Assembly: GCF_005116455.1 (NCBI RefSeq)
Contig: NZ_SWBP01000004.1
Coordinates: 310,001 to 374,000 of the forward strand
Direction: 5' to 3'
DNA length: 64,000 nucleotides
Source of the DNA: Pedobacter cryophilus
Lineage (GTDB): Bacteria; Bacteroidota; Bacteroidia; Sphingobacteriales; Sphingobacteriaceae
The notes below the pieces were generated by a model. The model did no database searches. It saw only the letters and a list, made by a program, of their open reading frames with translations, and was not told the origin of the DNA. Made by a program: the position numbers and the translations under genes. Below are positions 1 to 64,000 of the stretch, piece after piece (within the stretch, counting starts at the first letter, position 1; every line of letters starts with the position of its first letter).

Positions 1-890
1 GTTGGTGCTATATGTTCTGAATTTAATTTTGAGATTCACTATTCCAATTAAGATTGTGCCTTTGCAAAGTCGTTATGCCAAGCATAAGCATATCAACAAT
101 GCAGAGCGCCATAGTAAGGATGGCCTATGAAGATTTGGAAAGGAAGTCCAATAAATCTTTTGTAGAAACCTTTTTAATGCACTACCCTTAGCAAACCGAC
201 GAGTGGTGCATAAACTTTGTTAATCCATAGCCATTCCCACGGCTTCGGTTTGCCTGCCTGCCGGCAGGCAGGCGCTTAAAGATTTATTGAGGCTTACTGA
301 ACAAATATTCATCAAGCCTTGATTTTTTGGTTACTTTTTTATCAAGAAAAAGTGACTAGGCTTGTCCCGCCATTAGGGACGGAGAGGCTTGAGCGTTTTG
401 GCAAAATACTGTTTTATTGAAATTCAATTTTTCAATTCATAATCTCGCCGCTCATAGCCGCGGAGGCCTATTACTTTTTTCGCAAGTATTTATGTTTTTA
501 ATTGCCCTCAAGCATGCTTAAGTAGGATTCTTCAGCAAAAAAGTAACAACTTGAGTGCAATGAAAGCATGAAGGCCTTTGAAAAACAATAAACAATACAA
601 AAAAGTGACAAGCACCAAACTTGAGAACAACGAAAGCCATTACGTTTCTAAAAACCAAAAAACTTTAATTTCTAAAAGCAGATATCAGCTAATAAATGAA
701 ACCTAAATAATTTATTCATAAATTAATTGTTAAATTGACAATTTAATTGTCTTTAGAAAGACTTATTGTAAAAAATACACGCTATTTAATATACAATTTT
801 GGAATTTCATTATAAGAAACTAAATTGCATCCCGAACGGAGAGAATTTTATATCAAAATCATTGATAAACCTAAACCAATTTTATAATTA
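1..890. other. Gene-free, repeat-rich intergenic region
   Basis: No open reading frame here resembles a known protein. The stretch holds several inverted repeats. TTACTTTTTT at 331-340 faces AAAAAGTGA at 347-355, and the same TTACTTTTTT at 471-480 faces AAAAAAGTAA at 537-546. A GC-rich palindrome lies at 252-273. The last 200 bases are strongly AT-rich and probably carry the promoter of the downstream symporter, but no clear TAnnTTTG box with a matching TTG was found. It looks like an accumulation of dispersed repeats between core genes. Confidence 0.6.
252..273. repeat. 22-bp perfect GC-rich palindrome
   Basis: Arms GCCTGCCTGCC (252-262) and GGCAGGCAGGC (263-273) are exact reverse complements with no loop. 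It stands out in AT-rich surroundings. It could be a REP-like dispersed element. It has no T-run, so it is not a standard terminator. Confidence 0.75.
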
Positions 891-2576
891 ATGAAAACCC
901 TTGCAACCGCGGATTACATCGTATTCCTCATTTATTTTGTCACAGTAGCCACTTATGGCCTATGGATTTACCGTAGAAAGAAAAGCGCAACTAGCGACTC
1001 AAAAGATTACTTCCTAGCAGAAGGTTCTCTAACTTGGTGGGCTATTGGAACCTCTTTAATTGCTTCTAACATTTCTTCTGAGCAGTTTATTGCCATGTCT
1101 GGAAACGGATTTAAAATGGGATTAGCAATTGCTACCTATGAGTGGATGGCTGCCGCTACTTTAATTATTGTGGCTGTATTTTTCATTCCAGTTTACCTAA
1201 AAAACAAAATTTATACCATGCCTCAATTCTTGAGTGAGCGCTATAATGGTAACGTAGCTATGATTATGGCTGTTTTTTGGTTGTTACTTTACGTAATAGT
1301 TAATTTAACATCCATACTTTATTTAGGTGCATTAGCAATTAATGGTATTTCGGGTTTAAATATTGATTTATGTATGTATATGCTTGCTTTTTTCGCCATC
1401 ATTATTGCCTTAGGCGGGATGAAGGTAATTGGCTATACCGACGTAATTCAGGTAGTATTTTTAATTTTCGGAGGATTAGTGACCACTTATTTAGCTTTAA
1501 ATAAGGTGGCAGAATTAAACGGACAAACAGGAATGGTAGATGGGTTTAACTATATGATGAACCAATCTGAAGACCATTTTCACATGATATTTGATCAAAC
1601 CAATTCTAATTTCCCAAGTTTACCGGGTTTAACGGTGCTTATAGGTGGTATGTGGATTGTAAATTTAAACTATTGGGGCTGTAACCAATACATCACCCAA
1701 AGAGCTTTAGGTGCGGATTTAAAAACTGCCAGAAGCGGAATTTTATTTGCGGCTTTTTTAAAGTTATTAATGCCAGTAATAGTAGTTTTACCAGGTATTG
1801 CTGCGTACGTAATTTATACTAAAGGTGGTTTACAAACAGAAATGTTAGGTCCTGATGGTGTTTTAAATCCAGATAAGTCTTATCCTGTATTGTTAAACTT
1901 GTTACCTGCCGGATTAAAAGGTTTGGCTTTTGCCGCACTTACAGCTGCTGTAGTAGCATCATTAGCGGGTAAAGTAAATAGTATTTCTACCATTTTTACC
2001 TTAGATATTTTCAAAAAGAAAATGAGACCAGATGCTTCTGAAGCATCATTGGTTAGAACTGGAAAAATAACGGTAGTGGTAGCTATGTTGCTGGCAGTAA
2101 TTATTGCTCCTTTTTTAGGGATTGATAAAAAAGGTGGATTTGAATTTATTCAAGAGTACACAGGTTTTGTTTCTCCTGGTATTTTTGCCATGTTTATTTT
2201 AGGTTTCTTCTGGAAAAAGACAAGTTCAAACGCGGCCATGTTTGCAACCATTGGTGGTTTCTTGTTATCTGTTGGATTAAAATTCTTGCCATTTGTAATG
2301 AATCTAGAATTTTTAAGCGGATTTGGATTTTCAACTTTAGTGAAACAAGAAGATGGAGCTTTATTGTATGAAATACCTTTCTTAGATAGAATGGGCTTTG
2401 TATTCATTATCTGTATCATCGTAATGTACATCATCAGTAAAATCGACCATGCGAGAGGCGTTCCTGTGAAAGGATTAGAAATAGATACTAAAATGTTTAG
2501 AGTGAACAGCGGTTTTGCTGCCGGAGCTTTAATTATTGTTGGAATTTTAGTAGCACTTTATACGCTTTTCTGGTAA
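891..2576 (+). CDS. Sodium/solute symporter (SSS family)
   Basis: Inner-membrane transporter of 561 residues, the usual size for SGLT-like members of the sodium:solute symporter family. Hydrophobic segments run through the whole protein. The N-terminal segment ending WIYRRKK is followed by the conserved early stretch with DYFLAEGSLTWWAIGTSL, then SNISSEQFIAMSGNGF, as in sodium-coupled sugar carriers; AALTAAVVASLAGKVNSIST (about residues 350-370) matches the sodium-site helix of the family. Substrate cannot be read from sequence; a sugar is most likely by family resemblance. The gene stands alone: repeats on both sides, its own terminator downstream, no metabolic neighbours. Confidence 0.9.
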   Translation: MKTLATADYIVFLIYFVTVATYGLWIYRRKKSATSDSKDYFLAEGSLTWWAIGTSLIASNISSEQFIAMSGNGFKMGLAIATYEWMAAATLIIVAVFFIPVYLKNKIYTMPQFLSERYNGNVAMIMAVFWLLLYVIVNLTSILYLGALAINGISGLNIDLCMYMLAFFAIIIALGGMKVIGYTDVIQVVFLIFGGLVTTYLALNKVAELNGQTGMVDGFNYMMNQSEDHFHMIFDQTNSNFPSLPGLTVLIGGMWIVNLNYWGCNQYITQRALGADLKTARSGILFAAFLKLLMPVIVVLPGIAAYVIYTKGGLQTEMLGPDGVLNPDKSYPVLLNLLPAGLKGLAFAALTAAVVASLAGKVNSISTIFTLDIFKKKMRPDASEASLVRTGKITVVVAMLLAVIIAPFLGIDKKGGFEFIQEYTGFVSPGIFAMFILGFFWKKTSSNAAMFATIGGFLLSVGLKFLPFVMNLEFLSGFGFSTLVKQEDGALLYEIPFLDRMGFVFIICIIVMYIISKIDHARGVPVKGLEIDTKMFRVNSGFAAGALIIVGILVALYTLFW

Positions 2577-2596
2577 TCAAATCAGAAAAAATAATG

Positions 2597-2633
2597 AATC
2601 CTCAAATCTGTATAAGTTTGGGGATTTTTTTTG
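2597..2633 (+). terminator. Rho-independent terminator of the symporter gene
   Basis: AATCCTCAAA (2597-2606) pairs with TTTGGGGATT (2617-2626) with one G-U pair, followed by a run of T. It starts 20 bases after the stop codon. Confidence 0.85.
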
Positions 2634-2655
2634 GTTTAATAAACCAAATTTAGAT

Positions 2656-3180
2656 GTAGGGATAACCCTCGGGTTATCCTAAATTAATGTTTCAAAACGG
2701 ATAATCCGAGGATTATCCCTACGAGAATAATTGCCAAATCTGAATAATCTACTAAACAACAACAAATAAGGTAAATGATGTAAGGATAACCCTCGGGTTA
2801 TCCTAAATTAATGTTTCAAAACGGATAATCCGAGGATTATCCCTACGAGAATGATTGCCAAATCTGAATAATCTGCTAAACAACAACAACAAATAAGGAA
2901 AATGGTGTAGGGATAACCCTCGGGTTATCCTAAATTAATGTTTCAAAACGGATAATCCGAGGATTATCCCTACGAGAATAATTGCCAAATCTGAATAATC
3001 TGCTAAACAACCTCAAATCAGGAAAATGGTGTAGGGATAACCCTCGGGTTATCCTATTAATATTTCAGAACGGATAATCCGAGTATTATCCCTACAGGAA
3101 TGATTTCCAAATCTTGATAATTTGCTTAACAACAACAAATTAGGAAAATGGTGTAGGGATAACCCTCGGGTTATCCTAAT
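2656..3180. repeat. Tandem array of ~124-bp REP-like hairpin units (4 full copies plus a fifth partial)
   Basis: Units begin near 2656, 2780, 2907, 3031 and 3153 (spacing 122-127). Each carries hairpin A (GGATAACCC-TC-GGGTTATCC) and, about 40 bases on, hairpin B (GGATAATCC-GA-GGATTATCC). A and B are near-complements of each other, so a unit can fold as two small stems or one large one. Spacers are nearly identical between copies, with scattered substitutions. Hairpin B of the fourth unit is damaged (GAGTATTATC). The array fills the whole gap between the symporter and the glycosyltransferase. No RAYT transposase is visible in the window. Confidence 0.9.
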
Positions 3181-3199
3181 AGAGACATCATGGGTTATC

Positions 3200-4525
3200 C
3201 TAATATATTTCTCTTCTTCGAGGCTTAAAAACCAACTCGTAAAACATAAACAATCCCAATAATCCATATTCTATCCATACCAAAAACATTTCTTCCTGAT
3301 AAGGAATCACCCTATAAGTAAAGTAGCTTAAACAAATTAAAACCGACCAAACAATCGCAAATCGCCATTTTAAAAACGGAGTAAAGGCCACCAAAATCAA
3401 CATATACCAGGGGTGTACAATAGCGCCAAATAGGGTGTAAATAAAAAGGAGCCAGAATATTCCTTCAATGATGTTTTTACTTTTAATATAGGTGATTAAA
3501 AACCCTATCAGCGTAAATGCTAATAAGATTTTACTGGTATAAGCAATAGGGTTGTAGTGCAGTATTTTCCATCCTACTTCCTTTAAAAGCTGGTAAACAC
3601 TTCCATTAAACTCAAATTTGCCGTAGTATAATTGTATGCTTTGTAAAAAGTTAGCAGCTAATTCAAGATTGTGAATAAATGGAAGGAATAAAATTAAGGT
3701 AGTAAAACCAATAAATAAGCCTGCATAAAATGTTTTTTTCCAACCAATGTGATGAATAAAAAGTGGTAAAAATATAATGGGTAAAAGCTTTGCGCTAATG
3801 GCTAATGTTAAAGCTAAAGAAGCCAAAATCCATTTATTGGTATGCAGTAACCAAACCGAAAGTAAGGTGAAAAATATCATGACCGCTTCAAAATGTAGGT
3901 TTCCGGTGAACTCTATAATCACCAGCGGATTTAAGGCGTAAATAAATACCAAACGTTCGTCTTTCTTAAAAAAACGTAATAATTTTTTAAGGATAAATAT
4001 ATTTCCAATATCAAATGCTAAAATGAATATGCGAAGGATAATAACAGAGGCTAATAAATTCCCTTTGCCAGGGATGGCGCTCAATAAAAAAGCTAATTGA
4101 TTAATAGGAGGGTAAACCGAATAATAAGCTGGTGAATTCATCTTTTGAAAAAGAAGGGGATCAAGCCAATCTAATTTCTCAAGCATCAATTCTTGCGGAG
4201 TAAAACTAAAGGGGTTAATGCCATGTAGAATTAAGCTTCCATCCCAAATAAAACGGTAAATATCATCGCTTAAAAGTGGAAAGCTAAATAAAAGAAGCAA
4301 CCGACTAATAATGGCTAGTCCTAAATTTAATTTTTGATGATTGCTATCATTAAATCTCTTTAAAATACTGAAATAAGCAATAAAAGCCAAGGCTAAGAAA
4401 GTCCAGATAGAAGCAATATCTGTTCTGTTAGGTGTTAAATAAGCTAATTGATAAAGAGCCACTAAAAATAAAATAGCCAGAAAAATATACCAGCTGAGAT
4501 GAATTTTAGAGGATGAATTTTCCAT
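3200..4525 (-). CDS. GT-C-type polytopic membrane glycosyltransferase (mannosyltransferase-like)
   Basis: About 441 residues with ten or more hydrophobic helices, an inner-membrane protein. The aspartate pair in PLLSDDIYRFIWDG (about residues 84-97) sits after the first helices, where GT-C enzymes using lipid-linked sugar donors keep their catalytic acidic motif. YPPINQLAFLL follows, as in GT87/PIG-M-like proteins. Sugar and acceptor cannot be told. The start is placed at the ATG at 4525; a frame extension begins with TTG at 4534 and is less likely. It is divergent from the binding-protein gene, with 25 bases between the two ATGs, so their promoters must overlap. Confidence 0.75.
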   Translation of the reverse strand: MENSSSKIHLSWYIFLAILFLVALYQLAYLTPNRTDIASIWTFLALAFIAYFSILKRFNDSNHQKLNLGLAIISRLLLLFSFPLLSDDIYRFIWDGSLILHGINPFSFTPQELMLEKLDWLDPLLFQKMNSPAYYSVYPPINQLAFLLSAIPGKGNLLASVIILRIFILAFDIGNIFILKKLLRFFKKDERLVFIYALNPLVIIEFTGNLHFEAVMIFFTLLSVWLLHTNKWILASLALTLAISAKLLPIIFLPLFIHHIGWKKTFYAGLFIGFTTLILFLPFIHNLELAANFLQSIQLYYGKFEFNGSVYQLLKEVGWKILHYNPIAYTSKILLAFTLIGFLITYIKSKNIIEGIFWLLFIYTLFGAIVHPWYMLILVAFTPFLKWRFAIVWSVLICLSYFTYRVIPYQEEMFLVWIEYGLLGLFMFYELVFKPRRREIY

Positions 4526-4550
4526 TCGTTTCAAATTGTTTATTTTGCAG

Positions 4551-5342
4551 ATGATGCAGAAAAAAATATTTACCGATCAATTAGGACGAACCATCCAAAT
4601 TAATTATCCGCCTAAAATAATCATTTCTTTAGTGCCCTCGCAAACAGAATTACTGTTTGATTTAGGTTTAAATGAGGAGGTGGTAGGGGTTACTAAGTTT
4701 TGCATTCATCCCAAAGATAAATTCAAAATAACTACCAAGATTGGAGGGACAAAGAAATTAAATATCGAAAAAATCAGAAGCCTAAAACCCGATCTTATTA
4801 TCGGAAATAAAGAAGAGAATGAGCAACAGCAAATAGAAATGTTGATGCAAGAGTTCCCGGTTTGGATGAGTGATATCTACAATTTAAACGATGCTTTAAA
4901 TATGATTAAAGCAGTTGGAGATTTAGTAGGTAAGCAAGAAGCATCCATATTAATGGCTAAAGAAATAGCAAGTAATTTTGAAGCAATTCAATTGGGTGTA
5001 TCTCAAAAACCGATTAAAAAAGTAGCTTATTTTATTTGGAAAGATCCTTATATGCTGGCCGGAACACAGACTTTTATTCACGAAATGTTAAAATACGGTG
5101 GTTTAGAAAATGTGACCAATTTAAATCGTTACCCAATTATCAGCGAAAGCGAATTACATAATTTAAATCCTGATGTTGTTTTATTATCGTCAGAACCTTA
5201 TCCTTTCAAAGATGATCATATTAAAGATTTTCAAAAATTATGGCCAGCCGTAACGGTTAAATTGGTTGACGGAGAAATGTTTAGCTGGTATGGAAGTAGG
5301 TTGTTAAAAGCGGCTTATTACTTTAAAACGCTTAAGTTTTGA
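4551..5342 (+). CDS. TroA/BtuF-like helical-backbone substrate-binding protein
   Basis: Around 263 residues of the metal/cobalamin-binding protein fold. The N-terminal domain opens with PKIIISLVPSQTELLFDLGL and has KPDLIIGNKEENEQQQIEML; a linking helix is followed by a second lobe containing PYMLAGTQTFIHEMLKYGG and NPDVVLLSSEPYPF. It lacks a signal peptide or lipobox, a feature shared by many Bacteroidota relatives, so its location is uncertain. No ABC permease or ATPase lies next to it. Two ATGs (4551, 4554) are possible starts; an in-frame TTG at 4536 is unlikely. Ligand unknown (cobalamin, haem or metal chelate). It overlaps the converging DUF1275 gene by 11 bases. Confidence 0.7.
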   Translation: MMQKKIFTDQLGRTIQINYPPKIIISLVPSQTELLFDLGLNEEVVGVTKFCIHPKDKFKITTKIGGTKKLNIEKIRSLKPDLIIGNKEENEQQQIEMLMQEFPVWMSDIYNLNDALNMIKAVGDLVGKQEASILMAKEIASNFEAIQLGVSQKPIKKVAYFIWKDPYMLAGTQTFIHEMLKYGGLENVTNLNRYPIISESELHNLNPDVVLLSSEPYPFKDDHIKDFQKLWPAVTVKLVDGEMFSWYGSRLLKAAYYFKTLKF

Positions 5343-6060
5343 TTTTATATTTTCTGAGCATGATTTTAAATTTAAACTTGGCCACATCATAAGTTAAACC
5401 TCCAATAAGAAATAATGCTGCTATTAACAATGAGTATAGCTCAATATAATGGTAAAGAAATCCTCCAAAAACACATCCGGTAAAGAAAAACAGAATAATC
5501 ATCAACCTTAACCTGATAGATGATTTTAAACGAGCAAGCTGTGCTGGTTCTCTAAAGTAAAACAGCTGCGCCAGCTCAATACCTAAATCTGTAAATAAGC
5601 CGGTAAGGTGCGTGGTTCTTACTACCGAATTGGATATTTGCGTTACTAAAGCATTTTGCATCCCCATGGCAAATAGTAAAAAACAAGCAATTAAAACAGC
5701 ATGAAATTGCACAAAGTGGTTTCCTAAAATAGGGATAGCTACTAAAATAGAAGCCTCTAATAGAATAGGAATTATGTTGGTTAATCTTAGGTTTATTCTC
5801 GAAATACTTTCTACCAATAAGCTAGATATAAATGCGCCTGTAAAAAATGATAAGATAAAAAGGAGGTAATGAACGGCGTTCAGGTATTGTTTCTTTCCAA
5901 TTTCTTCGGCAAAAAAAGCAAAGTGGCCAGTAACATTAGTCGTCAATTCATGAATAGCAAATATTCCCGTTACATTTACTATTCCGGCGACTAAAGAAAG
6001 TAAGGCTGCTAGTTTTAAATTATGTAGAAAAGTTCTGCTTTTTCCGGTATGCCTAAACAT
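5332..6060 (-). CDS. YoaK/DUF1275 family membrane protein
   Basis: A 242-residue protein with about six hydrophobic segments. The family hallmark is near the N-terminus: LLSLVAGIVNVTGIFAIHE with TTNVTGHFAFF, then a long segment FAMGMQNALVTQISNSVVRTTHLTGLFTDLG that is typical of DUF1275. Function of the family is not established; some members have been suggested to be transporters. The gene is monocistronic and its 3' end overlaps that of the binding-protein gene by 11 bases. Confidence 0.8.
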   Translation of the reverse strand: MFRHTGKSRTFLHNLKLAALLSLVAGIVNVTGIFAIHELTTNVTGHFAFFAEEIGKKQYLNAVHYLLFILSFFTGAFISSLLVESISRINLRLTNIIPILLEASILVAIPILGNHFVQFHAVLIACFLLFAMGMQNALVTQISNSVVRTTHLTGLFTDLGIELAQLFYFREPAQLARLKSSIRLRLMIILFFFTGCVFGGFLYHYIELYSLLIAALFLIGGLTYDVAKFKFKIMLRKYKIKT

Positions 6061-6154
6061 GAAAGCTTTATTTCTTTAAAAGTACTCAAAATTAGCGCTA
6101 AACGGTGTTTTAATAAGTGTGTTTATTTTTATCAATATTATTTTTAAAAACCAT

Positions 6155-6184
6155 TTGAAATCCATTTTACAAATCATATCTTTG
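6155..6184 (+). promoter_or_regulatory. Bacteroidota-type promoter for tRNA-Leu (and possibly tig)
   Basis: TTG at 6155-6157 and TATCTTTG at 6177-6184, separated by 19 bases, match the Bacteroidota vegetative pattern TTG-N19-TAnnTTTG. The tRNA starts 43 bases after the box. Confidence 0.75.
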
Positions 6185-6227
6185 CAGTCCAAAATAACGA
6201 AAGTTGTTTGATGAAAAAGTCCTAAAT

Positions 6228-6309
6228 GCGGAAGTGGCGTAATTGGTAGCCGCACCAGACTTAGGATCTGGCGCTTCACGGCGTGGGGGTTCGAGTCCCT
6301 TCTTCCGCA
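6228..6309 (+). tRNA. tRNA-Leu (anticodon UAG)
   Basis: Acceptor arms GCGGAAG (6228-6234) and CTTCCGC (6302-6308) pair fully. The anticodon loop CTTAGGA gives TAG at 6262-6264, reading leucine CUN codons. A long variable arm (GGCGCTTCACGGCGTGGGG) and the T arm with GGTTCGAGTCC are present, as expected for a class II leucine tRNA. The discriminator is A6309; the 3' CCA is not encoded. Confidence 0.95.
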
Positions 6310-6316
6310 CTAAATC

Positions 6317-6349
6317 AATCCCTCCCAATAAACTGGGAGGGATTTTTGT
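6317..6349 (+). terminator. Terminator between tRNA-Leu and trigger factor
   Basis: AATCCCTCCC (6317-6326) pairs with GGGAGGGATT (6335-6344), an 8-base loop and then a T-run. It lies only 33 bases before the trigger-factor ATG, so tig either has read-through from the tRNA promoter or its own start nearby. Confidence 0.85.
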
Positions 6350-6381
6350 ATAAAGTTGTTGCATTAAAAAAGATACTTACA

Positions 6382-7725
6382 ATGAACATTACACAGGAAA
6401 AGATCAATGATCTAAGCGCAATAGTAACCGTTAAAATCACTCCTGAAGACTATCAGGAAAAAGTAAATAAAACCATTAAAGATCAGGCGAAAAAAATGAA
6501 GCTTCCTGGTTTCCGCCCCGGAATGGTTCCTCCTGCACATGTAAAGAAAATGTACGGAAAAAGCATTTTGGTTGAAGAAATCAATGCTTTATTATCAGAT
6601 TCTGTAAATAATTATATCCAACAAAACGAAATTGAAATTTTAGGTCAGCCTTTACCAAAGGAAGATGAAGGAAGCTTTAACTGGGATTTTAATGATGAGT
6701 TTGTTTTTAATTACGAATTAGGTCTTGCTCCAAAAGTAGATTTAGAATTCAGTGCTGAAGATAAATTAACACAATACATTATTAAGGTTGATGAAGAAAC
6801 TTTAGCTTCGAGAATAAAAAATATAAGAAGAAGCTATGGTAAAATGACAAATCCTGACGTAGTGGCAGATGGTGATGTGGTTTTTGGAGAGTTTATTCAG
6901 TTGAATAATGATGGTTCTGTTTTTGAAGGTGGCATTAACGTAACTACTTCTTTAAGATTAGACATAGTGAAAGACGCCACAGCGTTAAAATCATTAATTG
7001 GCTTAAAGAAAGATGATGTTGTTGAATCTTTTGATTTAGTAACCGCAGTAGATGACGAAAAACAGTTGATTAAAATTTTAAAATTAGACGAAGAGAACCC
7101 AATTATTCCAACGTCTAAATTTAAATTAACTGTAAAAAACATTAACAGATTAGAGGAGTCAGACCTTAATCAAGAGTTCTTTGATAAACTCTTTGGTGCT
7201 GGAACAGTAACCACCGAAGAAGAATTTAGAGTTAAAATAACCGAAGAACTAGAGTCGATGATGACTCAAGATGCGGAAAGAAGATTAGCAGCTGATCTTT
7301 ACAAATACGGTTCTGAGAAGGCTGATATGGCTTTGCCAGATGCATTTTTAAAACGTTGGTTAGAAATCAGCAATAAAGATATTTCTGATGAAGAATTAGA
7401 AAAAGGCTACGATGATTTCGCTAAAAACTTAAGATGGACTTTAGTAGAAAACAAAATTGTAAAAGATCAAAAATTAGAGATCAAATACGAAGATGTTTAC
7501 CAAATGGCTAAAGCTCGTTTAGAAGGGCAGTTTAAAATGTATAGCCCACAAGGTTTAACAGAAGAACAATTAGGACAATACACCGCTCAGTTTTTGCAAG
7601 AAAAAGAAAACGCAAACCGTATTTTTGATGAAGTAAAAGCTCAAAAGGTTTTTGATCATTTAAAAACTGTTTTCACTTTAGAGCAAAAAGAAATAGATTA
7701 TAACAAGTTTTTAGAACTTCAATAG
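6382..7725 (+). CDS. tig: Trigger factor (ribosome-associated chaperone)
   Basis: About 447 residues, the usual length. It binds the ribosome exit tunnel and shields nascent chains. The N-terminal ribosome-binding domain shows the signature GFRPGMVPPAHVKKMYG (about residues 45-61), the equivalent of the GFR-x-G-K-x-P loop. A middle FKBP-like domain follows, much diverged, as is usual in Bacteroidota, and a long helical C-terminal domain. The start at 6382 gives the expected MNITQEKINDL opening; the reading frame extends upstream through the tRNA, but those codons are not protein-like. It precedes clpP and clpX, the classic tig-clpP-clpX order. Confidence 0.93.
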   Translation: MNITQEKINDLSAIVTVKITPEDYQEKVNKTIKDQAKKMKLPGFRPGMVPPAHVKKMYGKSILVEEINALLSDSVNNYIQQNEIEILGQPLPKEDEGSFNWDFNDEFVFNYELGLAPKVDLEFSAEDKLTQYIIKVDEETLASRIKNIRRSYGKMTNPDVVADGDVVFGEFIQLNNDGSVFEGGINVTTSLRLDIVKDATALKSLIGLKKDDVVESFDLVTAVDDEKQLIKILKLDEENPIIPTSKFKLTVKNINRLEESDLNQEFFDKLFGAGTVTTEEEFRVKITEELESMMTQDAERRLAADLYKYGSEKADMALPDAFLKRWLEISNKDISDEELEKGYDDFAKNLRWTLVENKIVKDQKLEIKYEDVYQMAKARLEGQFKMYSPQGLTEEQLGQYTAQFLQEKENANRIFDEVKAQKVFDHLKTVFTLEQKEIDYNKFLELQ

Positions 7726-8027
7726 TTGTAAACATTTAGTTTAAAGGATTTATATTTGCAAAGCAGTCTTCCAAAAAAGGCTGCTTTTGCTATTTATAAA
7801 AGCCAGTAAGTAAATTTTAGGTTTTCTTTATCAATTTTAAATATTAAAAGCTGTAATTATTTATTAAAATATTACGTATTATTGATTATAAACTTGCTCT
7901 ATTTGCTTGAAAAATAAATAAATTGGCAAATAAAAACACCTTCAATAATTTGCTGTTTAATACAAAATAAGAGGGGTTTGAAAATAAATTTAACATTAGG
8001 TAGCCTATTACCTCAATAAATAAAGAA
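7726..8027 (+). other. tig-clpP intergenic region with terminator
   Basis: A terminator hairpin lies at 7760-7787: AAAGCAGTCTT pairs with AAGGCTGCTTT with one G-U pair, then TTTGC. The remaining ~240 bases are AT-rich with no gene; they presumably hold the clpP promoter, which I could not place with confidence. Confidence 0.6.
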
Positions 8028-8726
8028 ATGAATATAGATAAAAACGAATTTCGTAAATACGCAGTAAAGCACCACAGAATTGGTGGCGCACATGTAGATA
8101 GATACATTAATCACACCGAAGGTATTTTAAGACCAAGCGGGATGACGCCTTATATTATAGAAGAGCGCCAGTTAAATGTGGCGCAAATGGATGTTTTCTC
8201 CCGTTTAATGATGGATAGAATCATTTTCTTAGGTGATGCTATTTATGATCAAAATGCAAACATCATACAAGCTCAGTTATTATTTTTACAATCAACAGAT
8301 GCTAAAAGAGACATTCAAATTTACATCAATTCACCCGGCGGATCTGTTTATGCAGGCTTAGGTATTTATGATACCATGCAATACATATCACCAGATGTAG
8401 CTACTATTTGTACCGGTATGGCAGCTTCTATGGGAGCGGTAATTATGTGTGCAGGCACTAAAGGTAAAAGAGCAGCTTTACCACATGCTCGTATCATGAT
8501 TCACCAACCATCAGGTGGCGCACAAGGCGTAGCTTCTGATATGGAGATCAACTTAAGAGAAATGCTTAAATTGAAAAAAGAATTATATGACATCATTTCT
8601 AAGCATTCTGGTCAAACTTATGATTGGGTAGAAAAAGCATCAGATAGAGATTATTGGATGAAAGCAGATGAAGCCAAAACTTTTGGTATGGTTGATGAGG
8701 TATTAGGTTCAAATTCAGAAAAATAA
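8028..8726 (+). CDS. clpP: ATP-dependent Clp protease proteolytic subunit
   Basis: 232 residues, with a longer N-terminus than the Escherichia coli enzyme, as common in Bacteroidota. It forms the tetradecameric serine peptidase of ClpXP in the cytoplasm. The catalytic serine is Ser134 in GMAASMGAV; the histidine is His159 in [11 protein letters not shown], 25 residues on as expected; Asp208 is the likely third member. [17 protein letters not shown] matches the oxyanion region. Its stop codon TAA overlaps the ATG of clpX by one base (TAATG), so the two are translationally coupled. Confidence 0.96.
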
Positions 8727-9967
8727 TGAGTAAAAGTCAAAAAGATATCAAATGTTCTTTTTGTGGTGCAGGCAAGTTAGATAGCTTAATGCTTATTGCT
8801 GGCTTAGATGCACATATTTGCGATAAGTGCGTAGGGCAAGCTAATGAAATATTAGCCGAGGAGTTAACACTCAAAAAAGGAAAAAATATCCAATCTGCCG
8901 TTACACTTTTAAAGCCACAAGAGATCAAAAGTCACATAGATCAATATGTGATTGGTCAGGATGCTGCAAAAAAAGTATTGGCAGTTGCCGTATATAACCA
9001 TTACAAAAGGCTCAACCAAAAAATTGGTAAAGATGAAGTAGAGATCGAAAAATCTAACATCATGATGGTGGGCGAAACCGGAACCGGAAAAACTTTGCTG
9101 GCTAAAACCATTGCTAAAATTTTAAACGTTCCTTTTTGTATTTGTGATGCTACCGTTTTAACCGAAGCTGGTTATGTAGGGGAAGATGTAGAAAGTATTT
9201 TAACGCGTTTATTACAAGCTGCAGATTATGATGTAACCGCAGCAGAACGTGGAATTGTTTACATAGATGAGGTAGATAAAGTAGCCCGTAAAAGTGATAA
9301 TCCATCTATCACCAGAGATGTATCTGGCGAGGGAGTACAACAAGCTCTTCTAAAAATATTAGAAGGAACGGTTGTTAACGTACCACCACAAGGCGGTAGA
9401 AAACATCCAGATCAAAAAATGATTCCTGTAAATACCAACAATATCCTTTTCATTTGCGGAGGAGCTTTTGATGGTATCGAGAAAAAAATTGCCAACCGTT
9501 TAAGAACCCAAACCGTAGGTTATAAAGTGAAGGCTGATGATTCAGAAATAGATTTAAAAAACCTGTATAAATACATCACCCCGCTAGATCTAAAATCTTT
9601 CGGAATGATTCCCGAGCTGATTGGTCGTGTGCCGGTAATTACGCATTTAGATCCCTTAGACCGTCAAACACTTTTAAATATTCTTAGCGTACCTAAAAAT
9701 TCATTAATCAAGCAATATCAAAAACTGTTTGAATATGAAGATATCGCTTTAGATTTTGATAAGGAGGTGTATGAATTTATAGTAGATAAGGCCATGGAAT
9801 TTAAATTAGGAGCTCGTGGGTTAAGGTCCATTTGCGAAGCCATTATGATAGATGCCATGTTTGAAATCCCCTCGCAGAAGCAAGAATCTAAAAACTTGCT
9901 GATAGATATAGAATATGCCCGGGACAAATTTGAAAAGTCAGATCTCAAGAAATTAAAAGCAGCATAA
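8726..9967 (+). CDS. clpX: ATP-dependent Clp protease ATP-binding subunit ClpX
   Basis: 413-residue AAA+ unfoldase that feeds substrates to ClpP. The N-terminal zinc-binding domain has Cys10, Cys13, Cys32 and Cys35. Walker A is GETGTGKT (116-123), the pore loop GYVG is at 149-152, and Walker B is [10 protein letters not shown] (Asp181/Glu182). The C-terminal small domain contains GARGLRSI, the sensor-2 arginine region. Length and all motifs are intact. It is cotranscribed with clpP and ends in a strong terminator. Confidence 0.97.
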
Positions 9968-10004
9968 AAAAAGCCTCCCGAATAAAAAATGGGAGGCTTT
10001 TTTA
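9967..10004 (+). terminator. Terminator of clpPX
   Basis: AAGCCTCCC (9971-9979) pairs with GGGAGGCTT (9991-9999), flanked by A-run and T-run. Confidence 0.9.
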
Positions 10005-10019
10005 TAAAACATAAAATTT

Positions 10020-10874
10020 ATGAACGAAGAAAAAGACATTAAAAAAGAACTGGTTCCAAAACCACCCAAAGAAGTAAATACGCCTATTAAAAAGGGCTTA
10101 AAATCTAAAGAAGACATTGTAGCCAATTGGTTACCACGCTACACTGGTAGGCCTTTAGACGAGTTTGGAGATTATATTTTACTCACCAACTTCTCTAAAT
10201 ATGTGCAACTGTTTTCAGAATGGAATAACAACGCACCAATTTACGGTTTAGATAAACCCATGCAAAGTGTGACTGCTAATGGCATCACCATCATCAATTT
10301 TGGAATGGGCAGCCCATTAGCCGCTACCATGATGGATTTGTTAACGGCTATTAAACCAAAAGCAGCCCTGTTTTTAGGGAAATGCGGAGGCTTAAAGAAA
10401 AAGAACGAAATAGGTGATTTAATTTTGCCCATTGCAGCCATCAGAGGAGAAGGAACTTCAAATGATTATTTGCCTGCCGAAGTTCCGGCGTTACCTGCTT
10501 TCGCCTTACAAAAGGCTATTTCTACCACCATTAGAGACCATTCTAGAGATTACTGGACGGGTACGGTTTACACTACCAACCGCCGAGTTTGGGAGCATGA
10601 TGGTAAATTTAAAAAGTACCTTAAAAGCTTAAGAGCCATGGCCGTAGATATGGAAACAGCCACTATTTTTACTACAGGTTTTGCCAATAAAATACCAACT
10701 GGCGCATTATTATTGGTTTCAGACCAACCTATGATTCCAGAAGGAGTGAAGACAGCCGAAAGTGATTCTTCTAAAACATCTTCAGATCATGTAGAATCGC
10801 ACCTTAAAATTGGTATAGATTCTTTAAAGCAGCTCATCAATAAAGGACAAACGGTAAAACACTTAAAGTTTTAA
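10020..10874 (+). CDS. amn: AMP nucleosidase (short Bacteroidota form)
   Basis: 284 residues of the purine-nucleoside-phosphorylase (PNP/UDP) superfamily. Expected reaction: AMP plus water to adenine and ribose 5-phosphate. The PNP core is visible: ITIINFGMGSPLAATMMDLL, then KAALFLGKCGGLKKKNEIGDLILP, and MAVDMETATIFTTGFANKI, where the VDMETA stretch lines the sugar/phosphate site; the aspartate in LLVSDQPMIPEG is the base-contacting residue of the family. The protein is shorter than the E. coli enzyme and lacks its N-terminal regulatory domain, like other Bacteroidota proteins given this name. A general nucleoside phosphorylase cannot be excluded. Confidence 0.8.
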   Translation: MNEEKDIKKELVPKPPKEVNTPIKKGLKSKEDIVANWLPRYTGRPLDEFGDYILLTNFSKYVQLFSEWNNNAPIYGLDKPMQSVTANGITIINFGMGSPLAATMMDLLTAIKPKAALFLGKCGGLKKKNEIGDLILPIAAIRGEGTSNDYLPAEVPALPAFALQKAISTTIRDHSRDYWTGTVYTTNRRVWEHDGKFKKYLKSLRAMAVDMETATIFTTGFANKIPTGALLLVSDQPMIPEGVKTAESDSSKTSSDHVESHLKIGIDSLKQLINKGQTVKHLKF

Positions 10875-10933
10875 ATTTTTTTGAAAAGCAAGGTTCTTCG
10901 CTTTTTTGTGCCGATAGTCCCGCTATTCATTAC

Positions 10934-10967
10934 AATGCCCACGCTAAAAAAGCTGTGGGCATTTTCA
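10934..10967 (+). terminator. Probable terminator downstream of amn
   Basis: AATGCCCAC (10934-10942) pairs with GTGGGCATT (10955-10963), followed by TTTTC. Outer arms CCGATAG and CTATCGG extend the fold. Confidence 0.65.
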
Positions 10968-11425
10968 TTGCTATCGGGTTTATGATATTCAGGTTCTCCT
11001 TTATTTAAAAAATCCGAACGCTGCATCATAGAGTCAAAGGATTTCTAATGAGTTTGTCATGCTGAGCGGAGTCGAAGCATTTATTCAGAGTTGTAATGCT
11101 ATTGTAGATTCGACAACTTTTTTGCCAACGTGATTAGAAAGTTGTCGAATCTTTATTATGCTGAGCGAAGTTGAAGAATCCAATTTTATGTCCTGCTGAG
11201 CGAAGTCGAAGCATCTCCATCCAGATTTGTTATACTAGTGTAGATTCGACAACTTTCTTGCAGACGTGATTAGAAAGTTGTCGAATCTTTATTAATTAAC
11301 TAAAAGAATGAAAATTAAATAAAACCTCAACGGTAGCGGAGTTGAAGCATTTTCCATTACGTTTGTCATGCTGAGCGGAGTCGAAGCATCTTTATTGTAA
11401 TCATAGACCAATTCGAAGCACCCCT
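10968..11425. repeat. Intergenic cluster of CTGAGCG-type repeats and two long inverted repeats
   Basis: CTGAGCGGAGTCGAAGCAT or close variants occur near 11062-11080, 11159-11181, 11196-11214, 11332-11350 and 11371-11389. Between them lie two related hairpins: GATTCGACAACTTT (11107-11120) with its exact complement at 11138-11151, and a 16-base perfect pair at 11243-11258 and 11272-11287. The two hairpins share their loop sequence (ACGTGATTAG), so one is a copy of the other. No coding sequence is visible. Confidence 0.8.
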
Positions 11426-12004
11426 TTACTTCACCCTTATTTTAATCACCAACTTCTTCACTTTCTCCTCATTCACCTTAATATTTGGGCGATGCGCATC
11501 CGAAGGGAAAAATAAATAAAATTCTTTTGGAGTAGCCTTGGCATAAAAGGCTTTATCAATTTCATAATTGGCAACATCTTTAGTAGGGTTGTATGCATTT
11601 ACAATCTTAGCTTTTGCAGATGGCGCAATACCTATTTTTTCTTCACCTTTAATTACATACTGTAGGTCTATATATTTTTGATGAGACTCCCATTTAGTAT
11701 CTTTAAGCGGTTTGTCTACTATTTCAGTAATAGAAGCAAAAACTTCTTCACCATCAATAGGGTATTTGCCTGGTGCTAAAGTTACTAAATCTTGAGTTTT
11801 CATAAATTCAAAAGCTTTATCCCAAGCTGCTTTATTCGCATTGTATTGTTTTTCAAACTCATCTTTATTGGTTTGGTAAGACGCAACAGGCTTTAAACCT
11901 TTAGAAATATCTTGATTATAAAACCACATTTGTGATTTATTTAAAGAGGTACAAGCTGTAAAAAGTAATGCAGCAAAAATGGGAAATAAGATTCTTTTGT
12001 TCAT
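11426..12004 (-). CDS. YhcH/YjgK/YiaL (DUF386) family lipoprotein
   Basis: 192 residues beginning with a lipoprotein signal: basic MNKR, a hydrophobic run, and the lipobox LLFTAC with the acylated cysteine near residue 18. The mature part is the YiaL cupin-like fold: DGEEVFASITE, WESHQKYIDLQYVIKGEEKIGIAP, and FYLFFPSDAHRPNI, where the conserved glutamate/histidines bind metal. Relatives act on sugar or sialic-acid derivatives, but the exact reaction is unsettled. The frame can be read further upstream to 12103, but that would bury the signal peptide. It lies 3' of the methyltransferase on the same strand, 53 bases away. Confidence 0.85.
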   Translation of the reverse strand: MNKRILFPIFAALLFTACTSLNKSQMWFYNQDISKGLKPVASYQTNKDEFEKQYNANKAAWDKAFEFMKTQDLVTLAPGKYPIDGEEVFASITEIVDKPLKDTKWESHQKYIDLQYVIKGEEKIGIAPSAKAKIVNAYNPTKDVANYEIDKAFYAKATPKEFYLFFPSDAHRPNIKVNEEKVKKLVIKIRVK

Positions 12005-12057
12005 AATCAGGTTTAATAGTTTAGGGACTGCAATGTAAAAGATAATTGATCTAAATC

Positions 12058-12741
12058 CTATTTCTTTTGCGCATACACAATTACCCACATGATGTTTTTC
12101 CAAAGCACATCAATATTGGTAAAGCCTACTTCTTTCAATTGCTCCAAATGCCAAACCACCGGTGTATGATAATCATGATCTGTTTGATGTTGCATCCACA
12201 TATCCCAGTTTTTTGGGGTCGAGCCTAATTTAAGAGCCTCGATTTTCCACCTTGCAATATGAGTTTGATAAATTTCTTCGGTAATGCCACGGGTTTGGTC
12301 GGCAAATTCAAATATGCCATTGGGTTTTAGTATGGTTAATATTTGTTGATACAGTTTTTTCTTTTCATCATCTTTAATATGGTGAATAGCAATACTAGAA
12401 ACTATAAAATCAAAGTGGTTTTCTGGAAAATCTAGAACACTAAAATCTTGTTGATGATAAATGATATTAGTGTTTTCTTTAAACCGCGTTTTACATTCGT
12501 TTAAAATATCCGCAGAAATATCTAAAGCATGAATCTCGGCATTTGGAAAATGATGGAGTATGGCAGCAGTTAAATTCCCGGTGCCACAACCTAAATCTAA
12601 AATACGTTGAGGTTTAAAATCTTTGGGTAAATAACAAAACAGGTTGTAAAAAATCTCCTCATACCTAGGCACACATTTACTAATTAATGCGGTATAATCA
12701 GAACTTAATTGGTTGTAAAAGCTTTCTACAGAGATATTCAT
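12058..12741 (-). CDS. Class I SAM-dependent methyltransferase
   Basis: 227 residues. Motif I is ILDLGCGTGNLTAAIL (about residues 44-59), followed by the acidic end of strand 2 in AEIHALDIS and the motif after strand 4, FDFIVSSIAIHHI. The C-terminal part carries HTPVVWHLEQLKEVGFTNIDVLWKNI, common in the UbiE/Tam-like subgroup. The substrate is unknown. It is followed by the YiaL lipoprotein gene; no functional link is evident. Confidence 0.85.
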   Translation of the reverse strand: MNISVESFYNQLSSDYTALISKCVPRYEEIFYNLFCYLPKDFKPQRILDLGCGTGNLTAAILHHFPNAEIHALDISADILNECKTRFKENTNIIYHQQDFSVLDFPENHFDFIVSSIAIHHIKDDEKKKLYQQILTILKPNGIFEFADQTRGITEEIYQTHIARWKIEALKLGSTPKNWDMWMQHQTDHDYHTPVVWHLEQLKEVGFTNIDVLWKNIMWVIVYAQKK

Positions 12742-12791
12742 ACGTTATTAAGTGATTAATGCAATTATTTGATATGACGAACAGCCAAAAG

Positions 12792-13139
12792 CTAGGTTTC
12801 TTGAATCAAATAATCAACTTCAATTTTTAATTTAGGTAAATGATTAATTAAAATAGACCAAATATTTTCATCTGAAATATTGTCATAAGCGTGAATTACA
12901 TGATTTCTTAATCCAATAATCGCCTTTGCATTGGTGATTTTTTCAGCATAGGATTTATCACGACTGATAATTCTGTTCATTGCTTCACCAATAATTTCAA
13001 GATTTCTTTCAACAGCTCTTTTCAGCATGATGTTGTTCCGATATTTGAAAAAATCTTTTTCTTCGTTTTGGAAGAACTCATTTATTTCATCAATAGATAT
13101 TTGCACATCAAATAACCATTTGAGAATTCTTTCATCCAT
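12792..13139 (-). CDS. hepT: HepT-like HEPN ribonuclease toxin (DUF86)
   Basis: 115 residues, all-helical. The HEPN active-site motif R-x4-H-x-Y is complete: Arg78, His83 and Tyr85 in LRNHVIHAYDNI. In characterised HepT/MntA systems the toxin is an RNase and the partner MntA AMPylates the tyrosine of this motif to silence it. Its start overlaps the end of the nucleotidyltransferase gene by eight bases, giving an antitoxin-first operon on the minus strand. All key residues are present, so the module looks functional. Confidence 0.88.
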   Translation of the reverse strand: MDERILKWLFDVQISIDEINEFFQNEEKDFFKYRNNIMLKRAVERNLEIIGEAMNRIISRDKSYAEKITNAKAIIGLRNHVIHAYDNISDENIWSILINHLPKLKIEVDYLIQET

Positions 13140-13431
13140 AAATTAGTTCTTTGGATTGGTCTATTGATTTAATTAAAATGGGATTTCGTAAAGTTTGTTG
13201 TTCAACTAAATCAATCTCACGACCAAATAAAGATTCTAATTTTTCTTTTAAATTGATGTAGTTATCAAAATATTGAGATAATTCAATGGGTTTGAATTTC
13301 ACCAGTAAATCAACATCACTTTTATGATTAAAATTAGAAGTTAAGGCAGACCCAAATAGGTACATTTTTTCTACATGGTAAATCTTACATAGTTTTTTTA
13401 AGCTTTCTATATGATTATCCATTATTCCCAT
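13132..13431 (-). CDS. mntA: MntA-like minimal nucleotidyltransferase antitoxin
   Basis: 99 residues. The GS-x10-DxD motif of minimal nucleotidyltransferases is intact (LFGSALTSNF then SDVDLLV, with Asp39 and Asp41), and Asp74 in REIDLVE is the third metal ligand. By family knowledge it AMPylates HepT. A second in-frame ATG lies at 13422 and would shorten the N-terminus by three residues. It is followed with overlap by hepT. Confidence 0.87.
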   Translation of the reverse strand: MGIMDNHIESLKKLCKIYHVEKMYLFGSALTSNFNHKSDVDLLVKFKPIELSQYFDNYINLKEKLESLFGREIDLVEQQTLRNPILIKSIDQSKELIYG

Positions 13432-13510
13432 AGTTCAAATTTAGCTAAAAAAATCTTTGATAAACACCTTTTAAAGCTTAAGGATTTGTTTTGTTATTGT
13501 TTCTGCCAAT

Positions 13511-13582
13511 TAGCCGGACAACTTCATCCATCTTCATGTTAAAAATTTCAGTGATTTTAAAAAAGGAACGCTGAACCTTTTG
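13511..13582 (-). repeat. Gene-tail repeat, copy A
   Basis: One of five near-complete copies (A 13511, B 14997, C 15733, D 16577, F 60348) plus a fragment G (17914-17931). The plus-strand consensus runs CCGGACAACTT, then TCTTCATTTTA, then TTTCAGTGATCCTGAAAAAG, then ACCAGATTGG. Inside is a stem, CAGTGATCCT with AGGAACACTG around a GAAAA-type loop. This copy is the most decayed (ATTTTAAAA in the stem) and runs into the transposase-tail remnant. Confidence 0.75.
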
Positions 13583-13584
13583 GA

Positions 13585-13656
13585 GTTAAAGCGGATGACA
13601 CATTCTTTGTATTTAAAAGTTCAAGATGCGCTTAAAGCTAACATCAGGAACAGCTT
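13585..13656 (-). pseudogene. Decayed copy of a transposase-tail repeat
   Basis: Matches 17250-17321 over its whole length (read on the minus strand it still ends ...KECVIRF), but has an in-frame TGA. The similarity stops abruptly after CAGCTT, exactly where the 17.3-kb ORF changes from its tail into the transposase body. Confidence 0.65.
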
Positions 13657-13912
13657 GTTAATCAAATATTTATCTTTATTACCGCTATGACCTCTGAATA
13701 TCTGTGGTTAAAAAAAATAATAAAGCATTGAAAAACAATAAGAAAAAAAATAACCACAGAGGGCTCAAAGTTCACAGAGCTAAATTTAAGTAGACTATGA
13801 TAAATAGTACTAAGAAATAATGGGTTGAAGCGTATGAAATTTCTTAGTTTCCATAAATTTGTAGAAACTATTGCTTTTGATACCTCAATTTTAACTGAAA
13901 AAAAATATAAAG
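13657..13912. other. Intergenic region with an ACCACAGAG-type dispersed repeat
   Basis: ATAACCACAGAGGGCTCAAA and TTCACAGAGCTAAA at about 13750-13785 recur in variant form near 31902-31930 (reverse orientation) and 58854-58886. The rest is AT-rich. A short frame starting at 13825 overlaps the antitoxin start and does not resemble a HigB toxin. Confidence 0.5.
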
Positions 13913-14269
13913 ATGAGCTGGAAAGTGTTAAAAACCGAAGAGGAATATCATCATGCTGCTATAAGAATGATGGAAATATTTTATGCTGCACCAAATACGC
14001 CAGAAAGCGAAGAATTAGACTTATTAGTGGTTTTGGTAAAGGATTATGATGATAAACATTTTCATCTGCCAGAGCTTGACGCTTTAGAGGTTATTAAGTA
14101 TAAAATGCAGGAAATGGGAATGAAATCAAAAGATTTGGAGTCTATTATTGGCAGCAAAGGACATGTTTCGGCAATACTTTTTGGCAAGAGAGAAATTACC
14201 TTAAAAATGGCTCAAAAACTTAAAGATTATTTTAGTATTCCTGCCGAAGTATTTTTTAATGGTGCGTAG
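13913..14269 (+). CDS. Orphan HigA-like antitoxin / HTH regulator
   Basis: 118 residues. The N-terminal part (WKVLKTEEEYHHA, then a helix and PESEELDLLVVLVKDYDDKH) and the C-terminal Cro/C1-type helix-turn-helix (MGMKSKDLESIIGSKGHVSAILFGKREITLKMAQKL, shown in part) are the layout of HigA2-type antitoxins in Bacteroidota. No HigB toxin frame is found upstream or downstream, so it is either an orphan or the survivor of a broken pair. It is the only gene of this accessory block on the plus strand. Confidence 0.75.
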   Translation: MSWKVLKTEEEYHHAAIRMMEIFYAAPNTPESEELDLLVVLVKDYDDKHFHLPELDALEVIKYKMQEMGMKSKDLESIIGSKGHVSAILFGKREITLKMAQKLKDYFSIPAEVFFNGA

Positions 14270-14272
14270 GTT

Positions 14273-14311
14273 GATGACATGATCTTTGAAAGCTGATTCA
14301 ACTTAGCTAAT
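14273..14311. repeat. Duplicated start region of a toxin-antitoxin operon
   Basis: This 39-base stretch matches 17171-17209 at about 35 of 39 positions. At 17.2 kb it covers the ATG and leader of an antitoxin gene; here no such gene remains. It looks like the relic of a lost related module. Confidence 0.6.
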
Positions 14312-14361
14312 CCCAATATTTTTAACAAAATAAATAGCTAGAACAGCAAGGCTTTAGTCAA

Positions 14362-14952
14362 TTATTTTTTAAGAATTCCTTTATCCACACTTTCGTTTAT
14401 TAAATTTTCGGCATAGTTCCAAATTGTTGTCGAACCGTTTTTAATTGCTTTTTTCTTATCATAAACTTTTTGATAGGGAACATTAAACTCTAACCAAGTC
14501 CCACCATTATTAGAAGTATTTTGTAATAATGGTTCAAACCTGTCCATTGACTTTGCAAATTTTGCCTCCTCCGTAATACCATCTTCAAATTCTTTCCAAA
14601 TGGCAATAAATTCTTCGGCTTGCGCTGTGGGTAATAGTCCGAAAATTCGTTTAGCAGCTAAAAGTTCCTCGTCTGTATTGGTGTGGTTTTTGGCAACATC
14701 ATATAAAAAAGTATCTCCTGCATCAATTTCTACAATATCGTGGATTAAAACCATTTTTAATACCTTAAGAATATCTATTGGCTTATCCGAATGTTCTGCT
14801 AATACAATAGTCATCATTGCTAAATGCCAACTATGTTCTGCATCATTTTCTTGCCTGTCGCTATTAAATAATTTAGTCTTACGTTGAATGTATTTTAACT
14901 TGTCAATCTCTTTTATGAAACTTACTTGTTTTAATAAATGATCTGTTTGCAT
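14362..14952 (-). CDS. HD-domain phosphohydrolase (YfbR/HDDC2-like)
   Basis: 196 residues. Metal-binding residues of the HD superfamily are visible: His40 in NDAEHSWHLAMM, His71-Asp72 in VLIHDIVEIDAGD, and a later aspartate in KSMDRFEPLL. This subgroup contains 5'-deoxynucleotidases; activity on a dNMP is plausible but not shown. In this setting it may be mobile cargo, perhaps with a defence or nucleotide-sanitising role (inference). Repeat copy B lies on its 5' side. Confidence 0.8.
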   Translation of the reverse strand: MQTDHLLKQVSFIKEIDKLKYIQRKTKLFNSDRQENDAEHSWHLAMMTIVLAEHSDKPIDILKVLKMVLIHDIVEIDAGDTFLYDVAKNHTNTDEELLAAKRIFGLLPTAQAEEFIAIWKEFEDGITEEAKFAKSMDRFEPLLQNTSNNGGTWLEFNVPYQKVYDKKKAIKNGSTTIWNYAENLINESVDKGILKK

Positions 14953-14996
14953 TATTTTATATGTTTTGAGAGGGATTAATGCTTTTTAACATTCTG

Positions 14997-15075
14997 CCAT
15001 TTATAGGGTAAACTCCGCTATAATCATTTTAAAGATTTTAGTAATCCCGAAAAAGGAATAAGAAACCAGATTGGA
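14997..15075 (-). repeat. Gene-tail repeat, copy B
   Basis: Contains ACTCC, TCATTTTAAAGATTTTAGTA, ATCCCGAAAAAGGAAT and AAACCAGATTGGAG. Its 5' quarter has diverged. It ends 18 bases from the stop codon of the ParE gene at 15093. Confidence 0.7.
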
Positions 15076-15092
15076 GTCTAGAACTCACCGTT

Positions 15093-15401
15093 TTACTTGG
15101 TTAAAATATCAAGCATTTTTTTGGGATCTTGTCTATTATCCCAAAATGCTGTAATTATCAACTTTTCATCCAAAAGTTTATAGTAAATACTAAAGTGCCC
15201 CATGGCTGATTCTCTTGTGTTAGGATAATTAGTTAGTTTATAGCTACTTGTATTCTTAAGAATAAGATTTATCCTTTTCTTTGTTAGTATGATGAGTTTT
15301 TCGGCATATTGAGTTGAATGATTTCTGAGTGTCCAATATTTAAGTATTTCTCTTCTCTGCCTTGCTGCTGTTTCTGTCCAGACTACAGACCTTTTATCCA
15401 T
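15093..15401 (-). CDS. ParE/RelE-superfamily toxin
   Basis: 102 residues with the family layout: VVWTETAARQRREILKYW at the start, NYPNTRESAMGHFSIYYKLL in the middle and ITAFWDNRQDPKKM at the end, the last being the typical strand-plus-basic-tail of Bacteroidota ParE proteins. Target unknown: gyrase inhibitor or ribosome-dependent RNase are both possible in this superfamily. It overlaps its antitoxin gene by 19 bases. Confidence 0.85.
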   Translation of the reverse strand: MDKRSVVWTETAARQRREILKYWTLRNHSTQYAEKLIILTKKRINLILKNTSSYKLTNYPNTRESAMGHFSIYYKLLDEKLIITAFWDNRQDPKKMLDILTK

Positions 15402-15625
15402 TCTAAATCACTTTTGTCTAGTTGGTCTTGTGAAATCAACCTTTCTTTTTTAATGTCATTGTCGCTTAATTGTAGCATTAGAATTTGTTCATCCGAAAGT
15501 TTCACAATGTCATTATCTATTGAGCTTTTCTCAACCAATTGATATAATGCAGATAAATAATCTTTGTTAGAAATTGTTAGCAGTTTATCTATTATACTGT
15601 TTCTTAAATTGTCTGTACCAGTCAT
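15383..15625 (-). CDS. Antitoxin of the ParE-type pair
   Basis: 80 residues, predicted helical, with an N-terminal half (LRNSIIDKLLTISNKDYLSALYQLV, shown in part) of the type found before RelE/ParE toxins in Bacteroidota and an acidic toxin-binding C-terminus (DNDIKKERLISQDQLDKSDL). No clear DNA-binding motif. Identified chiefly by position, size and overlap with the toxin. Confidence 0.75.
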   Translation of the reverse strand: MTGTDNLRNSIIDKLLTISNKDYLSALYQLVEKSSIDNDIVKLSDEQILMLQLSDNDIKKERLISQDQLDKSDLEWIKGL

Positions 15626-15732
15626 TTTAATTTCTTTATATAAAGGTTGTGAATTTAGAGGAACTTTCCAAAATAGAATGTTTCCTAAACATGTTCTGTT
15701 TTACAATAGCTTTCTATAATTGTTACTGCTAA

Positions 15733-15810
15733 TAAGCCGGACAACTTACTCCATCTTCATTTTAAAAATTTTCAGTAATCCTGAAAAAGGAATACTAAAA
15801 CCAAATTGGG
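15733..15810 (-). repeat. Gene-tail repeat, copy C
   Basis: The fullest copy: GCCGGACAACTTACTCC, ATCTTCATTTTAAAAATTTT, CAGTAATCCTGAAAAAGGAA and AAACCAAATTGGG. The stem reads AGTAATCCT with AGGAATACT, a G-C to A-T exchange on both sides relative to the consensus. It ends 16 bases from the stop of the lipoprotein gene. Confidence 0.8.
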
Positions 15811-15825
15811 ACTGCACTTTACAAA

Positions 15826-16470
15826 CTAATTATATACTGGTTTGCTTTGGTCTACTATTTTAAGTTTTATTCTGAATTTCCCGTTCTCCACTATTATACT
15901 AGAGCCTGTATTGGTTCTTATGTTGCCTTTAAAGGTTCCTTCCATAATATAATCTTTGAAACTAGTTACTACTAATGTGATCCCTTTATAGCTGCTAGAA
16001 TGAAATGAAAAGTTGTCATTTTGTGAATTTTGTATAGCGCTTCCAGCTTTTTTTAAGTTTAGAAGCTGTACTTCAACACGTTCGCAAAGTACTTGATTTT
16101 GGTGAGGGAGTGTATAGGGGATAGCTCTGTTTAAAATATCTGCTTGATCAAAATAGATAGCAATCCTTATATCTTGAAGTTTGTTAAAACGGACTAAATG
16201 AATATTATCTAATTTTATCAAATTATTGATAAATAAGGCATTTAATACCGTAGAATTATCTGGATACCTATCTACAAAAGTTGATGCGCAATATATTTCA
16301 TGACCATCAAACTCACCAGATATGAAGTATTCAGATTTTTCATCAGGCTTTACCGTTTTTAAAAATTCTTTGTCGGGGTCTGGTTTTGTTTGTGTTAAGG
16401 CAACTTCATATTTCTTTTCGCAAGAACTAAAAAGGGCTATTGTAAACAAGATAAGTAATGCGTTTTTCAT
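15826..16470 (-). CDS. Hypothetical lipoprotein
   Basis: 214 residues with an N-terminal lipoprotein signal (MKNALLILFTIALFSSC; lipobox LFSSC, cysteine about residue 17). The mature part is rich in beta-forming segments (YFISGEFDGHEIYCAS, IRIAIYFDQADILNRA, ITLVVTSFKDYIMEGTFKGNI), resembling the small beta-sandwich lipoproteins common in Bacteroidota. I do not recognise a named family. It sits between two toxin-antitoxin pairs and is followed by repeat copy C. Confidence 0.75.
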   Translation of the reverse strand: MKNALLILFTIALFSSCEKKYEVALTQTKPDPDKEFLKTVKPDEKSEYFISGEFDGHEIYCASTFVDRYPDNSTVLNALFINNLIKLDNIHLVRFNKLQDIRIAIYFDQADILNRAIPYTLPHQNQVLCERVEVQLLNLKKAGSAIQNSQNDNFSFHSSSYKGITLVVTSFKDYIMEGTFKGNIRTNTGSSIIVENGKFRIKLKIVDQSKPVYN

Positions 16471-16576
16471 AAATGATATTTTAAGTTTCTCAAAGAGGTG
16501 ATTTTAAATATTAATACGGAGATCCTAGATATTGTGATACAATGAAAATTTTATAAAAAGGAACAAAATTTTCCAT

Positions 16577-16653
16577 TCGGCTAGCAACTTTCTCTTTCTT
16601 CATTCTAGAAATTTCAGTGAGCCTGAAAAAGGAACAAACTGAAACCAGATTGG
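16577..16653 (-). repeat. Gene-tail repeat, copy D
   Basis: CGGCTAGCAACTTT, TTCTTCATTCTAGAAATTTC, AGTGAGCCTGAAAAAGGAAC and AACCAGATTGGG. It ends 11 bases from the stop of the ParE gene at 16664. Confidence 0.75.
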
Positions 16654-16663
16654 GTTGTTGTTA

Positions 16664-16957
16664 TTAAAGTTTTAGCTTTTTAGGATTTTGTCTTGTATCC
16701 CAAACCCGTAAGATTTGAATGGTTTTTACTGAATGGATGTAAAATAATTGATAGTTACTTATTACTTTCAATCTAAGGTTTGGGTAATCAGTTTGAATAC
16801 CAATCTCTGGAAATTCTGCTATAATATTTGCCGCTTCTTTAAAAAGCGCTTCTAATTTCTCACTGTAAGTATCACTTTTATTATGCTCTAACCAAAATTT
16901 ATAGATTTTAAACCGGTCTTTAATGGCCGCAGCAGTCCATTCTATTTTTTTAGACAT
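16664..16957 (-). CDS. ParE/RelE-superfamily toxin (second pair)
   Basis: 97 residues: KKIEWTAAAIKDRFKIYKFW, FPEIGIQTDYPNLRLKVISN and YQLFYIHSVKTIQILRVWDTRQNPKKL (shown in part) align with the other ParE proteins of this window in order and spacing, including the W-D-x-RQ-xP-KK ending shared with the toxin at 15093. It overlaps its antitoxin by 16 bases. Confidence 0.87.
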   Translation of the reverse strand: MSKKIEWTAAAIKDRFKIYKFWLEHNKSDTYSEKLEALFKEAANIIAEFPEIGIQTDYPNLRLKVISNYQLFYIHSVKTIQILRVWDTRQNPKKLKL

Positions 16958-17178
16958 TCTTTCATCATTTTATCAGCATCTTCTGATGAATAAACTCTTC
17001 CAGCTTTTATATCTTCTAATCCGAATTCAATAGCTTCTTTTTCTTCTTGTGTAAGTTTGTAAATGGAGTCTAATTCCGATTCCATATTTACCAATTTATA
17101 AATTTCTTCAAGAACAGATTGATCTTCTATCGAAGTGACTTTATTAATAATTTGGATTTTTAGCTCTGATGATGACAT
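16942..17178 (-). CDS. Antitoxin of the second ParE pair
   Basis: 78 residues from the ATG at 17178 (the frame is open to 17244 but the upstream codons look like leader DNA, and 17178 matches the duplicated start region at 14.3 kb). Helical N-terminus SSSELKIQIINKVTSIEDQS, then TQEEKEAIEFGLEDIKAGRVYSSEDADKMM (shown in part), the standard antitoxin tail for ParE in Bacteroidota. A 16-base palindrome sits upstream. Confidence 0.82.
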   Translation of the reverse strand: MSSSELKIQIINKVTSIEDQSVLEEIYKLVNMESELDSIYKLTQEEKEAIEFGLEDIKAGRVYSSEDADKMMKECLKK

Positions 17179-17214
17179 GATCTTTGAAATTTTATTCAAT
17201 TTAGCTAATTTTTT

Positions 17215-17230
17215 GAGTTTGTACAAACTC
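17215..17230. promoter_or_regulatory. Palindromic operator candidate of the second toxin-antitoxin pair
   Basis: GAGTTTGTACAAACTC is a perfect 16-base palindrome 37 bases upstream of the antitoxin ATG, where toxin-antitoxin complexes usually bind for autorepression. A second inverted repeat (CTCATT/AATGAG) follows. Confidence 0.5.
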
Positions 17231-17250
17231 ATTATCATTTGCAAAATGAG

Positions 17251-17850
17251 TTAAAAGCGGATGACACATCCTTTATATTTAGAAGTTCCAGATGCGCTAA
17301 AAGCTAACATCTGGAACAGCTTGGGAAGCTGGTGGTATTCATCTAGTTTAACATCAATATAAGCGATATGGCGTTCAATCTTAGCAGGATTGAAATTGTT
17401 CTTTTTAGAATTCTGCGCCCTCAATTTGGTGCTGTCACCCGCCAGGAGTTTACCGCCAATCAGATCGAAATTATTAGCTAAGGCTACTGTAGCATGAAAC
17501 ACCTTGCGTATGGCTTTAGGATGATCTTTTCTGAAATTGGCAATAGTATTATGATCGGGAGCCAAACCTTTCATGAGCCACATCAGTTCGATATTACGTC
17601 TGCATTCCTTTTCTAGCTGACGGGAAGAACGGATACGGTTAAGGTAACCGTAGATGAAAAGACGCAACAGTTCAGCAGGGTGATAGGCTGGTCTGCCGTT
17701 ATCAATAAAGTCCATCTCAAAACCATAGTCTTGAAGTTTGATGGAGGAAACAAATAAATCAATCAGACGAACCTCGTTATCTTGAGCTATTGCTTGTTCT
17801 AAGCAGAAAAACTCCGTTTGGTTCCTGTCTTTTCCAATGATGAATTTCAT
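17251..17850 (-). pseudogene. Internally deleted IS1182/IS5-type transposase
   Basis: 199 residues, under half of the ~480-500 expected. The first ~170 residues are the DUF772-type N-terminal domain (DFIDNGRPAYHPAELLRLFI, NIELMWLMKGLAPDHNTIANF, DSTKLRAQNS). The rest of the catalytic domain is missing and replaced by a 22-residue tail (...SKYKGCVIRF) encoded by a separate repeat (17250-17321) that also occurs at 13585-13656. That tail contains a 10-bp inverted repeat, GTTCCAGATG with CATCTGGAAC. It cannot be an active transposase. Confidence 0.8.
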
Positions 17851-17913
17851 ACTTGAAAATACAAAATAGCCACCTTTTTACATCATCAGCCACCTTAGAA
17901 GTTATCATTAATT

Positions 17914-17931
17914 GTGGAAAACAGATTGGAG
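17914..17931 (-). repeat. Gene-tail repeat, fragment G
   Basis: Only the end of the repeat (GTGGAAAACAGATTGGAG) is left; it lies 23 bases before the palindromic site at 17954. Confidence 0.4.
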
Positions 17932-17953
17932 GTTTTTAGACAGTTTGACGTTT

Positions 17954-18075
17954 GGCAAGTTTGTACTGAAATGGCGTTAAAGCATTACTAATTTCAGCTT
18001 GCATAAACTTAATTAATTTGCAGAAAGTTATTTCAAGCAGGTCAGCCATTTTTGTACAAACTTGTTGTTAGCAGC
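17954..18075 (-). other. attC-like palindromic site next to the protease unit
   Basis: A 22-base arm at 17954-17975 (core CAAGTTTGTAC) is the imperfect complement of 18045-18066 (18 of 22 positions). The mismatches are at the outer end and in the middle, as in folded attC sites. It ends in GTTAGCAGC (18067-18075), five bases from the stop of the protease-like gene. On the minus strand the gene is therefore followed by ...TAAC and a palindrome, the order of an integron cassette. The distal R-box partner is not evident. Confidence 0.45.
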
Positions 18076-18080
18076 TGGCT

Positions 18081-18725
18081 TTATTTTATATATTCCAAAT
18101 ATCCTGTTGTATTTAACGATTCTTCAATTTGTTTTTGCGAAAGACTTTTAGTTGGTGATAACAAAATCTCTTTTGAAAGCATTTCTATTGAATTCCAAAC
18201 GTTTTCCTGTTGAAATATTAAAGCGATTCTTTCAAGTTCGTTTGCAATATAATTTATGTCATGTGTTTTTGAGTTTAGCGATGAAAGTAAGCTATTGATA
18301 CTCAGAACCCTAGTAAGGTCTGGCCCTGAAATTTCAATTTCTAATTGGCCTTTAAAGTCACTTCCGCTTTTAAATAGATGTTCGGCAACTGAACCCCCTA
18401 ATAATGTTCCGCCTATTTTGATTGCGGCTAATTGCGTTTGAGATTTTAAATTTGCCGGAAGTGAATTATACATTTCAGAATCTTCATTGAAGGTAACAAT
18501 CGCAGCTATTAATATATTTATATTATAATTTCCATAATTAAATTTTGTAAAAGCATTTCCAGAACCATCTTGTAACAAAGTTACATTCTCGCATGTGAAA
18601 CCAGACAGATATGCCATTAAAATATGCCCACTTTCATGATAAGCATTTTGCTCTTCTTGGTTAGATTCCATTTTTAGTTTGTTACCAGGAGCTAAAATTG
18701 AAAATATTTTTTTAAGAATATTCAT
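18081..18725 (-). CDS. M41 (FtsH-type) peptidase-like protein without AAA+ domain
   Basis: 214 residues. The zinc motif HESGH is at residues 30-34 in NAYHESGHILMAYLSGF, as in the M41 peptidase domain of FtsH, but there is no AAA+ ATPase and no membrane anchor. A later acidic residue in the stretch AVTFNEDSEMYN or GSVAEHLFKSGSDFKG may supply the third ligand. Small stand-alone M41-like proteins of this kind have no fixed role. It is 19 bases downstream of the unknown gene at 18745, likely one operon, and the pair is bordered by GTTAGCAGC and GCTGCTAAC. Confidence 0.65.
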   Translation of the reverse strand: MNILKKIFSILAPGNKLKMESNQEEQNAYHESGHILMAYLSGFTCENVTLLQDGSGNAFTKFNYGNYNINILIAAIVTFNEDSEMYNSLPANLKSQTQLAAIKIGGTLLGGSVAEHLFKSGSDFKGQLEIEISGPDLTRVLSINSLLSSLNSKTHDINYIANELERIALIFQQENVWNSIEMLSKEILLSPTKSLSQKQIEESLNTTGYLEYIK

Positions 18726-18744
18726 TTTGAATTTAATTATGATT

Positions 18745-19191
18745 TCATTTTATCGAATTTATTATTTTGGTGTGTAATTCTTTTAATTTGTTATTTGCCT
18801 GTGGTATTTCTAAAAATATACCAAGAGATTTACTCTCTTGTTCATTATGTGTTTTTCTAGTCATTTGAGCTCGATCATCCAAAACTATTCGACCCAATTT
18901 ATCTTTACTACTTTCCTCAACAGTCACAAACGAGTGAGAAATTGTATCTCTTAAATTCCTCAAATTAACTCCATTTATAAATTCCTCCGATAAATCAAGT
19001 TGTGGCATTTTTGAGGGCATTCCTGAATCAAGTTGGTCGCTAGTTGCGTATGGAATTAACAAGTATAGTGCAATTATTTCACGTACACCTGGTACTAAAA
19101 GAATACTATCATTTCCATCTAAAATATTCTGGGCAATTTCTGAAAGGAAAATAGAATGTTCTCTAAAATTAGTATCTCTGTCTTTAATCAT
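18745..19191 (-). CDS. Unknown protein, partner of the M41-like gene (HEPN-like motif)
   Basis: 148 residues, no recognised family. Predicted mostly helical. The segment NLRNLRDTISHSFVTVEE contains R-x4-H (RDTISH), the spacing of HEPN active sites, but this is a short motif and could be chance. It is upstream of the M41-like gene with a 19-base gap, so the two products may act together, for example a protein released or inactivated by the protease (speculation). Confidence 0.55.
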   Translation of the reverse strand: MIKDRDTNFREHSIFLSEIAQNILDGNDSILLVPGVREIIALYLLIPYATSDQLDSGMPSKMPQLDLSEEFINGVNLRNLRDTISHSFVTVEESSKDKLGRIVLDDRAQMTRKTHNEQESKSLGIFLEIPQANNKLKELHTKIINSIK

Positions 19192-19260
19192 TTGTTTTGT
19201 GTAAAAATATTATAGGAGAAGTTCGGTGTTGTTAAGTTTTTCTCGATTTTCTAGGTGCTT

Positions 19261-19317
19261 GCTGCTAACTAGTATATATGCGCTACCTATAGCGTATATA
19301 TTTCATATATGTTAAGC
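19261..19317 (-). other. Palindromic att-like site adjoining the recombinase gene
   Basis: The plus strand starts GCTGCTAAC (19261-19269) and ends GTTAAGC (19311-19317, which fits GTTRRRY). Between them TATATGCGCTA pairs with TAGCGTATATA (10 of 11). On the minus strand the site reads GCTTAAC - stem - GTTAGCAGC and directly precedes the two-gene protease unit. It ends 17 bases from the recombinase stop codon, a sensible place for the platform's attachment site. Confidence 0.45.
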
Positions 19318-19333
19318 AATATAGCATTTGATT

Positions 19334-20761
19334 TTAAATATTTAGGCTGTCTAACGGACTTTTAATTAAACTAATTTGCTTTGTACTTACATAAGTATAT
19401 ATTTCTGTGGTTTTTGTACTACTATGTCCTAATAGTTGTTGTATGTATCTAATATCTGTACCTGCTTCTAATAAATGGGTTGCAAATGAATGCCTAAGCC
19501 AATGTAGGGTAGGTTTTTGCCTTATACCCGCTTTTCTGCAAGCTTCATTTAGCACTTGTCTTAAAGAACTTATGGCGTATTGATCGCCATATTGGCCTTC
19601 AAACAAATATATTTTCGGTTTAAAAAGCAAGTAATATTCTTTCAGTAGCAATAAAAGTTTTTCAGAAAGCATCACTTTCCTGTCTTTATTTCCTTTTCCT
19701 TTAGTAACAGAAATAAGCATACGTTTACTATCAATATCTAAAACTTTCATATTAATAATTTCCCCTGCTCTTAAGCCGCAACTATAAAGCATACTTAGCA
19801 TAGTTTTATGTTTAAGGTTGTTGCAATTATTTAATATTTTTTCTACTTCTTCTTTTGCCATTACTTTTGGTAAAACACGTTCTTTTTGGGGTCTAATGAT
19901 TTGATTTTTATAATCTTGTTTATTTAATATGTTCTTATAGTAGTATAATACTGCATTTATTAAACAGTGAGTTGTGCTTGTACTAAAATAATTGTGGCTA
20001 GCCATTTTTAAAACAATATCATTTACATTTTGAGGGCTTAAACTTGTGAGCTCTTTATTTATGCTTTTGCAATAATAAATGAAATTGAAAAATGAAGAAT
20101 AATAGCCATGTATGGTATTTAAGCTATAGTTATTAGATTTTAAATGGCTTAAATACTCATTGGGTAGTAAAATATCAGTAATGTAACTTTGTTTCCAAAA
20201 TATAGATTGTAGGTATAAACTTTGAATATTGATATGTTGGTGCAAGGCAACAAAAACTTTCCCTTTAATAGCATTAAGTAGTTTTAAAAGATTAATTTCT
20301 TGCATGGGCATTAAAAATGCTGATAGATTTCTATTGTAGGTAATAAAGTCTAATTCTAATAATTCCTTTTTACAAGCTAAAATATGGTCTGTTGTGATAA
20401 GGTAATATTTGTTGTTTTCTATGATTGCGTTTTTAACTATTACTCTAAGTTTGAAATCATACTTTGGAATTTCAAACCTAGGTAAGGCATGTTGTGGTTC
20501 TAATTGAGCCTGAGTGATAGGTAACCTATGAAAACTATTTTTATTAATAGCCAATCTTCCTTTTGCAGCAATTTGTATAGCATCTAATATCTCTTCTTTT
20601 GCATCTGTAAAAAGTATTTTTTTTGAATAATCATATTTGAAGTAATTTAAAGACAAAAGCCATTTAAATAGGGCTGGATTTTTAAAAAAGGTGTATTTGT
20701 AAATTTCTTTATTATTGTGAGAAATGGCTTTTACATATAGTTGAATTGGTTTTTGTTCCAT
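19334..20761 (-). CDS. Tyrosine recombinase with a long N-terminal extension
   Basis: 475 residues. The catalytic domain is complete: Arg331 (YSCGLRAGEI), Lys354/356 (VTKGKGNKDR), His420-x-x-Arg423 (LHWLRHSFATHLL), His446 (LLGHSS) and nucleophile Tyr455 (TTEIYTYV). A SAM-like core-binding domain occupies about 195-285 (ILLPNEYLSHLKSNNYSLNT). Residues 1 to ~190 form an extra N-terminal part of unknown fold, absent from XerC/XerD. VLPKVMAKEEVEKIL resembles XerC/D and IntI, but the extra IntI helix between patches is not present. No phage genes are nearby. It is on the same strand as the cargo genes that follow at its 3' side. Confidence 0.88.
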   Translation of the reverse strand: MEQKPIQLYVKAISHNNKEIYKYTFFKNPALFKWLLSLNYFKYDYSKKILFTDAKEEILDAIQIAAKGRLAINKNSFHRLPITQAQLEPQHALPRFEIPKYDFKLRVIVKNAIIENNKYYLITTDHILACKKELLELDFITYNRNLSAFLMPMQEINLLKLLNAIKGKVFVALHQHINIQSLYLQSIFWKQSYITDILLPNEYLSHLKSNNYSLNTIHGYYSSFFNFIYYCKSINKELTSLSPQNVNDIVLKMASHNYFSTSTTHCLINAVLYYYKNILNKQDYKNQIIRPQKERVLPKVMAKEEVEKILNNCNNLKHKTMLSMLYSCGLRAGEIINMKVLDIDSKRMLISVTKGKGNKDRKVMLSEKLLLLLKEYYLLFKPKIYLFEGQYGDQYAISSLRQVLNEACRKAGIRQKPTLHWLRHSFATHLLEAGTDIRYIQQLLGHSSTKTTEIYTYVSTKQISLIKSPLDSLNI

Positions 20762-21326
20762 TTTTAGAATAAATGAGTTGTTTTTACTCTAAGTTATAAT
20801 GGATTGTAGAAAATAGTCGTGTATAAACAGATATATCCGTTTATATCCGGATATACATGGATAAAGATTCGCTAATGAAATTAAGGCCTAATTAAAAATA
20901 GTGTAAAAGGCAAAATTTTGATTTGAAATTTATGGACGAGTTTATTCTTTTGCGCTACAATATTGGGCAATTGTAAAGCTATTTCTGTATAGGACAAATA
21001 TAGGGCAATATGCTATGAGTTCGGTATCGGGTATGGGCGTGTTCAGTACGTCTTCGGTCATCCTACGTTGAGGAACGTAGGATGACCGAAGGAAGCCACA
21101 AAGAGTACTGTCTCTATGCCGAGCAGATGCAAGTAGGTTGCACTATCCTGAGTTAAATAAACCTGATGGAAATGGATACCGGCCAAGCGCCTAATGCCTG
21201 TGTGCGTATGAATGTACAGCGGGGCTGGCGATACTAAAGAGTTGATGGCTTGGCTTTTTCCCAAATAGATTCCTTTGGAACTAAAAATTCCCTATTTTCA
21301 CAGCGGAAACATTTTTAACATTCGAC
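20762..21326. other. Intergenic region between recombinase and fabG with palindromes
   Basis: The recombinase promoter should be here. ATATCCG occurs as direct and inverted repeats around the perfect 14-base palindrome TATATCCGGATATA (20842-20855), a possible operator or binding site. Further on lies a large hairpin (21044-21110). CCTGAGTTAAATAAAC (21148-21163) recurs in reverse orientation near 48152. A minus-strand frame at 21058-21264 covers the hairpin and is not protein-like. Confidence 0.6.
21044..21110. repeat. Long perfect hairpin with outer stem
   Basis: The 18-base arms 21052-21069 (starts CTTCGGTCATCC) and 21074-21091 are exact complements around a 4-base loop; CAGTAC (21044-21049) and GTACTG (21105-21110) can close an outer stem. 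Not followed by a T-run. Could be the relic of an insertion element or a structured RNA. Confidence 0.7.
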
Positions 21327-22070
21327 ATGAAATTATTAGAAGGAAAAACCGCTTTAATTACCGGTGCATCTAAAGGAATTGGAAGAAAAATTGCTGAAAA
21401 ATTTGCCGAACATGGTGCAAATGTGGCTTTTACTTATTTATCATCGGTAGAAAAAGGATTGGCTTTAGAAGAAGAATTAAAATCTTTTGGTACGCAGGTA
21501 AAAGGCTACCGTTCTGACGCTTCAAAATATGACGAGGCAGAAAAGCTGATTGGCGATATAGTTAATGATTTTGGGACGATTGATATTGTGGTAAACAACG
21601 CCGGAATTACCAAAGATGGTTTGCTGATGCGTATGAGTGAAGAGAATTTTGATGATGTGATTGAAGTGAATTTAAAGTCGGTTTTTAATACCACCAAAGC
21701 GGCTTCTAAAATAATGATGAAGAACCGTAAAGGGGTTTTTATTAATATGAGTTCTATTGTTGGGGTGCAGGGAAATGCTGGTCAGGCTAATTATGCAGCT
21801 TCTAAAGCGGGTATTATTGGTTTCTCTAAGTCGGTAGCTAAAGAATTAGGTTCTAGAAATATTAGGACTAATGTAGTAGCGCCAGGGTTTATAAAAACAG
21901 AAATGACTGATGTTTTAGACCCTGAAGTGGTGAAAGGTTGGGAAAAAGATATTCCGTTAAAAAGAGCAGGCGAAACAGAAGATATAGCCAATGTTTGTGT
22001 GTTTTTAGCTTCGGATATGAGCGCTTATATTACCGGACAGGTGATTTCTGTTTGTGGGGGAATGTTGTAA
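21327..22070 (+). CDS. fabG: 3-oxoacyl-[acyl-carrier-protein] reductase
   Basis: 247-residue short-chain dehydrogenase. It reduces 3-oxoacyl-ACP with NADPH in fatty-acid elongation. The cofactor motif is TGASKGIG (14-21); NNAG follows; the catalytic Ser (MSSIVG), Tyr and Lys (YAASKAG) are all present; and the C-terminus AYITGQVISVCGGML is the usual FabG ending. General SDRs can look alike, but length and the typical MRMSEENFDDVIEVNLKS and MTDVL segments favour FabG. It is followed by a short tandem repeat. Confidence 0.88.
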   Translation: MKLLEGKTALITGASKGIGRKIAEKFAEHGANVAFTYLSSVEKGLALEEELKSFGTQVKGYRSDASKYDEAEKLIGDIVNDFGTIDIVVNNAGITKDGLLMRMSEENFDDVIEVNLKSVFNTTKAASKIMMKNRKGVFINMSSIVGVQGNAGQANYAASKAGIIGFSKSVAKELGSRNIRTNVVAPGFIKTEMTDVLDPEVVKGWEKDIPLKRAGETEDIANVCVFLASDMSAYITGQVISVCGGML

Positions 22071-22212
22071 TTAGTATCAAGATATTAGTATCAAGTATCA
22101 AGATATTAGTATCAAGTATCAAGATTTTAGTATCAAGTATCAAGATATTAGTATCAAGTATCAAGATTTTAGTATGAAGTATCAAGATATTAGTATCAAG
22201 TATCAAGACATA
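22070..22212. repeat. 21-bp tandem repeat (about six units)
   Basis: Unit AGTATCAAG-TATCAAG-ATATT, with the last T/A varying (ATATT or ATTTT) and one AGTATGAAG variant. It begins right after the fabG stop codon and ends 17 bases before the next reading frame. The unit contains the heptamer TATCAAG twice. Slipped-strand length variation is likely. Confidence 0.9.
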
Positions 22213-22276
22213 AGATTAAAGAGTTGGGATGAAAGTTCTGGCTCTTTTTTTGTTTAAATTGCTTAAAAATATAGCT

Positions 22277-22999
22277 ATGCAAAACAACAGATTTATACTT
22301 CCGGCTTTAATTATGGGCATTTGCCTTATTATTGTTTCGCTTTTTTTAGCTAGTGGATTAAGAAACATCAAAAGTGAAAAATCTATTAACATCACAGGTT
22401 CGGCAAAGCAGTTGATTGTATCTGATTTAGGCATTTTAAAAGGGAATTTTAATATTTCGGCAGCTACCGCACAAGATGCTTACCGCGAATTGGAAAGACA
22501 AAGGCCACTGGTGATTGCATTCTTAAAAAGTAAGGGTTTTAAGGCTGCGGATATTGATTTAAAAACCATTAGCGTTTATCCGCAATATAATTTTGGGCCA
22601 AATGGGCAGCAATTGGGTGTGAGAGATTATGTAATTAACCAAATGTTAGAGGTGAGCGCCAAAGACGTGAATTTAATTAAAGAAGTTTCTATTTCTATTG
22701 CCTCATTATTTGAGCAAGGTTTAAATTTTAATGTGAACCCGCCAGAATATTATTATACCAAACTAAGTGATGTGAAAATTAGAATTCAGGCTGAAGCAGC
22801 TAAAGATGCCATGATAAGGGGCGAAAAAGTAGCCGAAGCCACCAATAGTACATTAGGTAAATTAACCAGTGCCCGTATGGGGGTTTTACAAATTACGCCC
22901 GAAAACTCTAACCAAACTTCTGATTATGGTATAAATGATGTGAGCTCTATCCGTAAAGAAATTACCGCCGTAGTAAGTGCGAATTTTGAAATAGAGTAA
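22277..22999 (+). CDS. SIMPL-domain (DUF541) protein, membrane-anchored
   Basis: 240 residues from ATG 22277 (a frame extension to 22229 adds 16 implausible residues). It starts with MQNNR and a single hydrophobic helix (ALIMGICLIIVSLFLASG), a signal anchor placing the rest outside the inner membrane. The SIMPL fold follows: INITGSAKQLIVSDLGILKG, KSKGFKAADIDLKTISVYPQ and AEAAKDAMIRGEKVAEATNS. Related E. coli YggE is linked to oxidative stress, and the precise function is unknown. Two bases separate it from the DUF3253 gene. Confidence 0.82.
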   Translation: MQNNRFILPALIMGICLIIVSLFLASGLRNIKSEKSINITGSAKQLIVSDLGILKGNFNISAATAQDAYRELERQRPLVIAFLKSKGFKAADIDLKTISVYPQYNFGPNGQQLGVRDYVINQMLEVSAKDVNLIKEVSISIASLFEQGLNFNVNPPEYYYTKLSDVKIRIQAEAAKDAMIRGEKVAEATNSTLGKLTSARMGVLQITPENSNQTSDYGINDVSSIRKEITAVVSANFEIE

Positions 23000-23001
23000 A
23001 T

Positions 23002-23241
23002 ATGAATTTTTTATATAAAGCTTTTATTTTGGCTTTAGCCGAGGAGCGAGGGGAGATTTCGCCCAGAGAAGTGGCTGCAAAATTTCCAAAAAACGAATGG
23101 CATAAAGCTTTACCTGATATTAAATATGCCGCCTGGCAATTATATACCGATGGAAAAATAGAGCTGATACAGCAAGGAAAAGTGTTTAATTCTGAGGAAG
23201 AATTAGGCGACGATTATAGAATGAGACTGAAAAAGAGCTGA
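23002..23241 (+). CDS. DUF3253 family small protein
   Basis: 79 residues. The family pattern is recognisable: ILALAEERGEISPREVAAKF, then WHKALPDIKYAAWQLYTDGKIELIQQGK, a small winged-helix-like fold ending in RMRLKK. Function unknown; DNA binding is possible. Two bases after the SIMPL gene, so probably cotranscribed with it. Confidence 0.7.
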   Translation: MNFLYKAFILALAEERGEISPREVAAKFPKNEWHKALPDIKYAAWQLYTDGKIELIQQGKVFNSEEELGDDYRMRLKKS

Positions 23242-23339
23242 TATAATTGATCTATTTTTCTCCTGATGGCTTAAATGAAAAACTCCTGTTAAAAACATTT
23301 TCAATCCCTGTTCTAAAATGCCATATTTACTAATTAAAT

Positions 23340-25418
23340 ATGCCTTTACTATTTGCAATCTTTTTTAACAATTTAAGTGCCTGGTGGCTCATTCCTTGTT
23401 TGGCTTTTGGCTTTGCTATGGCTTGGCTTTTATACCAAAATAGTAAGCTAGAGAATAGGAATTTAAAGTTAGTGCTATTTGCATTAAGATTTATCTTAAT
23501 GAGTACGATCGCATTTTTATTGTTAGCGCCTTTATTAAAATCTACCAAACAGCGTTTAGAAAAACCATTAATTATCATCGCTCAAGATGCTTCGGCTTCT
23601 ATCTCTGCAGGTTATAAAGGATTTGATGCTGCCGCTTATCAAAAAGATTTGCAGCAATTGGCAGAAGATTTAAAATCAGATTATGAGGTAAAAGTGTTCA
23701 ACTTTGGGGAAGCCGTAAAACCAGATTTTGATTTTAAACAACAAGCCAAGCAAACAGATTATTCGCAATTATTCACTTACATTAATGAACAATATGCCAA
23801 TAGAAATATTGGTGCGGTAGTATTGGCTTCTGATGGCATCATTAACAGAGGAACCAACCCTATTGAAGAAGTAAAAAGTAATAAATGGGCAGTTTATAGC
23901 ATTGCTTTGGGCGATACCATCCCTAAAAAAGATTTAATTCTTTCTCGGGTAAACTATAACAATTTGGTTTATTTAGGGAATGATCATCAGCTGGAAATTC
24001 AGGTTTCGGCATTTAAAGCAAAAGGGGTGAACTCAGTTGTAAACATTACAACTAATGATGGGCAAAGTAAAGCCATCTCTTTAAATATTGATGAGGTGGA
24101 ATGGCGCAAAACTTTTACGGTTAATTTAGAAGCTCGCAAAAAAGGCATTCAAAAAATTACAGTAACCATTAAACCTGTTGGTGGCGAACTTTCTAAACAA
24201 AATAACCAGCAAACTATTTTTGTAGATGTTTTAGATGGGAGAGAGAAAGTTTTGATTTTAGCTGATGCCCCTCATCCAGATATCAGCACTTTAAAACAAG
24301 CCATAGAAACCAATAAGAATTATGAAGTTAAGGTGGCTTTCGCCGATGCAATCCCTGCAAATATTAAAGATTATGGCTTAATTATTTTTCATTCCTTGCC
24401 TTCGGTTAGTCATCCAATTACTCAGGTTTTAGCACAAACGGCGCAACAATCCAGGTGGTTTATAATAGGTGCGGCAACCAATACATCGGCTTTAAGCCAG
24501 CAACAAAATGTACTCAATATTTCTGCAGGGCAGGTTACGCAAGAGTATTTGCCCAATTTGAATAAAGATTTTTATGCTTTTTCTTTAAGCGATCAAACCA
24601 AAGAGTCGTTAAGTGTTTTGGCGCCTTTAACCGCTCCATTTGGTAATTATTCTTTAAAAACAGCTGGTGTGGTATTGTTTAATCAGCAAGTGGCTAATGT
24701 AAAAACCATTGCGCCTTTATTAAGTTTTGGAAACGAAGGTGGCGTAAAAACAGCCTTGTTAACAGGCGAAGGCATTTGGCGTTGGCGATTAGAAGATTTT
24801 GAAAAGAACGAAAACCATGAAGCGGTTGATGAATTAATCACTAAATCTGTTCAATATCTTTCCTCAAAAGAGGATAAAAGGAAATTTAGGGTTTATGCCA
24901 GTAAAAATAGGTTTGCAGAGAATGAGCATGTGCTATTAAATGCCGAATTATATAATGATGCTTATGAGCTCAATAATGAGCCAGATGTTTCTATTAATAT
25001 TAAAAGTGAAGGTAAAACCTACAGCTTTTTGTTCTCTAAAGTGGGGAAGGCTTACCAATTAGATGCAGGTTTTTTACCATCAGGAGCTTATAGTTTTGAT
25101 GCTAAAACTCAATTTGGAAATAAACCTTACACCGCAAACGGACAATTTTTGGTGGAGGAGTTAAATGTAGAGTTGATGCAAACCACGGCAGATCATCAGT
25201 TTTTGTACAATTTAGCTGCGCAAAGCGGAGGAAAAATGGTTTATCCTTTAGCAATTAATAAATTGCGAGATGATATTGCTAAAAATGAAAAGGTAAAAAC
25301 CATTAGTTTTGAAGAAAAGAGTTATGAAAACTTCATTAATTTGAAATGGGTTTTTGCAGTTTTAATGGTTTTGTTAAGTTTAGAATGGTTTTTAAGGAAA
25401 AGAAATGGGGCAATTTGA
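23340..25418 (+). CDS. VWA-like membrane protein of unknown function
   Basis: 692 residues. Two N-terminal helices (AWWLIPCLAFGFAMAWLLY; LKLVLFALRFILMSTIAFLLL, shown in part), a large domain opening with IIIAQDASASISAG, where DASAS fits the MIDAS motif DxSxS of von Willebrand A domains, and AVVLASDGIINRGTNP. Later parts resemble glutamine-amidotransferase-like and beta-sandwich segments. A last helix near the C-terminus (FINLKWVFAVLMVLLSLEWFL) ends in RKRNG. This is the layout of BatA-like proteins often encoded in Bacteroidota. It overlaps the next gene by 14 bases. Confidence 0.78.
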   Translation: MPLLFAIFFNNLSAWWLIPCLAFGFAMAWLLYQNSKLENRNLKLVLFALRFILMSTIAFLLLAPLLKSTKQRLEKPLIIIAQDASASISAGYKGFDAAAYQKDLQQLAEDLKSDYEVKVFNFGEAVKPDFDFKQQAKQTDYSQLFTYINEQYANRNIGAVVLASDGIINRGTNPIEEVKSNKWAVYSIALGDTIPKKDLILSRVNYNNLVYLGNDHQLEIQVSAFKAKGVNSVVNITTNDGQSKAISLNIDEVEWRKTFTVNLEARKKGIQKITVTIKPVGGELSKQNNQQTIFVDVLDGREKVLILADAPHPDISTLKQAIETNKNYEVKVAFADAIPANIKDYGLIIFHSLPSVSHPITQVLAQTAQQSRWFIIGAATNTSALSQQQNVLNISAGQVTQEYLPNLNKDFYAFSLSDQTKESLSVLAPLTAPFGNYSLKTAGVVLFNQQVANVKTIAPLLSFGNEGGVKTALLTGEGIWRWRLEDFEKNENHEAVDELITKSVQYLSSKEDKRKFRVYASKNRFAENEHVLLNAELYNDAYELNNEPDVSINIKSEGKTYSFLFSKVGKAYQLDAGFLPSGAYSFDAKTQFGNKPYTANGQFLVEELNVELMQTTADHQFLYNLAAQSGGKMVYPLAINKLRDDIAKNEKVKTISFEEKSYENFINLKWVFAVLMVLLSLEWFLRKRNGAI

Positions 25419-26022
25419 TGTAGCTATTGCAGAAGTGATTACCATTTGCGGAACTTTTTCTTTCGCAGTATCTGGTGCATTTGCTGCCATGCAAAAGCGT
25501 TTAGATGTTTTTGGTGTGTTGATTATTGCTTTTGCCACTTCTGTTGGTGGTGGAACGCTTAGAGATATTTTATTAGGGGATACGCCCGTTTTTTGGCTGA
25601 AAAGTGCTAATTACTCCTTATTAATTTTAGTGACCGCTATTGTTGCTGTTATATTTTGGAAAAGGATAAAATCTTTGAAAATCACATTATTCCTTTTTGA
25701 TTCGCTAGGACTTGGCTTTTTTACCGTTGTAGGTTTGCAAAAAGGTTTGGCTTATGATTTAAGTCCGGGAATTTGCGTGGCTTTAGGTACCGTAACCGGA
25801 TGCTTTGGAGGTATTATTAGAGATATTTTGTTAAACAATATTCCTCTTATTTTTAGAAAGGAAATTTATGCTACCGCTTGTATTGTTGGAGGTATAGTTT
25901 ATTTATTGTTAGATTATATTGGGGTTGACCCTACTTTTGTGAAAGTAATTTCTGTTGCAGTGATATTCTTAATTAGAATTATTGCGGTGAAATATAATTT
26001 AACGTTACCCAGAATGTATTAA
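25405..26022 (+). CDS. TRIC-type cation channel / UPF0126 (YadS) protein
   Basis: 205 residues, about seven membrane helices. The duplicated signature is clear: FAVSGAFAAMQKRLDVFGV and FATSVGGGTLRDILLGDTPVFW in the first half, GLGFFTVVGLQKGLAYDLSP and TGCFGGIIRDILLNNIPLIF in the second. Bacterial homologues form trimeric potassium-permeable channels. It overlaps the VWA-like gene upstream by 14 bases and the FtsB-like gene (opposite strand) by four. Confidence 0.85.
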   Translation: MGQFDVAIAEVITICGTFSFAVSGAFAAMQKRLDVFGVLIIAFATSVGGGTLRDILLGDTPVFWLKSANYSLLILVTAIVAVIFWKRIKSLKITLFLFDSLGLGFFTVVGLQKGLAYDLSPGICVALGTVTGCFGGIIRDILLNNIPLIFRKEIYATACIVGGIVYLLLDYIGVDPTFVKVISVAVIFLIRIIAVKYNLTLPRMY

Positions 26023-26333
26023 AAAAAGCTTTCTTTTTCTTTAGCTTGAGTTTCAATAATCACAAAAACATCTTCATTGTCTCGTTTCATCAAATAACGT
26101 TCACGAGCAAATTTTTCTAGTTTTTCTGAATTGGTAGTTAATTCTTGAAGGTCTTTTTCTGCTTGAGCAATCTCTTTATTATAAAACTCTTTTTCTTCTT
26201 CTAATTTGTTCACCTTGGTTCGGTAATCATACTGAGAAGCTACATCATTCCTGTCAAAAAACAGCATCCAAACTATAAAAGCTATAGAGCAAAGGAAATA
26301 TTTGTTTTTAAGAAGATCTAAGAGCCTTTTCAT
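26019..26333 (-). CDS. FtsB/DivIC-like septum formation protein
   Basis: 104 residues: short cytoplasmic N-terminus, one membrane helix (YFLCSIAFIVWMLFFDRND), then a coiled coil (VNKLEEEKEFYNKEIAQAE) and the conserved end LEKFARERYLMKRDNEDVFVI, the FtsB/DivIC signature. By family it bridges FtsL and FtsQ/DivIB in the divisome. It is transcribed toward the TRIC gene. Confidence 0.85.
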   Translation of the reverse strand: MKRLLDLLKNKYFLCSIAFIVWMLFFDRNDVASQYDYRTKVNKLEEEKEFYNKEIAQAEKDLQELTTNSEKLEKFARERYLMKRDNEDVFVIIETQAKEKESFF

Positions 26334-26440
26334 TGTTTCAAACTTATGAAATTCTAATTAAAGATACGTGACTGATTTAGAAATTTGATTTAAGTTTTTC
26401 CACTTGTTCACAAATTGGCATGGCATTGATTTTTAGAATC

Positions 26441-26725
26441 TTAAATATTCTCTTTTTGATGGAAAACATTAATGATTATAATATCTGAATGCTGATCCGT
26501 GTACTTATAATAGATATAAAAATCAGTCCAAATTAATAAATATATATTAGCTTGAGATGTTCTTAATCCTAACCTTGGATTTTGAGCTAGTTTTTTGAAT
26601 CTATCAAATAATCCTTTGATGATTTTTTTAGAATATATTTCTGAATGATTTCTGTTATTATTAAAAGCGATGATTCTATCAAAGTCATCAAATGCGGCAG
26701 AAGATATAATTAATCTTTGAGCCAT
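26441..26725 (-). CDS. ParE/RelE-superfamily toxin (third pair)
   Basis: 94 residues: RLIISSAAFDDFDRIIAFN, FKKLAQNPRLGLRTSQANIY and FYIYYKYTDQHSDIIIINVFHQKENI (shown in part). The strand order is that of ParE, but the C-terminal W-D-x-RQ-xP of the other two is replaced by FHQKEN. It overlaps its antitoxin by 16 bases. No gene-tail repeat adjoins it, so it is not an obvious member of the cassette group. Confidence 0.8.
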   Translation of the reverse strand: MAQRLIISSAAFDDFDRIIAFNNNRNHSEIYSKKIIKGLFDRFKKLAQNPRLGLRTSQANIYLLIWTDFYIYYKYTDQHSDIIIINVFHQKENI

Positions 26726-26934
26726 TTCTGATACTTTTCTTCAAAATCATTTAGTGTGAAATATTCTGTCTGATCACTTTCTAAAGTGTTTTTAAGCTTT
26801 TTTAGGTGTTCATTAGGGATTTCAAAAGGCTGTTCGTTTTTGCTAAAGATTAAATTTAAAGTTTCTAAAAGCTGCTGATCATTTGCAGTTTCTATTTTTT
26901 GATGCAATAAATCTTTAAGTTCCTGAATGCTCAT
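26710..26934 (-). CDS. Antitoxin of the third ParE-type pair
   Basis: 74 residues, helical N-terminus (MSIQELKDLLHQKIETAND) and acidic/basic C-terminal tail (EYFTLNDFEEKYQKWLKD). Called from its size, its position before the toxin and the overlap; sequence family uncertain. Confidence 0.7.
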   Translation of the reverse strand: MSIQELKDLLHQKIETANDQQLLETLNLIFSKNEQPFEIPNEHLKKLKNTLESDQTEYFTLNDFEEKYQKWLKD

Positions 26935-27059
26935 ATATAAATATAGAGAATTAAATAATTTAAGCCAATAGGTAAATTGAAATCTTATACTTATTCAAAA
27001 AAGAAAGTGATGGATATTGACCAAAGGGAGATTCAATACCTCAGATTTGATTTAAACAT

Positions 27060-27091
27060 AAACATGGCTAAAAATAATTTCAGCCATGTTT
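27060..27091 (-). terminator. Terminator of the small membrane-protein gene
   Basis: AAACATGGCT (27060-27069) pairs with AGCCATGTTT (27082-27091) just past the stop codon on the minus strand. Confidence 0.7.
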
Positions 27092-27100
27092 AATTAATTT

Positions 27101-27346
27101 CTAATGAGCTGCAGACTCGTGGTTTTCTACTGTTCTGGCTGAATATAATGCGAAAGCTGCAATAACAAATACGCAACCTATTAAAATCCATACCCAAGAT
27201 TCCTCTGCTCTGTCTTTTGCAGAAACATTACTTAATAGAGCTTGTGAAGCATAAACCTCTTGTGCAAAAGTAGCAGTTTGAGACATTAACAATACCACAA
27301 ATAGTAATGCCGATTTAAGTATTGTTGGCTTGCTTATTTTTTTCAT
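27101..27346 (-). CDS. Small membrane protein with signal peptide
   Basis: 81 residues. A Sec signal (KSALLFVVLLMSQTATFAQE, cleavage probably after FAQ) is followed by ~25 residues and one membrane helix (SWVWILIGCVFVIAAFALYS), with a short His-containing tail. No family recognised. It is followed by its own terminator and is probably monocistronic. Confidence 0.65.
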   Translation of the reverse strand: MKKISKPTILKSALLFVVLLMSQTATFAQEVYASQALLSNVSAKDRAEESWVWILIGCVFVIAAFALYSARTVENHESAAH

Positions 27347-27471
27347 AATGATATAATAAAGATTAAATATGATAAGTGTTTTAACGATTTTTAAAATCCA
27401 ATTTGGAGTCTCAAAAAACTAAATATGATCAAAAGTAAAAAACGATTGATAAATTTTAGCTTCTTCTTAAA

Positions 27472-29181
27472 TTAATCGTCTAATTTTTTTAATTCTTGTT
27501 GAACAAAAGCCATCAATTCTTTAATGTAGGCTGCGCTAAAGTTAAACTGAATACCAGCCGTTTCGTAAATTTGGATCATGTTTTTAGTATAACCTAATTT
27601 TAAAGCATCTAAATATTTTGCTAAACCTTGCGTTGGATTTTCTTTGTAATTTTTCCAAACTGCAATAGCACCTAATTGAGCAATTCCGTATTCTATATAG
27701 TAAAAAGGGACTTCAAAAATGTGTAATTGCTTTTGCCAAAGATTTTCTAAAGCTTCCTGATGGTTGGTCCAATCTACAAAGTTGGCGCCAAATCTGGTGA
27801 AAATTTCTTTCCAAGCTTCAGTTCTTTCTTCTGCTGTATGGGTTGGGTTGGTGTAAATCCAATGCTGAAAAGCATCTACCACGGCAACCCAGGGTAAAGT
27901 TTTTAAAATATCTCTTAATTGATATTTTTTGGCTCTTTTTAATTCTTCTTTATCGGCAAAAAACTCATCCCAATGGTCCATAGAAATTAATTCCATAGAC
28001 ATTGATGCTAACTCCGCTACTTCAGAAGGGCAATGTTTAAAATCGTTGAGCTTGAGATTGGCGGTTAAAAAAGTATGAATAGCATGCCCACCTTCGTGAA
28101 CCATAGTGGTTAAATCTCTAAAGGAGTTGGCCGAGTTCATAAAAATAAATGGAGCGCCACTTTCTGCCAATGGATAATTGTAACCACCCGGAGCTTTTCC
28201 TTTTCTGCTTTCTACATCAAATAATCCATTCTCTTTCATCACCTCTAACCTAGAGCCTAAAAATGGATCTAATTGGTTAAAGCATTTAATAGATTTATTA
28301 ATTAATTCTTCGCCATTGTTAAATGGTTTTAAAGCTTCTTTTCCAGAAGTATCTACTTCGGTATCCCAAGGCTGTAAACTTTTTAAACCTAAAGCTTCTT
28401 GTCTTTCTTTGGCTTGAGCAGCTAAAATAGGAACCACTTCTTTTTGTATGGCATCATGAAAATCAAAACAATCTTTAGGGGTATAATCAAATCGGCCTAA
28501 AGCCTCAAACATATAATCTCTAAAATTATCAAAACCAGCATTTAAAGCTACTTGATGTCTTAAATCTTTAAGTTGATTAAACAGTTCGTCTAGTTTTTCT
28601 TTATCTTCTAATCTTCGGGCGGTAATGCTTTTCCAGGCTTGCTCTCTGGTTCCTCTGTTTAAATCTTTTAAAAAATTAGCGGCTTGCTCTAAAGTATATT
28701 CCTGTCCGTTTAAAGTAACAGACATGGCGCCAGTAATTCCCTGATATTTTTGTTGTTCTACCTGAATGGTGGTTAATAAAGGAATGTTTTCTTCTCTAAA
28801 CAAGGCTAAAGATTTTTTTACCCCTCGTAAATAAACAAAATATTCATCATGATTCAGCTCATTAACAAACGGAGAATCAATTAACTTTTTGTTTAAATCA
28901 TTGTTAAGAGGAGCCATTTTAGGTTCAATCTCCGTAGCAAAATATTGAAACGATTTTACCAAATCTTCATTGGCGGTATCACAAGTCATTTTAATATATC
29001 GCCAAGCAAAATCTTCTTCTAAAGCAGCTTCCAGCTCGCTTTTATCTTTTAACCATTGTTCTAATGCCGTAACAGAATTAATATTTCTGGCTAATAATTC
29101 ATCAAAAATTGGTGATAAACTATCCCAATCAATATTTAAATTTTGAGGCAAATAATGGTGTATTTTCTTTTCTAAAATCAT
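27472..29181 (-). CDS. M3-family oligoendopeptidase (PepF-like)
   Basis: 569 residues, typical for the family. The zinc site HEGGH is at 362-366 (LTTMVHEGGHAIHTF) and the third ligand is the glutamate in HCPSEVAELASMSMELIS. It hydrolyses oligopeptides in the cytoplasm. No signal peptide. It follows the UbiA-type gene with a four-base overlap (ATGA), so the two are coupled in one transcript. Confidence 0.92.
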   Translation of the reverse strand: MILEKKIHHYLPQNLNIDWDSLSPIFDELLARNINSVTALEQWLKDKSELEAALEEDFAWRYIKMTCDTANEDLVKSFQYFATEIEPKMAPLNNDLNKKLIDSPFVNELNHDEYFVYLRGVKKSLALFREENIPLLTTIQVEQQKYQGITGAMSVTLNGQEYTLEQAANFLKDLNRGTREQAWKSITARRLEDKEKLDELFNQLKDLRHQVALNAGFDNFRDYMFEALGRFDYTPKDCFDFHDAIQKEVVPILAAQAKERQEALGLKSLQPWDTEVDTSGKEALKPFNNGEELINKSIKCFNQLDPFLGSRLEVMKENGLFDVESRKGKAPGGYNYPLAESGAPFIFMNSANSFRDLTTMVHEGGHAIHTFLTANLKLNDFKHCPSEVAELASMSMELISMDHWDEFFADKEELKRAKKYQLRDILKTLPWVAVVDAFQHWIYTNPTHTAEERTEAWKEIFTRFGANFVDWTNHQEALENLWQKQLHIFEVPFYYIEYGIAQLGAIAVWKNYKENPTQGLAKYLDALKLGYTKNMIQIYETAGIQFNFSAAYIKELMAFVQQELKKLDD

Positions 29182-30038
29182 ATTTGTGTACGGTAATAAA
29201 TGTCAAACAAAAAACAAACGGCAAAAGCCACAGATGCAATTCCATTGGTGGTCATAAAAGCAAAATTCACTTTACTTAGGTCGTTAGGTTTTACCAATAA
29301 ATGCTGATAAATTAACATACCAATAAAAATGCTTAATCCAATATAATAAGGCCAACCTAATGGCGTAAAAAATATTGGTGCAATTACAAAAACTGCGGCT
29401 AATACATGTAGCAAATTGCTTACCATTAATGCGTTTTTCTTTCCTAAATAAGACGGAATAGAATGTAAATTTTCATTTCTATCAAAATCTTCGTCTTGTA
29501 AAGCATAAATAATATCAAAACCACTAACCCAACATAAAACAGCTAAAGAAAATAAAATAGGCAATAAGGCAAATGCTCCGGTAACAACCAAGTAAGCACC
29601 TATTGGCGCTAAAGAAAGTCCCAATCCCAAAACTAAATGGCAAAGTGCCGTAAATCTTTTGGTTACACTATAACCTAGCACCACCAATAAAGCAACAGGT
29701 GACAGAAAAAAACACAGTTTATTGATAAACCAAGTAGCGGTAATAAACAATAAGCAATTTAATAGGGTAAACAATAATGCATTTTTTGCAGATATTTTCC
29801 CAGCCGGAATATCTCTATTTTTTGTCCTTGGATTTTTGGCGTCAATATCTCTGTCTAAATAGCGGTTAAATGCCATTGCGGCATTACGGGCTAATACCAT
29901 ACACAAAACCATTAATAGCAGTTTAAACCACGAAAAAGGGTTTGAAGTGGTGTTTATCGCTAAAAAAAAACCGATAAATGCAAAAGGCATCGCAAAAATG
30001 GTATGCGAAAAGGTGACTAGTGAAAGGTATTTTTTCAT
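29178..30038 (-). CDS. UbiA-family prenyltransferase (menaquinone pathway)
   Basis: 286 residues with eight to nine membrane helices. The first aspartate-rich motif is NRYLDRDIDAKNPRTKNRDI (58-77) and the second YALQDEDFDRNENLHSIP (shown in part), both binding the prenyl diphosphate through magnesium. The R-T-x-NRDIP-G motif is typical of UbiA/MqnP-type enzymes rather than MenA. Given menG in the window and the menaquinone of Bacteroidota, a role in the futalosine-type menaquinone route is likely (inference). Confidence 0.82.
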   Translation of the reverse strand: MKKYLSLVTFSHTIFAMPFAFIGFFLAINTTSNPFSWFKLLLMVLCMVLARNAAMAFNRYLDRDIDAKNPRTKNRDIPAGKISAKNALLFTLLNCLLFITATWFINKLCFFLSPVALLVVLGYSVTKRFTALCHLVLGLGLSLAPIGAYLVVTGAFALLPILFSLAVLCWVSGFDIIYALQDEDFDRNENLHSIPSYLGKKNALMVSNLLHVLAAVFVIAPIFFTPLGWPYYIGLSIFIGMLIYQHLLVKPNDLSKVNFAFMTTNGIASVAFAVCFLFDIYYRTQI

Positions 30039-30165
30039 TGAATTTTATCATTGCATTTCTTAACAAAATCTAATGAAGATTAGTTTGCTAAAGAATGATC
30101 AAAAATAATTTAAAAGGATATGAATTGTGAAAATTAAAGTCAAACATTTACCCAATACTTAATTA

Positions 30166-30795
30166 TTAGGTGTAAAAAGCAGTATCGTATTCTGGAATAA
30201 TAAAATCCTGATTAGTTTGATGAATTAATTGTAGAATATCTTCTTTACCCAATTGTGTTTCTGCGGATGTTAATATCATTTGAGGAATTTCTTCAAAAAA
30301 CTCCAACAATTCTTTCCTAAACAGCGCCATATTTTGTTGAGATTTTCCGTTTCCTTGTTTATCTGCTTTGGTAAAAGCTAAAATAAACGGAATTCCTCTT
30401 TCTCCTAAAGAACAGCAAAATTCAATATCAATTTTTTGAGGTTCTAATCTGCTGTCTATCAACACAAAAACGCATTGCAGACTTTCCCTTTTTTCTAAAT
30501 AAAAGCGGATGAATTTAGCCCAATCTTCGCGGTTACTTTTTGAGCTTTTTGCGTAACCATAACCCGGTAAATCAACAATATACCAAGCTTTATTAATCAA
30601 AAAATGGTTAATTAATTGGGTTTTTCCTGGTTTTTGAGAAGTTTTGGCTAATCCCTTCACATCTACCAACATATTAATTAAGGAAGATTTACCCACGTTA
30701 GATCTGCCAATAAAGGCATATTCGGGTAATTCTGGAGGCGGAAGTTTGCTTATTTTGGTGTTACTAACCGTAAAGTCTGCAGATTTTATAATCAT
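30166..30795 (-). CDS. engB: Ribosome biogenesis GTPase EngB (YihA/YsxC)
   Basis: 209 residues. G1 is GRSNVGKSS (30-38), G2 the threonine in KTSQKPGKTQ, G3 DLPGYGYA, G4 FTKADK and G5 ILTSAETQLG. It is a small Era-like GTPase needed for late assembly of the large ribosomal subunit. Complete and of normal length. Divergent from the DUF3078 gene. Confidence 0.95.
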   Translation of the reverse strand: MIIKSADFTVSNTKISKLPPPELPEYAFIGRSNVGKSSLINMLVDVKGLAKTSQKPGKTQLINHFLINKAWYIVDLPGYGYAKSSKSNREDWAKFIRFYLEKRESLQCVFVLIDSRLEPQKIDIEFCCSLGERGIPFILAFTKADKQGNGKSQQNMALFRKELLEFFEEIPQMILTSAETQLGKEDILQLIHQTNQDFIIPEYDTAFYT

Positions 30796-30920
30796 GCGGT
30801 AAAGTTAAGGTTTTAAAATAACCTAAACTATGTGAGTTACATCTTTAGCTTCCATTCTTTGTTTTTAAATTTTGTAACTTTAATATCCAACATCAAAACC
30901 AATGATAAAACATCAAAACC

Positions 30921-31793
30921 ATGAAAAAGCTATTCTCAACAAACGTGATTTTCATAGCTATGCTATCAATTTCACAAGCTCAAGAAGTAAAAGTAGAAGT
31001 TAAAGAAGGTTGGACAAAAAAAGGGAATATCTCTATTCTTTTTAATCAATCTACTTTTAGTAACTGGTTAGCCGGAGGCGAAAACAGTATTTCCGGAAAT
31101 TTGGGCGTTAATTATGATTTTAATTACAATAAAAATAATTGGACTTGGGATAATAAGCTACTGGCGTCTTACGGTATAGTGAAAACAAAAAATAGCGCCT
31201 TTGAGAAGAAAACCGATGATAGACTAGAATTTAATTCTTTGGCAGGGAAGAAAATATCGGGTTTTTGGTATTATTCTGCCATTTTAAATTTTAGAACCCA
31301 AATAGCAAAAGGATACATTTATGATGTTACAAATGGGGTAGAAACCCGAATAGAAAACACAAATTTTTTATCCCCAGCATTTTTAACAGTTGGTCCGGGT
31401 TTGCTATGGAAGAAATCAGATAATTTGAAATTTAATTTAGCTCCCTTAACTTCTAAATTTGTGATTGTTGATAAGGATTTTACCTTGCCTGATAATGCTT
31501 ATTTTGGGGTGAATGAGGGGGAGAGCTTAAGATATGAACTAGGCTTTTATGCTTCAGGCTATCACAAATTTAATATTATGGAAAATGTTTCGGCAGAAAA
31601 TATTTTAAATCTTTATGCTAATTACCTCGAAGATCCTCAGAACGTAGATTTAGATTATCAGCTTAATGTTATTCTTAAAATTAATAAATACCTGTCTACA
31701 AATGTTGCTTTTCAAACTATTTATGATGATAATGCTTTCAAGGGTTTCCAAGTAAGGCAAGTTTTTGGAGTTGGACTCAATTTGGGTTTTTAA
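30921..31793 (+). CDS. DUF3078 outer-membrane beta-barrel protein
   Basis: 290 residues with a signal peptide (KKLFSTNVIFIAMLSISQAQ). Family features: GWTKKGNISILFNQSTFSNW, then LAGGENSISGNLGVNYDFNY and WTWDNKLLASYGIVKTKNS, with alternating beta strands to the last aromatic FGVGLNLGF. DUF3078 proteins are widespread in Bacteroidota outer membranes; function unknown. Confidence 0.85.
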   Translation: MKKLFSTNVIFIAMLSISQAQEVKVEVKEGWTKKGNISILFNQSTFSNWLAGGENSISGNLGVNYDFNYNKNNWTWDNKLLASYGIVKTKNSAFEKKTDDRLEFNSLAGKKISGFWYYSAILNFRTQIAKGYIYDVTNGVETRIENTNFLSPAFLTVGPGLLWKKSDNLKFNLAPLTSKFVIVDKDFTLPDNAYFGVNEGESLRYELGFYASGYHKFNIMENVSAENILNLYANYLEDPQNVDLDYQLNVILKINKYLSTNVAFQTIYDDNAFKGFQVRQVFGVGLNLGF

Positions 31794-32108
31794 GTTAAAT
31801 AGACCATTTTTTAATTGATGATGCTTGTATTGTAAGATAGCTTTATAAGTTTCAAACCAATATAAATAGGCTGTTTATTGCATAGGTAATAGAAAATTAT
31901 GCTCTGTAATCTCTGTGTTTTCTGTGGTTAAAGTTTTACTGTTACAGATTAATCTCCATGTTTGGTGTAAAATTGGTTATTATCTATTTACAGGAGATTT
32001 CATAAATACAGCGAATAGTTTAAAAACTTTGTTCCTTTTTTTTGGTTTAAGTTTAATCTATCATTGTATAGTTCAACACCATAAATACATTATTGTATCT
32101 TTGCAAAA
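31794..32108 (+). other. Intergenic region before menG with promoter box
   Basis: Contains the ACCACAGAG-type dispersed repeat in reverse orientation (31902-31930, CTCTGTGTTTTCTGTGGTTA). TATCTTTG at 32096-32103 is an exact TAnnTTTG box but lies only five bases before the menG ATG; no well-spaced TTG was found upstream. No gene is seen. Confidence 0.6.
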
Positions 32109-32840
32109 ATGGCACAAAACGTAACACCGTATAAAAATCAGCAGGCTACTAAAAAAGAACAGGTAGCTACCATGTTTAATAATATTTCTAAAACTTATGA
32201 TTTTTTAAATCATTTTTTGTCTTTAGGGATAGATATTATTTGGAGAAAACAAGCAATTAAAGAGTTAGCAAAAGACCAACCAAAAACTATTTTAGACGTA
32301 GCCACCGGTACCGGCGATTTTGCTTTTGAAGCTTTAAAAATGTTAAAGCCAAATAAAATTATAGGCGTTGATATTTCTAGAGGGATGTTAGATATTGCCG
32401 ATGAAAAAATTATTAAAAGAAATAAAAGTGATGTTTTTGAAGTTCGTTTAGGTGATTCTGAAAAGCTTTTATTTGATGATTCTTCTTTTGATGCGGTTAC
32501 AGTAGCTTACGGAGTAAGAAATTTTGAAAACTTAGAAAAAGGAATTGCAGATATGTTGAGGGTGTTAAAGCCTGGCGGAAAAGCAGTTATTCTCGAATTT
32601 TCTAAGCCAAAAGCTTTTCCTATTAAACAACTTTATCATTTCTATTTTAATTCGGTTACGCCAACTGTAGGCAAAATATTTTCTAAAGATGCCAGTGCTT
32701 ATACTTATTTACCCGAATCTGTAAATGCATTTCCAGATGGAAAGAGATTTACCGATTTAATGGATAAAGTAGGTTATAAAAATACCAAATGTAAACCATT
32801 GGCGTTTGGGATATGTTCCATCTATACAGGTATTAAATGA
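32109..32840 (+). CDS. menG: Demethylmenaquinone methyltransferase
   Basis: 243 residues of the UbiE/MenG family; the last step of menaquinone synthesis. Family signature TYDFLNHFLSLGIDIIWRKQ near the N-terminus, motif I LDVATGTGDFAFEAL, GVDISRGML, then VAYGVRNFENLEKG and the late stretch ISKIFSKDASAYTYLPESV-like (IFSKDASAYTYLPESVNAFP). All SAM-binding motifs are intact. It overlaps porT by four bases (ATGA), an arrangement also known in flavobacteria. Confidence 0.93.
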   Translation: MAQNVTPYKNQQATKKEQVATMFNNISKTYDFLNHFLSLGIDIIWRKQAIKELAKDQPKTILDVATGTGDFAFEALKMLKPNKIIGVDISRGMLDIADEKIIKRNKSDVFEVRLGDSEKLLFDDSSFDAVTVAYGVRNFENLEKGIADMLRVLKPGGKAVILEFSKPKAFPIKQLYHFYFNSVTPTVGKIFSKDASAYTYLPESVNAFPDGKRFTDLMDKVGYKNTKCKPLAFGICSIYTGIK

Positions 32841-33598
32841 TCAAAAAGAAGGTTTTTTTTTGTTTCTTATGCTTTCTTTTTTCTTTAAAGATATTTGCTC
32901 AGGGTAATTATGGCGGAGGTGTAGATGATGAAAATTTGCATTTTGGTTTTAGTTTTCAATACATAGGATCGGAATTTAAAATTCAAAAAACAGCTAATTG
33001 GAGAGCTCCTTTTTATGAAGATGGAGTGAAAGTAACCGATTCTTTGGTCAGCATTCGCTCGGCAAGTAATCCCGGGTTTGGGATTGGCTTTGTTTCCGAT
33101 TTATATATTACACCAAATCTTAATTTCAGATTTACGCCCAATTTAGTTTTTGCAGATAGGGTTATGGATTATGAATTTGCCGATAAAGCATCTTATGATC
33201 AAGCAGGTGTGCAATCTCCAGAAGGTTTTACCAGAAGAACAGTTTCTTCTACCATGGCCGAATTTCCGGTTTCTTTAAAGTTGAAATCAGATAGACGAAA
33301 TAATTTTAGAGCTTACATTCTTGCCGGCGCTAAATATGGAATAGATGTTGCTTCTAAAAAGAAGGCAGATGACAAGGGCGAACTGGCAATAAATAAATTT
33401 CTTAAAAATTCAAAAGGTATTCTTTCTTACGAGCTTGGGATAGGTTTTGACCTCTACTTCGAGTATTTTAAATTGTCTCCAGAGATAAAGTTGAGTAACT
33501 CTATCAACAGTATTTTGAAACAAGAAGACCATCCTTACGCAAGTCCAATAGATAAACTTTATTTAAGAAATTTTGTCTTCAGTCTGTATTTCGAATAA
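32837..33598 (+). CDS. porT: PorT-like type IX secretion protein
   Basis: 253 residues with a signal peptide (FFCFLCFLFSLKIFAQG) and beta-barrel character: DENLHFGFSFQYIGSEFKIQ, NPGFGIGFVSDLYITPNLNF, EFPVSLKLKSDRRNNFRAYILAG (shown in part) and a final aromatic strand FVFSLYFE. PorT is an outer-membrane-associated component of the T9SS. The call rests on the fold, length and its place directly after menG. A generic PorT-family barrel is the alternative. Confidence 0.75.
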   Translation: MIKKKVFFCFLCFLFSLKIFAQGNYGGGVDDENLHFGFSFQYIGSEFKIQKTANWRAPFYEDGVKVTDSLVSIRSASNPGFGIGFVSDLYITPNLNFRFTPNLVFADRVMDYEFADKASYDQAGVQSPEGFTRRTVSSTMAEFPVSLKLKSDRRNNFRAYILAGAKYGIDVASKKKADDKGELAINKFLKNSKGILSYELGIGFDLYFEYFKLSPEIKLSNSINSILKQEDHPYASPIDKLYLRNFVFSLYFE

Positions 33599-33643
33599 GG
33601 TATTTTTTTATTTAATTTCTTAAATTCACACAAAAAAATATTT

Positions 33644-34405
33644 ATGTCAAAAATTGCCCTCATTACCGGCGCTACATCAGGAATTGGTAAAGCTTGCGCA
33701 GAAATTTATGCGCAAAATGGTTATCAATTAATTATTACAGGAAGAAGAGCAGATAGATTAGCCGAATTTAAAGATCAGTTAGAAAGTGATTATCCTGTTA
33801 AAGTTAAAACGCTATGTTTTGATGTGAGAGACAGAAATGAGGTGGAAAAAAACTTACAAGCTTTATCAAACGATTTAAAAAAAGTTGATATTTTGATAAA
33901 TAATGCAGGTTTAAGTCAGGGATTAGATTCTTTACAAAATGGTAATTTAGATGATTGGGATACCATGATTGATACCAATATCAAAGGTCTTTTATATGTT
34001 TCTAAAATAGTTTCTAATTGGATGATTGCCGAAAAAAAAGGCCATATCGTAAATATAGGATCTATAGCAGGTAAAGAAGTTTATGCAAACGGAAATGTTT
34101 ATTGCGCTACAAAACACGCTGTTGATGCATTAAACAAAGCCATGCGAATTGATTTATTGCCACATGGAATTAAAGTGACAGGAATTCATCCGGGAGCTGT
34201 AGAAACAGAGTTTTCTATTGTTCGTTTCCATGGTGATGAAAAGAAAGCGGCGAAAATTTATGAAGGTTATGAACCCTTAGTTGCACAAGATATAGCCGAA
34301 ACCATTTATTTCACAACCAGCAGACCAAGCCATGTTAATATTAATGACTTAGTAATTATGCCAACAGCGCAAGCATCAGCTTTTTATTGGAATAAAGAAG
34401 TGTAG
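33644..34405 (+). CDS. SDR-family oxidoreductase (YdfG-like)
   Basis: 253 residues. Cofactor motif TGATSGIG (8-15), then TGRRADRL, whose arginines suggest NADP, then NNAG, Ser in NIGSIAG and the Tyr/Lys pair in VYCATKHAVDAL. LPHGIKVTGIHPGAVETEFSI is typical of YdfG-like 3-hydroxy acid dehydrogenases. Likely substrates are 3-hydroxy acids or serine, but this is only by similarity. Confidence 0.85.
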   Translation: MSKIALITGATSGIGKACAEIYAQNGYQLIITGRRADRLAEFKDQLESDYPVKVKTLCFDVRDRNEVEKNLQALSNDLKKVDILINNAGLSQGLDSLQNGNLDDWDTMIDTNIKGLLYVSKIVSNWMIAEKKGHIVNIGSIAGKEVYANGNVYCATKHAVDALNKAMRIDLLPHGIKVTGIHPGAVETEFSIVRFHGDEKKAAKIYEGYEPLVAQDIAETIYFTTSRPSHVNINDLVIMPTAQASAFYWNKEV

Positions 34406-34505
34406 TAAGTTTTAGTTAGTTTTTAAATAGTTGGAAGTCTAATAGTATTTTCAAACCATCAAATCTAAAGGAAATCAAATTTTCAAATCAAAAAATCAAA
34501 TCAAA

Positions 34506-34955
34506 ATGTCATTAGAAAATACCGTTAATCAAGATATAAAAACAGCAATGTTAGCTAAGAATGAAACTTCTTTAAGAAGTTTAAGAGCTATAAAATCAGC
34601 TTTATTATTAGCCAAAACAGAAAAAGGAGCTGCTCAGGAATTAACAGAAGAAGCAGAAATTAAGGTTTTGCAAAGATTGGTAAAGCAAAGAAAAGAGTCG
34701 GCAGATATTTACACCAGCCAAAACCGAGCAGATCTTTACCAAATTGAAGCCGATGAAATAGAAGTTATTGAAAAATATTTACCAAAACAGCTTAGTCAAG
34801 AAGAATTAAACAGTTATATTCAAGGTTTAATTACTAAGTTAAATGTGACATCCGTAAAGGAAATGGGTAAAATAATGGGTGCAGCTAATAAAGAGCTTTC
34901 TGGTAAAGCAGATGGTAAAGCCATCTCAGAAACCATTAAGAATTTGCTGAATTAA
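34506..34955 (+). CDS. GatB/YqeY domain-containing protein
   Basis: 149 residues. Signature: LENTVNQDIKTAMLAKNETSLRSLRAIKSALL (in part), VLQRLVKQRKESADIYTSQNR, IEKYLPKQLSQEEL and VKEMGKIMGAANKELSGKADG, the YqeY fold related to the tail of GatB. The role is unclear; tRNA-linked amidotransferase-like binding is assumed. A stand-alone gene. Confidence 0.9.
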   Translation: MSLENTVNQDIKTAMLAKNETSLRSLRAIKSALLLAKTEKGAAQELTEEAEIKVLQRLVKQRKESADIYTSQNRADLYQIEADEIEVIEKYLPKQLSQEELNSYIQGLITKLNVTSVKEMGKIMGAANKELSGKADGKAISETIKNLLN

Positions 34956-35075
34956 TTTAAGTGAGTAGAAATTAAAATATATTTTATTGAGTAATAAATT
35001 TGGTTTTTATACTCAAATTAAAAACAGACTATTAACTTAGCACAAGTTACACACACAATATTTTTGTGAATTTAT

Positions 35076-35831
35076 ATGGAGTATATCATTAAGGAAGAGA
35101 AAGGTTTTAGTTATATTGAAGAGGGCGAGGGAGAAGTTTTGTTATTACTCCATGGATTAATGGGTGCTTTAAGCAATTGGGAAGGCGTAATTGAGGAGTT
35201 TAAAGGGAAATATAAAGTGGTAATTCCTATGCTTCCAATTTATGATTTGCCATTATTAACAACAGGCGTAAAATCATTAGCGAAATACGTACATAAATTT
35301 ATTAAGTATAAAGAATTTGATCAGGTTATACTTTTAGGTAATTCATTAGGCGGACATGTTGGCCTAATTTATGCGCTTTCTCATCAAGAGATGGTAAAAG
35401 CACTAGTTTTAACCGGCAGTTCTGGATTGTATGAAAACGCTTTTGGTGGATCTTTTCCTAAAAGAGAAAGTTATGATTTTATTAAAGAGAAGGTACAAAT
35501 CACGTTTTTTGATCCAGAAACAGCCACTAAAGAATTAGTAGATGAAGTTTATGAGATTGTAAATAACAGACATAAAGTGATTAGAATTTTAGCCATGGCA
35601 AAATCAGCCATAAGGCATAACATGTCTAAAGACTTGTCAAAAATTAAGATACCAGTAGCTTTAATTTGGGGGAAGAATGATAAAATTACACCACCAGAGG
35701 TAGCAGAAGAATTTAACCTATTATTGCCAGATTCTGAGTTAACTTGGATAGACCAATGTGGACATGCACCCATGATGGAACGTCCTAAAGAATTTAACGA
35801 AACACTTGTTAAATTTTTGGAAAAAATATAA
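35076..35831 (+). CDS. Alpha/beta hydrolase
   Basis: 251 residues. Oxyanion region LLLLHGLMGALSNWE (about 22-36), nucleophile Ser90 in LLGNSLGGHVGL, acid in WGKNDKITPPEV and histidine in QCGHAPMMERP: a full catalytic triad. No signal peptide. Substrate unknown; esterase or C-C hydrolase are options. Five bases before the CBS gene, probably an operon. Confidence 0.88.
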   Translation: MEYIIKEEKGFSYIEEGEGEVLLLLHGLMGALSNWEGVIEEFKGKYKVVIPMLPIYDLPLLTTGVKSLAKYVHKFIKYKEFDQVILLGNSLGGHVGLIYALSHQEMVKALVLTGSSGLYENAFGGSFPKRESYDFIKEKVQITFFDPETATKELVDEVYEIVNNRHKVIRILAMAKSAIRHNMSKDLSKIKIPVALIWGKNDKITPPEVAEEFNLLLPDSELTWIDQCGHAPMMERPKEFNETLVKFLEKI

Positions 35832-35836
35832 AATTA

Positions 35837-36499
35837 ATGATTTCAATTGAGCTGATTTCTAACGATATACCACCTGTAAAAACTTCTGATACTATTCAGA
35901 CAGTTGCAGATCGTATGGCCGAATTTAGAGTGAATCATTTGCCTATTGTGAATGATCATCAGTTTTTGGGGCTTATTTCTGATGATGATTTTATAGAGAT
36001 TAGTAATTACTCTTTGCCAGTAAGTGCTGTGAATTTGGCCTCCATCAATCCTTACATATTTGAAACCCAACATATTTATGATGCCATAAGGGTTTTTCAT
36101 GAACAAAATCTTACTGTTATCCCAATTCTAGATCATAAAATGGAATATTTGGGCTTAATATGTATTAATGATATGATTAAGTATTTAGCTACGCTAACTT
36201 CGGTTACTCAGCCAGGCGGAATTATTGTTTTAGAAATTAATAACAGAGATAATTCTTTAGCACATATTGCTCAGATAGTAGAATCTGAAAATGCACAAAT
36301 TTTAAGTTCATACACCAATGCAGTGCCCGATTCCATGAAAATGGAAGTGACTTTAAAGCTTAATAAAACAGATATTAGTCAAATTGTAGCTTCTTTTTTA
36401 AGATATGAATACGTTATTGTAGCTACCTACAATTATTCAGATAGAAATAATGGAGAATCAGATAGGTTTGATTCTTTTATGAATTATCTGAGTTTTTAG
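35837..36499 (+). CDS. CBS-domain protein
   Basis: 220 residues: two CBS motifs in the N-terminal half (TIQTVADRMAEFRVNHLPIV...FLGLISDDDF and IYDAIRVFHEQNLTVIPILD...YLGLICINDM), then a domain of about 80 residues (GGIIVLEINNRDNSLAHIAQIVESENAQIL, in part) with an ACT-like pattern. Such proteins sense adenine nucleotides; partner unknown. Together with the hydrolase it leads into the nadK gene 100 bases further on. Confidence 0.85.
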   Translation: MISIELISNDIPPVKTSDTIQTVADRMAEFRVNHLPIVNDHQFLGLISDDDFIEISNYSLPVSAVNLASINPYIFETQHIYDAIRVFHEQNLTVIPILDHKMEYLGLICINDMIKYLATLTSVTQPGGIIVLEINNRDNSLAHIAQIVESENAQILSSYTNAVPDSMKMEVTLKLNKTDISQIVASFLRYEYVIVATYNYSDRNNGESDRFDSFMNYLSF

Positions 36500-36599
36500 C
36501 AAAAAAAATTAAAAATCTTCATGAGCAAAATCTCAAAATCAACTATCTATTTGTATGAATTTGCTCATCTCTGGTGTAAAGCCTAAATAAATTAATCTC

Positions 36600-37481
36600 A
36601 TGAAAATTGGTATTTACGGAAGGCAATTTAATAATTCAGTTTTACCCTACGTACAACAGGTATTTGACTGTTTAGTAGAACTAAAAATTGAAGTGCTGAT
36701 CTATAAAGACTTTTACAATTTTGTAAAAGATAAATTATTTTTACCCACTCAGTTTACTTCTTTTGAGACCCATTTAGACATTAAAGATAAAGTAGATGTG
36801 ATGATTAGTTTGGGTGGTGATGGCACCATGTTAGACACCGTTTCTATTGTAAAAGATTCTGGAATCCCAATGATTGGAATTAACTTTGGGAGGTTAGGTT
36901 TTTTAGCCAGTATCAACAAGGAAGGAATTAAATACGCTATAGATGCTATTGTAAATAATAAATTCACTTTAGATACCAGAAGATTACTCAAAGTAGAATC
37001 TAACCAAAAGTTATTTGGTGATTTAAACTTTGCATTAAACGATATCACCATTCATAAAAGAGATACGTCTGCAATGATTTTGATTCACTGCTATTTAAAT
37101 GGCGAATTTTTAAACTCTTATTGGGCAGACGGATTAATTGTAGCTACACCTACAGGTTCTACCGCTTATTCTTTAAGTTGTGGTGGTCCAATTATCTTTC
37201 CAAGATCAGGCAATTTTGTGATCACGCCAATATCTCCGCACAATTTAAATGTACGACCAGTAATTTTGTCAGATGAAAACTCATTGACTTTTGAAATAGA
37301 AGGTAGAAGCTCAAAGCACTTATTAAGCTGTGATTCTAGAACAGAGGTTATTGATAACAATATAAGCATCACTATAAAAAGAGCCGATTTTGACATCAAT
37401 TTGGTAAGGCTAAACAATGAAAGTTATCTATCTACGTTAAGAAACAAATTGCTTTGGGGTATAGATACCAGAAATTATTAA
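36600..37481 (+). CDS. nadK: NAD kinase
   Basis: 293 residues. Makes NADP from NAD and ATP. The family motif GGDGTML is at 72-78 (ISLGGDGTMLDT), with NFGRLGFLASI and the conserved later stretch GLIVATPTGSTAYSLSCGGPI (in part), including the NDITIHKRDTSAM segment for NAD binding. Full length. Nine bases upstream of the DUF6089 gene, so it may lead the envelope cluster transcript. Confidence 0.95.
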   Translation: MKIGIYGRQFNNSVLPYVQQVFDCLVELKIEVLIYKDFYNFVKDKLFLPTQFTSFETHLDIKDKVDVMISLGGDGTMLDTVSIVKDSGIPMIGINFGRLGFLASINKEGIKYAIDAIVNNKFTLDTRRLLKVESNQKLFGDLNFALNDITIHKRDTSAMILIHCYLNGEFLNSYWADGLIVATPTGSTAYSLSCGGPIIFPRSGNFVITPISPHNLNVRPVILSDENSLTFEIEGRSSKHLLSCDSRTEVIDNNISITIKRADFDINLVRLNNESYLSTLRNKLLWGIDTRNY

Positions 37482-37490
37482 GCCATCTTA

Positions 37491-38285
37491 ATGACATCAT
37501 CTATTAAAGTATTTGTACTTCTTATGTTTTCAAGTGTTTTTTCAGCTTCTTCTCAAACTTGGGAAATAGGTGTTACAGCAGGTGGGATGGCTTATTTAGG
37601 AGATTTAAACCAAAATAATCTTCGCAAATTCAATCATCCTGCCGCAGGCGGGGTAATTAAAAGAAATTTTGATAGTAATTGGTCTTTAAAATTAGCACTC
37701 TTAAAAGGGAAAATAAGTGCCGATGAATCTATATCTCCTTATCAACAAGAAAGAGACCGTAACCTGAGTTTCTTTTCTCCTCTTACAGAAGGAAGCTTGC
37801 AAGTAGAATTTAATTTCTTTGATTACGGCTTTGATTATAGTCAAAAAAGATTTACACCTTTTTTATCTGCTGGGGTTTCTTTAGCAGTATTTAATCCACA
37901 AACAAATTATAACGGCACCAATTACGAATTGAAATACTACAATACAGAAGGACAAGAAAGTTATAATACTACAACTTATGCTATTCCTATTGCCGCAGGT
38001 TTAAAATATAATTTTGGGAGATACTTTAACATTATAGGTGAAATTGGATTTAGAGATACCTCCACAGATTATTTGGATGATGTAAGCGGTTATTATGCAA
38101 ATTCAGCTGCTTTGCAAGGTAATTCCACACAAATAACAGCCCTTAGAATAGCACTTTCAGATAGATCAGTCAATAAAATAGGCGTTCCAGGAACTCAGAG
38201 AGGCGATTTTAGAAAAAAGGACAGTTATCTGTTTGCGGGTATAACCTTAACTTATACCTTTGTGAGCCAAAAATGTGCTTTTTAG
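37491..38285 (+). CDS. DUF6089 outer-membrane protein (PorG-like)
   Basis: 264 residues with a signal peptide (IKVFVLLMFSSVFSASSQ) and a barrel rich in alternating aromatic residues: WEIGVTAGGMAYLGDLNQNN, SLKLALLKGKISADESI, FNFFDYGFDYSQKRFTPFLS and the last strand SYLFAGITLTYTF. The family includes PorG of Porphyromonas, a T9SS outer-membrane partner of PorK/N. Between nadK and uppS, its usual place in Bacteroidota. Assignment as PorG itself is probable but not proven. Confidence 0.78.
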   Translation: MTSSIKVFVLLMFSSVFSASSQTWEIGVTAGGMAYLGDLNQNNLRKFNHPAAGGVIKRNFDSNWSLKLALLKGKISADESISPYQQERDRNLSFFSPLTEGSLQVEFNFFDYGFDYSQKRFTPFLSAGVSLAVFNPQTNYNGTNYELKYYNTEGQESYNTTTYAIPIAAGLKYNFGRYFNIIGEIGFRDTSTDYLDDVSGYYANSAALQGNSTQITALRIALSDRSVNKIGVPGTQRGDFRKKDSYLFAGITLTYTFVSQKCAF

Positions 38286-38304
38286 TTTAATTCCCTTACC
38301 ATTC

Positions 38305-39045
38305 ATGAATTTTAGAGAAAAATTGAATCTTGATAAACTTCCACAACATGTAGCCATCATTATGGATGGAAATGGCAGGTGGGCAAAAGAAAAAGGGAAA
38401 TTAAGAGTTTTTGGACATAAAAATGGAGTTTTAGCGGTAAGAGATACCGTAGAAGGGGCTGCCGAAGTTGGAATTAAACATTTAACCTTATATGCTTTTT
38501 CTACCGAGAATTGGAAAAGACCTAAATTAGAAGTTACCGCTTTAATGGAACTTTTAGTGAGTACCATCAATAAAGAAACTAAAACTTTAATGGAAAACAA
38601 CGTTAAGTTAAACGCCATTGGAGATTTAGCATCGTTACCTAAAAGATGCTTTGCAGAATTGCAGGAAGCAATAGAAAAGACAAAAAACAACACACGTTTA
38701 ACCTTAACTTTAGCTTTGTCTTACAGCTCTAGATGGGAAATTTTAAACGCTACTCAAAAAATTGCTGAAGATGTTTCTGCCGGAAAATTAAACCAAGAAG
38801 ATATTAATGAGCAGCTTTTTGAAAGTTATCTATCTACAAAAGGCTTGCCCGACCCAGAATTGATGATAAGAACAAGCGGCGAACACAGAATTAGTAACTA
38901 CTTGCTTTGGCAATTGGCTTACGCCGAGTTGTATTTTACACCTAAGTTGTGGCCAGATTTTAGAAGAGAAGATCTCTTTGAAGCTGTTTATGACTATCAA
39001 CAAAGAGAACGACGATTTGGCTTAACCAGTGAGCAAATTGGCTAA
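38305..39045 (+). CDS. uppS: Isoprenyl transferase (undecaprenyl diphosphate synthase)
   Basis: 246 residues from the ATG at 38305; an in-frame alternative at 38275 overlaps the upstream gene. cis-Prenyltransferase motifs: HVAIIMDGNGRWAKEKGK (catalytic Asp21), TLYAFSTENWKRP, LTLALSYSSRWEI and the final PDPELMIRTSGEHRISNYLL with the C-terminal RFGLTSEQ. It makes the C55 carrier lipid for wall synthesis. Next to bamA, as usual. Confidence 0.94.
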   Translation: MNFREKLNLDKLPQHVAIIMDGNGRWAKEKGKLRVFGHKNGVLAVRDTVEGAAEVGIKHLTLYAFSTENWKRPKLEVTALMELLVSTINKETKTLMENNVKLNAIGDLASLPKRCFAELQEAIEKTKNNTRLTLTLALSYSSRWEILNATQKIAEDVSAGKLNQEDINEQLFESYLSTKGLPDPELMIRTSGEHRISNYLLWQLAYAELYFTPKLWPDFRREDLFEAVYDYQQRERRFGLTSEQIG

Positions 39046-39105
39046 TTTTACATTTAACAAAATTTAACAAACATTAAAGCTAATTTAGCCGCCATAAACA
39101 AGTAA

Positions 39106-41628
39106 ATGAAGAATTTTTTAATAATTATATTTTTTCTGAGCCTTTCTTTTAAAGGGTTTTCACAGGGTATCCCTAGTTTAAGACCATCTAGTTCAGAAAA
39201 GCCTTCTACAGAATTGGATTATCTTAATCCTAAAGAATACACCATTGGAGGTGTAAATATTAACGGCGTAAAATACCTTGATAAATCTGTTTTAATTACC
39301 ATATCCAAATTAACAGTTGGAGATAGAATTACCGTACCCGGTGATGTAACGGCTAATGCGGTTAAAAATTTATGGGCACAAGGTTTATTTGACGATGTTT
39401 CTTTAGAGATCAACAGAATAAAAGATGATTCTATTTTCTTTGATTTAAACTTAGCCGAAAGACCAAGAGTTTCTAAAATACTGTTAATTGGTTTAGGAAA
39501 AAGTGAAACTGCAGATATTCAAGAAAAATTGAATAATCAAAAAGGAAAAATCGTAAATGAGAATTTAACCAACAATATAAACTCTATTATCACTAAATAT
39601 TTCTCCGAAAAAGGATATTTAAATACAACAATTGATGTGAGTTCTGTAAACGATACATCAGATGTAAATAGCCGAATGGTGAAGGTTAAAGTGGATAAAA
39701 AAAGCAAGGTTAAAATTAATGCTATCAATATAGATGGCAATACAGATTTCTCTGATGCCAAGCTTAAAAAGTTTTTGAAAAAGACACATGAAAAAGCTTT
39801 TTATAAGGTTTTGGGTTCTGGTAAATTTTTGAAAGACAAATACGAAGAAGATAAAGATAACATGATAGCTAAAATGAGAGAAAAAGGCTATCGTGATGCT
39901 GAAATTTTATCAGACTCTGTTTATAAATTTGATGCTAAAACCGTAAACATTGACATCAAAATAAACGAAGGTCCAAAGTACTATTTTGGAAATATCTCTT
40001 TTGCCGGAAATGCAAAATATCCAACGTCAGTACTTAAGCAAATTCTTAAAATAGAAAAGGGTGAAGTTTTTAGTGAAGCTAAATTGGAAAAAACATTAAG
40101 AAGCAGCCCTTCAAGCGATGATGTTTCTTCAGTTTACTTAAATGATGGTTATTTAACTTTTCAAGCAGATCCAGTTCAAACAAAAATTTATAACGATACA
40201 GTAGATTTAGAAATCAGAATTTATGAAGGTCCACAATATACCATCAACAAAATTATTTTAAAAGGGAATGAGTTAACCAATGATAAAGTTGTTTTAAGAG
40301 AAATTAGAACAAAACCAGGTCAAAAATTCTCAAAAGATTTATTGGTTCGTTCTCAACGTCAAATTTCTCAGCTAGGGAATTTTGATGAACAAAAAATAGA
40401 CATCAAACCAATTCCAAATCCAGCAGATGGTACGGTTGATATTCAATATACGGTTGTAGAAAAACCATCAGATCAAATTGAACTTTCAGGTGGTTTTGGT
40501 GGAGGTAGAGTAGTGGGAACTTTGGGCTTAACATTCAATAACTTCTCGGCTAAAAATCTATTCAATTTAAAGGCATATAAACCATTACCAAAAGGAGATG
40601 GTCAAAAATTAAGTATCAGAGGGCAAACCAATGGTAAATTTTATCAGTCATACAGTTTCTCTTTCTCAGAACCTTGGTTTGGCGGTAAAAAGCCAATTTA
40701 TTTTGGAATAAGCGCATTTACCTCTTTACAAAGTAATGGCTTAAGTAACAGTAACCCAACCTTACAAAAAATCAGATTAAACGGGTTAACTTTTAGTTTA
40801 GGAAAGCAATTACAATTTCCTGATGATTATTTTAGAGTAGATTATGCCGCTAACTTGCAACAGTTTAAGTTGAGAAATTACGCCGGTTACTTATTTGAAA
40901 ACGGAGATTCCTATGATTTAAGCTTAAGTCAGGTTTTAAGTAGAAACTCGGTTGATGTACCTATTTTCCCTACATCAGGTTCTAATATTAAATTTACAGT
41001 GCAAGCAACTTTACCATATTCTTCTTTAAATGGTAAAAACTATAATAATTTATCTACTTCAGACAGGTACAAATTTGCTGAATACCATAAGTGGAAATTT
41101 GAATCTCAATTTTTCCAAAGAGTTTATGGTAAATTGGTTTTAAAAGCTCAAGCTCAGTTTGGTTTCTTAGGCTATTACAATAAATCTGTAGGGCAAGCGC
41201 CGTTTGGTAGATTTAAAGTAGGTGGAGACGGTTTACAAGGATTTGACTTCTTACAAGGTTCAGAAGTGATTGGTTTAAGAGGATACTCTAACAACTCTGT
41301 AGTTCCAGAAGGTTCGGCAACTACAGCAGGTAGTCCAATTTTTAATAAATATGTAATGGAATTAAGACATCCGGTTACCTTAGGAGAATCTGCAACTGTA
41401 TTTATTTTAGCTTTCGCCGAAGGAGGAAATACTTGGAATAAGTTTAGTGAGTTTAATCCGTTTAATGTGAAAAGATCTGTAGGGGTTGGAGCTAGAATTT
41501 TCTTACCTATATTTGGTTTGTTAGGTATTGATTATGGTTACGGTTTTGATGCCATTCCAGGAAATAGTGCGGCAAACAAAGGTCAATTCCACTTTAGTAT
41601 TGCTCAACAGTTAGGTGGGTTTAATTAA
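39106..41628 (+). CDS. bamA: Outer-membrane assembly factor BamA
   Basis: 840 residues. Signal peptide (LIIIFFLSLSFKGFSQG), five POTRA domains (first around YTIGGVNINGVKYLDKSVLI; last around YTINKIILKGNELTNDKVVL), then the 16-stranded barrel from about residue 465 (IELSGGFGGGRVVGTLGLTF). The conserved (V/L)RGY motif of the Omp85 family appears as IGLRGYSNN, and the lateral gate-closing strand ends HFSIAQQLGGFN. Central to folding all barrel proteins, including the PorT- and PorG-like ones here. Followed by two Skp-like genes. Confidence 0.95.
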   Translation: MKNFLIIIFFLSLSFKGFSQGIPSLRPSSSEKPSTELDYLNPKEYTIGGVNINGVKYLDKSVLITISKLTVGDRITVPGDVTANAVKNLWAQGLFDDVSLEINRIKDDSIFFDLNLAERPRVSKILLIGLGKSETADIQEKLNNQKGKIVNENLTNNINSIITKYFSEKGYLNTTIDVSSVNDTSDVNSRMVKVKVDKKSKVKINAINIDGNTDFSDAKLKKFLKKTHEKAFYKVLGSGKFLKDKYEEDKDNMIAKMREKGYRDAEILSDSVYKFDAKTVNIDIKINEGPKYYFGNISFAGNAKYPTSVLKQILKIEKGEVFSEAKLEKTLRSSPSSDDVSSVYLNDGYLTFQADPVQTKIYNDTVDLEIRIYEGPQYTINKIILKGNELTNDKVVLREIRTKPGQKFSKDLLVRSQRQISQLGNFDEQKIDIKPIPNPADGTVDIQYTVVEKPSDQIELSGGFGGGRVVGTLGLTFNNFSAKNLFNLKAYKPLPKGDGQKLSIRGQTNGKFYQSYSFSFSEPWFGGKKPIYFGISAFTSLQSNGLSNSNPTLQKIRLNGLTFSLGKQLQFPDDYFRVDYAANLQQFKLRNYAGYLFENGDSYDLSLSQVLSRNSVDVPIFPTSGSNIKFTVQATLPYSSLNGKNYNNLSTSDRYKFAEYHKWKFESQFFQRVYGKLVLKAQAQFGFLGYYNKSVGQAPFGRFKVGGDGLQGFDFLQGSEVIGLRGYSNNSVVPEGSATTAGSPIFNKYVMELRHPVTLGESATVFILAFAEGGNTWNKFSEFNPFNVKRSVGVGARIFLPIFGLLGIDYGYGFDAIPGNSAANKGQFHFSIAQQLGGFN

Positions 41629-41652
41629 TTTTTGACAGAAAAAATTTAACCA

Positions 41653-42180
41653 ATGAAAAGATATATTATTCTTACATTATTTACCGTTATGCTATCTGCA
41701 ACTGCTTTTGCTCAGAGTTTAGTGTACGTAGATTCAGAATATATCTTAAAACACATACCAGAATATTCATCAGCTCAAAAACAATTAGATGCATTGGCAT
41801 TACAATGGCAAAAAGAAATTGATGATAAATTTAAAGAGGTAGAGAAAATGCAAAAAGATTATCAGGCAGATGAAGTTTTACTGACTGATGATATGAGAAA
41901 AAAGAGACAAGAAGATATCAATCAAAAAGATAGAGAAGTAAAAGAATTTCAGCAACAAAAGTTTGGTTTTGAAGGTGATTTATATCGTCAAAAGATTAGA
42001 TTAATAAAACCAATACAAGAAAGAGTAGCTAAAGCTATTGAAGAATATGCGGGCAGAGAAAACATTGATATTGTAATAGATAAAAGTACAGTAACCTTGT
42101 TATTTGCAAGAGCTAATTTTGATGGTACAAATGCTGTGATCACAAAAATGGGTTATAAACCCGGATCATTTGCTAAATAG
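41653..42180 (+). CDS. OmpH/Skp-family periplasmic chaperone (first copy)
   Basis: 175 residues with a signal peptide (ILTLFTVMLSATAFAQS). After VYVDSEYILKHIPEYSSAQK comes a long coiled-coil arm (WQKEIDDKFKEVEKMQKDYQ, RQEDINQKDREVKEFQQQ) and IDIVIDKSTVTLLFA. Holds outer-membrane proteins unfolded until BamA takes them. Thirty to fifty bases separate it from neighbours. Confidence 0.92.
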   Translation: MKRYIILTLFTVMLSATAFAQSLVYVDSEYILKHIPEYSSAQKQLDALALQWQKEIDDKFKEVEKMQKDYQADEVLLTDDMRKKRQEDINQKDREVKEFQQQKFGFEGDLYRQKIRLIKPIQERVAKAIEEYAGRENIDIVIDKSTVTLLFARANFDGTNAVITKMGYKPGSFAK

Positions 42181-42233
42181 AAGAATTTATTTTAAAATAG
42201 TAAAATCAAATTAAATACACACAAATAAGAAAG

Positions 42234-42746
42234 ATGAAAAGATTATTCAAAATTGCATTAGTAGCTGGAGGTTTATTATTCGCGGGTAGCGTTGCAAATG
42301 CTCAACAAAAAATTGCACATATCAATTCTGCAGAATTAATTAAGGCGATGCCTGAAGTAGTAACTGCTGATAAACAATTAGAAACATTTAAAGGTTCTTT
42401 AGATGCAGATGGTAAAATCATGTATGCAGAATATCAAACTAAAGTGCAAGATTTTCAAGCAAAAGAAAAAACTTTAAGCGAAGCTTTAAAAGAAGCTAAA
42501 GTGAAAGAAATTCAGGATTTGCAAAAACGTATTGAGGAATTTCAACAAAAAGCTGGTGATGATTTTGAAAAGAAAAGAGGAGAATTATACGATCCAATTC
42601 TTAAAAAAGCAGAAGATGCAGTTAAAGCAGTAGCTAAAGAAAAAGGTTATGCTTACGTATTTGATACTACACAACCAGGTTTAGTTTATTTTGACGGTGG
42701 TATTAACATTATGCCTGATGTTAAAATTAAATTAGGACTTAAATAA
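42234..42746 (+). CDS. OmpH/Skp-family periplasmic chaperone (second copy)
   Basis: 170 residues, signal peptide (IALVAGGLLFAGSVANAQQ), KIAHINSAELIKAMPEVVTA, then the coiled coil KTLSEALKEAKVKEIQDLQK and YAYVFDTTQPGLVYFDGG. A paralogue of the preceding gene; the tandem pair is normal for this cluster in Bacteroidota. It ends the envelope operon at a strong terminator. Confidence 0.92.
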   Translation: MKRLFKIALVAGGLLFAGSVANAQQKIAHINSAELIKAMPEVVTADKQLETFKGSLDADGKIMYAEYQTKVQDFQAKEKTLSEALKEAKVKEIQDLQKRIEEFQQKAGDDFEKKRGELYDPILKKAEDAVKAVAKEKGYAYVFDTTQPGLVYFDGGINIMPDVKIKLGLK

Positions 42747-42771
42747 GCGATAAGCCTTAGGCAAAAAGCTA

Positions 42772-42810
42772 AATGCGAAGTAAGTTTAAGCTTACTTCGC
42801 ATTTTTTATT
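42772..42810 (+). terminator. Terminator of the bamA-ompH operon
   Basis: AATGCGAAGTAAG (42772-42784) pairs with CTTACTTCGCATT (42791-42803), followed by T-run. Strong. Confidence 0.92.
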
Positions 42811-42857
42811 TTAATTATAATTAAAAGCCTTTAGCTTTAAGCCATAAGCTATACGAA

Positions 42858-43670
42858 ATGAAGTCAAGTCAACCCATAGGTATTTTTGATTCTGGTATTG
42901 GAGGATTAACTGTTGCAAACGCCATAAGGCAAGTTTTGCCGCAAGAAAGTCTAATTTATTTTGGCGATACCGCTCACATGCCTTACGGTGATAAATCTGA
43001 GGAGGCGATCAAATATTACAGCTTAAAAATTGGAAAGTTCTTGGCAGAGCAAGGTTGTAAAGCAATTGTAATTGCTTGTAATACCGCGTCTTCTTTAGGC
43101 TATCAAGATTTAAAAGATTTTTTAGGTAAAGAACTCCCTATTTTAAACGTGATTGACCCAGTTGTAGAATTTTGCACCCATCAAGCTCGTTACAAAAAAA
43201 TAGGGGTAATTGCTACCAAAGCTACCATCAAATCTAATGTGTATGCCAAAAAGTTAAAAGAAGCTTTACCAAATATAGAGGTACAATCTTTAGCTACGCC
43301 GTTACTTGCGCCTATGATTGAGGAAGGTTTTTTTGAAAACAACATCAGTAAAACCATCATTAATTCTTATTTATCTTCTACTAAGCTTAAAAAAATAGAT
43401 GCTCTTATTTTAGCTTGTACTCATTATCCATTAATAAAAAGAGAGATTAATGATTATTACAACGGTAAAGTAGAAATTTTAAACACAGCCAGTATAGTTG
43501 CCGAAGATGTAAAACTAAAATTGCAGCAGCTAGATTTGTTAAATAACGCCACTTTAAAACCCAAGCATCAATTCTTTGTTTCTGATAAGACCAGTGCTTT
43601 TGAAACCAGTACCAGGTTGTTTTTTGGAGACAAAATTAGTTTGGTGCAAAAGAATATTTGGGATAAGTAA
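42858..43670 (+). CDS. murI: Glutamate racemase
   Basis: 270 residues. Interconverts L- and D-glutamate for peptidoglycan. Motifs: IGIFDSGIGGLTVANAI, YFGDTAHMPYGDKS, the first catalytic cysteine in IVIACNTASS and the second in LILACTHYPLI. Complete. It follows the envelope cluster but has its own terminator upstream, so is transcribed separately. Confidence 0.95.
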   Translation: MKSSQPIGIFDSGIGGLTVANAIRQVLPQESLIYFGDTAHMPYGDKSEEAIKYYSLKIGKFLAEQGCKAIVIACNTASSLGYQDLKDFLGKELPILNVIDPVVEFCTHQARYKKIGVIATKATIKSNVYAKKLKEALPNIEVQSLATPLLAPMIEEGFFENNISKTIINSYLSSTKLKKIDALILACTHYPLIKREINDYYNGKVEILNTASIVAEDVKLKLQQLDLLNNATLKPKHQFFVSDKTSAFETSTRLFFGDKISLVQKNIWDK

Positions 43671-43785
43671 ATCAGGATCAAAAATTATTTAGAATAATTC
43701 TTAATAGGTTAACAATCTTGTTATATTAACATATACACCCTGTGGTTTTGTATTTTTGTGGAATTATTGCTAATAAATAAAGGTT

Positions 43786-44193
43786 ATGAAAAAAAGTTCA
43801 ATAATAGGGATGATTATCATTGCAATTGCTATTGGAGTAATTGTAAGCACTTATGCAGATAGCAGCACTTACGGTTCTTTTTCTGATGCTCAGGAAACTC
43901 AAAAAGAATTACATGTGGTAGGTAAACTCATCAAAAATAAAGAGATGGTTTACAATCCACAGCAAGACGCTAATTACTTTTCTTTTTACATGAAAGACAA
44001 CAAAGGGAAAGAATGTAAAGTTGTTTTTACAGGCTCTAAACCACAAGATTTTGAACGTTCAGAACAAATTGTTTTGACCGGTCAAATGGAAAACGGAAGC
44101 TTTCAGGCAAATAAAATTTTGATGAAATGCCCATCTAAATATACCCAAGATAAAATAGAAGTTACTGAGGTTAAAGCTCAGGTAAAAAGTTAA
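43786..44193 (+). CDS. ccmE: Cytochrome c maturation protein CcmE, CxxxY type
   Basis: 135 residues: one N-terminal anchor helix (SIIGMIIIAIAIGVIVSTYA) and a periplasmic OB fold (ELHVVGKLIKNKEMVYNPQQ; NYFSFYMKDNKGKECKVVFT; QIVLTGQMENGSFQANKILM). The classical haem-binding HxxxY is replaced by Cys115-x3-Tyr119 (MKCPSKYTQ). Such CxxxY CcmE proteins are known from some archaea and deltaproteobacteria as a variant of System I. Immediately upstream of ccmF. A TATTTTTG box is at 43751-43758. Confidence 0.9.
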   Translation: MKKSSIIGMIIIAIAIGVIVSTYADSSTYGSFSDAQETQKELHVVGKLIKNKEMVYNPQQDANYFSFYMKDNKGKECKVVFTGSKPQDFERSEQIVLTGQMENGSFQANKILMKCPSKYTQDKIEVTEVKAQVKS

Positions 44194-44202
44194 TTTTTTT
44201 TA

Positions 44203-46644
44203 ATGGATACACAATTTACAGGCGAACACCTGTTACCCGGTCAACTCGGTCAGTTCTTTATTGTACTTTCTTTTGGAACATCTTTAATTGCTTTATTTAG
44301 CTATTATTTCGCCACAATTTCCAAAGATAAATTAGATACTTCATGGCAAAAATTAGGACGATTAGCTTATCGTCTTAATCTATTTGTGGTTATTTGTATA
44401 GGAGTTTGTTTGTTCTATATCATCTATAATCACTTGTTTGAGTACCATTACGCTTGGGCTCACTCTTCTAAAACTTTACCAGTTTATTATATTATTTCTT
44501 GTTTTTGGGAAGGTCAGGAAGGCAGTTTTTGGCTTTGGACTTTTTGGCAAGCTGTTTTAGGCGTAATTCTAACCTTTAAAGCCAAAACATGGGAAAACAG
44601 TGTGATGACGGTTGTTTCTTTCTCGCAAGTGTTTTTAGCAAGTATGATTTTGGGAGTAGAAATATTTGGTATGAAAATAGGCTCTTCTCCTTTCATCTTA
44701 CTAAGAGAAGCTATGGATGCGCCAATATTTTCTAGGGCTGATTATTTAACACTTATTCAAGATGGTAATGGTTTAAATCCATTATTACAAAATTATTGGA
44801 TGGTGATACACCCACCAACATTATTTTTGGGTTTTGCCTCTATGGTAGTTCCATTTGCTTACGGAGTGGCAGCTTTGTGGGAGAAGCGTTATTCAGATTG
44901 GATAAAACCTGCAATGCCCTGGACCTTGTTTGCAGTAATGATATTAGGTACAGGAATTATTATGGGTTCATTTTGGGCTTATGAAGCTTTAAACTTCGGT
45001 GGTTTTTGGGCTTGGGATCCGGTAGAAAACGCATCTATAATTCCTTGGTTAACATTAATAGCAGGCGTACACGTGATGCTGGCTTACAAAAACTCTGGTC
45101 ATTCTTATTTTACTGCTTTATTTTTGGTTTTAATAAGTTTTATACTGGTACTTTATGCTTCTTTTTTAACCCGAAGCGGAATTTTAGGAGAAACATCTGT
45201 TCATGCTTTTACTTCAGCAGGGATGGATATTCAACTATTAACGTATTTAGGCGTATTTTTTATCCTTCCCTTAGTTTTAATCATCATCAACTGGAAAAAA
45301 TTACCCATCACCAAAAAAGATGAGGATACTTATTCCAGAGAGTTTTGGTTATTTATTGGTGCCATCACACTTTTAGTTTCTTGTATCCAAATTATAGCTA
45401 CAACCTCTATTCCGGTTTTCAACACTATTTTTGGTACCGAGATAGCTCCTCCAACCAATGTTATTCAGCATTATAATAAGTGGCAAATAGCTTTTGCTTT
45501 TGCTATTGCAACTATCTCTGCATTTTCTCAGTTTTTAAAGTACAAAAAAACAGATGTCCGTAAATTCTTTATTAGTCTAATTGTTTCTTTTGTAGTTGCT
45601 GTTATACTTACAGGAGTTATTGTTTATGTGACAGAGATTTATCAAAATGTAATGTACATTTTACTAACATGGTCTGCGGTATTCTCTATTCTTTGTAACG
45701 CAAAAATTTTAGGCGAAGCACTTAAAGGAAAATGGAAATTATCAGGTTCTGCGGTAGCTCACATTGGTTTTGCTTTTGTTTTAGTTGGAGCATTAATTGC
45801 GGCAGCAAACAATAAAATTATATCAGTAAACAATACAGGTATTGGTTTTGGAGATGAATTTGCCAAGAGCAATAATCCCAGAGAGAACATCATTTTATAC
45901 AAAAATGAGCCTGTAAAAATGAATGAGTACACTGTAACTTATCAGGGCGATTCTACCTCAGGAGTAAATACTTATTACAGGGTAAATTATAAGGTGATTG
46001 ATGATAAGGGTGTGGTAAAAGAAAACTTTAGCTTATACCCAAATGCTCAACAAAATGCTAAAATGAAGCAGATTGTAGCGTCTCCAGATACAAAGCATTA
46101 TCTTTTTCATGATGTTTATACCCATGTAAGTAGTGTGCCTTTAAAAGAAGAAGAACATCACGAAGACCATGAAGGGCATTCTGAGGATGAAGAATATCAA
46201 CTTCCGGTAGTTCATGAAGTTTCGGTAGGAGATACCGTTCGTTTTAGAGATGGATTTGCAATTGTAAAAGCGGTTAATAAAAATGCATCTATTAAAGATA
46301 TTCCCTTAACTAAAGATGACGTAGCTATAGGAATGAAACTAGAAGTTCAGTCTAAAAACGTTACGGTAGAAACGGAACCTATTTTCTTAATTAAAGGAAA
46401 CGCAAAAGTAGATTTTGGTAAAAAAGTAGATGAATTAGGTCTTAAATTTAGATTCACCAATATTTTACCTGATAAGGATAAATTGGAATTAACGGTTTAT
46501 GAAAAACCTAAAGCCGAAAAGAAAGATTGGATAGTAATGAAAGCCATTGTTTTTCCATACATCAATTTGCTTTGGGGCGGTACCATTATCATGATTGTTG
46601 GCTTTATACTATCTATTTTTAGAAGAGCTAAGGAAGTTAAGTAA
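44203..46644 (+). CDS. ccmF: Cytochrome c haem lyase subunit CcmF
   Basis: 813 residues, multi-spanning. The tryptophan-rich haem-handling motif is in NFGGFWAWDPVENASIIPWL; VIHPPTLFLGFASMVVPFAYG and the histidines of the early helices complete the haem site. The periplasmic part near residue 640 contains a His/Glu-rich stretch (EEEHHEDHEGHSEDEE) that may bind metal. It transfers haem from CcmE to apocytochromes. Nine bases after ccmE, the same transcript. Confidence 0.93.
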   Translation: MDTQFTGEHLLPGQLGQFFIVLSFGTSLIALFSYYFATISKDKLDTSWQKLGRLAYRLNLFVVICIGVCLFYIIYNHLFEYHYAWAHSSKTLPVYYIISCFWEGQEGSFWLWTFWQAVLGVILTFKAKTWENSVMTVVSFSQVFLASMILGVEIFGMKIGSSPFILLREAMDAPIFSRADYLTLIQDGNGLNPLLQNYWMVIHPPTLFLGFASMVVPFAYGVAALWEKRYSDWIKPAMPWTLFAVMILGTGIIMGSFWAYEALNFGGFWAWDPVENASIIPWLTLIAGVHVMLAYKNSGHSYFTALFLVLISFILVLYASFLTRSGILGETSVHAFTSAGMDIQLLTYLGVFFILPLVLIIINWKKLPITKKDEDTYSREFWLFIGAITLLVSCIQIIATTSIPVFNTIFGTEIAPPTNVIQHYNKWQIAFAFAIATISAFSQFLKYKKTDVRKFFISLIVSFVVAVILTGVIVYVTEIYQNVMYILLTWSAVFSILCNAKILGEALKGKWKLSGSAVAHIGFAFVLVGALIAAANNKIISVNNTGIGFGDEFAKSNNPRENIILYKNEPVKMNEYTVTYQGDSTSGVNTYYRVNYKVIDDKGVVKENFSLYPNAQQNAKMKQIVASPDTKHYLFHDVYTHVSSVPLKEEEHHEDHEGHSEDEEYQLPVVHEVSVGDTVRFRDGFAIVKAVNKNASIKDIPLTKDDVAIGMKLEVQSKNVTVETEPIFLIKGNAKVDFGKKVDELGLKFRFTNILPDKDKLELTVYEKPKAEKKDWIVMKAIVFPYINLLWGGTIIMIVGFILSIFRRAKEVK

Positions 46645-46646
46645 AT

Positions 46647-47435
46647 ATGAAAATAGCAATATTGGGTTCGGGTAATGTGGCTTCTCATTTAAGTAAAGCC
46701 CTTATCAAAGCCGGTAATCCAGTAATGCAGGTTTGGAGTAGGCATCATGAAAATGCTGTTAATTTAGCTTTAGAAATTGGTGCCAATTCTATTCCAGATA
46801 TTAAAGACATCAGCGAAAGCATAGAAGTAGTGATTATTGCGGTGAGTGATAATGCTATAGAAAATGTGGCTTCACAAATCCCTGTAAAGGAAAATAGGTT
46901 AATTATTCATACTTCAGGGACTACAGCAATAGCTATTCTTCAAAAATTTGGTAACCAATACGGGGTAATTTATCCCTTACAAACCTTTTCAAAATCTGCG
47001 GATTTAGATTTTAGCCAGGTTCCACTTTTTATTGAAGGAAATACGGCCTCTTCATTAGATAAAATATCAAATATCGCGAGTCAATTATCTGCAAAAGTTC
47101 AACCGGCAGATTCTCAAACCAGGGCTTTATTACATGTTTCGGCAGTATTTGCTTGTAATTTTACCAACCATTTCTATACTATTGCTCAGCAAATTTTGCA
47201 GGAGAAGAACTTGAGTTTTGATTTATTAAGACCCCTCATTCAAGAAACTGCTAATAAAGCGATGTTAAACTTACCTTCTACAGTGCAAACTGGGCCTGCC
47301 AAGCGAAATGATGAGCTCACCATGAATAAGCATATAGATTTATTGTCTTCCCATCCTCAATGGCAAGTAATTTATCATTTGATCAGTCAAGACATAGTAA
47401 AAAAGTATCATCCTCAACAAGCAGAGGACAAATAA
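46647..47435 (+). CDS. Rossmann-like/DUF2520 protein
   Basis: 262 residues. N-terminal Rossmann motif MKIAILGSGNVASHLSKAL with DVV-like IIAVSDNAIENV, then the C-terminal DUF2520 helical half (LLHVSAVFACNFTNHFYTIA; LIQETANKAML). An NAD(P)-dependent dehydrogenase of unknown substrate. Two bases separate it from ccmF and 19 from the ferredoxin ATG, so it may be part of that operon. Confidence 0.85.
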   Translation: MKIAILGSGNVASHLSKALIKAGNPVMQVWSRHHENAVNLALEIGANSIPDIKDISESIEVVIIAVSDNAIENVASQIPVKENRLIIHTSGTTAIAILQKFGNQYGVIYPLQTFSKSADLDFSQVPLFIEGNTASSLDKISNIASQLSAKVQPADSQTRALLHVSAVFACNFTNHFYTIAQQILQEKNLSFDLLRPLIQETANKAMLNLPSTVQTGPAKRNDELTMNKHIDLLSSHPQWQVIYHLISQDIVKKYHPQQAEDK

Positions 47436-47454
47436 ATTGCTACTTTTGCCACAC

Positions 47455-47787
47455 ATGAATATTTATAAAGTAAAAATAAATTTCGAAGAAAAAGGTCACG
47501 AAACCATAGAGCTTCCTATTGCAGAAGGAGAGTCGGTTTTAGACGTTTGCTTAGATAATGGGATAGATTTACAACATAATTGTGGTGGAGTTTGCGGTTG
47601 CAGTACTTGCCATGTTTACGTAAATAATGGCGAAGATGCTATTCAGGAAATATCAGATAAAGAAGAAGATTTTATTGATAGAGCTGTAAATCCACGTATT
47701 AATTCACGCTTAGGTTGCCAATGCGTCATCATCGATGGCAATATTGAAGTCACCATTCCAGATCAATCTCAATTCTTAGGACACTAA
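47455..47787 (+). CDS. fdx: 2Fe-2S ferredoxin (adrenodoxin/Fdx type)
   Basis: 110 residues from the ATG at 47455. Cluster ligands: CGGVCGCSTC gives Cys-x5-Cys-x2-Cys, and the fourth is in RLGCQC. The ETIELPIAEGESVLDVCLDN entry and SRLGCQCVIIDG exit match the ISC-type ferredoxins. Followed by iscX eleven bases on, the same order as at the end of isc operons. A TACTTTTG box lies 6 bases before the ATG. Confidence 0.92.
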   Translation: MNIYKVKINFEEKGHETIELPIAEGESVLDVCLDNGIDLQHNCGGVCGCSTCHVYVNNGEDAIQEISDKEEDFIDRAVNPRINSRLGCQCVIIDGNIEVTIPDQSQFLGH

Positions 47788-47798
47788 ATTTAAAAAAC

Positions 47799-48041
47799 AT
47801 GAATACAGATAAATTTGCATTACCCATCCACTGGAATGATCATGAAGACATCGCAATGGGACTTTATGAGAAGTTTGGAGATGATTTTGGCGAATCAAAA
47901 ATTTACCGTATCCGTTTTACCGATTTGATGGAATGGGTGTTAGCACTTCCCAATTTTGTAGGTACAAAAGAAGAATCTAACGAAGGACATTTAGAGCAAA
48001 TTCAATCTGCTTGGGTGTACGAGTGGAGAGATAATCAATAA
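47799..48041 (+). CDS. iscX: Fe-S cluster assembly protein IscX
   Basis: 80 residues: PIHWNDHEDIAMGLYEKFGD, IRFTDLMEWVLALPNFVGTK and ESNEGHLEQIQSAWVYEW are the IscX pattern (small acidic adaptor of IscS). Directly after the ferredoxin, as in isc operons; the other isc genes are not in the window. Confidence 0.88.
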   Translation: MNTDKFALPIHWNDHEDIAMGLYEKFGDDFGESKIYRIRFTDLMEWVLALPNFVGTKEESNEGHLEQIQSAWVYEWRDNQ

Positions 48042-48208
48042 TTGGAAAAGCAAATTTTTGCTGTTAACCTTCTTCAGTCGGGCTGTACGCACTCGCTTTT
48101 TTTATGATTCCAAAAAATCATAAAAAAGAGCTCAAACAAATGCTGCCATCCCGTTTATTTAACTCAGGTCATTAAGCTCTTTATTCAGTTTCCTATTAAA
48201 CTATTTCC
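48042..48208. repeat. Intergenic dispersed repeat with hairpin
   Basis: GTCGGGCTGTACGCACTCGC leads into a hairpin (TTTTTATGATT and AATCATAAAAA, about 48098-48127), then GGGATGG-type complement and CCCGTTTATTTAACTCAGG (about 48151-48169), the reverse complement of sequence at 21148-21167. Such units recur between genes; no coding sequence. Confidence 0.6.
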
Positions 48209-48748
48209 ATGTTAGAAAAACTAAAAGACATCACCACCTTTATTTTTGACGTTGATGGGGTATTAACCAATGGAAATATTTTAGTGACCGAAACTGGAGA
48301 ACAATTACGTCAATACAACATTAAAGATGGTTATGCTATTCAACTAGCTATTAAAAAAGGATACCAGGTTTGTGTCATTACTGGGGCAAAAACTCAGGCT
48401 GTAAAATTGCGTTTAGAGGGTTTAGGCGTTCAGCATATCTATTTAAATGCTTCTTATAAAATGGAACCTTTTTTAGATTTTTTATCTAAAACCAGTTTAA
48501 AAAGAGAAGAAATAGTTTACGTGGGTGATGATCTTCCAGATCAAGAGATTATGGAGCAAGTTGCTATTTCAGTTTGCCCTGCAGACGGAGTTCAGGAAAT
48601 AAAAGCTATCAGTTCTTACATTTCGCCGTTTTTAGGTGGAACCGGAGTAGCCAGAGATATTATAGAAAAGGTGTTGAAAGTACAAGGAAAATGGTTTATA
48701 GACAAACCAGACGCCGATGACGGAAGTTTAGATAAAGTGAAATTATGA
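48209..48748 (+). CDS. KdsC-like HAD-IIIA phosphatase
   Basis: 179 residues. HAD motif I is FIFDVDGVLTNG (Asp14, Asp16), motif II VCVITGAKT and motif III-IV in IVYVGDDLPDQEIM. Length and lack of a cap domain fit 3-deoxy-D-manno-octulosonate 8-phosphate phosphatase (lipopolysaccharide core). Overlaps the maf gene by four bases. Confidence 0.87.
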   Translation: MLEKLKDITTFIFDVDGVLTNGNILVTETGEQLRQYNIKDGYAIQLAIKKGYQVCVITGAKTQAVKLRLEGLGVQHIYLNASYKMEPFLDFLSKTSLKREEIVYVGDDLPDQEIMEQVAISVCPADGVQEIKAISSYISPFLGGTGVARDIIEKVLKVQGKWFIDKPDADDGSLDKVKL

Positions 48749-49317
48749 GTCTAATCAAAAAGAAAATATACCTTGCCTCTAAATCACCACGACGCACAGA
48801 ATTATTGCAGTTGATGGGTTTAGATCATCAAATTTTATTAAAAGAAGTCGACGAGAGTTTTCCATCTGATTTAGCGCTTGACCAAGTGGCTGCTTATATA
48901 GCAAAAAAGAAAGCAGATGCTTTTGAGCATCAAGCAGACGGAATAATTATTACCGCAGACACCGTTGTGGTGCTAAATAACGAGATTTTAGGGAAGCCCG
49001 ATGATAGAGATGGCGCAGTAAAAATGTTGAAAAAACTGAATGGTAATATGCACTTGGTAATTACCGGAGTAAGTTTAAAAACTGCCGAAGAAACCATCAG
49101 CTTTAGCGACACCACCGAAGTTTATTTTAAAGAATTAAGCCAAGCAGATATTGAGTTTTATGTTGATCAATATCAACCTTATGACAAGGCTGGCGCTTAT
49201 GGTATTCAAGAATGGATAGGATTAGTAGCTATTCAAAAAATAGTAGGTTCTTATACCAACGTAATGGGCTTACCCACCGAAAAGCTATTTGAAAAATTAA
49301 GACCTTATCTTTCTTAA
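48745..49317 (+). CDS. maf: Maf-like nucleotide pyrophosphatase
   Basis: 190 residues. KIYLASKSPRRTELLQLMGL at the start, ITADTVVVLNNEILGKPDD in the middle and YGIQEWIGLVAIQKIVGSYT, followed by NVMGLPTEKL, all Maf/YceF signatures. It hydrolyses nucleoside triphosphates to monophosphates, perhaps removing non-canonical ones. Coupled to the KdsC-like gene. Confidence 0.92.
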   Translation: MSLIKKKIYLASKSPRRTELLQLMGLDHQILLKEVDESFPSDLALDQVAAYIAKKKADAFEHQADGIIITADTVVVLNNEILGKPDDRDGAVKMLKKLNGNMHLVITGVSLKTAEETISFSDTTEVYFKELSQADIEFYVDQYQPYDKAGAYGIQEWIGLVAIQKIVGSYTNVMGLPTEKLFEKLRPYLS

Positions 49318-49319
49318 TC

Positions 49320-50246
49320 TCAAAAATCACTCATTAATAAACCTTCTTTAAGAGAAAAAGTACAGGTGATTACTTGTTTTAAATTAGATTTTTCTAAAAC
49401 GTATTTGGTTAAAATAGAAGCCATTAAAATCATATCTACTCTTAAAGGAATCAAACCCTTCATTTCTTTTCTTTCTTGATGTGTAGAAGCAATGAGTTCT
49501 GCCAATAAATTATTAAAGGCATCAAAATTAAAATCAAAGTGATTGGTTTTATTTGTGTCAAAAACAGCATCATTTTTAACAGCAATTAATTCGGCAAAAG
49601 TATCAAAAGAGCCTGCTGTTCCAATTAAACTTAATGCTTTGTGTTGGTGAAGTTGCTCAAAAAGATCAACCAATTGTGCTTCAAAGTGCTCGTAAATTTG
49701 ATGAATGGTTTTTGGAGAGATAGGGTCTTCTTGGTAAAAGTCGGCAAGTAATCTGGCCGCTCCTAAACGGTAACTTTTTTTCCAAAAAACAGCGTTTTCA
49801 TTACAAATAATAAATTCGGTACTGCCGCCACCAATATCCATAATAAGAGTAGTTTCAGCACTCAATACTCCCGCTGCTTTGGCGCCTAAATAAATATATT
49901 CAGCTTCTTTTTGGCCATCAATAATTTCAATTTTAATATCGGCCTTAGCCAAAACCTCAGCAATAAATGCTTTTCCATTCGTTGCGTCTCTTACGGCAGC
50001 AGTGGCCGTAGCTTTTACAAACTGAATATGATGTGCATCTAATTCTTTTCTAAACTGAATGAGAGCGGCTATTCCTCTTTGATAAGCAGCATCAGCAATA
50101 AAGCCTTTATTTACGCCACCTTCCCCAAGTTTTACAGCAATGGTGTTTTTATGGATGACAGAAATTTTCTTTTGATCTGAAACCTCTGCAATCAACAAGT
50201 GAAAAGTGTTGGTGCCAATGTCTATAACTGCTTTTATTGTGCTCAT
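49320..50246 (-). CDS. Ppx/GppA exopolyphosphatase-like protein
   Basis: 308 residues from ATG 50246 (a frame extension to 50273 adds nine unlikely residues). ASKHA phosphate loops: VIDIGTNTFHLLIAEV (phosphate-1) and LIMDIGGGSTEFIIC (phosphate-2), with the adenosine-type GTAGSFDTFAEL. Lacks the C-terminal HD-like domain of long Ppx. Role in polyphosphate or (p)ppGpp metabolism is plausible; a RelA/SpoT enzyme is at the window's end. Confidence 0.85.
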   Translation of the reverse strand: MSTIKAVIDIGTNTFHLLIAEVSDQKKISVIHKNTIAVKLGEGGVNKGFIADAAYQRGIAALIQFRKELDAHHIQFVKATATAAVRDATNGKAFIAEVLAKADIKIEIIDGQKEAEYIYLGAKAAGVLSAETTLIMDIGGGSTEFIICNENAVFWKKSYRLGAARLLADFYQEDPISPKTIHQIYEHFEAQLVDLFEQLHQHKALSLIGTAGSFDTFAELIAVKNDAVFDTNKTNHFDFNFDAFNNLLAELIASTHQERKEMKGLIPLRVDMILMASILTKYVLEKSNLKQVITCTFSLKEGLLMSDF

Positions 50247-50324
50247 TTTTTTAATTAAAAAGTCCATGGACAATAGACCATGGACTAATTTAGATTTTAC
50301 TTATAACTTTTTACTGATAACTTT

Positions 50325-51638
50325 CTACTCCTTATAAGAAAACCATTTGGCCAATTCTTTATAAGTTACTTTTTTGCCATACATTAAAATTCCAACTCTA
50401 TAAATTCTGGATGCCACCCAAGTAGTAAATACAAAGCCAACTACCAATAAGGCCATTGATAAAGCAATTTCCCAAGCTGGTACACCAAATGGAATACGAA
50501 TCATCATGGCAATAGGAGAGGTAAACGGAATCATCGACATCCAAAAAGAAAGTGTGCTATCTGGATTGTTCACAATCACATTCATCCCAATAATAAAAGT
50601 AAAAATTAGTGGAAGCGTAATAGGCAACATAAATTGCTGTGTTTCGGTTTCATTATCCACCGCCGATCCAACTGCCGCAAATAAGGCACTGTAAAGCAAA
50701 TATCCTCCTAAAAAGTAAAAGAAAAACGTTCCAATAATGAGTGGGAAATTAATGGTATCAGCAGCTTTTAAAAATTGCTGAACTTTATTACCTGAATTAA
50801 TCTCTTTCATATCAGGATGATTGGCATCTTTCTTTATTCCTTGTTCTGTTTTTGCTTTATCATCTGTGTTGATATAACTAGAAGCCAAGGTAGATAAACC
50901 TGTACTTAAGATAATCCATAATAAGAATTGTGTTAAGCCAACAGCTCCAATTCCTAATATTTTACCCAGCATGAGTTGAAAAGGTTTAACAGATGATACA
51001 ATAACCTCAATAATTCTACTGGTTTTTTCTTCAATTACGCCTCGCATTACCTGTGCTCCATAAATGAAAAGCGCTAAGTAAATCATAAAAGCGGCTAAAA
51101 AACCTACTACATAAGTTGCGCCCAAACTGGCATCTTTTTCTCCTTCATCTGTTAACTGTTTGGCGTTTATAGATACTTTTGCGTTTGAGCTGTTCAATAC
51201 CGAGGTGTCTATCCCGGCAGCAATTAATTTTTTGTTTCTAAGTATAGATTCCATCTGGGTTTCAATATCATCTACTATAGAAATACTCGGTTTCTTTTCG
51301 GATATGACTTCTACTTTTCCGGTTTGTGCATAATCTGATGGGATATAGAGTAAAAAATCTTCTTTTTCTTTTCTAATTGCCTTTTTTGCCTGTTCATAAT
51401 CTTCATTGAGGTAGCTAAAGTTAATATTAGAAGTATTGTTAAATTGATTTTTAAAAATTCCAGATTGGTCTATCACTTTAAAATCTTTGACATCGCTATC
51501 TTTATTTGCAGTAAGATAAACTACCAATGTCATCATGCCTATAAATAATGAAGGCACTAAAAAAGTAAGGATTAAAAAAGATTTCTTTTTTACCCTGCTT
51601 AAATATTCTCTTTGTATAATTAGAAATACTTTGTTCAT
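50325..51638 (-). CDS. ABC-2 type transporter permease (NatB-like)
   Basis: 437 residues: one N-terminal helix (SFLILTFLVPSLFIGMMTLV), a large extracytoplasmic part, then five helices including VVGFLAAFMIYLALFIYGAQ and the signature MRGVIEEKTSRIIEVIVSSVKP (in part). NatAB-type exporters extrude sodium or drugs; substrate unknown. Eight bases after the ATPase gene. Confidence 0.88.
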   Translation of the reverse strand: MNKVFLIIQREYLSRVKKKSFLILTFLVPSLFIGMMTLVVYLTANKDSDVKDFKVIDQSGIFKNQFNNTSNINFSYLNEDYEQAKKAIRKEKEDFLLYIPSDYAQTGKVEVISEKKPSISIVDDIETQMESILRNKKLIAAGIDTSVLNSSNAKVSINAKQLTDEGEKDASLGATYVVGFLAAFMIYLALFIYGAQVMRGVIEEKTSRIIEVIVSSVKPFQLMLGKILGIGAVGLTQFLLWIILSTGLSTLASSYINTDDKAKTEQGIKKDANHPDMKEINSGNKVQQFLKAADTINFPLIIGTFFFYFLGGYLLYSALFAAVGSAVDNETETQQFMLPITLPLIFTFIIGMNVIVNNPDSTLSFWMSMIPFTSPIAMMIRIPFGVPAWEIALSMALLVVGFVFTTWVASRIYRVGILMYGKKVTYKELAKWFSYKE

Positions 51639-51646
51639 GAGGAGGC

Positions 51647-52549
51647 TTAGTTTAGATGTTTAACTTTTTCAATAAAAATCTCGTTAATAGTTGGAATCAC
51701 TTCTTCTAAATAACTTACCCCAGTTTGCGGAATAAGCTCTTGTAAAACATCATTTGTAGTAAATCCCTCTTTAAGTTTGATTGTTAATTTCTCACTTTCC
51801 TCTATTGAAATGGTATTTATTAACTCAAAAGTTGCTGAAGATGATGCTTTGAAATTAGCACTTACACCAATATGATAAGTGTTATTTCTATAAGCGTTTT
51901 TTATTGATTTTACGCTGCCATCTAATATTTTATGAGATTTATTAAGCAAAGCAATGTGGTCACAAAGTTGCTCTACAGATTCCATTCTATGGGTAGAAAA
52001 AATAATAGTAGAGCCTTTTTGGTTCAGTTCTAAGATTTCATTTTTGATGATTTCTGCATTTACAGGGTCAAAGCCCGAGAAAGGTTCATCTAAAATGATT
52101 AATTCGGGCTCATGTAAAACTGTGGCCACAAACTGTACTTTTTGCTGCATTCCTTTGGAAAGATCTTCTACTTTTTTATTCCACCAGCTTTGCATTTCCA
52201 TTTTCTCAAACCAAAATTTAATTCTTTTGGTGGCTTCAGCTCTGCTTAGTCCTTTTAATCTGGCCAAGTAAAGCATTTGTTCGCCAATCTCCATTTTTTT
52301 ATACAAGCCACGTTCTTCTGGCAGGTATCCAATTTTATTGATATGAGATTGATTGAGCTTTTCGCCGTTAAAAAAGATCTCTCCTTCGTCGGGTCCGGTA
52401 ATTTGATTGATAATTCTGATTAAAGATGTTTTGCCTGCTCCATTTGGACCTAATAATCCAAAAATTTTCCCTTGTTCAACTTCCATGCTTACATGGTCTA
52501 GGGCTCGGTGTTTAGCGTACTCTTTAACAATGTTTCTGATACTTAACAT
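51647..52549 (-). CDS. ABC transporter ATP-binding protein (NatA-like)
   Basis: About 300 residues from the ATG at 52549. Walker A GPNGAGKTS, Q-loop in KIGYLPEERGLYKKM, signature LSKGMQQKVQ and Walker B ELIILDEPFSGFD, plus H-loop FSTHRMES. C-terminal extension of 80 residues is typical for NatA/DrrA. PEERGLY and the EVIPTINEIFIEKV ending support the NatA assignment. First gene of a two-gene operon with the permease. Confidence 0.92.
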   Translation of the reverse strand: MLSIRNIVKEYAKHRALDHVSMEVEQGKIFGLLGPNGAGKTSLIRIINQITGPDEGEIFFNGEKLNQSHINKIGYLPEERGLYKKMEIGEQMLYLARLKGLSRAEATKRIKFWFEKMEMQSWWNKKVEDLSKGMQQKVQFVATVLHEPELIILDEPFSGFDPVNAEIIKNEILELNQKGSTIIFSTHRMESVEQLCDHIALLNKSHKILDGSVKSIKNAYRNNTYHIGVSANFKASSSATFELINTISIEESEKLTIKLKEGFTTNDVLQELIPQTGVSYLEEVIPTINEIFIEKVKHLN

Positions 52550-52705
52550 GTACGAGGTTTTGTTTAGTTTGATCATTAGATGAAATAAGTGGCTATTTAT
52601 TACATCAGACTATTCAACTTCTTGAAAAAATAATTTAAAATAAAGGGCTATTTGTTTTATTTGGCTAGTATTCAGACAAATATTCATGCGAAGAACAATA
52701 AAAAA

Positions 52706-52749
52706 TCACGCAAAGGGCATAAAAAAAATGATCTTATGACTTTGCGTGA
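52706..52749. repeat. Inverted repeat in the natA-dehydrogenase gap
   Basis: TCACGCAAAG (52706-52715) and CTTTGCGTGA (52740-52749) are perfect complements around a 24-base A-rich loop. It belongs to the class of GCAAAG-type dispersed intergenic repeats and may act as a bidirectional terminator-like hairpin. Confidence 0.65.
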
Positions 52750-52792
52750 AATAAATAGCTAACTTTTAAATTATAAAGCGCTCAAATTATTT

Positions 52793-54199
52793 TTAGCTCA
52801 CCGGAACAATTTTAAAAACTCCCTTGCCTTCTACACCTATGTATAAATAACCATCAGGCGCCATCCTTACCTCGCGTACCCTTCCTATGTTTTTGAACAA
52901 TAATTCTTCCTTAACTACCTTTTTATTTTTAATAACGCATCTGTTCAAATACTCAAAACGTAAAGAACCTACCATTAAATTTCCTTCCCAACCTTTATAA
53001 ATTTTGCTGTTTACAAATGCCATTCCGCTTGGTGCGATAGAAGGAATCCAATAATGAATAGGAGCTTCTATTCCGGGTTTTGTAGTCAATTCGGTAAAAG
53101 TAGTTCCATTATAATTAATGCCATAAGAAACTACCGGCCAGCCATAGTTTGCCCCTTTAACATGAATGTTAATTTCGTCTCCACCACGTGGACCATGTTC
53201 ATTAGACCATAATTCGCCGGTATAAGGATTTAATGCCATCCCTTGTGGGTTTCTATGTCCGTAAGAATATATGGTTTTTTGTCCTTCGCTTTTATTGGCG
53301 AAAGGATTATCAGCAGGGATGGAACCGTCGTCTTTAATACGATGAACTTTGCCTAAGTCGTTTTTAATATTTTGAGGATTTCCTTTTTCATTTCCTCTTT
53401 CGCCAACAGAAAAATACAGGTAACCATCTTTACCAAAAACTAACCTAGAACCATAATGATGACGGGTGGTAGAATAAGGCTCAGCAACAAAAATATCTTT
53501 AGCATTTTCTAGCTGATTGCCTTTTAAAACCGCTTTTAATATTGCAGTAGTTTGCATTTTGCTATCGCCTTCTTTAGGTTTAGAATAGCTCAAATAGATA
53601 ATGTTATTTTTAGCAAAATCAGGATGAAGAACCACATCCATTAAACCGCCTTGCCCTGATGCTCTTACTTCGGGTACACCCAAAACCTTTTCACTTTGTT
53701 TGTTTTCATTTACCAAATAAAGCTCGCCAGATCTATCAGTCACCAACATTTTTTGATCAGGTAAAAACGCAATTCCCCAAGGCACTTTTGCGCCACTAAA
53801 AACATTTACCAGTTTTACGGTGCTTTCTTCAGTCTTAAAAGTGTCTGATAATGGTTTTTCACTAGAAGTATATCTGTCTACATTTTTGATGCCTTTTAAA
53901 ATGTAATCAGCTAAATCTTTAATTTCTTTGTCACTAAAGCTTTTTTCAAAAGCAGGCATTCCTCCATCAGCATAACCTGTTTTAATAGATTTATACAGGT
54001 TTTCTTTAGTGTTGCCGTATTTCCATTTTCTATCTACAAAAGCATCCATTTTACCGCCGTGGCAACCTGCACAATAGGTTTGATAGTTTTTCTCGGCGGT
54101 TTCTTCTACTGGGCTAGGCTGTTTTTCTGTTTTCTTTAAATCGATAGCAAAAAATGCTGTGAAAACAGTAATTATAGTAACGAAAGCTAATTTTAACAT
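52793..54199 (-). CDS. Cytochrome c plus PQQ-type sugar dehydrogenase fusion
   Basis: 468 residues. Signal-like N-terminus (AFVTIITVFTAFFAIDL), then a class I cytochrome c domain with CAGCH (43-47) and distal Met in GGMPAFEKS. The second domain (about 130-468) is the six-bladed propeller of soluble glucose/sorbosone dehydrogenases: VPWGIAFLPDQKMLVTDRSG, HHYGSRLVFGKDGYLYFSVG, SYGHRNPQGMALNPYTGELW and EHGPRGGDEI. Periplasmic oxidation of a sugar with electron transfer through the haem is the likely role; substrate unknown. Confidence 0.88.
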   Translation of the reverse strand: MLKLAFVTIITVFTAFFAIDLKKTEKQPSPVEETAEKNYQTYCAGCHGGKMDAFVDRKWKYGNTKENLYKSIKTGYADGGMPAFEKSFSDKEIKDLADYILKGIKNVDRYTSSEKPLSDTFKTEESTVKLVNVFSGAKVPWGIAFLPDQKMLVTDRSGELYLVNENKQSEKVLGVPEVRASGQGGLMDVVLHPDFAKNNIIYLSYSKPKEGDSKMQTTAILKAVLKGNQLENAKDIFVAEPYSTTRHHYGSRLVFGKDGYLYFSVGERGNEKGNPQNIKNDLGKVHRIKDDGSIPADNPFANKSEGQKTIYSYGHRNPQGMALNPYTGELWSNEHGPRGGDEINIHVKGANYGWPVVSYGINYNGTTFTELTTKPGIEAPIHYWIPSIAPSGMAFVNSKIYKGWEGNLMVGSLRFEYLNRCVIKNKKVVKEELLFKNIGRVREVRMAPDGYLYIGVEGKGVFKIVPVS

Positions 54200-54316
54200 G
54201 GTTATGAATTTGATTGACCGTAAATTTTATTCAAGATAAAAAGAATGATTTGGATTAGAATATAGATTGGCTGATTTAATTGTTACAAAGTCAAGATATA
54301 AATTTTTAGCACAAAA

Positions 54317-54342
54317 AAAGCGAGATTTTAGGTCTCGCTTTT
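54317..54342 (-). terminator. Terminator of dnaJ
   Basis: AAAGCGAGA (54317-54325) pairs with TCTCGCTTT (54333-54341); on the minus strand it follows dnaJ by 20 bases and ends in a T-run. Confidence 0.85.
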
Positions 54343-54361
54343 AATTGATTTATTTAATTCT

Positions 54362-55528
54362 TTACTCAAAATATTCCTTCATCCTGTCAAAGAAACTTTT
54401 CTCGTTCTTACCAGGATTTGGTTTAAAGTTTTGGGATTCTCTAAGTTGTTCTAAAAGGTCTCTTTCTTCGTTATTCAACGTTTTTGGTGTCCAAATATTA
54501 ATCTGAATTAATTGGTCTCCTTTATGATAAGAGTTCACTTCAGGAATACCTTTTCCTTTTAATCTTAAAATTTTTCCGCCTTGTGTCCCTGGTTCTAGCT
54601 TAATTCTGGCTTTTCCGTCAATAGTTGGTACTTCTACGCTTGCGCCTAAAGTGGCATCTACAAAACTTACATGAAGATCATAAATTACATTAATACCTTC
54701 TCTTTTTAAAGATTCGTGAGGAGTTTCTTCTACTAAAATGATCAAGTCTCCGGGAACGCCACCTCTTGGAGCTGCATTTCCTTTACCGCTCATGCTTAGT
54801 TGCATCCCTTCACTTACGCCTGCAGGAATATTAATGCTAATGGTTTCTTCTCCACGAGTTACGCCGTCTCCATGGCAAGTGTTACATTTTGCAGAAATAG
54901 TGCTTCCTTCGCCATTACAAGTAGGACAAGTGCTTGTAGTTTGCATTTGGCCCAAAATGGTATTGGTTACTCTTCTTACTGCGCCGCTACCACCACAAGT
55001 TTTACAAGTAGAAAATGAATTTTTGTCTTTAGCGCCACTGCCATCACAAGTATCACAAATGATTTGCTTGTTTACTTTTATTTTTTTCTCAACGCCATTG
55101 GCAATTTCTTCTAAAGTGAGTTTTACTTTAATACGAAGATTGGTGCCTCTTTGAACCCTTCTTCCTCCACGAGATGATTGACCACCACCGCCAAAAAAGC
55201 TATCAAAAGGGCTGCCACCGCCACCGCCAAAAATATCGCCAAACTGACTGAATATGTCATCCATATTCATGCCGCCTCCACCGTAACCGCCGCCATAACC
55301 ACCTTGCGAGCCAGCATGGCCAAACTGATCATAACGTTGTTTTTTCTCGGGATTACTTAAGATTTCATAAGCTTCGGCAGCTTCTTTAAATTTGTCTTCC
55401 GCAGCTTTATCGTCTGGATTTTTATCAGGATGAAATTTAATAGCTAACTTTCTGTAAGCCTTTTTTATTTCATCTGCAGGTGAATTTTTAGAAACACCTA
55501 ATATATCGTAATAATCTCTTTTACTCAT
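54362..55528 (-). CDS. dnaJ: Chaperone protein DnaJ
   Basis: 388 residues. J domain with HPD at 33-35, glycine-rich linker (GGYGGGYGGGGMNMDDIFSQ), zinc-finger domain with four CxxCxGxG repeats (CDTCDGSGA, CKTCGGSGAV, CPTCNGEGS, CNTCHGDG), then the two substrate-binding domains. Co-chaperone of DnaK. Downstream of grpE with an 84-base gap. Confidence 0.96.
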   Translation of the reverse strand: MSKRDYYDILGVSKNSPADEIKKAYRKLAIKFHPDKNPDDKAAEDKFKEAAEAYEILSNPEKKQRYDQFGHAGSQGGYGGGYGGGGMNMDDIFSQFGDIFGGGGGSPFDSFFGGGGQSSRGGRRVQRGTNLRIKVKLTLEEIANGVEKKIKVNKQIICDTCDGSGAKDKNSFSTCKTCGGSGAVRRVTNTILGQMQTTSTCPTCNGEGSTISAKCNTCHGDGVTRGEETISINIPAGVSEGMQLSMSGKGNAAPRGGVPGDLIILVEETPHESLKREGINVIYDLHVSFVDATLGASVEVPTIDGKARIKLEPGTQGGKILRLKGKGIPEVNSYHKGDQLIQINIWTPKTLNNEERDLLEQLRESQNFKPNPGKNEKSFFDRMKEYFE

Positions 55529-55612
55529 TTTTTTAATTTGAAGATTTGGAGATTTGAGAATTTGAAGATGACAGGAATTGGCTCATTTTCAAATCATCAA
55601 ATTATCAAATCA

Positions 55613-56218
55613 TTATGCGCCAACTACCACTTTAGCAAAACGGATTACTTTGTCATTTAAATAGTAACCCTTTTCTACTTCATCAACTACTTTTCCTTTT
55701 AAATCAGCTTTAGGAGCAGGAATGTTAGTAATCGCTTCATGCAGTTCTACATCAAAAACTTTTCCTTTAGATTCCATTTCTTTTAAACCTTTATGGTTTA
55801 AAAGTGATTTTAATTTATGATGAACCAATTCTATACCTTCTTTAACCGGGGCAACTTCAGTAGCGGTTTCCATGGCTTTGGCTGCTCTTTCAAAATCATC
55901 AAGAACGGTAAGCATACTTACAATCACATCTTTACCCGCAGTTTGCAATAATTCTATTCTTTCTTTGGTGGTACGACGTTTGTAATTGTCAAATTCGGCG
56001 TATAAACGAACATATTTATCGTTTAACAAAGCAACTTCTGCTTTTAATTTATCTACTTCACTCAATTCGTTTTCAGACGAATCCACTTCTCCATCTTTTG
56101 TATTCACCGTAGATTCATTTACTTGTGCTATCTCGTCACGAATCTCGTCCTGTTCTTTTGTATGATCTGTCATTTTGTTATTGTCTTCTGTTCCTGATAC
56201 TTTCTTTTTCTTAAACAT
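55613..56218 (-). CDS. grpE: Nucleotide exchange factor GrpE
   Basis: 201 residues: acidic disordered N-terminus, coiled coil with DKYVRLYAEFDNYKRRTTKE, then VLDDFERA and the beta-wing GKVFDVELHEAITNIPAP, VVDEVEKGYYLNDKVIRFAKVVV (in part). Releases ADP from DnaK. First gene of the grpE-dnaJ pair. Confidence 0.95.
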   Translation of the reverse strand: MFKKKKVSGTEDNNKMTDHTKEQDEIRDEIAQVNESTVNTKDGEVDSSENELSEVDKLKAEVALLNDKYVRLYAEFDNYKRRTTKERIELLQTAGKDVIVSMLTVLDDFERAAKAMETATEVAPVKEGIELVHHKLKSLLNHKGLKEMESKGKVFDVELHEAITNIPAPKADLKGKVVDEVEKGYYLNDKVIRFAKVVVGA

Positions 56219-56337
56219 TTTGATGATAGTTTAATCAATGAGCAATTACCAAACATACTGCCATTTAATAAAAACAGTCAACCTGTCAGTCTTATTTAAA
56301 AAGACTTTCAAATTGACTGCTTTTGTATTTTGGGTTT

Positions 56338-57018
56338 TTAAACTGTTGCGTCTTCAATTACTTTACCGCTTTCGCATTTAATAATGCGAGAAGGAAAAGT
56401 TCTGATAATATGATAATCATGGGTAGCCATTAAAACTGCGGTACCCGATTGACTAATTTGTCTTAACAAAATCATGATTTCTTCAGATGTTTCTGGATCT
56501 AAATTTCCGGTTGGTTCATCGGCTAAAATCAATTCTGGGTCGTTTAAAAGTGCTCTGGCAATTACCACACGTTGTTGCTCTCCGCCAGAAATTTCATGAG
56601 GCATTTTTCTCATTTTACTTCTTAAACCCACTTTTTCTAACACATCTTTAATTCTTTCGTCAATTAAAGATTTATCTTTCCAGCCAGTTGCTTTTAAAAC
56701 AAACTCTAAATTTTTCTCTATGCTTCTATCCGTTAGCAACTGAAAATCTTGAAAAACGATACCCAATTTTCTTCTTAAAAATGGTACGTCACTTTCTTTT
56801 AAGTCTTTAAGTTCATAACCCACCGCATGGCCATCTCCATTTTTAATATGTAAATCGCCGTAAATAATTTTAAGTAAACTACTTTTTCCAGATCCGGTTT
56901 GGCCAATTAAATAAACAAATTCGCCTGTGTTTACATGCAAATTTACATTAGAAAGTACCAAGTGTTTTTGCTGAAAAACATCAACGTTATTTAGTTTTAT
57001 TACAGAATTTCCAATCAT
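56338..57018 (-). CDS. ftsE: FtsE-like cell-division ABC ATPase
   Basis: 226 residues. Walker [13 protein letters not shown]-loop [19 protein letters not shown], signature [14 protein letters not shown], Walker [17 protein letters not shown] and H-loop MATHDYHII. The Gln-Asp-Phe Q-loop and the short length fit FtsE. No ftsX is in the window; it must lie elsewhere or be absent here. Starts at the last base of the preceding small gene. Confidence 0.85.
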
Positions 57019-57221
57019 CAGATGTCTAATTTTAAGATTTGGCCAAAAGGTAAATCCTTTACAATATCCATTATATATGTTGCTTTGTCGGCTAAACCAA
57101 CTTTTTCTAAAGATTTTTCTGGTCGGTCTACCCTAAAATAAGCTAAAAGCGTAAACTGCTCATCCCGTAATTGTACATAATCGGGTATTTTGGCAACTCC
57201 TTTAACTTTTATCACATACAT
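57018..57221 (-). CDS. Conserved small protein of unknown function
   Basis: 67 residues: MYVIKVKGVAKIPDYVQLRD, TLLAYFRVDRPEKSLEKVGL and IVKDLPFGQILKLDI. No family recognised, but the beta-rich pattern is coherent and it sits tightly between LuxC and FtsE genes. One base overlaps the FtsE start. Confidence 0.6.
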   Translation of the reverse strand: MYVIKVKGVAKIPDYVQLRDEQFTLLAYFRVDRPEKSLEKVGLADKATYIMDIVKDLPFGQILKLDI

Positions 57222-57269
57222 ATTTCAAAGGTAAAATTTTTTATGAGGTAGTTTTTTAATTTTTTTAAT

Positions 57270-58289
57270 TCAGCTTAAAGCCGATAGAAAACGCATGGTA
57301 TCTACACCATCAGCATAATCCCAAAGTTTTGGTGTTTGGCTTTCGCCGAAACTTATATGAGGAACTGGTATGTTTTCTTGACTTAACACAACTTGAATTT
57401 CTTGTTCTTGCTGCTTTATTTTCTCAACAGCATCTTCAATTTTTTGATATTCTTCATAATGAACCACAGATAGCGGCGAACTTAATCTTTCACTTTTTGT
57501 AACTAACAAAAAGCCATTATCAAAATGATGCACTTTATTTACCAGAAGAATAGACTTATTATAATCGTAGTTATTTTGGAATTTATGATGGTTAATCATA
57601 TCCTCAAAATGCTGAATAGATTCAAAAAAATGATTAAAAATATAGCCTTCGGGAACAAAAAATTTAGAAACATTTCTGCATCCTAAACCATAATAATCAA
57701 ATATATCTTTACCTAAAGCCGCTAATTCTTCTGAAGTTTCTTTACCGGTTAATAAAGCTACGCTATTTCTGTTTTTTCTGATAATATGTGGCACTTTAGA
57801 GAAATAATACTCAAAATAACGAGAAGAATTATTACTTCCGGTGGCTATTACCGCATCAAAATTTTCTAATCGGTTTACAAACTGAATTTGTTTTTCAAAC
57901 TCAGGCTCAATCTTAATTAATTGATTTAAAACTGCCTTAATTAGGATATCATCCTGAGAAGAACACTTTATTAAAGCAATATGACCGCTAATTAAAACAG
58001 ATACAATATCATGAAAACCCACCAATGGGATGTTGCCTGCTAAAATTAATCCTACTTTTTGCAGTTCTTTTTTAGGGCTTGGATATTCACTCAACCAGGT
58101 AGTTAAATCGGCTAAATTTAACATTTGACCGTTGGCCTTAATTGCCTTATTTACCTCAATATCAGTAAACCAACCATTTTTATTTTTTGCATGTTGTATG
58201 GTTGATATAAATTCCTCATCAGGGTTTAATAAAAAATCACCTAACCTTACAAATGCATCTACTTTCTTTTCTTTACTAAAATTCGACAT
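57270..58289 (-). CDS. LuxC-family acyl-CoA/acyl-phosphate reductase
   Basis: 339 residues from ATG 58289 (the frame is open to a TTG at 58385). Aldehyde-dehydrogenase fold: LILAGNIPLVGFHDIVSVLI, SGHIALIKCSSQDDILIKAV, RKNRNSVALLTGKETSEELA and the catalytic cysteine in YYGLGCRNVSKFFVPEGY. Reduces fatty acyl groups to aldehydes. No luxAB genes, so not bioluminescence; aldehydes for lipids are a guess. Divergent from the ferredoxin gene by 89 bases. Confidence 0.82.
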   Translation of the reverse strand: MSNFSKEKKVDAFVRLGDFLLNPDEEFISTIQHAKNKNGWFTDIEVNKAIKANGQMLNLADLTTWLSEYPSPKKELQKVGLILAGNIPLVGFHDIVSVLISGHIALIKCSSQDDILIKAVLNQLIKIEPEFEKQIQFVNRLENFDAVIATGSNNSSRYFEYYFSKVPHIIRKNRNSVALLTGKETSEELAALGKDIFDYYGLGCRNVSKFFVPEGYIFNHFFESIQHFEDMINHHKFQNNYDYNKSILLVNKVHHFDNGFLLVTKSERLSSPLSVVHYEEYQKIEDAVEKIKQQEQEIQVVLSQENIPVPHISFGESQTPKLWDYADGVDTMRFLSALS

Positions 58290-58318
58290 TGGGTAAAACT
58301 CAAATACTTTAATTGTGT

Positions 58319-58326
58319 TATATTTG
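58319..58326 (+). promoter_or_regulatory. TAnnTTTG promoter box for the dicluster ferredoxin
   Basis: TATATTTG, exact match to the Bacteroidota -7 box, 52 bases before the ferredoxin ATG. No well-spaced TTG was found. Confidence 0.5.
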
Positions 58327-58378
58327 CGAGGATTTTGAGATACAAAAGTACGTTTTAAGACAGAAGAAAAAATAAGAT

Positions 58379-58732
58379 ATGGCAATTAAAATTACAGACG
58401 AGTGCATTAACTGCGGAGCATGTGAGCCAGAATGCCCCAATAACGCAATATATGACGCCGGACAACCTTGGAAATTTTCTGAAGGAACCAATCTAAAAGG
58501 AATTATAGATTTTGGTGGCGGAGAAACTTTAAATGCAGACGAAGCACAATCAGCAGTATCAGACGAGGTTTATTACATTGTTTCTGATAAATGTACCGAG
58601 TGTAAAGGTTTTCATGATGAACCACAGTGTGCAGCGGTTTGCCCTGTAGATTGCTGTGTAGATGATGAAGAAGTAAGAGAAACAGAAGAAGAATTATTAG
58701 CTAAGAAAGCTTGGTTACACCAAGAAGGATAG
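58379..58732 (+). CDS. 4Fe-4S dicluster ferredoxin
   Basis: 117 residues. First cluster motif CINCGACEPECP (11-22) with its partner cysteines, and a second near CTECKGFHDEPQCAAVCPVDCC (in part). The layout (two clusters, an insertion, and an acidic tail) fits the YfhL-like ferredoxins. Electron carrier; redox partner unknown. Confidence 0.93.
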   Translation: MAIKITDECINCGACEPECPNNAIYDAGQPWKFSEGTNLKGIIDFGGGETLNADEAQSAVSDEVYYIVSDKCTECKGFHDEPQCAAVCPVDCCVDDEEVRETEEELLAKKAWLHQEG

Positions 58733-58754
58733 TTTTAATTTTATAGATTTTGTA

Positions 58755-58784
58755 AGGCATTCATGAAAATGGATGCCTTTTTTG
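58755..58784 (+). terminator. Terminator of the dicluster ferredoxin gene
   Basis: AGGCATTCAT (58755-58764) pairs with ATGGATGCCT (58769-58778) with one G-U pair; T-run follows. Confidence 0.8.
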
Positions 58785-59045
58785 TTGGGGGTGTTTTATG
58801 AATAATTTACGCAGGGTCCTCTGTGAGAGACTCTGCTAGGAAAAGGTAAAATTATAACCACAAAGTACGCGGAGAACACAGAGCTGAATGTTTAAGTTAG
58901 ATCTTTTAAAACCATTCAAAATCTTTATCGCTTCATCCGGATTTAATTGTTGCCAGTATTGTTTTTGCCTGTATCGGCAATAATTAAATATTATAACACG
59001 TAATTTGATTTATATTTGCCGATAGGGAGAATTGAATAGAAAACG
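58785..59045 (+). promoter_or_regulatory. Fic-gene promoter and inverted-repeat operator
   Basis: TATCGGCAA (58972-58980) and TTGCCGATA (59016-59024) are perfect inverted arms 35 bases apart. The second overlaps the promoter box TATATTTG (59011-59018), so binding would block transcription. Extra half-site-like TTGCCAGTA occurs near 58950, and TTGCC at 58965 is followed by the first arm. The Fic protein has an N-terminal HTH and is the obvious binder. Earlier in the stretch is an ACCACAAAG-type dispersed repeat (58854-58886). Confidence 0.6.
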
Positions 59046-59939
59046 ATGAAATATATTTCCGTAAGTGAATTTGCTAAAAAATGGAGTTTGCCAGAAAGAA
59101 CGGTGCGGAATTACTGTGCCAAAGGAAAAATAAAAGGTGCTTTTTTAACTGGTAAAACCTGGAATATCCCAGAGGATCATTTGTTACCTAACAAAGGAAA
59201 AAAGAAAAAATTTAGTGATAATTTACTGCTCAATCAACTGAAAGAACAAAAAGAGATGAAATTAAAAGGTGGTATTTACCATCGTACACAAATTGATTTG
59301 ACCTATAATTCTAACCGTATTGAAGGAAGCAAACTTACCCAAGAGCAAACTCGTTTTATTTTTGAAACCAACACGATAGGCATAACCAATGAAAGCGTGA
59401 ATATTGATGATATTATTGAGACAAATAATCACTTTCGCTGCATTGATTTAATTATTGAAAAGGCAAAATCAAAACTTACAGAATCATTTATTAAAGATTT
59501 ACATTTTTTATTAAAATCAGGAACATCAGATAGCCGAAAAGATTGGTTTAACGTTGGGGATTATAAAAAACTTCCAAATGAAGTTGGAGGCAATGAAACC
59601 TGTTTACCCAAATTAGTTCCTACTAAAATGAAGGAATTACTTTTAAATTATCATAAGGTAGATCAAAAAACTATTGCAGATATTATAGATTTTCATCAAA
59701 AATTTGAAGTTATTCATCCTTTTCAAGATGGCAACGGTCGGGTTGGAAGATTGATTATGTTTAAGGAATGTCTTGCCAATAATATTGTTCCATTTATTAT
59801 TGATGATGATTTCAAAATATTCTATTATCGCGGCTTGCAGCAATGGGATCATGTAAAAGAATATCTAATGGATACTTGCCTTTCTGCACAAGATAATTAC
59901 AAAGCTATTTTGAAATATTTTGAGATAGATTTTGATTAA
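59046..59939 (+). CDS. Fic-domain AMP transferase with N-terminal HTH
   Basis: 297 residues. N-terminal helix-turn-helix (YISVSEFAKKWSLPERTVRN), an inhibitory motif of the (S/T)xxxE(G/N) type, Ser89-N-R-I-Glu93-Gly94, and the Fic core HPFQDGNGRVGR (224-235). In characterised relatives the glutamate blocks ATP placement and so keeps the enzyme off. Class II layout (inhibitory helix at the N-terminal side). Target unknown. HTH suggests autoregulation. A hairpin follows. Confidence 0.92.
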   Translation: MKYISVSEFAKKWSLPERTVRNYCAKGKIKGAFLTGKTWNIPEDHLLPNKGKKKKFSDNLLLNQLKEQKEMKLKGGIYHRTQIDLTYNSNRIEGSKLTQEQTRFIFETNTIGITNESVNIDDIIETNNHFRCIDLIIEKAKSKLTESFIKDLHFLLKSGTSDSRKDWFNVGDYKKLPNEVGGNETCLPKLVPTKMKELLLNYHKVDQKTIADIIDFHQKFEVIHPFQDGNGRVGRLIMFKECLANNIVPFIIDDDFKIFYYRGLQQWDHVKEYLMDTCLSAQDNYKAILKYFEIDFD

Positions 59940-60008
59940 ATTGTAAATGAAAAGATCTTATATAAGATATGCTAAACTATAAAAAGTAATATCGTAATTT
60001 TTGATATG

Positions 60009-60049
60009 AAATTCAGTTGTTAAGTAATACTTTATAACTGAATTTTCCT
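60009..60049 (+). terminator. Terminator-like hairpin after the Fic gene
   Basis: AAATTCAGTT (60009-60018) pairs with AACTGAATTT (60036-60045); the inner AAGTA/TACTT extends the stem. T-run is short. Confidence 0.6.
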
Positions 60050-60062
60050 ATAACTATTTGTA

Positions 60063-60224
60063 TTATAGTACATTAGTGAGGTGTTGACCGATGTTTTGTT
60101 TAGAGGTGTCAAAAAGTTCAGCAAGCTGTTGCTGGTTCATCCAAACAGAATCCTCTTTTACATAAAGCGAAACGGCAGATTTACCATCTTGGGTATTGTA
60201 TATAATAATGTTTTGATCTTCCAT
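60063..60224 (-). pseudogene. N-terminal remnant of a RhuM-family gene
   Basis: 53 codons on the minus strand, ATG at 60224 and TAA at 60063. The reading gives MEDQNIIIYNTQDGKSAVSL, then VWMNQQQLAELFDTSKQN and a short IGQHLTNVL end, which matches the N-terminal DNA-binding part of RhuM-like proteins (usually ~300 residues or more). The rest is missing. Between Fic and repeat copy F, in a degraded accessory patch. Confidence 0.65.
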
Positions 60225-60347
60225 AAACTTTCAAATATTAAACCCATGCTCTATTCCTCGTTTAAGTGTTCCGCAGGATCATTTAAATGTCTTATGAAGA
60301 CCGAAGACCCTGTCTGGGATTTACTTTCTTAAAATGTTTCTTCCACC

Positions 60348-60418
60348 AGCCGGACACAGTCCTTTGTTTTCATTTTAGATTTATTGATCCTGAAAAAGGA
60401 ACACGTAAACCAGATTGG
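60348..60418 (-). repeat. Gene-tail repeat, copy F
   Basis: AGCCGGACACAG, TTTCATTTTAGATTTATTGA, TCCTGAAAAAGGAACAC and AAACCAGATTGG. Same orientation, relative to its minus-strand gene, as copies A-D 43 kb away. Confidence 0.75.
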
Positions 60419-60554
60419 TAACGTTTTGCAGATTTGAGAATTTACGGCTTTTCTTGCAAAAACTTGTCTGCCCGCATTAAATTTAGTAAAAAGTGATGAA
60501 GGCGCATAAAGTACTTCTCCCGCAATTTTTTAAACCTGTGGCTATGCGCCGTTA
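60419..60554 (-). other. attC-like palindromic site next to the 60.6-kb gene
   Basis: Ends TAACG (60419-60423) and CGTTA (60550-60554) are complements; GGCGCATA (60501-60508) pairs with TATGCGCC (60543-60550); GTTTTGCA (60423-60430) faces TGCAAAAAC (60455-60463). The site ends six bases from the stop codon of the gene at 60561. On the other side of the gene is GCATAAC (61045-61051). Confidence 0.4.
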
Positions 60555-60560
60555 TTTTAT

Positions 60561-61022
60561 TCAAATTCGATTCTTCCAAAATTCAGCAACACTATTAATT
60601 AAATGTTCGGCATCTATTTCTTTTTCTCCAATGGCAATTATATTGCAAAATTTTCCGGGAAATTTAGAAGGAAAGCTAGTTCCCCATTTGCTTTTGATGA
60701 TAGGAATTAATTCTGAGTCTGTTTTATGTTTTGAATGATTACAAATTAATCTTATAAAACGTAATTTTTGGTCAATATCTGAATCTAATTTACTTTCATC
60801 AAAGATAAAACCATCAAGACCTTTCATAATTTTAATTTTCTCTCTTGCAGTTTCTTTCAAACTATTACTTGATTCTTGACTTTTATCAATCCATTCAGGA
60901 AATGAATTTAATGTCATTATACAATTTAATAATTCAAAAATATGATTAGTCTCTTTATACTTTTTTATGTCGTACTCTAATTTAGTCCATAGTTGCAGAT
61001 AGTTATCAAGTTGTGGAAACAT
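60561..61022 (-). CDS. Unknown protein, HEPN-like motif
   Basis: 153 residues, predicted all helical. The stretch LRFIRLICNHSKHKTDSELI contains R-x4-H (RLICNH) and resembles the helix of HEPN-like or phage-defence proteins, but the match is short. No named family. A single cargo gene beside copy F and a palindromic site. Confidence 0.5.
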   Translation of the reverse strand: MFPQLDNYLQLWTKLEYDIKKYKETNHIFELLNCIMTLNSFPEWIDKSQESSNSLKETAREKIKIMKGLDGFIFDESKLDSDIDQKLRFIRLICNHSKHKTDSELIPIIKSKWGTSFPSKFPGKFCNIIAIGEKEIDAEHLINSVAEFWKNRI

Positions 61023-61337
61023 TAATTTTTAGGTTTATAATTGTGCATAACTTGTATATATGTCTATCTAAGTCAGTTTAATACACCCATAATCTGTTGG
61101 CTTAGTCTGATAAAAGATAGATTTCTTTTAAAGATATAAAATTTTCAATAGTAGCAATGGCCTAAGTAAAATAAGCGGTATAGTAGCGGAAAACCCGCAG
61201 TATAAGAGCGAGCGGATTTGGAGTGTATAGCCCGGCTATCGGGAGCTATGGAAAACAGCCATTGCCTTTCAAAAAAAAGACCAAAAAAATCCCCAATTCT
61301 TGCGAATTAGGGAACGTTTAAATTTGTTGTTTAAACC
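61023..61337. repeat. Intergenic element with terminal inverted repeats, plus purA terminator
   Basis: GCAATGGC (61155-61162) and GCCATTGC (61258-61265) frame about 110 bases, with the inner CCCGGCTATCGGG. The purA terminator (about 61291-61313: CCCAATTC with GAATTAGGG, on the minus strand ending in T-run) follows. No coding sequence is visible. Confidence 0.65.
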
Positions 61338-62612
<1,275 letters not shown>

Positions 62613-62645
62613 TTATTTTGGTTGGTATATATTTATGATTAATAA

Positions 62646-63122
62646 TTAATTTTTATTTTCTTGAGATTCGCAATAACCGTTTTTTAAACGGGTGCAATTT
62701 CCATACAGATTTAAAGAATGATGCTGGATTTCAAATTTAAGTAAATCGCCCATCATCGATTGTATTTGTTGAACTCTTGGATCGCAAAACTCCACCACTT
62801 TACCGCAGTCTAGGCAAATAATGTGATCATGTTGTTTAAACCCGTATGATTTTTCAAACTGAGCCATATTTTTCCCAAACTGATGCTTGGTGACCAAATC
62901 ACATGAAAGTAAGAGTTCTAAAGTGTTGTAAACGGTAGCTCTACTTACTCGGTATTTTTTGTTTTTCATGTGGATATAAAGCAATTCCACATCAAAATGA
63001 TCTGTTCTTGAATATATTTCTTCGAGTATGGCGAAACGTTCAGGAGTTTTTCTGAGGTTTTTATTTTCGAGGTAAGTCTCGAAAATCTTTTTGACCATGT
63101 CTATGGTTTCTTGTACGCCCAT
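62646..63122 (-). CDS. Fur-family metalloregulator
   Basis: 158 residues. N-terminal winged helix ([35 protein letters not shown]) and a metal-binding C-terminal half ([32 protein letters not shown]) with the histidine and CxxC-type cysteines of the family. Fur, PerR and Zur cannot be separated with certainty here. Upstream of purA on the same strand. Confidence 0.92.
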
Positions 63123-63176
63123 CTTTATTCTTAAAGGTTCAAAGTTATTAAAATTTACAACATAGCTAAATGGTTT

Positions 63177-64000
63177 CTAGCTTTTTAAAGTTAGCGGTTC
63201 TGTTTCGGAGTCAAATCTGGCTACATCAGTAATTCCTTTTACTTGTTTTAGCTCGTTAATCAGGTTTTCTAAATGTTTGGTATCGTTTACATAAACCATA
63301 ATTGTTCCGTTAAATATTCCATCTTCTGTATCTACAGTAATGGATCTCATATTCACTTTAAAATCACTAGAAATTACTTTAGTGAGGTTATTAATTAAGC
63401 CAACTTCATCAATACCAATAATTTTTAGTCCGGTTAAGAATGCCAATTGCTTTTGGCTGGTCCATTTGGCTTTTACAATTCTATATCCAAAACTCGACAT
63501 GAGTTTTGTGGCATTTGGGCAATTGGTTCTGTGAATTTTAATTCCGTCAGAAACGGTTACAAAGCCAAAAACATCATCTCCGGGTATAGGATTGCAACAA
63601 TTAGAAAGTTTGTAATCTATTTTTTGTAAATCTTCGCCAATTAAAAGAATATCGCTGTCTTTGGTTTTAACCTGCTTAATTAATTTTTGAATTTGCTCTT
63701 GCTCGGTATCTAATTGTGGTTTTTGATCAATTATTTTTTCTGTAGCAGCAAATTCTTTTAAGTCTTTAAGGTCAATTAATCCTTTGGCAATGTTGTAAAA
63801 TAAATCTTGCGTAGAAGAAAGTTTAAAGAAATAAGAAAGCTTATAAATGTTATCAGAATTGTAGGTGATTTTTAACGATTTAAGTTTTCGTTCTAATATT
63901 TCTTTGCCGTCTTCGGCAACTTTTCTGCGCTCTTCTTTTAAAGATGATTTTATTTTTGCCTTTGCTTTTGCGGTGACCACAAAGTTTAACCAATCTTCTT
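63177..64000 (-). CDS. RelA/SpoT (p)ppGpp synthetase/hydrolase, C-terminal part (cut by window edge)
   Basis: The frame is open through 64000, so the 5' part lies outside. The visible ~274 residues hold the regulatory half: the conserved NCCNPIPGDDVFGFVTVSDG with HRTNCPNA (RIS/zinc-finger region), and an ACT domain at the end (IIGIDEVGLINNLTKVISSD). The catalytic domains are not in the window. It is the Bacteroidota Rsh-type enzyme by layout. A GTG at 63980 is internal, not the start. Confidence 0.9.
   Translation of the reverse strand, partial: EDWLNFVVTAKAKAKIKSSLKEERRKVAEDGKEILERKLKSLKITYNSDNIYKLSYFFKLSSTQDLFYNIAKGLIDLKDLKEFAATEKIIDQKPQLDTEQEQIQKLIKQVKTKDSDILLIGEDLQKIDYKLSNCCNPIPGDDVFGFVTVSDGIKIHRTNCPNATKLMSSFGYRIVKAKWTSQKQLAFLTGLKIIGIDEVGLINNLTKVISSDFKVNMRSITVDTEDGIFNGTIMVYVNDTKHLENLINELKQVKGITDVARFDSETEPLTLKS

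Follow-up and report, generated by a model that had tools for sequence, protein, structure and literature searches.

Does the palindrome just behind a tyrosine recombinase gene in this Pedobacter DNA serve as the primary attachment site for new cargo, as a preliminary description had suggested, and if so, to what kind of system does it belong? Our analysis of the window (the whole stretch of DNA analyzed, 64,000 nucleotides long) and of related loci indicates that the palindrome at 19261-19317 is very probably the attI of an integron-like system on the chromosome of this member of the Bacteroidota, with recombination being inferred and no experiment performed.

The sequence confirmed the palindrome with the letters and location first given. 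On the minus strand, GCTTAAC (19317-19311) is followed by the hairpin TATATACGCTA/TAGG/TAGCGCATATATA and then by CTAGTTAGCAGC, which extends to 19261. The site indeed adjoins the 3′ end of the recombinase gene (19334-20761, minus strand), from whose stop codon it is separated by 16 nt. Taken alone, the hairpin is unremarkable for AT-rich DNA, with folding z values of -0.62 and -0.75 on the two strands and a best-stem z of 1.1 for the 19261-19317 palindrome. The features of the locus, and a second site of the same type, are as follows.

19334-20761, minus strand: tyrosine recombinase P0001, 475 aa; R331, K356, H420, R423, H446 and Y455 present, no IntI-specific insert
19311-19317, no strand assigned: GCTTAAC/GTTAAGC of the preliminary description; not conserved in other copies
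19269-19314, minus strand: putative attI core, repeated in the genome (ten copies) and found at the same position behind relatives of the recombinase
Within 19273-19300, minus strand: palindrome arms of the putative attI
19268-19269, minus strand: inferred crossover G^TT, from the junction profile over 33 loci; cargo differs beyond it
19261-19269, minus strand: 1R box, GTTAGCAGC, opening the first cassette; exact reverse complement of the 1L box (18067-18075)
18745-19191, minus strand: first cargo ORF, 148 aa; unmatched in Pfam and NCBIfam at E 0.01
18081-18725, minus strand: second cargo ORF, 214 aa; M50-peptidase-like Pfam match below the cut-off
18067-18075, minus strand: 1L box, GCTGCTAAC, at the cassette end, right after the second cargo ORF
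17950-18075, minus strand: attC of the first cassette; covariance-model match at 17941-18075, 63.1 bits, E 6.8e-13
17251-17949, minus strand: remnant of an IS1182-type element; its start coincides with the junction between attC and the next cassette
17251-17850, minus strand: transposase fragment (DUF772) of the IS1182-type remnant
60414-60549, minus strand: lone attC of the same type, 90.3 bits, E 4.1e-19

When a cassette is inserted into an integron, its attC is opened at G^TT, leaving the 1R box at the start of the cassette and the 1L box at its end. On the cargo side of the palindrome, the minus strand reads G^TTAGCAGC (19261-19269), whose exact reverse complement lies at 18067-18075, at the end of a two-gene cargo. 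It is at this second box, where the first cargo ends, that an attC-type hairpin starts, and directly after the 1L box the attC arms CAAGTTTGTAC/GTACAAACTTG and AAATGGC/GCCATTT are paired. Judged from the sequence alone, the split of start and end boxes around the window cargo is the signature of an integron cassette. The proposal of a primary attachment site is thus supported by a cassette with matching start and end boxes that begins exactly there, but the core had been misplaced. The preliminary description took the plus-strand GTTAAGC as a match to GTTRRRY, whereas the G^TT lies on the minus strand at 19269/19268, beside the cargo, and the GTTAGCA at that junction does not fit GTTRRRY. Because the outer GCTTAAC/GTTAAGC is missing from the other copies in the genome, we rejected it as the core; it is probably non-functional.

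The window contains only one clean cassette. The second cargo protein was found in one of 121 family genomes, namely its own, and neither cargo protein matched an immunity family in Pfam or NCBIfam. No partner box upstream of the lone attC at 60414-60549 was found within the window, nor did the 10.7-17.96 kb region contain a further box pair except for a single 10-mer, which is probably fortuitous. Rfam yielded no match at attI or attC in four sources and two unrelated hits, both in the window.

Several other elements were observed in the same DNA. The same IS1182-type element occurs twice at an exact attC/next-cassette junction, at 17949/17950 of the window (minus strand) and at 5764/5765 of another locus (L193); it carries an open frame of 531 aa in the latter and the DUF772 transposase fragment in the former. 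Its ends read GTCAAACTGTCTAAAA and TTTTTAGACAAACTGAC, and at two more loci (L026 and L029) an attC is followed by a similar GTCAGGYTGTGAAAAAA. The element looks like an attC-targeting IS. A repeat family around CTGGTTT..TTCCTTTTTCAGG occurs at 13.5-16.7 kb and 60389-60413 of the window, near toxin-antitoxin-like genes and adjoining the lone attC. The window also contains a tandem repeat with 21-bp spacing around AGTATCAAGATATT (22052-22242), a perfect 18-bp inverted repeat with a 4-nt loop beyond the start of the recombinase gene (21052-21091), and a match to Flavo-1 RNA (10912-10985, minus strand; 52.1 bits against a gathering score of 42).

Recurrence of the junction in relatives and within the genome

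Relatives of the recombinase were represented by 55 loci from named genomes and, in searches at E 1e-60, were detected in 14 of the 18 genomes of the genus and 50 of the 301 genomes of the family, with the own genome counted in both. Many of these relatives have, just 3′ of the recombinase stop codon, a stretch that is often palindromic, ends in TATA....AG^TT and is followed by other genes. Fifty-three loci were eligible for a search for box pairs (non-duplicate, with at least 600 nt of 3′ DNA; the window is among them, as are a fragment of a recombinase and a Xer from the same genome). In 33 of them, a GTT within the first 300 nt begins a stretch of 9-10 nt whose exact reverse complement lies where the first cargo ends. 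Box pairs occurred at 4 of 130 other GTTs of the same 33 loci, and with boxes swapped between loci in 24 of 1056 combinations for 9-mers and 15 for 10-mers. Since the longest match per locus was chosen among several GTTs, the fair yardstick is a few times 3% per locus. No box pair was detected in the other 20 eligible loci, some of which belong to other sub-groups (beside a single-strand-binding-protein gene, or from Carboxylicivirga).

The 33 junctions have a common profile: T at -9 in 30, A at -8 in 32, T at -7 in 28 and A at -1 in 28, with GTT in all 33 by construction. All four letters precede the G^TT at 25 of the 33 junctions, compared with 9 of 883 other GTTs. The GTT is always followed by a purine (27 A, 6 G), after which no purines are fixed. 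In a sample across the class, the TATA....AG^TT motif lies no more than 200 nt 3′ of 24 of 29 recombinases but in only 1 of 367 control blocks, and a box pair within 1.5 kb was found at 9 of the 22 recombinase loci with enough DNA. Hairpin strength at attI varies among loci (z > 2 in 14 of 33, control 2 of 33). The same layout, with other cargo, thus stands behind many related recombinases, which favors a primary attachment site. Identical downstream cargo in all relatives would have refuted the preliminary description; this was not the case, as a comparison of 32 window ORFs, both cargo ORFs included, with eight related loci (E 1e-8) matched the recombinase and one distant ORF only. In the synteny comparison of the window integron with G004, only the recombinase and one distant ORF matched, too little to speak for or against synteny.

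Within the 4 Mb genome, the pattern TATACGCTANNNGTAGCGYATANNNANTAG occurs ten times when up to two mismatches are allowed (four copies with none, five with one and one with two), whereas a reversed-pattern control does not occur at all. AG^TT follows the palindrome in all ten copies, and the sequence then differs; two of the ten have the first ten letters TTAGCAGCAA in common, but not the genes. A box pair of 8-10 nt is present within 1.5 kb in seven copies and absent in three. The block common to the copies measures about 46 bp, corresponding to 19269-19314, and does not include the outer GCTTAAC. Ahead of the junction, two copies still have 105-130 nt that extend, with 86% identity, into the 3′ end of the recombinase gene; these copies therefore look like remnants of further integron platforms. 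There is one close copy of the recombinase in the genome, and nine of the attI copies are located away from any full recombinase gene of the P0001 kind; that these nine each have other cargo also favors a primary attachment site. At a number of loci in two contigs of this genome (G000 C1 and C9; L192-L200, L202 and L204), single cassettes or small attC clusters away from the recombinase start at an orphan attI.

attC hairpins and their distribution

Tracing the boxes from cassette to cassette yields arrays with 35 complete attC among 68 chain links, and chains reach at least six consecutive attC (L079). Measured from box to junction, 24 of the 35 complete attC span 115-123 nt; the other 11 span 30-64 or 133-199 nt and are partly doubtful. 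We built the attC alignment and a covariance model (R1) from the 24 sites of 115-123 nt, all from other genomes, excluding both the 11 other spans and the window. The consensus hairpin has 16 pairs, all 16 of which are supported by compensatory changes (alifold), and the arms are paired in blocks separated by unpaired positions. In an arm-pairing test of 33 sites, from which the two shortest spans were excluded, arms paired at -15.3 kcal/mol with their own partner, as opposed to -8.9 kcal/mol with swapped partners, and the own partner was the best in 18 of 33; one arm pair is unpaired (-4.2 kcal/mol, rank 33 of 33). R1 recovered both the attC of the first cassette and the lone attC of the window, and detected 15 sites in the whole genome. 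In 27 relative loci it scored 97 sites at E ≤ 0.1; this number includes 22 sites of the training set and three antisense shadows. In R388 and 30 IntI loci, it detected nothing above 26.6 bits.

R1-type attC were present at E 1e-5 in 150 of 198 sampled Bacteroidia genomes under stricter filters, so that recombination sites of the window type occur in most sampled genomes of a class thought to be nearly free of integrons. They were also present in 15 of 30 IntI-bearing genomes of other classes; this attC type is therefore not exclusive to recombinases lacking IntI features. IntI itself scored over the cut-off in 1 of 395 sampled Bacteroidia genomes and had no match over the cut-off in the own genome. 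In a wider sample of the phylum, 105 of 395 genomes had IntI over the cut-off, with G336 being the only one of the same class among the matches listed. The family profile A2 matched 195 of 395 Bacteroidia genomes at E 1e-80, a count that takes in relatives without attI as well. A survey requiring IntI initially reported nothing but In0 elements from Bacteroidetes, and subsequently a single complete integron, from Salinibacter (IntegronFinder 2.0, PMC9024848); two other papers name Bacteroidota or the Bacteroidetes/Chlorobi group among integron carriers (PMC8618304, PMC2426708). Our literature search found no report of integrons with insert-less recombinases in Bacteroidia, most subscription papers and preprints being outside its reach.

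The recombinase and the choice between explanations

P0001 has an open frame with its catalytic residues kept, and fits neither of the closest curated families by score: it reaches 196.8 bits for integron integrase (TIGR02249, cut-off 265) and 198.8 bits for XerA (NF040815, cut-off 220). The distance between two alignment points is 82-91 residues in 61 sequences (59 of the P0001 family, that of the window among them, and two Xer from the same genome), in contrast to 126 in all 31 IntI, IntI1 of R388 among them. When the solved IntI4 (2A3V) is aligned to P0001, a gap falls at the position of the insert. The IntI-specific insert has been described as the feature that defines IntI (PMC9668308), and a subgroup of integron-like recombinases with incomplete conservation of the insert has been noted (PMC8138268).

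At its N-terminus, P0001 has two repeats (residues 5-73 and 105-173) with confident predicted models. In many relatives, which lack about 100 residues of this length, the alignment covers only one N-terminal repeat. For this domain, Foldseek found nothing at E 0.001, and the best VIA-align match was the N-terminal part of XPB (Z 6.2, rmsd 2.4, 57 residues), with eIF1-like folds close behind. All of these matches of the predicted structure stay under the level of kinship and are weak leads only, leaving the kinship of the repeats uncertain; the same holds for the Pfam matches to the N-terminal domain of two relatives, HARP in one (E 0.14) and DUF5710 in another (E 5.9e-5, below the cut-off). 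In a phage collection, 56 records were retrieved, none of them covering over 80% of the query. In the tree, IntI forms one clade (100/100), sister to L032 and L036 (98/94) among the insert-less rows. Should this topology hold, IntI would be a derived branch that carries the insert within an otherwise insert-less set. Given weak deep forks (83/28, 94/87), a long-branch warning and a midpoint root, the direction of evolution remains unsettled.

Other explanations of the palindrome have to be weighed against these data. If the palindrome were merely a transcription terminator or a REP-like hairpin behind the recombinase gene, with no part in recombination, its position just past the stop codon and its modest stability would be accounted for. 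What is conserved, however, is TATA....AG^TT at the cargo edge and not a hairpin plus T-run, the nine copies away from a full P0001-type gene all end in AG^TT before other sequence, and a complementary box lies about 1.2 kb off, at the cargo end. We rejected this reading on account of the conservation at the cargo edge, and we give it next to no credence. Nor do we see much prospect for the attachment site of one integrated element, be it a phage, an ICE or a transposon, with the recombinase as its integrase and no integron platform. A recombinase beside its own site is typical of integrated elements too, and an IS remnant lies nearby, but in relatives many short cassettes, every one with an attC, are lined up in arrays, the site has ten copies with other cargo, and the only mobile-element proteins among the scanned window proteins are the recombinase and the IS transposase fragment.

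It is hardly more plausible that a true IntI from another locus mobilizes the arrays, with P0001 a nearby Xer-type bystander. The attC could be used in trans, and the R1 type recurs in half of the IntI-bearing genomes of other classes that were searched (15 of 30). Against this, no IntI exceeded the cut-off in the own genome or in 394 of 395 sampled Bacteroidia, and in 24 of 29 cases the attI motif accompanies the 3′ end of a P0001-type recombinase. A former attI whose system is now a relic, with one clean cassette, an IS in its attC and orphan attI merely inherited, is unlikely but deserves more serious consideration. It would explain the single clean cassette with an IS remnant at its attC, the single close recombinase copy in the genome and the three of ten attI copies without a box pair. 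Decay would, however, be expected of unused sites, and perfect box pairs of 9-10 nt persist at several loci; nine of the ten palindromes are within one mismatch of the pattern, and the recombinase frame is open with the catalytic residues present. The genome may still be partly relic: in the window, an IS remnant sits precisely at the junction that comes after the first attC.

We therefore retain the reading of 19261-19317 as the attI of an integron-like system. The position and recurrence of attI, the 1R/1L split, the attC hairpins with compensatory changes, the arrays, the variable cargo and the absence of the IntI-specific insert can all be read from the DNA as it stands. It is inferred that P0001 is the enzyme responsible, that attC is recombined in the form of a folded single strand and that G^TT is the exact crossover; so are a contribution of the N-terminal repeats to what the missing insert would do and a service in trans to the nine other attI. 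In the proposed reaction, the attC of a circular cassette would fold from one strand into a hairpin, and the recombinase at attI, which has the same direction as the cargo, would join the G^TT of this cassette to its counterpart in attI; insertion would open the cassette, splitting attC so that 1R comes to stand at the start and 1L at the end. Cassettes are thus most likely captured at 19269/19268 by recombination between attI and folded attC, as IntI does. Neither excision nor insertion has ever been observed, and recombination between attI and attC is inferred.

The system behaves like an integron yet fails the IntI-insert test. With some reserve, we favor the broader view that Bacteroidia have their own widespread integron lineage, which never had or needed the I2 insert and reads its attC hairpins otherwise, possibly via the N-terminal repeats; several attI per genome would collect cassettes in parallel, and rAID arrays, perhaps also the neighborhood of tet(X), would be branches of this lineage. 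Integrons are the best known natural gene-collecting platform. Escudero and colleagues state a 'chicken-egg paradox': how attC could have been selected when no domain yet existed to read it, and how that domain could have been selected without attC (PMC4792948). A working integron without the I2 domain would, if true, bear directly on this paradox, and it would provide gut and soil Bacteroidota with a shared way to swap immunity and accessory genes.

Comparison with known systems

The outer boxes of integrons follow the consensus RYYYAAC/GTTRRRY, and an inverted orientation of the integrase gene is known from the chromosomal integrons of Treponema. The system described here resembles chromosomal integrons in having a tyrosine recombinase beside attI, a G^TT junction, cassettes that begin with 1R and finish with 1L, folded attC with internal unpaired positions, co-oriented arrays, and attC clusters away from the integrase gene. 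It thereby meets three of the features by which integrons are recognized: an attI next to the integrase gene with a G^TT junction, cassettes with outer attC boxes split between start and end (33 of 53 loci, exact over 9 nt in the window), and an attC hairpin with unpaired positions whose structure is kept while its sequence varies. Two others are not met, namely the additional domain specific to IntI, which P0001 lacks, and the consensus of the outer boxes, since the 1R box of the window reads GTTAGCAGC and boxes of this type are GTTR, not GTTRRRY. The system also differs from chromosomal integrons in the extra N-terminal repeats of the recombinase and in the location of attI at the 3′ end of the recombinase gene.

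The best sequence and fold neighbors of the catalytic part of P0001 are XerA and archaeal Xer (NF040815, 4a8e and 5hxy). Membership in XerA is not met, the score being under the curated cut-off, and, unlike XerA, P0001 stands at an attI with cassettes and has an N-terminal extension of about 200 residues.

A short recombinase relative, tnpF (51.4% identity to residues 268-475), occurs on plasmid pHH1107 (L127, 6628-8101), where it is followed by an attI-like palindrome, then by tet(X) and then by what appears to be the 5′ portion of an attC. There is no match between the boxes at the start and at the end of the tet(X) unit. The gene may once have been a cassette of such an integron-like system.

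Gut Bacteroidales carry recombinase-associated acquired interbacterial defence (rAID) systems, in which a tyrosine recombinase stands at the head of short orphan immunity genes that share one orientation and are separated by conserved spacers. These combine a tyrosine recombinase with an array and conserved intergenic motifs, and the word 'integron' does not occur in the portion of the rAID text that was available (PMC12247911). A Bacteroides ovatus plasmid (L126) encodes a recombinase with 41.9% identity to P0001 over residues 174-469, behind which short co-oriented genes form a rAID-like array, several of them annotated as immunity genes. Start/end complementarity of 8-9 nt at C^ATTA or CC^ATTA was present in the spacers at 11 of 25 candidate starts, one of the 11 being a run of A, compared with 4 of 74 other ATTA; this is the cassette logic of the window, but with short attC. 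The plasmid array thus resembles the window in its recombinase and in its complementary cassette ends, and differs from it in having an ATTA rather than a GTT junction, short spacers, and immunity cargo.
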